From the NCBI GenBank assembly GCA_002279005.1, contig NCJS01000020.1, positions 1 to 33,178 on the forward strand: a stretch of 33,178 bases of DNA. The letters run 5' to 3'. The notes under the pieces are model-generated. The model was not told where the DNA came from and ran no database searches. It saw only the letters and a program-made list of their open reading frames with translations. The stretch is from Idiomarina sp. 34-48-12 (GTDB lineage Bacteria > Pseudomonadota > Gammaproteobacteria > Enterobacterales > Alteromonadaceae). Each line of letters opens with the position of its first letter. Positions within the stretch are counted from its first letter, which is position 1. The position numbers were made by a program, and so were the translations under genes. Positions 1-33,178 of this stretch are shown one piece after another.

Positions 1-51
1 AGTGCGGTTGATGTAGCGAGACGCTTAGGAATTGACTGGGATGTTAACTAG
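1..51 (+). CDS. C-terminal end of a probable FAD-dependent oxidoreductase (partial)
   Basis: An open frame enters from the left edge and ends at a TAG at 49-51, reading SAVDVARRLGIDWDVN. Only 16 residues are visible. A short tail with a helix of this kind, followed directly by a DUF1365 gene and a Cfa-like gene, matches the usual order flavin amine oxidase/NAD-binding oxidoreductase, DUF1365, cfa in gammaproteobacteria. The stop overlaps the next gene's ATG at 41, as expected for translationally coupled operon partners. The assignment rests mostly on context; the visible residues alone do not identify the family. Confidence 0.45.
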   Translation, partial: SAVDVARRLGIDWDVN

Positions 52-790
52 CGCGATTTTAAAGGGGCACGTGCATCATGCACGCTATCGCCCCACACAA
101 CATGCATTTAGCTATAGCATTGCGCAGTGGTGGTTGGCTCTGGATGAAATTGACCAAGTTGCTGCGCAAAGCCGTTGGTTTTCAACCAAGGGCTTCGCGC
201 CGTTACGATTTCGGCGCGAAGACTATCTGCGTGACACGCAAGGCGATTTAGCGCAAGCTGTGCGCGATAAACTCGCTGAGTTGACCGGTCATGAAATCAA
301 TGGCCGAGTGTTTTTTCTCGGAGCTGTCCGCACGTTTGGTTTATATTTTAGCCCCTTGAACTGTTACTTCGTACAACCTGAAGGTCAAACGGATTACAGT
401 TATATGCTCGCTGAAGTGAGTAATACACCATGGAACGAACGTCATTACTATGCGCTGGATTTATCGCAAGCCTTGGTACACGACAAAACCTTCCATGTTT
501 CACCGTTTAACCCGATAGACATGCGCTATCACTGGCAACTCATTCCGCCACAACCTACGGCAGATCATCACGCCATAGTGCACTTAGACGTGCATGCGAA
601 AAAGCGTGACTTTAGTGCCACCGTAAAATTAACCCGGGTTGAATTGAACTCGAAATCCATTCGCAACGTATTACTAAGATATCCCATAAACACGTTGGGC
701 ACGGTGGGTGCCATTTATTGGCAAGCGCTGCGGTTGTGGTTAAAACGCACACCTGTGTATACACACCCCAACACCGATAAGTCTAAATAA
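41..790 (+). CDS. DUF1365 family protein
   Basis: A 249-residue protein of the DUF1365 family (PF07103), recognisable from the N-terminal GHVHHARYRPTQHAFSY stretch, the FLGAVRTFGLYFSPLNCYF region and the EVSNTPWNERHYY motif. No signal peptide or clear membrane segment is seen. I chose the ATG at 41 rather than a TTG at 32 in the same frame, because family members start close to this point and the ATG gives an 11-bp overlap with the upstream stop. Its biochemical function is not established; family members are repeatedly found beside flavin oxidoreductases and Cfa-like methyltransferases, which suggests a part in fatty acyl chain modification. The gene lies 12 bp before the methyltransferase gene in the same operon. 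Confidence 0.9.
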   Translation: MLTSAILKGHVHHARYRPTQHAFSYSIAQWWLALDEIDQVAAQSRWFSTKGFAPLRFRREDYLRDTQGDLAQAVRDKLAELTGHEINGRVFFLGAVRTFGLYFSPLNCYFVQPEGQTDYSYMLAEVSNTPWNERHYYALDLSQALVHDKTFHVSPFNPIDMRYHWQLIPPQPTADHHAIVHLDVHAKKRDFSATVKLTRVELNSKSIRNVLLRYPINTLGTVGAIYWQALRLWLKRTPVYTHPNTDKSK

Positions 791-802
791 GGGTTTGTTC
801 TA

Positions 803-2041
803 ATGTACAAAGAGAATGCGTTGACGGTTATGCAGAACGATTTAGGTAGTATCGACAAAGTATTACGAAAGACCGTGTTGAGCTTGCTTAGCCGGTTAAC
901 CGAAGGTTATTTGGTGGTGAAAGAGCGCGGTCAGGTTGTTGGTCGCTTTGGCTCTGAAAAAAGCACGTTAAAGGCGGAAATTGATATTCAAAAGCCGGGT
1001 TTCTATCGTCGCTTTCTGTTCGGCGGTAGTATTGGTGCTGCTGAATTGTTTATGGATGAAAGCTGGACAACCCCTAATTTAACGCATGTGATTCAGGTGT
1101 TTGCCCGTAATTTACCGGCCCTCGATGCCGCAGAAGCCAAACTGAGCTGGATTTTGTTGCCGATTCAAAAGTTTCAGCATTGGCGCCGCAATAACAGTAA
1201 ACGCCAAGCAAAAGAGAATATTTCAGCGCACTATGACTTAGGTAATGACCTATATCAGGCGTTTTTAGACCCAGCGCTACAGTATTCAAGTGCGGTGTAT
1301 CCGTATGAAGATGCCACGCTTGCTGAAGCGCAACAGCACAAATTGAAGCGCTTATGTGACAGTCTTGAATTAACTGCATCTGACCACTTGCTTGAAATTG
1401 GCACTGGCTGGGGTGGACTTGCGGTATTTGCGGCTAAGAACTACGGCTGTAAGGTCACAACCACGACTATTTCGGAAGAGCAGTATAGTTATACAAAAAA
1501 GCTGATTGAGCGCGAAGGTCTCGGCCATTTAATCACGCTGCTCAAAGAAGATTACCGCGATCTTACAGGCACTTACGACAAGTTAGTATCGGTGGAAATG
1601 ATTGAAGCCGTTGGTCGTAAATATATGCCAACCTTCTTTAAAACCTGTAACCGATTGTTGAAACCAAACGGAAAGATGGCGTTGCAGGCAATTACTATTG
1701 CTGATCAGCGAATGAAGAGTTACGCCAACTCGGTTGATTTTATTCAGAAATATATCTTCCCAGGTGGCTTCTTACCGTCATTAACCATGATGGCAGAAAT
1801 GTTTACTGAACAAACCGATATGGTCATTCGTCACATTGATGATATTGGCTATGACTACGCACAAACATTAGCCGATTGGCGCGTGCAATTTAACCATGCG
1901 CATCCACAGTTGATGCAACATGGGTACGATGAGCGCTTTGGCCGTATGTGGAACTATTACTTGTGCTACTGCGAAGGTGGTTTCCGTGAGCGCACCGTAT
2001 CTGCGGTGCAACTTGTGGCAACCAAACCACAGTGTCGCTAA
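803..2041 (+). CDS. cfa: Cyclopropane-fatty-acyl-phospholipid synthase-like SAM methyltransferase
   Basis: A 412-residue member of the Cfa/CmaA family, which transfers a methyl group from SAM to unsaturated acyl chains of membrane phospholipids. Visible are the HYDLGNDLYQAFLDP substrate-side motif (143-157), the SAM-binding LEIGTGWGGLAVFA (197-210) and the C-terminal KYIFPGGFLPS and WNYYLCYCEGGF regions. Compared with E. coli Cfa from memory, the glutamate of the bicarbonate site is kept (E268) and the tyrosine probably too (Y352), but the cysteine is Ser163 and the histidine is Gln295. It may therefore make a methylated rather than a cyclopropanated product. An AAGGG about 9 nt before the ATG serves as ribosome site; a second in-frame ATG lies at 830. 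The 3' end overlaps the DUF2878 gene by 10 bp. Confidence 0.88.
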   Translation: MYKENALTVMQNDLGSIDKVLRKTVLSLLSRLTEGYLVVKERGQVVGRFGSEKSTLKAEIDIQKPGFYRRFLFGGSIGAAELFMDESWTTPNLTHVIQVFARNLPALDAAEAKLSWILLPIQKFQHWRRNNSKRQAKENISAHYDLGNDLYQAFLDPALQYSSAVYPYEDATLAEAQQHKLKRLCDSLELTASDHLLEIGTGWGGLAVFAAKNYGCKVTTTTISEEQYSYTKKLIEREGLGHLITLLKEDYRDLTGTYDKLVSVEMIEAVGRKYMPTFFKTCNRLLKPNGKMALQAITIADQRMKSYANSVDFIQKYIFPGGFLPSLTMMAEMFTEQTDMVIRHIDDIGYDYAQTLADWRVQFNHAHPQLMQHGYDERFGRMWNYYLCYCEGGFRERTVSAVQLVATKPQCR

Positions 2042-2565
2042 ATGAAAAATCACGCCAGGTCGCTCGAACCTGGCTTCCGAAACTGGCCGGACTATTTCTG
2101 TTTGATTTAGTCTGGCTCAGTGCTGTTGCTGGTCGTGCCGACTGGTTGGTTGCAACTATTATTCTAGTGGCCTTACAGGTGGCTTTAGCCATTCGTAGCA
2201 GCGACTTTAATTGGACACTCTATACTATTCTGGTGGTTCTCGGTTTAGCGCTTGAGGCTACGGTGGTTGGTGTCGGTATTCTTACCTTTAGCGGCGGCTT
2301 CTTGCCGCTTTGGCTGATTTTACTCTGGCTCGGTTTTGTCGGTATGCTGATGAATACGCTCAGCGGGTTAGCCGGGCGGCCAATATGGGCTGCGTTGCTC
2401 GGCATTGCCTCTGGCCCGCTGACTTATGCTATTGGTATCCGTTTAGGTGCAGCCGAGCTGCTGGCGCCTGAATGGCAGCTATGGGTAATCTATGCGGCAC
2501 TTTGGTCCGTATATATGGTGATATTTGCTTGGTTAATGCCGCGCTTTATGAAAGCAGTGAGCTAG
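2032..2565 (+). CDS. DUF2878 family integral membrane protein
   Basis: A 177-residue, very hydrophobic protein with about six membrane segments (roughly residues 14-30, 37-54, 62-84, 88-108, 115-138 and 148-170), ending in a short basic tail. It matches the DUF2878 family (PF11086), whose function is unknown. The start is the GTG at 2032, inside the last codons of the methyltransferase gene; there is no in-frame ATG before the first membrane segment. The 10-bp overlap implies coupled translation. Its position in the operon suggests an inner-membrane partner of the lipid-modifying enzymes, but that is inference from context only. Confidence 0.85.
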   Translation: MSLNEKSRQVARTWLPKLAGLFLFDLVWLSAVAGRADWLVATIILVALQVALAIRSSDFNWTLYTILVVLGLALEATVVGVGILTFSGGFLPLWLILLWLGFVGMLMNTLSGLAGRPIWAALLGIASGPLTYAIGIRLGAAELLAPEWQLWVIYAALWSVYMVIFAWLMPRFMKAVS

Positions 2566-2595
2566 GCGACGAGCCAAGCAATGAGGAGGTTCATC

Positions 2596-3138
2596 ATGAA
2601 GACATTATTTTCTTATCTACGTATCGGGTTTGTTGTTTCTTCGGCACTGGTTTTAAGCGGTATTAGTACTTCTGCGCTGGCATCGCAATGTGCGGTTGAT
2701 GAGTTCGAAACGTTACAAAAAGTAGGCGAGACTCGTCTCAGTGTTTGGTTTTGGGATGTGTATGATGCCGAACTACGCACCGATACGGGCGCACTCGACA
2801 GCGCCGAACAACGGGCACTGCAGTTGAGCTATCTACGCGATATTAAAGCAAAAGATCTCGTTGATACGACTGCTGAAGAGTGGGAACGCCTAGGCATTAC
2901 TATCAGTGGTGAACATGAGCAATGGCTTAGTGAGCTACTTGAAATGTGGCCGAATGTGAAAGAAGGCGATTGTATTACGTTGCTGGAGACAGAGCAGGGG
3001 CATGCTAAATTTTTTGGCCCAACGGGCGAACTTGGTGAAATTAGTTCGGCTCAGTTTACGGATGATTTTCTGGCGATATGGCTGGATGAAAACTCCCGTT
3101 TTAAAGACGCACGTAACGAATTAATAGGAGTGCAATGA
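2596..3138 (+). CDS. Chalcone isomerase-like protein, exported
   Basis: A 180-residue protein with a Sec-type signal peptide (hydrophobic stretch at about 10-25, likely cleavage after ALA near residue 29) and a domain of the bacterial chalcone-isomerase-like type (Chalcone_3, PF16036). Typical are the VGETRLSVWFWDVYDAEL strand-loop region near the mature N-terminus and the WPNVKEGDCITL and FTDDFLAIWLDE regions. The fold is shared with fatty-acid-binding chalcone isomerase relatives, so binding of a fatty-acid-like ligand in the periplasm is plausible but unproven. The ATG at 2596 is preferred over the one at 2581 because a perfect AGGAGG (2584-2589) lies 6 nt before it and the shorter form puts the signal peptide at the N-terminus. 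The stop overlaps the DUF3833 start. Confidence 0.85.
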   Translation: MKTLFSYLRIGFVVSSALVLSGISTSALASQCAVDEFETLQKVGETRLSVWFWDVYDAELRTDTGALDSAEQRALQLSYLRDIKAKDLVDTTAEEWERLGITISGEHEQWLSELLEMWPNVKEGDCITLLETEQGHAKFFGPTGELGEISSAQFTDDFLAIWLDENSRFKDARNELIGVQ

Positions 3139-3665
3139 TGAAATTTTTAAAGATGTTAGTAGCAGCGAGTGCATTGAGTTTTCTAATTGGTTGTTCGGCA
3201 AATATTGAAGATTACCAAGGTGAGCAACCGCAGCTAAAACTTGAAGAGTTCTTTAACGGCGAGTTAGTTGCTTACGGGATGGTGCAAGATTATAGCGGCA
3301 AGGTAATTCAACGCTTTCGTGCCGACTTGAAAGGTACTTGGGACGGCAATGAAGGGGTTCTAGACGAACAATTCTATTATGCCGACGGTAGTGAACAAGA
3401 GCGCATTTGGTACATTACGAAAACGGGCGAAAACAGCTATGAAGGTCGCGCTAGTGATGTGAAAGGTGTTGCCGAGGGTACAACCGCAGGTAACGTGTTA
3501 AATTGGAGCTACACGCTGATTATTGAGCGTGATGGCGAACCTTTTTCGGTGCAGCTTGATGACTGGCTGTACCTGGTTGATGAAGACAATATGATCAACC
3601 GCACACAAATGTATAAATTTGGTCTGCCTGTTGGTGAGATTACACTTTATATTGGTAAGAAATAA
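3135..3665 (+). CDS. DUF3833 family lipoprotein
   Basis: A 176-residue lipoprotein: a basic start, a hydrophobic stretch and a lipobox LIGC at residues 17-20, so the mature protein would begin at Cys20 and be membrane anchored. The rest (LEEFFNGELVAYGMVQDYSGKVIQRF, then WDGNEGVLDEQFYYADGSEQ) is the DUF3833 family, predicted to be a small lipocalin-like beta barrel of unknown function. The ATG at 3135 overlaps the previous stop as ATGA; a second ATG at 3138 is better spaced (7 nt) from the TAGGAG at 3125-3130 and may be the real start. It is the last gene of the operon and ends in a perfect inverted repeat. Confidence 0.87.
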   Translation: MMKFLKMLVAASALSFLIGCSANIEDYQGEQPQLKLEEFFNGELVAYGMVQDYSGKVIQRFRADLKGTWDGNEGVLDEQFYYADGSEQERIWYITKTGENSYEGRASDVKGVAEGTTAGNVLNWSYTLIIERDGEPFSVQLDDWLYLVDEDNMINRTQMYKFGLPVGEITLYIGKK

Positions 3666-3689
3666 GGAATAACCACCAATTATTCCTTA
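3663..3689. terminator. Perfect 10-bp inverted repeat between convergent genes, possible bidirectional terminator
   Basis: TAAGGAATAA (3663-3672) and TTATTCCTTA (3680-3689) are exact reverse complements around a 7-nt loop. The left arm starts with the stop codon of the DUF3833 gene and the right arm starts with that of the transporter on the other strand. The stem is AT-rich and no clear T-tract follows on either strand, so it is not a textbook intrinsic terminator. Confidence 0.4.
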
Positions 3690-5440
3690 ACGGAGTCTTG
3701 AATTAACCAGCGCTCAGCTACGTCGCGAGCATGGGTCAAATTCCGGCAATAGGCAAGTAATCCTGGTTGTTTTTCGATGCCAGCACGACTGAGTTTTACT
3801 ACCATTCGTGCTGGTAAACCCACCAAAATTACCTTGATTTTTTGACGCTGCAATTCAACGACTAAGGAGTGCAGGGCATTTAATGCAGTACCGTCAATGC
3901 TCGGTACATCATGCATATCTAAGATTAAGGTGTGGATGCTGCCTTCAACTCTTTCAAGTGCAGTGAGAGCCTTTTCAGCCACCCCGAAAAATAGCGGGCC
4001 ATTGACGTCATAGACCATCACCGATGGCGGCAAACCTTGTGTTGCTGGGTGCGCTTCATTGTGATGTGTTTGGGTACTGGTTAAATTTGCCATGCGTTGA
4101 ATAAATAGTGCACCAGCCAAGCCAATACCTACCGCAACCGCAAGTACCATATCAAATAATACGGTTAGGCCGAAACAAACTAGAAGTATAGCAACATCGC
4201 CACCTGGTGCTGTTTGTAACGTTCTGACAAAATGCCGAGCTTCGCTCATATTCCATGCAATAATAAAAAGTAGGGCGGCGAGCGCTGCCATAGGCACTAA
4301 TCCGAGTAAACCGGCCAGAGCTACAACGGCCAGAAGAACAACCAACGAATGGACGATAGCGGCGATAGGCGATCGTGCGCCACTACGAATGTTGGTTGCA
4401 GTGCGTGCTAATGCCGCGGTGGCGGTTATGCCTCCAAATAATGGCGCAGCAATATTACCAAGCCCTTGACCGATAAGCTCAGCATTCGGGTCATGTTTGG
4501 TTTTTGTCAAACCATCAGCAACGACCGCACACATGAGTGATTCGATAGCGCCAAGCATAGCAATTGCGAAAGCCGGCCCCGCTAGGTTAGAAATTAATTC
4601 AAACGGAATTCTAAGCGGTTCACCATCTGGCCCTGGTAATGTCCATGGCGCCACGAATGTTGGTGGAATAGGAGGAATTCCTTGTCCTACTTCACCATTC
4701 GCTGTCCAGGTGAACCGAGAGGCGATGGTTTCAATCAACCGACTGCCATCCGTTGCAAAATAGTGATTGATGACGTAAGCAAGAAGCGCTGCGGCGACGA
4801 GACCAACAAGTGGTGCTGGAATTGGGATGTTTAATTTAGGCCAAATTAGCAATAGCCCTAAGGTAAATACGCCGACACACAACTCGAGGTAATTGATTGT
4901 TGGAAGGGCGCGATAAATTTCTGCCATATTGGAGGTGAAATGCTCACCCAAAGCCGCCGTTGTTAAACCCAAGAAATCAGGTAGTTGTAACGCCGCAATG
5001 ACCACTGCGATACCGGCAGTAAAGCCAAGAATAACTGGGTGGGGGACGAATTGGATAAGTCTTCCCATACGCGCCAACCCTAATCCAATGAGAATCACAC
5101 CAGCCATCATCGTGGCAACAAGCAAGCCACCGAGTCCATATTGTTGAACAATTGGGAAGAGAATAACGACAAAGGCAGCCGTGGGCCCCGAAACGTTGTA
5201 ACGAGAGCCTCCAGTCAGCGCGATTATTGCTCCGGCGATTATTGCGGTATACAAGCCATGTTGCGGTGGTACCCCTGTCGCAATAGCCAACGCCATCGAT
5301 AAGGGTAAAGCGACGGTTCCGATCGTCAAGCCAGCTAAGATGTCTTGGCGCAAATTGGTGAGTGTATAGCCGTCTCGCCAAGCTGCACGAAGCCCACTAA
5401 ATAATCTGGGTAGAGCGTTAGAACGTTGCGGTGTTGCCAT
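3680..5440 (-). CDS. dauA: SulP-family anion/dicarboxylate transporter, DauA-like
   Basis: A 586-residue inner-membrane transporter of the SulP (SLC26) family: about 12 membrane segments over residues 35-440 and a cytoplasmic STAS domain at about 460-575. Landmarks are LAGLTIGTVALPLSMALAIATGV, ALTGGSRYNVSGPTAAFVVI, GAIESLMCAVVADGLT, GQGLGNIAAPLFGGITATAA and the STAS core LDMHDVPSIDGTAL. The sequence follows E. coli DauA (YchM), an aerobic C4-dicarboxylate (succinate) transporter, closely over its whole length, so the same substrates are likely, although SulP substrates vary (sulfate, bicarbonate). It is convergent with the lipid operon. The ATG at 5440 has an AAAGG about 9 nt upstream. It seems to be transcribed alone, since a terminator separates it from the upstream minus-strand gene. 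Confidence 0.9.
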   Translation of the reverse strand: MATPQRSNALPRLFSGLRAAWRDGYTLTNLRQDILAGLTIGTVALPLSMALAIATGVPPQHGLYTAIIAGAIIALTGGSRYNVSGPTAAFVVILFPIVQQYGLGGLLVATMMAGVILIGLGLARMGRLIQFVPHPVILGFTAGIAVVIAALQLPDFLGLTTAALGEHFTSNMAEIYRALPTINYLELCVGVFTLGLLLIWPKLNIPIPAPLVGLVAAALLAYVINHYFATDGSRLIETIASRFTWTANGEVGQGIPPIPPTFVAPWTLPGPDGEPLRIPFELISNLAGPAFAIAMLGAIESLMCAVVADGLTKTKHDPNAELIGQGLGNIAAPLFGGITATAALARTATNIRSGARSPIAAIVHSLVVLLAVVALAGLLGLVPMAALAALLFIIAWNMSEARHFVRTLQTAPGGDVAILLVCFGLTVLFDMVLAVAVGIGLAGALFIQRMANLTSTQTHHNEAHPATQGLPPSVMVYDVNGPLFFGVAEKALTALERVEGSIHTLILDMHDVPSIDGTALNALHSLVVELQRQKIKVILVGLPARMVVKLSRAGIEKQPGLLAYCRNLTHARDVAERWLIQDSVKE

Positions 5441-5531
5441 AGGATCAGCCTTTGCTTAACAACTTATGCGTTACTACACGGTAAGTGTGACAGTATAATC
5501 CAGTTGTCGTACACGGAGAGTTGCCTTGATC

Positions 5532-5558
5532 AAAAAAGCCGACGCAGAGGTCGGCTTT
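5532..5558 (-). terminator. Rho-independent terminator
   Basis: Read on the minus strand, a 9-bp perfect stem (AAAGCCGAC / GTCGGCTTT) with a 6-nt loop runs into a T6 tract. It lies about 25 bp after the stop of the Lys/Ala-rich protein gene and before the dauA gene on the same strand. Confidence 0.85.
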
Positions 5559-5583
5559 CGAATACTAGGCGAACTACGTTTAA

Positions 5584-5985
5584 TTAATCGTAACCGCGAG
5601 GTAAGCGTGACAAGGTGCTGTCTTGCTCTAGACGTTGGCGCCATAATTCTTTCGCCGTTAGGCCGCCTTTAGCAGATTTTGCAACTTTAGCGCCTTTAGA
5701 TTCAGACTTGGCTGCTGCTTTTGGTGCTGCTTTCGCTGTAGCCTTTTTAGCTGGAGCCGCTTTTTTGGCTGGTTCAGCTTTCTTCTCAGCTTTTGCCGCT
5801 GGCTTTTTCGCTGCGCCGCCAGCTAAGCTTTCTGCTTCTTCGGCTAGTTGTGCAAGACGCACATTTTTACCGCCGTCGACGCTATACCAGCCGCCTTTTG
5901 CTTCAATTTTTGGTTTTTTACCGTGAGCTTGCTGGTATGCTGCAGTAAAATCAGCAAGCACTTGGTCTTTATCAAGTTTGCTCAT
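5584..5985 (-). CDS. Small Lys/Ala/Pro-rich histone-H1-like protein, function unknown
   Basis: A 133-residue protein in three parts: a conserved-looking N-terminal module (about 1-52: FTAAYQQAHGKKPKIEAKGGWYSVDGGKNVRLAQL), a low-complexity linker (about 54-108) built from AAKKPAAK, PAKKAAPAKKA and similar units, and a short C-terminal segment with the WRQRLEQDSTLSRLPRGYD tail. The linker resembles the C-terminal domains of histone H1 and bacterial H1-like proteins (AlgP, Hc1 type) and would be strongly basic, so nucleic-acid binding is a reasonable inference. I do not recognise the N-terminal module as a named domain. The gene is monocistronic: its own terminator lies downstream and a divergent gene upstream. 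Confidence 0.8.
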   Translation of the reverse strand: MSKLDKDQVLADFTAAYQQAHGKKPKIEAKGGWYSVDGGKNVRLAQLAEEAESLAGGAAKKPAAKAEKKAEPAKKAAPAKKATAKAAPKAAAKSESKGAKVAKSAKGGLTAKELWRQRLEQDSTLSRLPRGYD

Positions 5986-6131
5986 GGATACTATCCTATA
6001 GCTTTGTAATGTGTGTGTGTTTCATTTTTATACCGTTTTTTCAGCATATTGTCTAATGTCTGACTTAATTGTCCTAAATATATGCTAAAAACACACAACA
6101 TCATCAAATTTTCAGTAGAAACGAGGACATT
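5986..6131. promoter_or_regulatory. Divergent intergenic region with inverted repeats
   Basis: This 146-bp AT-rich gap separates the H1-like gene (minus) from the Nif3-family gene (plus) and must hold both promoters. It contains a GT dinucleotide run (6011-6020), and a stretch around TTTTTTCAGCATAT (6036-6049) whose near reverse complement ATATGCTAAAAA is at 6080-6091, followed by ACACAC that can pair with the GT run. No -35/-10 pair was convincing enough to assign. Confidence 0.3.
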
Positions 6132-6887
6132 GTGCAACGTTCCGAGCTTCAGAATTATCTCAGTGAAATATTACAAATTGACCGCATTCGTGATTATTGT
6201 CCGAATGGGTTGCAAGTTGAAGGTCGCCAACACATCCGCAAAATTGTGACCGGTGTTACGGCTAGCCAAGCACTGATTGATGCCGCAATAGAGCAGGGCG
6301 CGGATACTATTTTGGTACACCATGGCTATTTTTGGAAAAGTGAGCCTGCGGTGATAACCGGCATGAAGAAGCGTCGTATTCAGTCGTTGTTGCAAGCCGA
6401 TATCAACCTGTTTGGTTATCATTTGCCGCTTGATGTACATCCGCAGCTTGGTAATAACGCACAGTTAGCGAAATTATTTGGTTGGCCACAACCACAGCCA
6501 ATGTTAAGTGTTGATCCGGAAGGTGTGGTGATGGGCTGCACATTGCCCAAACCGATGACTTCGGAGGAACTTGGTGAACATATTGGTCGGTGTTTACAGC
6601 GTCCGTTAACCGTACGAATTGATTGTGACCAACCAATTTCTCGCATTGCGTGGTGCACCGGTGGTGGGCAAGGCTACATCGACCATGCCGCCGCGGCGGG
6701 GTTTGACGCATTTTTAAGTGGTGAAATTTCTGAGCAAACAACGCACAGTGCACAGGAGCAGGGGCTTGCGTATTTTGCGGCAGGCCACCATGCAACAGAG
6801 CGTTATGGTATTCGTGCATTGGGCGATCATTTAGCCGAGAAATTTGGCCTTGAGCATGTATTTATTGATATTGAGAACCCTGCGTAA
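6132..6887 (+). CDS. Nif3-like dinuclear metal-binding protein (YbgI family)
   Basis: A 251-residue protein of the Nif3/YbgI family (COG0327), close in length to E. coli YbgI. Metal-binding motifs are visible: VHHGYFW (His63, His64), the FGYHLPLDVHPQLGNNAQLA segment near 95-114, and the C-terminal GHHATERYGIRALG. Members assemble into toroidal hexamers with two metals per subunit. Database entries often say type 2 GTP cyclohydrolase I, but the physiological role is not firmly known. The start is a GTG at 6132, supported by an ACGAGGA ribosome site 4-5 nt before it. It is the first of four overlapping genes; its TAATG junction with cmoM shares one base. Confidence 0.9.
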   Translation: MQRSELQNYLSEILQIDRIRDYCPNGLQVEGRQHIRKIVTGVTASQALIDAAIEQGADTILVHHGYFWKSEPAVITGMKKRRIQSLLQADINLFGYHLPLDVHPQLGNNAQLAKLFGWPQPQPMLSVDPEGVVMGCTLPKPMTSEELGEHIGRCLQRPLTVRIDCDQPISRIAWCTGGGQGYIDHAAAAGFDAFLSGEISEQTTHSAQEQGLAYFAAGHHATERYGIRALGDHLAEKFGLEHVFIDIENPA

Positions 6888-7660
6888 TGGCCAAACGCGA
6901 TCAAAGCTTTGAAGGTATCACGCAAAAATTCTCGCGAAATATCTACGCAACCAACAAAGGCAAGCTGCGTTTAGCCGTGCTTGAGCGTGACTTACAAGCG
7001 TGGTTGCCACAATCAGGCAACGCCGAGAAATTACGAGTGTTGGATGTCGGTGGTGGGCTTGGGCAACTGTCAATGATGTTTGCGCAAGCCGGTTGTGAGG
7101 TAACGCATACAGATATTTCAGCGGAAATAGTCGGTGAGGCGCAAACGCTTCATGCTCAGCATGGTTTAGCGCAGCAGTACACTTACCACGTGGCGCCGCT
7201 ACAGGAATTACCTGAGTTGCTACAGCAGCGTTATGACATTGTGCTTTGCCATGCGGTTTTGGAGTGGCTGGTTGATCCGCAGCAAGCGCTGGTTACCTTA
7301 AAGGAATTATTGAATGCCAACGGACGTTTATCGCTAATGTTTTATAATCGCGACGCCAAGATTCTTGCGAATATCATTTTTGGCAACTTCGATTATGTAC
7401 AAGCCGATTTGACCGTGAAGAAGACGGTACGCATGAGCCCACAACAGCCGATTAACCCGAATGATATGCGTGATTGGCTTGAAGATATGCAGTTAAAAGT
7501 GACGCAACGCACTGGCGTACGTTGTTTTCATGATTATTTGCGGAATCGTGATGATCAGAAACGCTACGATGAGTTGCTCGCGCTGGAGCTACGATATAAC
7601 CAACAGTCGCCGTTCGTGGATATTGGTCGTTATTTACATTGGCAAATAGAACATGCCTGA
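6887..7660 (+). CDS. cmoM: tRNA 5-carboxymethoxyuridine methyltransferase CmoM
   Basis: A 257-residue class I SAM methyltransferase. The N-terminus FEGITQKFSRNIYATNKGKLRLAVL matches that of E. coli CmoM (formerly SmtA), and a SAM-binding glycine-rich motif VLDVGGGLGQLS follows, then HTDIS and LCHAVLEWL. CmoM methylates the carboxyl group of 5-carboxymethoxyuridine at tRNA position 34 to give mcmo5U, after CmoA and CmoB, neither of which is in this window. It starts on the last base of the upstream stop and its own end overlaps the lipid kinase gene by 8 bp, so it is translated as part of the four-gene set. Confidence 0.9.
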   Translation: MAKRDQSFEGITQKFSRNIYATNKGKLRLAVLERDLQAWLPQSGNAEKLRVLDVGGGLGQLSMMFAQAGCEVTHTDISAEIVGEAQTLHAQHGLAQQYTYHVAPLQELPELLQQRYDIVLCHAVLEWLVDPQQALVTLKELLNANGRLSLMFYNRDAKILANIIFGNFDYVQADLTVKKTVRMSPQQPINPNDMRDWLEDMQLKVTQRTGVRCFHDYLRNRDDQKRYDELLALELRYNQQSPFVDIGRYLHWQIEHA

Positions 7661-8573
7661 GCGCACATTAGCTGAAAGAAAGATTGTCATTTACTACAAC
7701 CAGCTGAGTAGACGCGCGCGGCGCTTAGCAAGCCGCTATCAGGTATTTTTTGAAAACGCAGCATACGACGTAAAGTTATTGCCAAGTTCAGCCAGTTCGG
7801 TGCGCGATCAGTCACAACTCACACAAGCCTGCGAGAGTGCTCACGAATGCGTAGTGATAGGTGGTGACGGCAGTATCAATATTGTGGTGAATGCGTTGAT
7901 TCAAGCTGAACTTCAGCTGCAGGTGGTGCTTACTGTGATACCGGTAGGCACCGGCAATGATTTTGCGCGTGATCACGGCTTAAAACACTGGAATTGGCGC
8001 ATGAAGACAGCGGTCGGCGCGCAGACTGAAGCCGTCGGCCATGTGCAATCAAACAACCAGAGCCGCTATTTCGTCAACCACATAGGAACCGGCTTAAGCG
8101 TTGATCTCATGCGCCTACAGCCACATTGGCTAAAGCAAAGCGCTGGGCATGTAAGTTATTTGATTGCGCTAGCGCGTTACTTGTTTGGTTCAATGACACG
8201 ACGTTCGCGCGTACGCCGCGGTAAGTATTGGGATGATGGTCAATTTGTGGCGTTAGGCCGTTATATTGGCGGTGGTTTTCTGGTGCATCCACACGCTGAC
8301 AGAACCAACGCCATGCTAGCGCGTATTCGTGTACCAAAAATGCCGCGCTGGCGACAAATTAAGGCCTTATTAAACGTTCTGAAAGGTCGTATTGAAACCA
8401 CGGCGGCAATTGAGTTTGAACGCGGTAAGCAATTTCAAATTGGCGATTCTGAGCACTCGCTCGAACTTGATGGTGATATTTACTTTCACGGTCCGGCAAC
8501 AGTGACGATCGCAACCGCAACTATTTTGGTATCAGTACCTTATTTTGAGATAACGAAAGGGGAGAATTCATGA
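7653..8573 (+). CDS. Diacylglycerol-kinase-family lipid kinase (YegS/BmrU type)
   Basis: A 306-residue cytoplasmic lipid kinase of the DAGK catalytic family (COG1597). The nucleotide-binding GGDGS is at residues 70-74 and the second conserved element PVGTGNDFAR at 97-106; the C-terminal part contains EHSLELDGD, the usual late motif of the family. YegS-like members phosphorylate phosphatidylglycerol or diacylglycerol; the substrate here cannot be read from the sequence. The N-terminal segment RKIVIYYNQLSRRARRL is the typical opening beta strand and helix, though with YYNQLS in place of the common NP-x-SG motif. The start overlaps cmoM by 8 bp and the stop overlaps the next gene as ATGA. Confidence 0.88.
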   Translation: MPERTLAERKIVIYYNQLSRRARRLASRYQVFFENAAYDVKLLPSSASSVRDQSQLTQACESAHECVVIGGDGSINIVVNALIQAELQLQVVLTVIPVGTGNDFARDHGLKHWNWRMKTAVGAQTEAVGHVQSNNQSRYFVNHIGTGLSVDLMRLQPHWLKQSAGHVSYLIALARYLFGSMTRRSRVRRGKYWDDGQFVALGRYIGGGFLVHPHADRTNAMLARIRVPKMPRWRQIKALLNVLKGRIETTAAIEFERGKQFQIGDSEHSLELDGDIYFHGPATVTIATATILVSVPYFEITKGENS

Positions 8574-9439
8574 GTACCAGCTGTGCATTTATTGGTTTAG
8601 GCGTAATGGGCTATCCGATGGCGGGACACCTGCAACAAGGCGGCTTTACCACCAAGGTTTACAATCGCACTACGGCGAAGGCGGAAAAGTGGGCACAAGC
8701 CTATCACGGTGAATTTGCTCAGACGCCTGCAGCTGCGGCAGAAGGCGCTGAATTTGTCATGCTTTGCGTTGGCAACGATGACGATGTTCGTAGCGTAGTT
8801 TATGGCGATGACGGTGTGTTGGCGACGATGAAGGCAGGCAGTGTGCTGATTGATCACACCACAGCTTCTGCAGAACTTGCCAAAGAACTTGCTCAAGCTT
8901 GTCATGAACGTGGTATTGGGTTTTTAGATGCGCCGGTTTCAGGTGGGCAGCAGGGCGCTGAGAACGGCGTGTTAACAGCCATGATTGGTGGAGATAAAGA
9001 AGCATTTGATCGGGTTAATCAAGCGCTCACATGCTACGCCAAAACCCGGGAATACATGGGCCCAGCGGGGCACGGTCAGTTGGCCAAAATGGTGAATCAG
9101 ATTTGTATTGCTGGCGTGGTTCAAGGTTTATCGGAAGGCCTACAGCTAGCGCGCAAAGTTGGTTTAGACCCAGACACTTTAATCAATGCAATCAGCCAAG
9201 GTGCAGCAGGTTCATGGCAAATGAAAAATCGTTATAGAACCATGTGGGAACAACATTATGAGCATGGTTTCGCGGTTGATTGGATGCGTAAAGACTTGAA
9301 AATTGCACTGAGCGAAGCTGAGCGTCAAGGTTTAAGCATGCCGCTAACCGCATTGGTTGATCAGTTTTACGCCGAAGTACAAAAAATGGGTGGCTCTCGT
9401 TGGGATACGTCGAGTTTATTGGCTCGCCTAGAGAAATAA
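8570..9439 (+). CDS. NAD(P)-dependent beta-hydroxyacid dehydrogenase (3-hydroxyisobutyrate dehydrogenase family)
   Basis: A 289-residue oxidoreductase. The Rossmann motif GLGVMG is at residues 9-14, the substrate-binding DAPVSGGQQGAENG near 120, and the catalytic-lysine motif GHGQLAKMVNQ near 165. The family covers 3-hydroxyisobutyrate, tartronate semialdehyde, glyoxylate and succinic semialdehyde reductases; which one applies cannot be decided by eye. A strong ribosome site (AAAGGGGAG) lies just before the ATG, stronger than those of the upstream genes in the overlapping set. The gene ends the four-gene operon, with a strong terminator 32 bp downstream. Confidence 0.88.
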   Translation: MSTSCAFIGLGVMGYPMAGHLQQGGFTTKVYNRTTAKAEKWAQAYHGEFAQTPAAAAEGAEFVMLCVGNDDDVRSVVYGDDGVLATMKAGSVLIDHTTASAELAKELAQACHERGIGFLDAPVSGGQQGAENGVLTAMIGGDKEAFDRVNQALTCYAKTREYMGPAGHGQLAKMVNQICIAGVVQGLSEGLQLARKVGLDPDTLINAISQGAAGSWQMKNRYRTMWEQHYEHGFAVDWMRKDLKIALSEAERQGLSMPLTALVDQFYAEVQKMGGSRWDTSSLLARLEK

Positions 9440-9471
9440 TTACTAACAGCCAAATTGATATCAGTCAATAA

Positions 9472-9498
9472 AAAACCCCAGCCAATAGCTGGGGTTTT
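9472..9498. terminator. Bidirectional rho-independent terminator
   Basis: An 11-bp perfect stem (AAAACCCCAGC / GCTGGGGTTTT) around the loop CAATA, with A-rich and T-rich flanks, serves the converging dehydrogenase operon (plus) and the DUF1329 gene (minus). Confidence 0.93.
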
Positions 9499-9524
9499 CT
9501 TTAAGCCTGAAGCTCAAGCGCTAA

Positions 9525-10880
9525 TTAGCGAATACCCATACGACGGAGTGCGCCGGTAGAGAAATCACCACGTACTGGCTCGATATCGAAGTTCATGTAT
9601 TCACTTTCTTCGTTCGCCAGACCAAGCAGAATGTAACGACCGGAGTTCAAGTCATACAATGCTTCAGCAGCCATCCACGGGGTATCGTGGTAGTAGAACT
9701 GAGTATTGTAAGCTTCGGCTACACGCCATAACTCGCCACGACCGTCATAATGGTCAATCACTGACGCTGTCCACGTATCTTCATCGATAAACATGTGACG
9801 CGTTGCGTAGATGTGACGCTCGCCATCTTTCAGAGTGCCTTTCACTTCCCAAACACGGTGCTTCTCGTAACGCACGTAGTCTTGGTTCATATGGCCTGGG
9901 CCGATGATATCGTCATACGACAAGCTGGTGTCCATCAACTTATAGTTGTTGTATGGAATGAGCATTTCTTTCTTGCCTACGAGTTCCCAGTTGTACTTGT
10001 CTGGCGCACCGTTGAACATATCAAGGCCGTCAGAAGTACGTAAGTCGTCAGAAGCGGTACCTGGACCGTCATAAGCAACTGATGGCGCTTTGCGAACACG
10101 GCGCTGACCGGCGTTGTATAACCATGCACGGCGCGATTCTTTCACCTGATCAATTGTTTCGTGTACAAGCAGTACGGTACCGGTCATACGAGCTGGTGCC
10201 AGAACTTCTTGCAAAAAGTAAAACAGAACGTTGTCATCGTCAGCTTCGCGACCGGTTTTCAAGTACTCAGGGAATGCCAGTGATTCGCGCAGCAGTACCG
10301 GAACAAAGTCGCCGTTCTCTAGAACTGGAAATTGGTTCACTAGACGTTCTACTGCACCACCGCGATAACGGGTGATGTGGTTCCAGATAATCTCAAGACC
10401 ATTGGCAGGAATTGGGAATGGCACGTGCTTATCGAAATTCGCAAGGCCGTTACCACCAGCAACCAATTCTGCATTGGCAGCGTTTTTCGCAATCACGTCA
10501 TAAACTTCTTGCGGGTAGGCAGCAGTACGATGCGTTGGGTACACATGCATTTTGTATTCAGGATATTTTTTAAACATTGCTACCTGACCAGCTGATAGCA
10601 GGTCTTGGTATTGGTCAACGTTATCCGCCGTGATGGTATATAGCGGCTGCTCGTCAGCGAACGGATCGGCTGGGCGCTCAGGCGCTTCACCATCAGCTTG
10701 TTTGCTGTAACCACCTGTCCATGCTGGAATAGAACCGTCAGCGTTGGCTGCTTTAACTGCACCGACTGGCGTTAAATCGTTCCCCAAACGCGCGGCTTCT
10801 TCTGGGCTAACTTTTGCCATGACCGTAGCGGACACAACAGATAGCGCAAAAATACCGGCTTTTAGCATCATTTTATTCAT
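9525..10880 (-). CDS. DUF1329 family exported protein
   Basis: A 451-residue protein with a signal peptide (hydrophobic 6-20, likely cleavage after VMA at residue 22) followed by a DUF1329 domain (PF07044), seen in SPEEAARLGNDLTPVGA, NADGSIPAWTGGY, the AMFKKYPEYKMHVYPTHRTAAYP region and RHIYATRHMFIDEDTW. DUF1329 proteins are predicted to have a LolA/LolB-like half-barrel and to lie in the periplasm or at the outer membrane. They are commonly encoded with DUF1302, YCF48-type and MMPL/RND proteins, and the last two are directly divergent here, so a role in moving a hydrophobic compound is likely but not shown. No DUF1302 gene is present. An AAGGA lies 8-9 nt before the ATG. Confidence 0.9.
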   Translation of the reverse strand: MNKMMLKAGIFALSVVSATVMAKVSPEEAARLGNDLTPVGAVKAANADGSIPAWTGGYSKQADGEAPERPADPFADEQPLYTITADNVDQYQDLLSAGQVAMFKKYPEYKMHVYPTHRTAAYPQEVYDVIAKNAANAELVAGGNGLANFDKHVPFPIPANGLEIIWNHITRYRGGAVERLVNQFPVLENGDFVPVLLRESLAFPEYLKTGREADDDNVLFYFLQEVLAPARMTGTVLLVHETIDQVKESRRAWLYNAGQRRVRKAPSVAYDGPGTASDDLRTSDGLDMFNGAPDKYNWELVGKKEMLIPYNNYKLMDTSLSYDDIIGPGHMNQDYVRYEKHRVWEVKGTLKDGERHIYATRHMFIDEDTWTASVIDHYDGRGELWRVAEAYNTQFYYHDTPWMAAEALYDLNSGRYILLGLANEESEYMNFDIEPVRGDFSTGALRRMGIR

Positions 10881-10957
10881 TGTGCTTTTCCTTGTTGTTC
10901 TTGATATGCTTGCTTTACCGCAATAAAGCTACATCAAAACTTAACAAAATTAAATGG

Positions 10958-11006
10958 CCAACTGATACTAGCGTTAAAACAGTGTTCGTTGTAAGGTATC
11001 AGCTGG
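10958..11006. repeat. Inverted repeat in the divergent DUF1329/YCF48 intergenic region, possible operator
   Basis: CCAACTGATAC (10958-10968) and GTATCAGCTGG (10996-11006) are reverse complements with one mismatch, 27 bp apart, in the middle of the 222-bp gap between the divergent genes. The placement suits a shared regulator site, but no factor can be named. Nothing else is assigned in the gap. Confidence 0.4.
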
Positions 11007-11102
11007 TTTGACCTCTAGTTATTTTTCCATAGCATGTATCGCGAATTGGAAATTTGCAACTATTTAACAAGATATAAGACTCAGAATTTTTACGAGGGTT
11101 CC

Positions 11103-12270
11103 ATGATAAAAGCGACAGCTTGTGCTGGTGCAGCAGTAATCGCGGCCTTATATGGCGCGCCAACGTTTGCGAATGCAGACACGATTACTGATTATGAAGT
11201 GATTAATGCACCAGCAATGAAGGCCGCAAAAGCATCGAAAGCGGTGCTTACCGAAATTACCCAAACCGATAATTATACGGTAGCCGTTGGTGACTACGGC
11301 GTCGTGCTTTACCGTGCAGCTGGCCAGAATGAATGGCAGCAAGCCGATGTGCCAACCAGTGTATTATTTACCTCAGTGGACTTTGTTGATGCCGATCATG
11401 GTTGGGCTGTTGGCCATCATGGCGTAATTGCTGCGACGAAAGACGGCGGCAAAAGTTGGGAAGTACAGTTAGATGGTTTCGAGTTTATTAACTTGCAGCA
11501 ACAGCATTTTCAGAGTGTTGTGGATGAATTAACCGCTGAGCTTGATAGCCTTGATGGTTCTGATGCCGATGCCGAAGATGAATTGGCATTTGAACTTGAT
11601 AATGCCTCATTTTTATTGGAAATGGCGGAAGCAGCTGACGCTGAAGGTCCAACCAAACCATTTCTAGATGTTCGTGCGGTAAGCCAAGATGTGATTTTTG
11701 CGGTAGGCGCCTATGGCACACTGATTCGGTCACGTGACGGCGGTGAAAGCTGGGATATTCTTGATGACCGCTTGGAAAACCCTGACGGCTATCACTTAAA
11801 ATGCTTTAAGTTCTGATGATCACTATGTGTATGTCGCGGGTGAAGCAGGGCAACTTTTCCGTAGTGCAGACCTCGGTGATTCGTGGGAATTGCTAGATTC
11901 GCCATATTACGGCTCGTTTTTCGGTTTACATGTAGACAGCAAAAACCGCTTATGGGTAGTTGGCTTGCGCGGCAATATTTTTGTCAGCGATGACCAAGGC
12001 GACAGCTTCAATCAAATTAAATTGCCTGACAACGTGAATATCAACTCAGTGGTTGATGCGCCCAACGGTGGTGTTTACTTAGTTGGTAATGCCGGTGTGA
12101 TTGGTTGGGTTGATACCGCAGGTAATATTAAGCAGATGACCCACAGCTCGGGTGCTGCCCTTACTGACCTTGTAGCCCATGACGATGGTCGCTTGACCGT
12201 TGTTGGTCAACGCGGCGTATTAGAAATTACCGATTTTGAATCGGAATCCTCAGCACAAACCCAAGAATAA
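11103..12270 (+). pseudogene. YCF48/BNR-type beta-propeller protein, interrupted by a single-base frameshift
   Basis: The frame starting at 11103 (GAGGG ribosome site at 11094-11098) has a signal peptide and then YCF48/BNR propeller repeats with DGGKSWEV and DGGESWDIL, plus an acidic helical insertion at about 135-180. It stops at 11816 after 237 residues. Removing one A from AAAA at 11798-11801 restores the reading YHLNALSSDDHYVYVAGEAGQLF and continues in the next frame through DLGDSWELL and DQGDSFNQI to a stop at 12270, giving a normal 388-residue protein. The ATG at 11827 has no ribosome site, so the 3' part is not a separate gene. Related proteins accompany MMPL/RND exporters and DUF1329. 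The cause may be a real mutation or a sequencing error. Confidence 0.85.
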
Positions 12271-12288
12271 TAAAGGAACAATAGCAGC

Positions 12289-14622
12289 ATGTCTGAACAG
12301 TCTATTGAGTCAAAAAGCGTGTGGTTAGAACGCGCGCTCTTCAACTTTCGTCCATTGTGGTTTGTGATATTCGCAGTACTGACTGCGTTTTTGGCGTGGC
12401 ATGCCAGTCAGGTTCGTCCTGAAGCTAGCTTCACCAAAATGATTCCAACCCAGCACGAATTTATCCAGAACTACTTTAAGCACCAAGAAGACCTTGCCAG
12501 TTTGGGTAACGTGGTGCGTATTGCCGTTGAAACCACAGACGGCGATATCTTTACTCCTGAATTTCAAAAAACACTGCAAGAGATTACCGATGAAGTGTTC
12601 TTTATTCCGGGCGTTAACCGCAGTGGCTTAAAAAGTATTTGGACGCCGAATGTCCGTTGGAGCGAAGTAACCGAAGAAGGTTTTGTCGGCGGTCCGGTTA
12701 TTCCAGATAACTGGGATGCTTCAGAGCGTTCGTTAGACCAACTGCGTACCAACGTATTGCGCTCGGGCGAAGTGGGTAACTTAGTTGCGAATAACTTTAA
12801 ATCAGCGCTAATTTTAGTGCCACTGAATGAAGTAAACCCAGATACGGGTGAAGCACTCGATTATCAGCAATTCTCGCAACAGCTCGAAGAGCGTATTCGC
12901 GACAAATATCAAACCGAGAACGTGAAAGTTCATATCACTGGTTTTGCCAAAGTGATTGGTGATTTGATCGAGGGCGCTTACCAAGTAGGCTTGTTCTTCG
13001 TGATTGCGATTGTCATCACATTGTTGATGCTGTTCTGGTATAGCCGCTGCTGGCGTAGTGCCTTTGCAGTGCTGTCTTGTTCGATTATCGCCGTTGTTTG
13101 GCAGCTCGGTATTATCAAGTTAATTGGTTCAGGCATTAACCCTTACTCAATGCTGGTACCGTTCTTGGTGTTCGCAATTGGCGTGAGTCACGGCGTTCAA
13201 ATAATTAATGCGATCAGCAATAACCGTGTTGATGGTCACGATAAATTTGCCGCAAGCCGCCTAGCTTTCCGTTCACTTTATATTGCTGGCTTAACCGCAC
13301 TGATTTCTGATGCGATTGGTTTCACTACATTGATGGTGATTGATATTGAAGTGATTCAAGAGCTAGCCATTGCAGCAAGTATTGGTGTGGCAGTGGTGGT
13401 ATTGACTAATTTAGGTCTGTTACCAATTATCATGTCATACACTGGTGTATCTCCGAAGGGTGTTGAGTACATGCGTACCTCACGTGAGGAGCAACACCCT
13501 ATGTTGGCTTTCTTTGGGCGCTTCTCGCAACCGAAGTGGGCTTACAGTGCGTTAGTTGTGGCATTGATTGGTTTGACTTGGGGTCTGGTTTACAGCCAGC
13601 AAATGAAGATTGGTGACTTAGACGCTGGTGCACCAGAGCTTCGCCCTGATAGCCGTTACAACCTTGATAATAAATTCATTGTCGATAATTACAGCTCAAG
13701 TACCGATATTTTCGTGGTGATGGCAGAAACAGCACCAAGCCAATGTATTGCCTATGACAACTTAGAGCTTATGGATCGCTTTAGCTGGCACATGGAAAAT
13801 ACGCCAGGCGTACAAGACGTGAAATCGGTTGTCTATGTCGCGAAAATGGGCTCATTTGGGTTAAACGAGGGTAACCTGAAATGGTTTAGCTTGAACCGTA
13901 ATCAATATGTTTTGAATGCAAATACAGGCCGTACACCTCCGGGTTTAATCAATCCTGATTGCTCCATGGCGCCAATTATTATTTATTTGAATGATCATAA
14001 AGCTGAAACGTTGCAAACGGTCGTCGCGTCGGTGAATAGCTTTAACCAGCAATATCAGCAAGAAGGCTTAGATTTGCTGATGGCCGCGGGTAACTCAGGT
14101 ATTGAAGCGGCAACGAACTCAGTTATTGAGTCAGCGCAGACCAAAATGCTTTTGTGGGTATACGGCGTGGTAATTGTGCTGTGTTTGATTACGTTCCGCA
14201 GTATTCGCACGGTAACCTGTATTGTCCTGCCACTGATGTTAACCACTATCATGAGCCAAGGCTTAATGGCTGTGCTCGGCATTGGTGTGAAAGTAGCGAC
14301 GCTGCCGGTGATTGCACTTGGTGTTGGTATTGGTGTGGATTACGGTATTTACATTTACACCAAAATTCGTGAAGGCTTGGCGCAAGGCAAGCACCTGAAC
14401 GATAGCTACAAATATGCGTTAGATAGCACAGGTAAAGCCGTAGGTTTCACCGGTTTAACGCTAGCGATTGGTGTGGCGACTTGGATTTTCTCACCGATTA
14501 AATTCCAAGCCGATATGGGTATTTTGCTGACCTTTATGTTCCTCTGGAACATGTTAGGTGCGCTGATTCTAATACCAGCCTTGGCGCGCTTCTTTGCGCG
14601 CTTCGGCAAGCAAATTCACTAA
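12289..14622 (+). CDS. MMPL/RND superfamily exporter
   Basis: A 777-residue inner-membrane protein of the RND superfamily, COG1033 (MMPL) type. One membrane segment lies near residues 20-38, followed by a periplasmic loop (about 45-225), a block of five segments with FLVFAIGVSHGVQIINAI (about 230-385), a segment near 418-435, a second periplasmic loop, and a second block (about 620-770) with ALGVGIGVDYGIYIYTKIREGL. This internal duplication is typical of the family. The substrate is unknown; relatives move lipids, hopanoids or other hydrophobic compounds. The gene follows the propeller gene by 18 bp with an AAAGGA ribosome site, so they form one unit, divergent from DUF1329. It is intact although the gene before it is frameshifted. 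Confidence 0.9.
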   Translation: MSEQSIESKSVWLERALFNFRPLWFVIFAVLTAFLAWHASQVRPEASFTKMIPTQHEFIQNYFKHQEDLASLGNVVRIAVETTDGDIFTPEFQKTLQEITDEVFFIPGVNRSGLKSIWTPNVRWSEVTEEGFVGGPVIPDNWDASERSLDQLRTNVLRSGEVGNLVANNFKSALILVPLNEVNPDTGEALDYQQFSQQLEERIRDKYQTENVKVHITGFAKVIGDLIEGAYQVGLFFVIAIVITLLMLFWYSRCWRSAFAVLSCSIIAVVWQLGIIKLIGSGINPYSMLVPFLVFAIGVSHGVQIINAISNNRVDGHDKFAASRLAFRSLYIAGLTALISDAIGFTTLMVIDIEVIQELAIAASIGVAVVVLTNLGLLPIIMSYTGVSPKGVEYMRTSREEQHPMLAFFGRFSQPKWAYSALVVALIGLTWGLVYSQQMKIGDLDAGAPELRPDSRYNLDNKFIVDNYSSSTDIFVVMAETAPSQCIAYDNLELMDRFSWHMENTPGVQDVKSVVYVAKMGSFGLNEGNLKWFSLNRNQYVLNANTGRTPPGLINPDCSMAPIIIYLNDHKAETLQTVVASVNSFNQQYQQEGLDLLMAAGNSGIEAATNSVIESAQTKMLLWVYGVVIVLCLITFRSIRTVTCIVLPLMLTTIMSQGLMAVLGIGVKVATLPVIALGVGIGVDYGIYIYTKIREGLAQGKHLNDSYKYALDSTGKAVGFTGLTLAIGVATWIFSPIKFQADMGILLTFMFLWNMLGALILIPALARFFARFGKQIH

Positions 14623-14627
14623 TTGAT

Positions 14628-16265
14628 TTAGTTCACAACAGATTCGGCGTCGGCGAGTACAAAGTCGGCGCCTATATCTGCAATCACCATGGTTGGTGCA
14701 TTGGTATTGCCGCTAACGACAGTTGGCATAATTGATGCGTCAATAACGCGCAAGTTTCTTACGCCATTCACTCGCAGTTGTGGATCAACCACGGCGTTGG
14801 CATCGTTACCCATACGGCAGGTGCTGGTTGGGTGATATATTAAGCCGATATTCGCGGTAATTCGTTCCAGTAACGCCTTATCTGAAGTTGCCTCACCAGG
14901 CCAAACCTCGCCACCATTGTGCGTCTGCAAGGGCTTTTGATTCATAATTTCTCGAACTTGTTTAACCCCAGAAAGCAGGGCTGCTTTGTCAGCCTCATTA
15001 TTGAGGAAATTGTATTCAAAGTGCGGTGGATGAGCCGGATCGCGGTTTACCAGACGCAACTCACCCCGCGCTTGTGGTCGCAATACGCACACATGACAGG
15101 CATAGCCGTGGGTCAATGCCGGCCATAAATCCCAGCCACTGTCGTTAAATCGCGTTGAAACGAAGTGCAGTTGTAGGTCAGGATCGTTGAGATCGGGCTG
15201 GCTTTTGATAAAACCACCGACCTCGGCTGGCGAAACAGCCAACGGCCCTGTTTTGTGACGTTTATACTGCCACCAGGCGGCAGCCATTTTCAGTGCACCT
15301 CGGGGAGTGATGCTGATACCATCCTTACGTTTATTCCGGTAATGAATCATCACATCCACGTGGTCTTGTAGGTTCTTACCAACCTCAGGGCTGTTGGCCA
15401 CGACAGGTATACCATGTTGTTCGAGTTGATGTTTAGGGCCAATACCAGAGAGCAATAATATTTGCGGTGAATTGATCGCGCCACCAGCAACAATCACTTC
15501 ACGATGCGCGGACGCAACATAGGCCTTACCGTGCTGGCGAAATTGAATACCATTGGCGCGTTTATTCTCGCCGGAACCTTCAATGGTAATACGCTCCACC
15601 AAGCTATGCGTAAAAACCGTTAAATTTGAGCGTTGGCGCGCCGGTTCAAGAAATGCTTTTCGAGCACTGAAACGTGCATTCTCAAAAATTGTAAACTGAA
15701 ATGGCCCAACGCCGTAAAGCTTCTCACCATTAAAGTCAGGATTAAATGGGATACCGGCAGCAACACCGGCCTCAACAAACATCTTCGCAGCCGTAAAATA
15801 AACGGGAACATCACTGACTTTTAATGGGCCATCGGCACCGTGGAAGTCATTGGCACCTCGTTGGTTGCACTCTAGTTTACGAAAACGCTCAAGAACGTTT
15901 TGCCAGCCCCAATCAGCTGAACCCACCGAGGCCCAATGGTCGTAATCGCTCGCAACGCCGCGGGTATAAATCATGGCATTAATTAAACTACTTCCACCGA
16001 GACCCTTGCCGCGTGGGGTGTAAAGACCTTTGCCGTTGCGCAGCGGTGGTTTGTCAGCGCTACGATAGAGCCAATTGAAGGCTTTGCTGTGCATGAACCG
16101 AATCACGCCGCCAGGCATATCGCTAAACGGTGATTGACCTTCGCCGCCGGCTTCAAATAATGCAACACGATAGTTCCCGCAAGCAGTAAGTCGGTCGGCG
16201 AGTACACAACCCGCTGTGCCACCGCCGACAATAATGTAATCAAAATGCAACGCCGCTTGGTTCAT
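14628..16265 (-). CDS. GMC family FAD-dependent oxidoreductase (choline/alcohol dehydrogenase-like)
   Basis: A 545-residue glucose-methanol-choline oxidoreductase. The FAD dinucleotide-binding motif is DYIIVGGGTAGCVLADRL near the N-terminus. The first GMC signature region is GKGLGGSSLINAMIYTRG, the second is GGAINSPQILLLSGIGP, and the C-terminal catalytic region has HPTSTCRMG and VVSGNTNAPTMVIAD. It resembles BetA and AlkJ-type dehydrogenases; without a betB or transporter nearby, choline is not a safe substrate, and a primary alcohol is equally possible. I used the ATG at 16265; a GTG one codon earlier (16268) is an alternative. It follows exonuclease I by 26 bp on the same strand and converges on the exporter gene with only 5 bp between the stops. 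Confidence 0.9.
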   Translation of the reverse strand: MNQAALHFDYIIVGGGTAGCVLADRLTACGNYRVALFEAGGEGQSPFSDMPGGVIRFMHSKAFNWLYRSADKPPLRNGKGLYTPRGKGLGGSSLINAMIYTRGVASDYDHWASVGSADWGWQNVLERFRKLECNQRGANDFHGADGPLKVSDVPVYFTAAKMFVEAGVAAGIPFNPDFNGEKLYGVGPFQFTIFENARFSARKAFLEPARQRSNLTVFTHSLVERITIEGSGENKRANGIQFRQHGKAYVASAHREVIVAGGAINSPQILLLSGIGPKHQLEQHGIPVVANSPEVGKNLQDHVDVMIHYRNKRKDGISITPRGALKMAAAWWQYKRHKTGPLAVSPAEVGGFIKSQPDLNDPDLQLHFVSTRFNDSGWDLWPALTHGYACHVCVLRPQARGELRLVNRDPAHPPHFEYNFLNNEADKAALLSGVKQVREIMNQKPLQTHNGGEVWPGEATSDKALLERITANIGLIYHPTSTCRMGNDANAVVDPQLRVNGVRNLRVIDASIMPTVVSGNTNAPTMVIADIGADFVLADAESVVN

Positions 16266-16291
16266 CACGCTATCTCGTGGTTTGTTGATTA

Positions 16292-17725
16292 TTAAAGACT
16301 CTGCACGTAGCGATACAGATCGTTGAGTAATCGCATGTGTTTCGTCGAATCGGCATATTGAACCGACGCTTGCTCTAATTCTTGCATGAATTGTTCTGCA
16401 CTTAACGCGCGCCCTGGTGGTTCAAGCAAGCGCTGTTGGCAAAATGCGCGCCAGCGTTGGAGCTCGCTGTCATTTAACGTACGTGGGAAATTACGCGCGC
16501 GATATCGAAAGAGCATTTCATTGAGACGGGCATCTGCAAAATTAAGCTCAAGACCAGCAAGTTGGTCGGGTTCAGTGGCGCGTATAATTGCCATGTTTGA
16601 GCGATCTTGATCGCTGAAGAAGTCACCGTTATACAACATCAAATCTGGGTCGGTAACGGTTTCAAATTCTCGGGCAAAGCTACACGCGGCCACAATACGT
16701 TCGCGTAACGTCGGATTCGAAATCAAATATTGTCGATGTTGTTCTAACTGCTCTAAGCTCAGCTGCCAGCGCGACTGGGCAGTGTCATCGATAACCTTGA
16801 GGGGCGCAATAAACGGACATTTATTAATGGCAAATTGACCACCACCAAAAGGCGTTATGTTTTGTTCCTGCAGCGCGGCGCGACGCGTGAAGCGGCGCTC
16901 AATCATGGCCTCTTCACTCAGTGCCATCACTTCTTGTGGGTCATAGCGCAGGTCCCAGTAAACCACGGTATTTGGTTGTTCTGGATGGTAGGCCAGCGGC
17001 ATGATGACGCTGAGATAGCCGTTGTGAGCGCCATAAAAGCCACTGACATGGGCTAGTGGGGCAAAGGTGGTCAGTTGTACCAGATCTTTCACCGCTTGCT
17101 TACGACGCATGCCGTAGGCGTAATCGAATAATCGTGGCTGCGCTTGTTTTACCTTTTTTGCCATCTCGATAGTGGCATAGACATCGGCCATCGCATCGTG
17201 GGCTTGACCATGTTCAATGCCATTCACCCGAGTTAAGTCTTCGAGGCGCATGCTTACGCGGCCATCATCATGATATGGCCACTCAATGCCTTCGGGGCGC
17301 AGTGCGTAACACGCACGCATAAGATCAATTAGATCCCAGCGTGAATTATTATCTTGCCAAGTGTGTGCATAGGGGTCGATGAAATTACGATAAAACAAAT
17401 GTCGCGTTACCTCGTCGTCAAACGAGATGTTGTTATAGCCAATAATGGTGGTATTTGGCTCGCTCATTTGCGCCGCAATTTTCTCCGCAAATGCCGCTTC
17501 ATTCATCCCTTGCGCCAACGCATGCTGCGGCGTTATACCGGTAATCATTACGGCTTGGGGGTGTGGTAGAAAATCAGGCGTGGGCTGGCAATAAATCGTT
17601 AACGGTCGACCAACGGGTTCAAAATCTAGGGTGGTTCGCAAACCAGCAAATTGCGCTGGTCGGTCGGTTTGTGGATTCGCACCCCAAGTTTCGTAGTCGT
17701 GCCAATAGAAGGTTGGCTGAGTCAT
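16292..17725 (-). CDS. sbcB: Exodeoxyribonuclease I
   Basis: A 477-residue single-strand 3'-5' DNA exonuclease, similar to E. coli SbcB (475 residues) along its length. The DEDD-type active site begins with WHDYETWG (Asp10, Glu12); VMITGITPQHALAQG, GYNNISFDDEVTRHLFYRNF, NSRWDLIDLMRACYALRPEG and NGIEHGQAHDAMADVYATI carry the other catalytic and fold-defining residues. The C-terminal SH3-like and helical parts include YNGDFFSDQDR and FRYRARNFPRTL. It works in mismatch repair and recombination and binds SSB. It may be co-transcribed with the downstream GMC gene. The ribosome site before the ATG is weak (GGATCT). Confidence 0.96.
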   Translation of the reverse strand: MTQPTFYWHDYETWGANPQTDRPAQFAGLRTTLDFEPVGRPLTIYCQPTPDFLPHPQAVMITGITPQHALAQGMNEAAFAEKIAAQMSEPNTTIIGYNNISFDDEVTRHLFYRNFIDPYAHTWQDNNSRWDLIDLMRACYALRPEGIEWPYHDDGRVSMRLEDLTRVNGIEHGQAHDAMADVYATIEMAKKVKQAQPRLFDYAYGMRRKQAVKDLVQLTTFAPLAHVSGFYGAHNGYLSVIMPLAYHPEQPNTVVYWDLRYDPQEVMALSEEAMIERRFTRRAALQEQNITPFGGGQFAINKCPFIAPLKVIDDTAQSRWQLSLEQLEQHRQYLISNPTLRERIVAACSFAREFETVTDPDLMLYNGDFFSDQDRSNMAIIRATEPDQLAGLELNFADARLNEMLFRYRARNFPRTLNDSELQRWRAFCQQRLLEPPGRALSAEQFMQELEQASVQYADSTKHMRLLNDLYRYVQSL

Positions 17726-17795
17726 TTCAGATCCGTGATGTTTTTGTTGAAATTCTTACCTTCAGATTAACTGATTAAAAGGCGAGAGCAAAGGC

Positions 17796-17936
17796 GTTAT
17801 TCGTTATTGGTTACTCGTTATTCGGAAAAGATAAAAGCGATAAAGCGAAATACACGAGCGTTAGAACAACTGTATTCAAAGAACCGAACTCTGCTAGTAT
17901 CAATCAACGATCAACGAATAACGATTAACGAACAAC
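17796..17936. repeat. Inverted array of 7-bp repeats (heptad locus A)
   Basis: On the left are four adjacent heptads GTTATTC, GTTATTG, GTTACTC and GTTATTC (17796-17823). On the right are five heptads AATCAAC, GATCAAC, GAATAAC, GATTAAC and GAACAAC (17902-17936), essentially the reverse complement of the left type. The 30-nt arms 17795-17824 and 17908-17937 pair at 24 of 30 positions, with an 83-nt AT-rich loop. The array fills most of the 220-bp gap between sbcB and the isoaspartyl peptidase gene, and the next partial unit (GAGG) is part of that gene's ribosome site. Confidence 0.8.
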
Positions 17937-17945
17937 GAGGTTTTT

Positions 17946-18980
17946 ATGAAACGTATCGCACTTATTGCCGCTATGGGCTTGTTTGGCATTGCAGCAAACA
18001 GCGCTCTAGCAGATGACCACGGTAAAAAGCCTACCGATGAAATCTTTTCTATCGCTATTCATGGCGGTGCTGGCACGATTACTCGTGAAAGCATGACGCC
18101 AGAGCGTGAGCGTGCGTATAAAGCTAAATTGAACGAAGCGATTAATGCTGGGCACGCGGTTCTAGCGAGAGGTGGCACCAGTATGGATGCGGTTATTGCT
18201 GCGGTTCAGATTATGGAAGCCTCACCGCTATTTAATGCGGGCGTTGGCGCTGTCTATAACTGGGACGGCGAACACGAGCTTGATGCTTCAATTATGGATG
18301 GTAAAACGCGTGAAGCGGGTGCGGTTGCGAGCGTTAAAACAGTAAAAAGCCCAATTGCGTTAGCACGTAAAGTGATGGAAGAGTCGGTGCATGTGATGTT
18401 GAGCGGCGCTGGTGCGGAGCAATTTTCGCGTGAGCAAGGCCTTGATCAGGTCGACAACAGTTACTTCAACACTGAGGCCCGTTTCAACGCGCTTCAGCGT
18501 ATGAAAGAGCAAGTGGGTAACCCGCAGGATAAACAAGCCTGGGTAGACATGGACGATAACTTCAAATACGGCACAGTTGGCGCCGTTGCTCGCGATAAGC
18601 ATGGTAATCTCGCCGCAGCGACATCAACCGGCGGTATGACCGGTAAGCGCTATGGTCGAGTGGGCGATTCACCAATCATTGGCGCAGGTACTTGGGCTGA
18701 TAATGACAGTTGCGCCGTCTCTGCTACTGGACATGGCGAATACTTTATTCGTTATCACGTGGCAGCTGATATTTGCTCGCGCATGAAATATCAGCAAGTT
18801 GATGTTGTCACTGCGGGTGATACCGTGATTCATGATGTGTTGCTACCGCAAGGTGGTACGGGCGGTGTGATTATTGTCGATAGAGATGGCAATGTGCACA
18901 TGCCATTTAACACCGAAGGTATGTACCGAGCGAAACGTATCGGTAACGCGCCTGCCGAGGTTGCCATCTACAACGATTGA
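17946..18980 (+). CDS. iaaA: Isoaspartyl peptidase/L-asparaginase, exported
   Basis: A 344-residue Ntn-hydrolase of the plant-type asparaginase family. A signal peptide (basic start, hydrophobic 5-18, likely cleavage after ALA at 22) targets it to the periplasm. The mature N-terminus has IAIHGGAGTI, the middle GVGAVYNWDGEHELDASIMDG, and the autocleavage site YGTVGAVA puts the catalytic nucleophile at Thr210, which becomes the N-terminus of the beta chain; RYGRVGDSPIIGAGTWAD and SATGHGEYFIR are the usual substrate-site motifs. It hydrolyses isoaspartyl dipeptides and, weakly, asparagine. The ribosome site ACGAGG (17935-17940) sits at the edge of the upstream heptad array. A strong terminator follows, so it is monocistronic. 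Confidence 0.92.
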   Translation: MKRIALIAAMGLFGIAANSALADDHGKKPTDEIFSIAIHGGAGTITRESMTPERERAYKAKLNEAINAGHAVLARGGTSMDAVIAAVQIMEASPLFNAGVGAVYNWDGEHELDASIMDGKTREAGAVASVKTVKSPIALARKVMEESVHVMLSGAGAEQFSREQGLDQVDNSYFNTEARFNALQRMKEQVGNPQDKQAWVDMDDNFKYGTVGAVARDKHGNLAAATSTGGMTGKRYGRVGDSPIIGAGTWADNDSCAVSATGHGEYFIRYHVAADICSRMKYQQVDVVTAGDTVIHDVLLPQGGTGGVIIVDRDGNVHMPFNTEGMYRAKRIGNAPAEVAIYND

Positions 18981-19011
18981 TGCGATAGGCATTCTCGCCG
19001 TTAACATCAAG

Positions 19012-19044
19012 AGCTGACGCTGGTAAACTAGCGTCAGCTTTTTT
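19012..19044 (+). terminator. Rho-independent terminator
   Basis: A perfect 10-bp stem AGCTGACGCT / AGCGTCAGCT with an 8-nt loop, followed by T6, 31 bp after the isoaspartyl peptidase stop and 17 bp before the hrpA start. Confidence 0.93.
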
Positions 19045-19061
19045 AATGACCTAGGACTGAC

Positions 19062-22000
19062 GTGCGCGCCATTCAATTCCCAGCTGACTTACCTGTCGTA
19101 CAAGAAAAACAGACTATTCAAACCGCAATTGCCAAACACCAAGTGGTGATTATTGCTGGTGAGACGGGTTCAGGTAAAACAACTCAGTTACCGAAGATGA
19201 TGCTTGAGATGGGCTATGGCAATGCGGATGAAGGACGCATGATAGGTCATACGCAACCGCGCCGATTAGCCGCTCGTAGTGTTGCTGCTCGTATTGCCCA
19301 AGAACTGCAAACCGAGCTGGGTTCAGTGGTTGGCTACAAAGTTCGCTTTCAAGACGAAACAGCAGCAGGAACCCGAATTAAGTTGGTCACGGATGGGATG
19401 TTGCTGGCTGAACTGCAAACCGATCGTCTGCTGTCTAAGTACGATGCCATTATTATTGATGAAGCGCATGAGCGCAGCCTGAACATTGATTTTCTATTAG
19501 GTGTGTTAGCCAGCTTATTGCCGAAACGACCTGAGCTAAAACTGATTATTACTTCGGCCACGATTGAAACCGAGCGCTTTTCCAAACATTTCAATGCGGC
19601 ACCAATCATTACCGTCACTGGACGCACTTACCCTGTCGAAATTCGCTATCGGCCACTGCAAGATGCCGATACCAATGATGATGATTTAGATGTTGTGCAG
19701 GGCGTATGCGACGCCGTGCAAGAATTACAGCGTGAAGCATCAGGCGATGTGCTTATTTTTGCCAGTGGTGAACGTGAAATTCGAGATTTTGCTGAAGCGA
19801 TTGGTGAGCTGAATTTGGCTAACACGGAAATTTTACCGTTATTCGCACGTTTGTCAGCAGCTGAGCAAAATCGCATCTTTCAACCACATAGTATGCGTCG
19901 CGTGGTCATTGCCACGAACGTTGCCGAAACATCTCTAACTGTACCAGGTATTCGTTATGTCATCGATCCTGGTACCGCACGTATCAGTCGTTACAGTTAT
20001 CGCACTAAAGTACAACGTCTACCAATTGAGAAAATATCGCAAGCTAGCGCCAATCAGCGGGCAGGGCGATGCGGCCGAGTGGCACCTGGGGTATGTATTC
20101 GACTGTATAGTGAGGAGGATTTTCTCGCTCGCCCTGAATACACTGATCCAGAGATACTTCGCACCAATCTAGCCGCGGTTATTCTGCAAATGACCTCGGC
20201 GAAGTTAGGAGACATTCGTAAGTTTCCATTCATTGAACGCCCCGATGAACGCTACATTAATGATGGGGTTAACTTACTACAAGAGCTACATGCGATTGCG
20301 CCAGGCGGTCGTCGACAAAATCGGCAAAAGTCCCGCGGCGGTTATCAGGGTCCACGGTTAACCACAATTGGTCGTCAATTAGCACAATTACCGCTGGATC
20401 CGCGTTTGGCTCGCATGGTATTGGCGGCTAACGAATATGGCTGTATGCAGGAAGTGATGGTGATTGTGGCTGCCTTGAGTATTCAAGATCCGCGCGAGCG
20501 ACCGCAGCAAGGTTCGCAAAAAGCAGATGAATTGCATCAACGCTTCCATGATAAAGATTCCGATTTTATGGGCTTTCTAAAGCTCTGGAGTTATTTGTCT
20601 GAATTACAACATGAGTTGTCTAAAACGCAATTCAGAAAGCGCCTGAAGCAAGAGTTTCTTCACTTCCTACGGGTACGCGAATGGCAAGATGTTTATACGC
20701 AAGTGCGGCAGACCGTGCGTGGATTAGGGTTTCGAATTAATCAAGAACCAGCCTCGTACGAAGCAGTTCACCGTGCACTGCTAACCGGTATGTTGTCTCA
20801 GTTGGGCCAGAAGCAAGAAGGTCATGAGTACCTCGGTGCGCGCAATCGCAAGTTTTATATTTTTCCAGGTTCTGGCTTATTCAAGAAGTCGCCGAAATGG
20901 GTGATGGCAGCTGAGCTGGTAGAAACCTCACGTTTGTTTGCCCGTATGAATGCGCGTATCGAGCCTGAATGGATTGAACCGGCGGCAACGCACTTGGTGA
21001 AGAGGAATTATTTTGAGCCGCACTTCTCGAAGAAGCAGGGCTCGGTTATAGCCGACGAGCAGGTGACGTTATTTGGTCTGATTATTGTGCCTCGTCGAAA
21101 GGTTCAATATGGCCCAGTAAATGCTGCTGGCGCACGGGAGATTTTCATTCGTGAAGGCCTTGTGCAAGGCCAGTTAAATCGTGACTTACCCTTTGTTGCG
21201 CACAATCGAGCGCTCATAGACGATGTACGGAAGTTAGAAGAAAAATCACGCCGTCGCGATATTCTGGTTGATGACGAAGCGTTATTTGACGCTTATGACC
21301 GTGAGATTCCTGCCGGTATCTATAACGAGCAGTTACTGAGTGGTTGGTGGCACAAGGCGGTCAAACAACAACCGAAATTACTGCGCTTTGAACGCGATGA
21401 TTTAATGGCGCAGGATGCGTCACACATAACGGAATTAGATTACCCTGAGACTTGGCAACAAGGCAATCTGCGCCTTAAGTTACGCTACGTCTTCGATCCG
21501 AACGCCGCGGATGATGGGGTGACAGTTGAAGTACCGCTGGCGCTACTAAACCAGGTCACAACGCAAGGGTTTGATTGGTTAATTCCGGCATTGCGACATG
21601 ATTTGGTAGTCGCTTGGATTAAATCACTGCCGAAAACATTACGACGAAACTTTGTGCCAGCGCCGAATTATGCCCAAGCATTTTTAGCGGACTGTAGTGC
21701 AGAGCTAGTTGCGAAAAGCCCGTTGCTTGACGCTTTAGCGGCGAAATTAAGGCGTATGACCGGAGTAACTGTTCCTGCAGACGCTTGGGACGCGACACAA
21801 TTACCACAGCATTTGCGGATGAATTATGCAGTGCTAGATGAACATGGTGAAACCTTGCGGATGAGTCGTGACTTAGAAAGCCTGCAACAAGCGATGCAAG
21901 GCCAAGTTAAGCATGCGCTCAAACGAGCGGTACAGCGAACCGAGCCAACGCAGAGTGCAGCCACTGAATGGGTATTTGGAGAATTGCCAGATACACTTGA

Positions 22001-22802
22001 GAAGCAACAACAAGGTTACGCCATTAAAGCTTATCCTGCGCTGGTTCCTGATGGAGAGGGCGTACGCCAAGAGTTGTTTGATACGCCAGCGCAAGCGCAG
22101 CAAGCGCATCGACAGGGCTTACGACAACTCCTTCTTGCACAACTACCGTCACCGGTTCGCTATTTACAGCAATCGCTGTCAAACAAAGCGAAGTTGGCGA
22201 TGTATTACAACCCTTGGGGTAAAGTTGATGATTTGATCAACGACTGCATTGTTGCTGCCTTAGATGAGATGATCGATGCTAATAGCGCACGTGACGCTGA
22301 AACATTCCAACAGCTTTATGAGGTTGCTCGAGCGGAGCTAAATGAGCGTGTCACTGCGATTGCGACCTTGGTCGAGCCGTGCTTAATACAAAGCCAAACC
22401 ATTCGAAAACGCTTGAAAGGCAAGGTGAGTCTGGACCAAATTCAGGCGCATGGCGACATTAAAGATCAGTTGGATCATCTTGTCTATCGTGGCTTTGTCA
22501 GCGATATCGGTGCTGCTCGGCTACCGGATATTGTAAGGTATTTACAGGCGATTGAACGTCGGCTTGAGAAACTACCCGTTGACCCGAATAAAGATCGATT
22601 GCATACGCTGACAGTGACGGGACTACAACAAGATTATCAAGCGTTATTGGCGAAATACCAGAAGGGGCAGGAGATACCGAAAGCGGTTAAAGACATTCGT
22701 TGGATGATTGAAGAACTTCGAGTGAGTTTGTTCGCACAAACATTAGGCACTCGTTTCCCAATCTCTGAGAAACGAGTGCGACAAGCTTTAACTAGCGTAT
22801 AA
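19062..22802 (+). CDS. hrpA: ATP-dependent RNA helicase HrpA
   Basis: A 1246-residue DEAH-box helicase. Walker A GETGSGKTT is at 33-41, DEAH at 133-136, SATIE near 165, and motif VI QRAGRCGRVAPG near 332. The helicase-associated and OB-fold regions follow, and the C-terminal third is the DUF3418 domain typical of HrpA (LRLKLRYVFDPN onward). In E. coli, HrpA acts on mRNA processing and on stalled or collided ribosomes. The protein starts with AIQFPADLPVVQEKQ, which aligns with about residue 75 of E. coli HrpA (1300 residues), so the N-terminal extension is absent. The GTG start at 19062 has an AGGA upstream, and the terminator ending at 19044 leaves no room for a longer form. The 3' end overlaps grxA by 15 bp. 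Confidence 0.95.
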   Translation: MRAIQFPADLPVVQEKQTIQTAIAKHQVVIIAGETGSGKTTQLPKMMLEMGYGNADEGRMIGHTQPRRLAARSVAARIAQELQTELGSVVGYKVRFQDETAAGTRIKLVTDGMLLAELQTDRLLSKYDAIIIDEAHERSLNIDFLLGVLASLLPKRPELKLIITSATIETERFSKHFNAAPIITVTGRTYPVEIRYRPLQDADTNDDDLDVVQGVCDAVQELQREASGDVLIFASGEREIRDFAEAIGELNLANTEILPLFARLSAAEQNRIFQPHSMRRVVIATNVAETSLTVPGIRYVIDPGTARISRYSYRTKVQRLPIEKISQASANQRAGRCGRVAPGVCIRLYSEEDFLARPEYTDPEILRTNLAAVILQMTSAKLGDIRKFPFIERPDERYINDGVNLLQELHAIAPGGRRQNRQKSRGGYQGPRLTTIGRQLAQLPLDPRLARMVLAANEYGCMQEVMVIVAALSIQDPRERPQQGSQKADELHQRFHDKDSDFMGFLKLWSYLSELQHELSKTQFRKRLKQEFLHFLRVREWQDVYTQVRQTVRGLGFRINQEPASYEAVHRALLTGMLSQLGQKQEGHEYLGARNRKFYIFPGSGLFKKSPKWVMAAELVETSRLFARMNARIEPEWIEPAATHLVKRNYFEPHFSKKQGSVIADEQVTLFGLIIVPRRKVQYGPVNAAGAREIFIREGLVQGQLNRDLPFVAHNRALIDDVRKLEEKSRRRDILVDDEALFDAYDREIPAGIYNEQLLSGWWHKAVKQQPKLLRFERDDLMAQDASHITELDYPETWQQGNLRLKLRYVFDPNAADDGVTVEVPLALLNQVTTQGFDWLIPALRHDLVVAWIKSLPKTLRRNFVPAPNYAQAFLADCSAELVAKSPLLDALAAKLRRMTGVTVPADAWDATQLPQHLRMNYAVLDEHGETLRMSRDLESLQQAMQGQVKHALKRAVQRTEPTQSAATEWVFGELPDTLEKQQQGYAIKAYPALVPDGEGVRQELFDTPAQAQQAHRQGLRQLLLAQLPSPVRYLQQSLSNKAKLAMYYNPWGKVDDLINDCIVAALDEMIDANSARDAETFQQLYEVARAELNERVTAIATLVEPCLIQSQTIRKRLKGKVSLDQIQAHGDIKDQLDHLVYRGFVSDIGAARLPDIVRYLQAIERRLEKLPVDPNKDRLHTLTVTGLQQDYQALLAKYQKGQEIPKAVKDIRWMIEELRVSLFAQTLGTRFPISEKRVRQALTSV
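22747..22779 (-). terminator. Hairpin inside the hrpA 3' end, possible grxA terminator
   Basis: GCACTCGTTTC (22747-22757) and GAAACGAGTGC (22769-22779) form a perfect 11-bp stem with an 11-nt loop. It begins 8 nt after the grxA stop on the minus strand, but lies in hrpA codons on the plus strand. No T-run follows (CTAATGTTTG), so termination is uncertain. Confidence 0.45.
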
Positions 22803-23054
22803 ACCTAGGTTAGCGCGAGAGTAAGCTTCAAAATCATCGCAACCACCAATGTGCTGCTCATCAATAAAGATTTGTGGCACGGTTAATACCGGCTTACCTA
22901 CGGTTTTTTCTAAGTCAGCCTTGCTGATGCCTTCGGCGTGCATGTCAATGTAACGAAACTCAAAGTCGTCACGGTCTTCTGCCAATTTCTCAGCAATTTG
23001 TTTAGCGCGTACGCAGAATGGGCAGCCTGGGCGACCAAAAATCACAGTAAACAT
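22788..23054 (-). CDS. grxA: Glutaredoxin 1 (GrxA)
   Basis: An 88-residue glutaredoxin, close in length and sequence to E. coli GrxA: the dithiol active site CPFC is at 11-14 (CPYC in E. coli), followed by AKQIAEKLAEDRDDFEFRYIDMHAEGI, the cis-proline TVPQIF and the glutathione-site GGCDDF. GrxA uses glutathione to reduce ribonucleotide reductase NrdA and a few other proteins. Here it lies 103 bp after the yfaE-nrdB-nrdA set on the same strand, which fits a role as its reductant. A good ribosome site AGGAG is 7 nt before the ATG. The 3' end overlaps the convergent hrpA gene by 15 bp. Confidence 0.95.
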   Translation of the reverse strand: MFTVIFGRPGCPFCVRAKQIAEKLAEDRDDFEFRYIDMHAEGISKADLEKTVGKPVLTVPQIFIDEQHIGGCDDFEAYSRANLGLYAS

Positions 23055-23157
23055 TCGCTACTCCTGTTTTTAAAAGCGATAATTGCTGCGTATTTTCCTA
23101 TAAACAGCGATGAGATGCCAATGGGTTTCGTTGATATAGATTATCGATTTTGTCGAT

Positions 23158-23421
23158 TTATTGATTAATTTCGAGGTCTGTTTTTGCCGTACAGCAGCAG
23201 GCAAGGCAGTCGCCTGGGCGGATAAACGCGAGTGGGTCGTTTACGTAATCAACTTCACCGCTAACAAGTTGCACTCGACAAGCGCCACAGAAGCCATTAC
23301 GGCAATGGTAATGCGGTTTTAAGCCGGCCTGTTCCATCGCTTCAAGCAGAGTTGTACCTTGTGAAGCATCAACGGTCAGCTCGTGCTGACCGTTGACTTT
23401 AACCTTAAAAAGCTGGCTCAT
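23158..23421 (-). CDS. yfaE: 2Fe-2S ferredoxin, class I RNR maintenance protein YfaE
   Basis: An 87-residue plant-type ferredoxin. Cluster cysteines are visible as CRNGFCGAC (Cys40, Cys45, Cys48) and a distal CLACCC run (72-77) that supplies the fourth ligand. The match to E. coli YfaE is clear, including VDYVNDPLAFIRPGD near the end. YfaE delivers electrons to NrdB to rebuild its diferric tyrosyl-radical cofactor. An in-frame start 39 nt upstream (23460) exists inside nrdB, but the family begins at MSQLFKVKV, so I take the ATG at 23421. It follows the nrdB stop by 7 bp without a visible ribosome site, suggesting translational coupling. Confidence 0.94.
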   Translation of the reverse strand: MSQLFKVKVNGQHELTVDASQGTTLLEAMEQAGLKPHYHCRNGFCGACRVQLVSGEVDYVNDPLAFIRPGDCLACCCTAKTDLEINQ

Positions 23422-23428
23422 GGGATGA

Positions 23429-24559
23429 TTAAAGTTCGAAGTCTCCCAAATCGGCGGCACTTACTTCGCTATCGATTTGGCCCACTAAGTAAGACGTAAT
23501 TTCAGCCTCTTGTGGTGCAACTTGAACGTTGTCAGAAACAAGATACTTATTCATCCATGGTAATGGGTTACTGCGCTGTTTGAACGGAGCGTCAAAGCCA
23601 ATGGCTTCCATTCGCATATTGGCAATATATTCAACATATTGGCAGAGCATTTCTTCGTTCAAACCAATCATTGAACCGTTGCGGAACAGGTAGTGCGCCC
23701 ACTGCTTCTCTTGTTCAACTGCCTTCATGAAAATTGCGAGTGCTTCGTCGCGAAGCTCTTCTGTAATTTCTTTCATTTCAGGATCGTCTTTTCCGTATTG
23801 CCATAGGTTTAAGATTTGCTGGGTTGAAACCAAGTGGAGGTTTTCATCGCGAGCTATCAGGCGAATAATCTTGGAGTTACCTTCCATCAGATCGCGTTCA
23901 GCGAAGGCAAAGGTGCAAGCAAAGCTCACGTAGAAACGAATCGCTTCAAGTGCATTGACTGAGTTAATGCATAAGAAAAGCTTTTTCTTTAGCTCGCGCA
24001 TGTTAACCGTATGCATTTCGCCATCAACTTCCCATTCACCTTCACCGTGGGTTTGCCAAAGCTGAGTGTAGAAAATTAAATCGTCATAGTATTGCGAGAT
24101 GTCGATAGCGCGCTTTTGAATTTCTTCGTTGATGACGATGTCTTCAAACACTTCACTCGGGTCAGTAAAAAGGTTACGCAAAATATGCGTATATGAGCGC
24201 GAGTGAATGGTTTCAAAGAACGACCATGTCTCAATCCAGGTCTCAAGCTCTGGAATCGATACAATTGGCAACAACGCAATGTTCGGGCTGCGGCCTTGCA
24301 CCGAATCAAGTAGCGTTTGATATTTCAGGTTCGAAATGAAAATGTGCTTTTCACTTTCAGTAAGCGCCTGAAAATCAACGCGATCGCGGCTCACGTCAAC
24401 TTCTTCTGGACGCCAGAAGAAGCTGATCTGTTTTTCGATGAGCTTTTCAAAAATACTGTGTTTTTGTTGGTCATAACGCGCCACGTTCACCGAGTTACCA
24501 AAGAACATCGGTTCGTGTAGCGGGTTAATCTGATTTTGATTAAACGTTGAATAACTCAT
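23429..24559 (-). CDS. nrdB: Class Ia ribonucleotide reductase, beta subunit
   Basis: A 376-residue protein matching E. coli NrdB (376) in length and sequence. The radical tyrosine is in [11 protein letters not shown], metal ligands are in LLDSVQG, in the SFFETIHS segment, and in the later [31 protein letters not shown] region. NrdB holds the diiron-tyrosyl radical that starts ribonucleotide reduction in NrdA. The C-terminal tail ([12 protein letters not shown]) is the usual flexible peptide that docks on NrdA. It lies 37 bp after nrdA, with an AAGGTG ribosome site about 10 nt before the ATG, and just before yfaE. Confidence 0.97.
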
Positions 24560-24596
24560 AGTTTAGCGCACCTTAATTGTTGGCCGTTCCACGTTG

Positions 24597-26936
24597 TTAA
24601 ATTTTGCAAGCACCGCCAGCGCAATCGTCGTCTTCTTCGACTACGGCTACCGTTGCTTGTTGGTTTTCTACTTCACGTGTTTTGGCTTCAACTTTATCGC
24701 GTAGGTCAACCTGATTGTCAGATGCACCGTCACGCGTGTTGTGGTAATACAATGTTTTCACGCCAAGTTTGTAAGCGTAAAGCAAGTCTTGTAACAACTG
24801 CTTCATTGGCACTTTGCCCGCTTCAAACTTGTTCGGATCGTAGTTGGTATTTGCTGAAATGGTTTGATCAACAAACTTCTGCATAATACCGACAAGCTCT
24901 AAGTAACCTTTGTTACTTGGAATTTGCCAAAGTAATTCATACGCTTGCTTCAAGGTTTCGTACTCAGGCACTACTTGCTTGGTGATACCGTCTTTCGATG
25001 CTTTCACGCTGATGTGGCCACGTGGCGGCTCAATACCATTGGTCGCGTTTGAAATCTGTGATGAAGTCTCAGATGGCATTAACGCTGACAAGGTTGAGTT
25101 GCGCATACCGTATTTCTTCACATCTTCGCGCAAGCTATCCCAATCGTAATGCAACGGCTCGCTACACACGGTATCGAGATCTTTCTTGTAGGTATCAATT
25201 GGCATGATGCCTTTGGAGTACGTTGTTTCATTGAACTTCGGACACGCACCCATTTCTTTCGCCAAATTCATCGATGCTTTCATCAAATAATACTGAATGG
25301 CTTCGAAAGTGCGGTGGGTGAGGCCATTCGCTGACCCGTCAGAATAACGCACACCATTTTTCGCTAAGTAATAGGCGTAGTTGATTACACCGATACCTAA
25401 GGTACGGCGCCCCATGGTGGCATTACGCGCTGCCGGCACTGGATACTCTTGATAATCGAGGAGGCTGTCGAGCGCGCGCACGGCTAATTCAGCCATCTCT
25501 TCTAAATCATCCAGTGAATTGATCGCGCCTAGGTTAAAGGCGGACAGCGTGCACAGGGCAATTTCACCTTCTTCATCGTTCACGTGCGCCAACGGCTTGG
25601 TTGGCAGGGCGATTTCCAGACATAAGTTGCTCTGGCGAATCGGCGCCACTTTCGGATCAAATGGGCTGTGAGTGTTGCAATGGTCAACGTTTTGCAAGTA
25701 AATGCGGCCGGTGCTGGCACGCTCTTGCATGAACAAGCTAAAGAGTTCAATCGCTTTAATGCGCTTCTTGCGAATCGATTCATCTGCTTCGTACTGTTTG
25801 TACAAGCGCTCAAACTCATCTTGATCAGCAAAGAACGCATCGTATAAACCAGGTACGTCTGACGGACTAAACAGGGTGATATAATCATCTTTGATCAAGC
25901 GTTGATACATCACACGGTTAAACTGCACACCATAATCAAGATGACGTACGCGGTTCTCTTCAACACCACGGTTGTTCTTGAGTACCAATAGGCTCTCAAC
26001 TTCTAGATGCCAAAGTGGATAGAAGAGGGTGGCTGCGCCGCCACGAACACCACCTTGTGAACAGCTTTTTACCGCTGTTTGGAAGTATTTATAGAACGGA
26101 ATACAACCAGTATGGAACGCCTCGCCACCTCGAATTGGGCTGCCTAGCGCACGAATACGCCCAGCATTAATACCAATACCGGCGCGTTGTGATACATATT
26201 TCACAATCGCACTAGCGGTGGCGTTAATCGAGTCGAGGCTATCGCCTGCTTCAATTAATACGCACGAGCTGAATTGACGAGTTGGTGTGCGCACGCCAGC
26301 CATAATTGGCGTTGGTAGTGAGATTTTGAACTGCGACGTCGCGTCGTAGAAACGTTTCACGTAATCCAAACGCGTTTCTTTAGGATAGTTGGCGAACAAG
26401 CAAGCAGCGACCAACACATACAAGAATTGAGCGCTTTCGTAGATATCGCCTGTTACACGGTTCTGAACGAGGTATTTGCCTTCCAACTGCTTCACAGCGG
26501 CATATGAGAAATTCAAATCGCGTGAATGATCAATAAAATCATTCATTTGTTCGAACTCTTCTTTGCTGTAGTCAGTTAACAGGTGTTTATCGTAGCGACC
26601 TGACTCAACCATTTTGGTTACTTGATCATACAAGTGTGGCGGCTCGAACTGGCCATATGCCAATTTACGCAAATGGAAAATAGCCAAGCGCGCGGCCATA
26701 TATTGATAGTCAGGTGCTTCTTCAGAAATTAAGTCAGCAGCTGCTTTAATGATGGTTTCATGAATGTCTTCAGTTTTGATGCCATCGTAAAATTGAATGT
26801 GTGATTTGATTTCGACTTGAGACACAGACACGTCGTTGAGGCCTTCCGCGGCCCAACTAATAACGCGGTGGATTTTATCCAAGTTCAAAGGTTCACGTTC
26901 GCCGCTACGCTTGGTTACGAAGAGCTGTTGATTCAT
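24597..26936 (-). CDS. nrdA: Class Ia ribonucleotide reductase, alpha subunit
   Basis: A 779-residue catalytic subunit that reduces ribonucleoside diphosphates. The N-terminal ATP-cone (about 1-95: VTKRSGEREPLNLDKIHRVI) is the dATP/ATP activity switch. Catalytic cysteines appear in FSSCVLIEAGDS, SNLCLEIALPT and ALCTLSAFNLGAI, and the C-terminal shuttle pair is in CAGGACKI, where thioredoxin or glutaredoxin acts. I took the ATG at 26936 (MNQQLFVTKR) because it matches the E. coli start; an ATG three codons earlier (26945) is also in frame. The E. coli protein is 761 residues; the extra length is mostly in a Glu-rich stretch near the C-terminus. The upstream region carries four NrdR-like boxes. 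Confidence 0.97.
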   Translation of the reverse strand: MNQQLFVTKRSGEREPLNLDKIHRVISWAAEGLNDVSVSQVEIKSHIQFYDGIKTEDIHETIIKAAADLISEEAPDYQYMAARLAIFHLRKLAYGQFEPPHLYDQVTKMVESGRYDKHLLTDYSKEEFEQMNDFIDHSRDLNFSYAAVKQLEGKYLVQNRVTGDIYESAQFLYVLVAACLFANYPKETRLDYVKRFYDATSQFKISLPTPIMAGVRTPTRQFSSCVLIEAGDSLDSINATASAIVKYVSQRAGIGINAGRIRALGSPIRGGEAFHTGCIPFYKYFQTAVKSCSQGGVRGGAATLFYPLWHLEVESLLVLKNNRGVEENRVRHLDYGVQFNRVMYQRLIKDDYITLFSPSDVPGLYDAFFADQDEFERLYKQYEADESIRKKRIKAIELFSLFMQERASTGRIYLQNVDHCNTHSPFDPKVAPIRQSNLCLEIALPTKPLAHVNDEEGEIALCTLSAFNLGAINSLDDLEEMAELAVRALDSLLDYQEYPVPAARNATMGRRTLGIGVINYAYYLAKNGVRYSDGSANGLTHRTFEAIQYYLMKASMNLAKEMGACPKFNETTYSKGIMPIDTYKKDLDTVCSEPLHYDWDSLREDVKKYGMRNSTLSALMPSETSSQISNATNGIEPPRGHISVKASKDGITKQVVPEYETLKQAYELLWQIPSNKGYLELVGIMQKFVDQTISANTNYDPNKFEAGKVPMKQLLQDLLYAYKLGVKTLYYHNTRDGASDNQVDLRDKVEAKTREVENQQATVAVVEEDDDCAGGACKI

Positions 26937-26979
26937 GAGGCGCATCCATAGTCGTTGTTGTTATGTGTTTTTTATGTAG

Positions 26980-26995
26980 CCACAAGATATGGTGC
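26980..26995. promoter_or_regulatory. NrdR box (proximal pair, nrdA side)
   Basis: CCACAAGATATGGTGC fits the NrdR consensus acaCwAtATaTwGtgt at most positions. It lies 43 bp upstream of the nrdA start and 42 bp (four helical turns) start-to-start from the next box, as expected for cooperative NrdR binding. Confidence 0.8.
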
Positions 26996-27021
26996 GACAG
27001 GACGTCGCTAGTGCGTTTTTT

Positions 27022-27037
27022 ACACAATATCTTGGGT
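27022..27037. promoter_or_regulatory. NrdR box (proximal pair, distal member)
   Basis: ACACAATATCTTGGGT matches the NrdR consensus closely (ACACAATAT half intact). It pairs with the box at 26980 at a 42-bp spacing and would lie just downstream of the candidate nrdA transcription start. Confidence 0.85.
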
Positions 27038-27053
27038 TGGCTGAATGACCTGT

Positions 27054-27081
27054 ATCCTAGCACTTATCGTACGCTGATCAA
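27054..27081 (-). promoter_or_regulatory. Candidate nrdA promoter
   Basis: On the minus strand, TTGATC (27081-27076), a 16-bp spacer and TAGGAT (27059-27054) preceded by TG at the extended -10 position make a plausible sigma70 promoter. The predicted start near 27047 would place the two proximal NrdR boxes immediately downstream. The -35 matches only four of six positions. Confidence 0.35.
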
Positions 27082-27261
27082 GTGAAATTACCGTTAAAAA
27101 ATAGGAGGAAATCACAAGGTGAAGTAGGGGCTTTCGCTAAAACGCTTGTCAATAAAGCGACTTAGGAAAATCAAGCAGGAAAAAATTTTTTCTTATTATA
27201 TTTTTGTCTTTTAAATGTGATGTTCAGATAACAAATTTATAAGGCACGTATAACAAGGCGT

Positions 27262-27277
27262 TTACAAGATCTTGATG
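27262..27277. promoter_or_regulatory. NrdR-like box (distal pair, weaker member)
   Basis: TTACAAGATCTTGATG has a core CAAGATCTTG that is a perfect palindrome and fits the CwAtATaTwG core, but its outer bases are poor. It is 31 bp (three helical turns) from the strong box at 27293, a spacing known for NrdR pairs. Confidence 0.55.
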
Positions 27278-27292
27278 GGTGAATAGGCTCAC

Positions 27293-27308
27293 CCACAAGA
27301 TATAGTGT
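27293..27308. promoter_or_regulatory. NrdR box (distal pair, strong member)
   Basis: CCACAAGATATAGTGT is the best match in the region to the NrdR consensus. It is only 7 bp from the end of the upstream gene on the same strand, and 357 bp from the nrdA start, unusually far for nrdA control. Confidence 0.75.
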
Positions 27309-27315
27309 TAATTGA

Positions 27316-27990
27316 TTAATTCGACCACAATTGTGCAAGCTCAAGAGGGTGGCTTATTTTCGCATCCGCTCCCCAACTTTGAGTGTTATCACTGACACTA
27401 ATGTAGCCATATTCAGCCAGCACGGTAAACATATTGGCTCGCCGACCGGCTTCAATATCGCGTTCGGCATCACCAACGTACCAACAGTGCTCAGCTTTAA
27501 TACCAAGATGCGTTGCTGCGTGTAGTAATGGAGCTGGGTCTGGCTTAGCCACTGGCAATGTATCGCCACTCACGACCACCTTTATACCGGCTAATTGCGG
27601 ATACTGTGGCACTAATTGCTGCGTGAGTGCTTGAGGCTTGTTGGTCACAATGGCCACGGCAATTTGTTGTTGGTCTAGCTGTTCGAGTAAATTGGCAACA
27701 CCATCAAATAACTGCGTATGCACGGCAATTTGCTCAGCATAGGCGGTTAAAAATGCTTGGCGTAGCTCATCGCGCCGTTGCTCAAACTCATCACCGTAAG
27801 CGTAACGCAGTAAGCCGGCAGAGCCATGCGAAGCCAGTGGGGTATATTCGGCAGCGCTAACTAACGGCCGTTGCTCAGCAGCTAATACGGTGTTTAACGC
27901 GGCACCCAAATCAGGTGCGGTATCTAATAATGTTCCATCGAGATCAAACAACACCGCTCTCGGCGGTACTACTTTGGTTTGTGTAGACAT
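27316..27990 (-). CDS. HAD-IA phosphatase of the MupP/Gph type
   Basis: A 224-residue haloacid-dehalogenase phosphatase. Motif [12 protein letters not shown] (nucleophile Asp and general acid Asp), motif II VTNKP, motif III lysine in AKPDPAPL and motif [14 protein letters not shown] are all present. It is usually annotated phosphoglycolate phosphatase, but its partner ubiG, its [13 protein letters not shown] and the end [25 protein letters not shown] resemble Pseudomonas MupP, the N-acetylmuramate 6-phosphate phosphatase of the AmgK-MurU cell-wall recycling route, which sits after ubiG there. I cannot choose between the two by eye. Its ATG overlaps the ubiG end by 22 bp, so the two are one transcription unit. 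It may read into the nrdA control region. Confidence 0.85.
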
Positions 27991-28679
27991 ACGATGTAAT
28001 TCACATCCACATTCGAATCATCAAGATAAAAACCGCGCCATGGAAGATAGTGCATACCGGTCATGGTCTGCGCCTCTAGCCCCGCGGCATCGGTCATGCG
28101 AAGCAATTCAGAAGGCTGAATAAATTTTTGATGTTGATGAGTGCCTTTTGGAACCCACCCCAACACATATTCAGCAGCAACGATACCTAATAGCCACGAT
28201 TTCACGTTTCGGTTCAAAGTTGAGAAAAATACGTAACCACCTGGCTTCACCGCATCAGCCGCTGCCTTCACGATAGCACTCGGGTCGGGTACGTGTTCGA
28301 GCATTTCTAAACAGGTTACCACGTCAAATTGTTCGGCGTGCTCGCTTGCGAACTGCTCGGCAGGAATACATTGATAATCAATTTGCAGTTGGCTTTCGAG
28401 GGCATGCAAACGTGCCACTTGCAACGATTGCTCTGCCATATCAATACCGGTGACGGTTGCACCGGCTTTCGCCAAGCCTTCCGCTAATAAGCCGCCGCCA
28501 CAGCCAATATCAAGCACGCGTTGACCGAACACACCATCACAATGGCGCAAAATATAATCAAGGCGCAGTGGGTTAATAAGGTGTAGCGGCTTGAATTCGC
28601 CTTCTGGGTCCCACCAACGGGAGGCGATGGCACTAAATTTTTCAATTTCTGCTGGATCTACGTTCGAATTTGCGGTCAT
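27969..28679 (-). CDS. ubiG: Ubiquinone biosynthesis O-methyltransferase UbiG
   Basis: A 236-residue SAM methyltransferase, near the 240 of E. coli UbiG. Hallmarks are [29 protein letters not shown] at the N-terminus, the SAM motif [29 protein letters not shown], and the membrane-association region [33 protein letters not shown]. It carries out both O-methylations in ubiquinone synthesis. A longer frame from a TTG at 28721 exists, but the ATG at 28679 gives the family's normal start. It is divergent from gyrA, as in several gammaproteobacteria, and overlaps the downstream phosphatase gene. Confidence 0.95.
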
Positions 28680-28821
28680 AGGGCTTCTGCTACGGCTTAA
28701 AAGTCGGTACAGTGTACTCAACCTACAGGGATAAAAAAAGATGCGATAGCAGCTCGCTACGGGTACAATGCGCTATCGTACGAATTATAAGAAAGACAGA
28801 GCGTTTAGGGATATAACTACT

Positions 28822-31476
28822 ATGAGTGATCTCGCCAGAGAAGTCGTTCCGGTCAATATTGAAGATGAGCTGAAAAGTTCATACCTCGATTACGCCATGA
28901 GTGTAATTGTAGGTCGGGCATTGCCGGATGTACGTGATGGTCTCAAGCCAGTTCACCGTCGCGTGTTATTCGCGATGAATGAACTACGCAATGATTTCAA
29001 CAAGCCATATAAAAAGTCAGCACGTATTGTTGGTGACGTGATTGGTAAATATCACCCGCATGGTGATAGCGCCGTGTACGATACCATTGTTCGTATGGCA
29101 CAGCCGTTCTCGCTGCGTTATATGCTGGTTGATGGTCAGGGTAACTTTGGTTCCGTTGACGGTGACTCCGCAGCAGCCATGCGTTATACCGAAATCAGAA
29201 TGGCAAAAATTGCCAGCGAATTACTCTCCGATCTCGACAAAGAAACCGTCGACTTTGTGCCGAACTACGATGGCACTGAACAAATTCCTGAAGTGTTACC
29301 AACCCGCGTACCGAACCTATTGGTTAACGGTTCATCAGGAATCGCCGTGGGTATGGCAACCAATATTCCGCCACACAACTTAACCGAAGTAGTGAATGGC
29401 TGTTTGGCGATGATTGATAATCCGGATATTCAAATTGATGAATTGATGGAATATATCCCAGGGCCAGACTTCCCAACTGCGGCCAGCATTTCTGGCCGTG
29501 CTGGCATTATTGAGGCTTATAAAACCGGTCGTGGTCGCATTCATTTGCGCGCGAAAGCGGAAATTGAAACCGATAGTAATGGTCGCGAAGCGATTATTGT
29601 CACGGAAATTCCGTATCAGGTGAACAAAGCGAAGTTGATTGAAAAAATCGCTGAGCTGGTCAAAGAAAAACGCCTTGAAGGTATCAGTGGTTTGCGTGAT
29701 GAGTCGGATAAAGACGGCATGCGCATTGTTATTGAGCTGAAACGTGGTGAAGTTTCAGAAGTTATTTTGAACCATTTATATGCCAACACCCAAATGCAAG
29801 TGGTGTTCGGTATTAACATGGTGGCATTGGATAAAAACCAACCGCGCTTATTTAACCTTCGCGATATGTTGGAATGCTTTATTCTACACCGTCGTGAAGT
29901 GGTGACACGTCGCTCGGTTTACGAGCTGCGTAAAGCGCGTGAGCGTGCCCACATCTTAGAAGGTTTGGCGATTGCACTGGCGAACATCGATGAAGTAATT
30001 GAACTGATTCGTCGTTCACAAACTGCAGCTGATGCGAAAGCTGGCTTAACTAGTCGTGCATGGCAGTTGGGTGATGTAGCGGCCATGCTCGAGCGGGCGG
30101 GTGTTGATGCGGCGCGCCCTGATCATTTGAGCGCTGAGTTTGGTATTCGCGATGGTCAGTACTATCTGACTGAAGAACAAGCCCAAGCCATTCTTGATTT
30201 GCGTTTGCACAAGTTAACTGGCCTTGAGCACGAGAAGATTCTTGAAGAATACAAGAACCTGCTACAACAAATTGAAGAATTGCTGCACATTCTGAATAGC
30301 GCTGAGCGTTTGATGGAAGTGATTCGTGAAGAGCTTGAAAAAGTGAAGGCGGAATATGGCGATGCGCGTCGTACCGAAATCACCGCGGCTGCGCACGATA
30401 TCAGCATGGAAGATTTGATTAACGAAGAAGACGTGGTTGTGACGTTGTCGCACCATGGTTACGTGAAGTATCAGCCGTTAACAGAATATGAAGCGCAACG
30501 TCGTGGTGGTAAGGGTAAATCTGCTACCAAGATGAAAGACGAAGACTTTATTGAACGCTTATGGGTTGCGAATACGCACGATACGATTTTGTGCTTCTCA
30601 ACCCGTGGTCGAATTTACTGGATGAAAGTTTACAACTTACCACTCGCCACACGTACCGCGCGTGGTCGACCTATTGTGAATTTGTTGCCACTGGAAGAGG
30701 GTGAGCGAATTACCGCTATCTTGCCAACGCGCGATTATCCAGAAGATAAATACATTGTGATGGCAACCCGTAAGGGCACGGTCAAGAAGACGCCAATGGA
30801 AGCTTACTCGCGTCCGCGTAGCGGCGGTATCATTGCTTTGAACCTGAATGATGGTGATGAGCTGATTGGTGTTGACGTGACTACTGCTGGCGATGAGATC
30901 ATGCTGTTCTCAGACGGCGGTAAAGTGGTGCGCTTTAGTGAAGATCAAGTGCGTTCAATGGGCCGTACCGCAACCGGCGTGCGAGGTATTCGCCTCGCTG
31001 AAGGGCAGAGCGTGGTATCACTAATTGTTCCGCGTACCATTGAAGAAGAAGTGCCGTGTATTCTGACAGTAACCGAAAACGGTTACGGTAAGCGTACACC
31101 AATCACTGATTATCCAGCGAAGAGCCGTGCAACCAAAGGTGTTGTTTCAATTAAAGTCAGTGAGCGTAACGGCCAAGTGGTTGGCGCCATGGAAGTTGTT
31201 GAAGCGAACCAAATCATGCTTATCAGTAACAAAGGAACGCTGGTACGTACCCGTGTTAGTGAAGTGTCGATTGTTGGCCGTAACACCCAGGGTGTGCGCT
31301 TGATTCGTACCGGTGCCGATGAACAAGTTGTTGGCATGCAGCGTATTGATGAAGTTGACGAAGATGATGAAACTGATGCGCTGTTGAACGAGCCGGTAGA
31401 AGGCGAGGACGCAAGCGAGCCTTTAGACGACGATGCGGATGATGACGCAGCGACTGATGATGTAAGTGAGGATTAA
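28822..31476 (+). CDS. gyrA: DNA gyrase subunit A
   Basis: An 884-residue type II topoisomerase subunit. The start [27 protein letters not shown] fits E. coli GyrA residue for residue; an ATG at 28768 in frame would add 18 residues not found in the family. The quinolone-determining region keeps Ser83 and Asp87 ([11 protein letters not shown]), the catalytic Tyr122 is in [10 protein letters not shown], and the GyrA box is QRRGGKG. The C-terminal beta-pinwheel is followed by a strongly acidic tail (about 845-884). A TACAAT at 28764-28769 would be a reasonable -10 and also argues for the later start. With GyrB it introduces negative supercoils. serC follows at 4 bp. Confidence 0.98.
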
Positions 31477-31480
31477 TTGC

Positions 31481-32563
31481 ATGAGTGCCCCGTTTAACTT
31501 TTCTGCGGGGCCGGCAATGCTGCCGGCAGAGATCATGAAACAAGCCCAGGAAGAGTTCCTAAATTGGAACAACCTGGGTATTTCAGTGATGGAAATTAGT
31601 CATCGTGATCCGATTTTTATTCGGATGGCCGAGCAAGCCGAGCAAGACTTGCGCGATTTGATGGCAATACCGAACAACTATCAAGTGCTGTTTATGCATG
31701 GCGGTGGTCGTGGTCAGTTTAGTGCGGTGCCGCAAAATATCGCGGGGCCAAACGCTACCGTCGATTATTTGAATTGTGGTATTTGGTCTGATTTTGCCAT
31801 TCGCGAAGCGCAAAAATACGTGCAACAGGTGAATGTTGTTGGTGCGTCAGTGCAAACCGAGCAGGGCAAAGCATTAGCGCCACGCGAAAGCTGGCAATTG
31901 TCAGACAATGCGGCGTATTTTCATTATTGTCCGAACGAAACGGTAGATGGCATTGCGTTGCATGAGATTCCTGATGTAAATGCGCCAATTGTCGCTGACA
32001 TGTCATCCAACATTCTCTCTGAACCCCTTGATGTTAGCCGTTTTGGTGTGATTTACGCCGGCGCACAAAAGAACATCGGTCCGTCTGGCTTCGCTATTGC
32101 CATTGTCCGTGACGATTTACTTGGTCATGCTCAGGGGAATACCTCGACCATTATGGATTACACCGTTCAGGCCAAAGAACGTTCAATGTATAACACCCCA
32201 AATACTTTCGCTTGGTATTTGTCTGCGTTGGTTTTCCAATGGCTCAAACGCCAAGGCGGTGTCGAGGCCATGGGACGAATGAACCATGCCAAAGCCAGTA
32301 AGCTGTATCAATATATTGACAGTTCTGACTTCTACAGTAATCCAGTTCACCCTAACTATCGTTCGATTATGAACGTACCATTCTTGCTAGCTGACGAGCG
32401 CCTCGACGGTGACTTCTTAAAGCAAGCAGAACAAGCTGGGCTGCTGGGGCTAAAAGGGCACCGTTTTGTCGGTGGTATGCGCGCGAGTATTTATAATGCG
32501 ATGCCGATGGCTGGGGTGGATGCGTTGGTTGAGTTTATGCGCGAATTTGAGCGCAAGGCCTAA
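31481..32563 (+). CDS. serC: Phosphoserine aminotransferase
   Basis: A 360-residue PLP enzyme (E. coli 362) that converts 3-phosphohydroxypyruvate to phosphoserine and also acts in PLP synthesis. [11 protein letters not shown] at the start, [31 protein letters not shown] and the PLP lysine in [12 protein letters not shown] are the family marks. The ATG at 31481 is preferred to a GTG at 31466: it matches the family start, and the GAGGA ribosome site (31468-31472) lies across the gyrA stop, so translation is coupled to gyrA. The gyrA, serC, hisC order is common in related genera. An inverted heptad array lies between it and hisC. Confidence 0.97.
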
Positions 32564-32575
32564 AAACAACAAGGG

Positions 32576-32675
32576 CGATATTAGCTATTAGATATTCGAT
32601 ATTAGAACTTCGATGTTCGATATCTACGATGTTCTTTAGCTAATATCCAATATCTAATAACTAATATCGAATTTG
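32576..32675. repeat. Inverted array of 7-bp repeats (heptad locus B)
   Basis: Left heptads GATATTA, GCTATTA, GATATTC, GATATTA, GAACTTC and GATGTTC run from 32577 to 32618; right heptads TAATATC, CAATATC, TAATAAC and TAATATC (32641-32668) are the reverse complements of the first four in reverse order. The 30-nt arms 32576-32605 and 32640-32669 pair at 28 of 30 positions, with a 34-nt loop that has further GAAC/GTTC pairing. The element fills the serC-hisC gap. No T-tract follows. Confidence 0.85.
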
Positions 32676-32684
32676 AACTTAATC

Positions 32685-33178
32685 ATGACTGAGTTTAATG
32701 CCAAAGAATTAGCGAATCCTGGGGTTCGTAACTTAAGCCCTTATCAAGCGGGCAAGCCCATTGAAGAAGTGGAGCGTGAGCTTGGAATTAAGAATATTGT
32801 GAAGTTGGCTTCGAATGAGAACCCACTTGGGTTGAGTGCGAAGGTAAAAACGGCGTTGCAAGAAACCCTAAATGGTTTGGCGCGTTATCCGGATGCCAAT
32901 GGCTTTTATTTGAAAAGCAAACTTGCAACCAAGTTTGGTGTTCATACCAATCAAATTACTTTGGGTAATGGCTCGAATGATGTGCTTGAGCTATTGGCTC
33001 GCACATTTGTTGATTCCAGTCACGAAGTGATTTTTGCGCAGCACGCGTTTGTGGTGTATCCACTGGTAACACAGGCGATTGGTGCGACTGGCGTAGCGGT
33101 TCCAGCAAAAGATTATGGGCATGATTTGCCGGCGATGTTGAAGGCGATTACGCCGAAAACGCGGATGATTTTTATTGC
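32685..33178 (+). CDS. hisC: Histidinol-phosphate aminotransferase (partial, runs off the right edge)
   Basis: The first 164 residues of a PLP aminotransferase of the HisC family: NLSPYQAGKPIEEVERELG, LASNENPLG, RYPDANGFYLK and the substrate/cofactor loop GNGSNDVLELLARTF are typical. HisC makes histidinol phosphate and, in organisms where hisC is outside the his operon as here, some members also transaminate aromatic amino acid precursors. The ATG at 32685 has no clear ribosome site; the sequence before it is the end of the heptad array. The PLP lysine lies beyond the window, so the full enzyme cannot be checked. Confidence 0.93.
   Translation, partial: MTEFNAKELANPGVRNLSPYQAGKPIEEVERELGIKNIVKLASNENPLGLSAKVKTALQETLNGLARYPDANGFYLKSKLATKFGVHTNQITLGNGSNDVLELLARTFVDSSHEVIFAQHAFVVYPLVTQAIGATGVAVPAKDYGHDLPAMLKAITPKTRMIFI

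Follow-up and report, generated by a model that had tools for sequence, protein, structure and literature searches.

Inverted heptad arrays of several families at shared intergenic sites in Pseudidiomarina: site-by-site replacement in place

The gap between serC and a hisC-like gene in Idiomarina sp. 34-48-12 is filled by an element with two inverted arms of 7-bp units: what kind of element is this, and how do such elements come to occupy their sites? We analysed the stretch of DNA in which it lies (NCBI GenBank assembly GCA_002279005.1, contig NCJS01000020.1, positions 1 to 33,178; these 33,178 nt are the window throughout) together with related genomes. For dispersed palindromes of bacteria the usual explanation is the insertion of copies at new places by a transposase, and REP, REPIN and BIME sequences are GTAG palindromes tied to RAYT transposases. 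The elements described here differ between species mainly in that one family is replaced by another at the same site, a pattern that is absent from the initial annotation of this DNA and not readily explained by ordinary jumping DNA.

By sequence identity the source organism is placed in Pseudidiomarina, near P. marina: its SerC is 97% identical to that of P. marina, and across the gyrA-serC region DNA identity is about 92%. With 282 contigs and 2.1 Mb, the source assembly reaches 88% completeness.

The serC-hisC element and its dispersed relatives

The arms of the serC-hisC element are 30 nt each, 93% complementary and 34 nt apart, and both have a period of 7 by TRF (Table 1). Position 32576 is at once the first base of the left arm and the final C of the outer motif, and the heptads run from 32577. 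At an arm length of at least 21 nt and a complementarity of at least 85%, the window contains two inverted repeats only, this element and a first array at 17801-17938, and 20 Markov (dinucleotide) shuffles of the window yielded none. These results bear out an inverted heptad array with an arm matching at 28 of 30 positions, as the initial annotation had it, as well as the presence in 33 kb of two such elements that agree in unit length, in G as first base and in the inner TATT; the further heptads that it placed in the loop are present but weak. The single strand from 32560 to 32690 folds as RNA at -36.1 kcal/mol (z -6.7), with none of 200 shuffles as good. Rfam gave no match at gathering scores across the whole window, and a scan of 32500-32760 for promoters and for terminators with a G+C-rich stem and a T run found neither.

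Table 1. Coordinates of the two inverted heptad arrays of the window and of the genes flanking the serC-hisC element
Feature	Position	Strand	Basis and remarks
First array, family B arms (GTTATTC)	17801-17824 / 17915-17938	.	21/24 paired; brackets a 90-nt stretch
serC, upstream gene	31466..32563	+	Pfam Aminotran_5 (PF00266); stop codon 32561-32563
Outer motif CAAnnnC (CAAGGGC), left end	32570..32576	+	6 nt 3' of serC stop codon
Left arm, family A (GATATTA GCTATTA GATATTC GATATTA + G)	32576..32605	+	Inverted-repeat search, TRF
Spacer (loop), 34 nt	32606..32639	.	Inverted-repeat search
Right arm, family A, inverted, 28/30 complementary to left arm	32640..32669	-	Inverted-repeat search, TRF
Outer motif GnnnTTG (GAATTTG), right end	32669..32675	-	9 nt 5' of next start codon
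hisC-like aminotransferase, cut by window end	32685..33178	+	Pfam Aminotran_1_2 (PF00155); name hisC from the initial annotation

The first array lies between divergent exonuclease and asparaginase genes, and both P. marina and P. tainanensis have retained the roughly 90 nt between its arms; judged by eye, this bracketed stretch may be the asparaginase promoter region. The same site has C-type units in P. woesei and P. donghaiensis, units of both B and C type in the L064 MAG, and no units in SN11 and P. gelatinasegens.

The family A element at serC-hisC is one of dozens in its genome. A BLAST search with the gap found 117 matching stretches there, overlapping and on both strands, and matches in 14 of the 25 other genomes of the genus. 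The window and the 33 source-genome loci that were fetched because they match the gap (34 sequences) contain 112 A-type arms. These form 46 clusters, and 42 clusters are convergent pairs of a left arm and an inverted right arm; one shuffle of these 34 sequences left no A-type arm. A search of 800 kb of P. marina that was blind to sequence (arm of at least 20, at least 85% complementarity) returned 43 inverted repeats, 33 of them heptad-periodic, the remaining ten being five GTAG REPs, three A-, B- or C-like repeats below the period threshold and two others; 400 kb of Markov-shuffled P. marina sequence returned none. A dispersed family of inverted heptad arrays, as had been surmised from the two in the window, is thus confirmed, and scans set against shuffled controls find further copies in number.

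The elements measure about 90-200 bp and share one architecture: the outer motif CAAnnnC, a few G-x-T-A-T-T-n heptads per arm, a spacer and the inverted arm. Family A has the consensus CAAnnnC, GATATTA, GCTATTR, GATATTR, GATATTA, and across 111 source-genome arms its outer motif has C in 101, A in 86, A in 106 and the final C in 98. The unit of family B is GTTATTC; family C, defined by eye, mixes B heptads with GTTCG-type units. In 151 of 162 clusters all left-type modules precede all right-type modules, nine have one type only and two are tandem elements. The elements are too short to code, multicopy and bounded by terminal inverted repeats, as are MITEs and foldback elements.

Across the order, a pattern scan found some array of four GNTATTN units in 38 of 394 genomes, only two of the genomes being in this genus. 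The source genome has 170 matches to this pattern and every other sampled genome at most 22; the reversed pattern, as a control, gave up to 21 (in one genome). Of 80 viral loci among the matches listed, seven (L365, L374, L387, L396, L398, L409, L423) have heptad-periodic inverted repeats, and the 19 loci scanned from other genomes had no heptad palindromes. Three further observations concern the distribution of elements. On P. marina contig C3 they are very dense at 50-150 kb (L168-L173), where they occupy 27 of 75 paired gaps, but occupy only 2 of 68 at 300-400 kb. A dif-like site lies on another P. marina contig (C1:581945). The serC-hisC gap of P. woesei (L065 from 4093; L043) has several head-to-tail copies of a family A unit of about 92 bp.

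Fixed sites with changing contents

Intergenic gaps were compared between species with genes called by a simple codon model, gaps paired by their flanking anchors and contents classified by motif words, a classifier that fired in none of 283 shuffled gaps. There are 321 gaps in 400 kb of P. marina, of which 284 could be paired with P. tainanensis; the 37 unpaired gaps have no element. Both species are occupied at 41 of the paired gaps, where about 6 would be expected by chance, and neither at 240. The gaps occupied in a single species, one in P. marina (gap 108) and two in P. tainanensis (gaps 21 and 22), all contain REPs, and at gap 21 the REP of P. tainanensis faces a decayed REP in P. marina. 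Hence none of the 284 paired gaps has a heptad element in one species that is absent from the other, and yet the two species have no family in common at 22 of the 41 shared sites. The comparison of P. marina with P. woesei is similar: of 111 gaps, 22 are occupied in both (12 of them without a common family), 2 and 1 in one species only and 86 in neither. Against the more distant SN11, 97 gaps divide into 6 occupied in both, 17 in P. marina only and 74 in neither, and gap 42, one of the 17 scored as empty in SN11, shows heptad remnants. Judged by eye, the empty gaps of the outgroups are too diverged for target-site duplications to be read.

The same is seen from the source genome, where 42 sites were chosen for being of family A. 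Those that map to P. marina stretches (26) have A at 6, B, C or a REP at 20 and are never empty; those that map to P. tainanensis (23) have A at 17, C at 5 and a REP at 1, again with none empty. Some scores of 'empty' elsewhere in this mapping are arrays or remnants by eye (the L064 MAG at L021_1033 and L025_798), and losses outside P. marina and P. tainanensis are therefore over-counted. The serC-hisC gap follows suit: family A is found in the source genome, the L064 MAG and P. woesei, family B in P. marina, and family C in P. tainanensis, P. donghaiensis and P. gelatinasegens; some relatives, P. indica and P. mangrovi for example, have no array there. It is accordingly not conserved base for base among relatives, and alignments at orthologous sites confirm the suggestion that units are gained and lost across the genus, with heptad numbers that differ between species at orthologous A sites (L025, L027). 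Taken together, these comparisons show families replacing one another in place, site by site.

GTAG REPs share some of these sites with the heptad elements. In the sampled stretches of P. marina (C3, L166-L185), P. tainanensis (C1, L262-L281) and P. woesei (C4, L282-L291), REPs between codirectional genes overlap the stop codon of the upstream gene: 26 of 38 start 4 nt within that gene, whose stop is then the TAG of GTAG.

The direction of change can be read at 11 sites with A in both the source genome and P. tainanensis and a different family in P. marina. We take P. marina as the sister of the source genome since it is the nearest by identity, and the retention of A in the other two then places the change most simply on the P. 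marina branch. The flanks of these sites were pooled (21 flanks, starting 25 nt outside the heptads and thus leaving out the nearest 25 nt). Identity between the source genome and P. marina falls with distance from 0.958 through 0.940 and 0.910 to 0.887, exceeds that of both other pairs at all distances and shows no dip towards the element; with the source genome closest to P. marina throughout, no foreign flank is seen. Taken singly, 6 of the 21 flanks of the source genome are closer to P. tainanensis, as in the right flank of L012_1061 (0.94 to P. tainanensis vs 0.86 to P. marina). Between P. marina and P. tainanensis, swapped, unswapped and unoccupied gaps have flanks of similar identity. 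Within the nearest 20 nt alignment gaps are commoner at swapped sites (0.15-0.19 vs 0.07-0.08), and in some pairs the common sequence reaches the first heptad, CAAnnnC included (for example at the second sites of L012 and L021). The change is thus confined to the element and its immediate ends.

Mixed elements also occur. Twenty of the 162 clusters combine families: five pair an A side with a B side, and others are nested or mixed with REPs. A B-left/A-right element at gap 215 is common to P. marina and P. tainanensis; at gap 36 of P. woesei an outermost A heptad, a first unit that a point mutation could also give, is followed by B units around a REP. The loops at sites with A in both the source genome and P. 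tainanensis have a mean likeness of 0.67 vs 0.43 for loops of other sites, and some loops of the source genome are alike between sites (up to 0.93). Several of the loops at these A/A sites are not alike, which means that A may replace A as well. The 23 P. marina B loops, a sample from a third of that genome, include no near-identical pair of donor and copy: the best partner reaches at most 0.78 and the median is 0.67. By eye, the loop contains a terminator-like hairpin at L031, where the hairpins of the two species differ in sequence, and at P. marina gap 215 (C3:270934-271194).

Constraint on the heptads and explanations of the exchange

At orthologous sites with A in both species (gapped positions set aside), the 17 pairs between the source genome and P. 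tainanensis have an identity of 0.95-0.98 at heptad positions 1-6, 0.82 at position 7, 0.83 in the loop and 0.92 in the near flanks. The 10 pairs with P. woesei give 0.77 at position 7 and 0.92-0.98 at the other heptad positions, and the 6 pairs with P. marina show no such dip (0.94 vs 0.93-1.00). Within the A arms of the source genome, position 7 is near-fixed in the first and fourth heptads; most of its variation lies in heptads 2 and 3, which have two common haplotypes.

Among 62 A elements that have four heptads in each arm, no covariation between arms was found (0.925 within vs 0.923 between elements, a value reached in 3,248 of 10,000 permutations), a test that speaks for the free positions, the pattern by which arms were collected having fixed most of the core. 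That pattern passed only 3 B elements, too few for judging this family; conservation of the core is read instead from the unforced scan and the orthologous pairs. Arm mismatches in the 62 elements are G.T and A.C in equal number (33 each). With no covariation and with A.C equal to G.T, pairing itself is not evidently selected, and a core that is kept at orthologous sites while base 7 drifts, in arms that do not covary, predicts a sequence-reading protein. Sequence comparison therefore suggests that the heptad core is recognised as sequence more than it is maintained as base pairs.

Our preferred reading, which we consider evenly balanced between true and false, is that palindromes of several families occupy fixed intergenic sites in the Pseudidiomarina clade, that exchange among them is confined to the element and that the heptads are putative protein sites. 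Since replacement is seen at occupied sites and no heptad element is gained in empty gaps, the resident element seems to be the target of the newcomer. The resident palindrome might start the exchange, if its hairpin or cruciform stalls or is cleaved during replication; the resulting gap could then be refilled by copying another element, through template switching or short-homology gene conversion between heptad arms, with entry and exit via the arms (common GnTATTnG) or the common ends (CAAnnnCG). The heptads would in that case be contiguous 7-bp binding sites of the putative sequence-reading protein. Two observations limit this scheme: replacements between A and REPs share no heptads, so arm homology cannot account for all swaps, and the P. 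marina B loops sampled include no fresh pair of donor and copy. Also counting against the preferred reading are the near-fixation of position 7 in heptads 1 and 4, the missing dip at that position in the P. marina pairs and the six single flanks nearer to P. tainanensis. A stronger form, which we offer tentatively as a possibility, holds that the sites are fixed docking sites at which cassettes of rival families displace residents in place by exchange at the heptad arms, rather than by entering unoccupied DNA, with a putative dedicated protein that reads the heptads.

The main rival is selection for stem-loops at these gaps, which we regard as rather unlikely. Any palindrome that lands there, heptad or REP, would be kept as an intercistronic hairpin that may protect mRNA 3' ends or decouple translation; families would turn over by transposition and deletion, and insertions elsewhere would be purged. 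Conservation of sites could indeed also reflect selection for a hairpin, and the use of the same sites by heptads and REPs as well as the strong RNA fold at serC-hisC agree with it. So does position: heptad elements in codirectional gaps of P. marina C3 lie closer to the preceding stop codon in 15 of the 20 cases that are not ties (sign p 0.04), with 9 of 11 in P. woesei (p 0.07) and 8 of 13 in P. tainanensis (p 0.58). Occupied gaps, however, show no orientation preference (33 codirectional, 5 divergent and 5 convergent vs 177, 34 and 29 among the unoccupied; p 0.90), which also leaves unsupported the role in setting serC and hisC expression or mRNA stability proposed in the initial annotation. 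The arms do not covary and tolerate A.C as often as G.T; P. marina and P. tainanensis both lack an element at 77 gaps of at least 100 bp; and in the first array a long conserved stretch separates the B arms, which do not form a compact hairpin.

Allelic exchange between species is improbable in our judgement. Here long-standing A, B, C and REP alleles at each site would spread by homologous recombination of transformed DNA together with their gene flanks. The six flanks of the source genome that are closer to P. tainanensis would fit, as would the lack of near-identical B copies in the P. marina sample, by which B was not freshly copied there. Yet the pooled flanks, outside the excluded 25 nt, are closest between the source genome and P. 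marina and do not dip towards the element, and those of P. marina and P. tainanensis are equally alike whether a site is swapped, unswapped or unoccupied.

Ordinary MITE or REPIN transposition by a Y1 (RAYT-like) transposase is disfavoured for the heptad elements, and we would give it little credence. Y1_Tnp is found in 19 of 26 genomes of the genus, including such heptad-bearing ones as P. tainanensis, P. donghaiensis, P. woesei and the L064 MAG, and GTAG REPs do exist in the genus; but heptad-bearing P. marina, P. gelatinasegens and the source genome (at its 88% completeness) have no Y1_Tnp, and heptad elements show no gain in empty gaps, whereas REPs vary by presence and absence. Simple heptamer microsatellites that arise by strand slippage, of the kind found in cyanobacteria or Beggiatoaceae, and are inverted by chance would account for the variable heptad number at orthologous A sites but are scarcely credible, and as the main process are refuted by the change of family in both arms and loop at a site that stays, besides the left-before-right order of nearly all clusters, the outer motif common to the sites and the likeness of some loops between sites.

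Relation to known systems

A literature search, covering chiefly journals outside subscription, found no recognised description of these heptad elements or of replacement in place. REPs and REPINs resemble them in being short, dispersed, intergenic, palindromic and non-coding. They differ in several respects: the heptad arms are 7-bp periodic, AT-rich and without the GTAG head, A arms starting with CAAnnnC-G.TATT.; a RAYT-like gene is missing from three heptad-bearing genomes and present in four close ones; and it is REPs, not the heptad elements of paired gaps, that vary by presence and absence between species.

The TAACTGA heptamer repeats of Beggiatoaceae, cyanobacteria and Bacteroidetes likewise consist of intergenic 7-bp units with many sets per genome. 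In the available part of their description these are direct repeats, mostly just 5' of a start codon, with one inverted set in the main genome (MacGregor 2015, PMC4679880), whereas the clusters of the source genome are convergent pairs in 42 of 46 cases and their families replace each other by site. In shape the elements recall the Foldback and Galileo elements of Drosophila, which according to the available portions of two accounts have long, internally repetitive terminal inverted repeats, with multiple transposase binding sites reported for Galileo (PMC3573991, PMC3688188). The Pseudidiomarina elements, with similarly repetitive inverted repeats, are bacterial and only about 0.1-0.2 kb long, and neither a transposase nor a target duplication was found for them.

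A further comparison is with parS of plasmid pSM19035, a plasmid centromere with six sites. As far as the available text describes it, parS consists of contiguous WATCACW heptads, direct or inverted and with degenerate end bases, each bound by one ribbon-helix-helix omega dimer, and at least 4 contiguous units are needed for full activation (PMC9499535). Its sequence is unrelated, and no omega-like protein is tied to the Pseudidiomarina elements. Both nevertheless have contiguous heptads in which the core is kept and the end base is free, a likeness that holds for the P. tainanensis and P. woesei pairs but not the 6 P. marina pairs, and in Pseudidiomarina arms mainly for heptads 2 and 3. The heptad code of a kept core, a partly free seventh base and arms that do not covary would predict a protein that might be retrieved with DNA as bait. 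If the stronger form with docking sites is true, these elements would represent a mode of mobility in which replacement comes without any gain, unlike transposition, homing or allelic recombination. A resident that seems to be the target of the newcomer raises the question of how non-coding elements compete for sites, in a cultivable genus where replacement is measurable.
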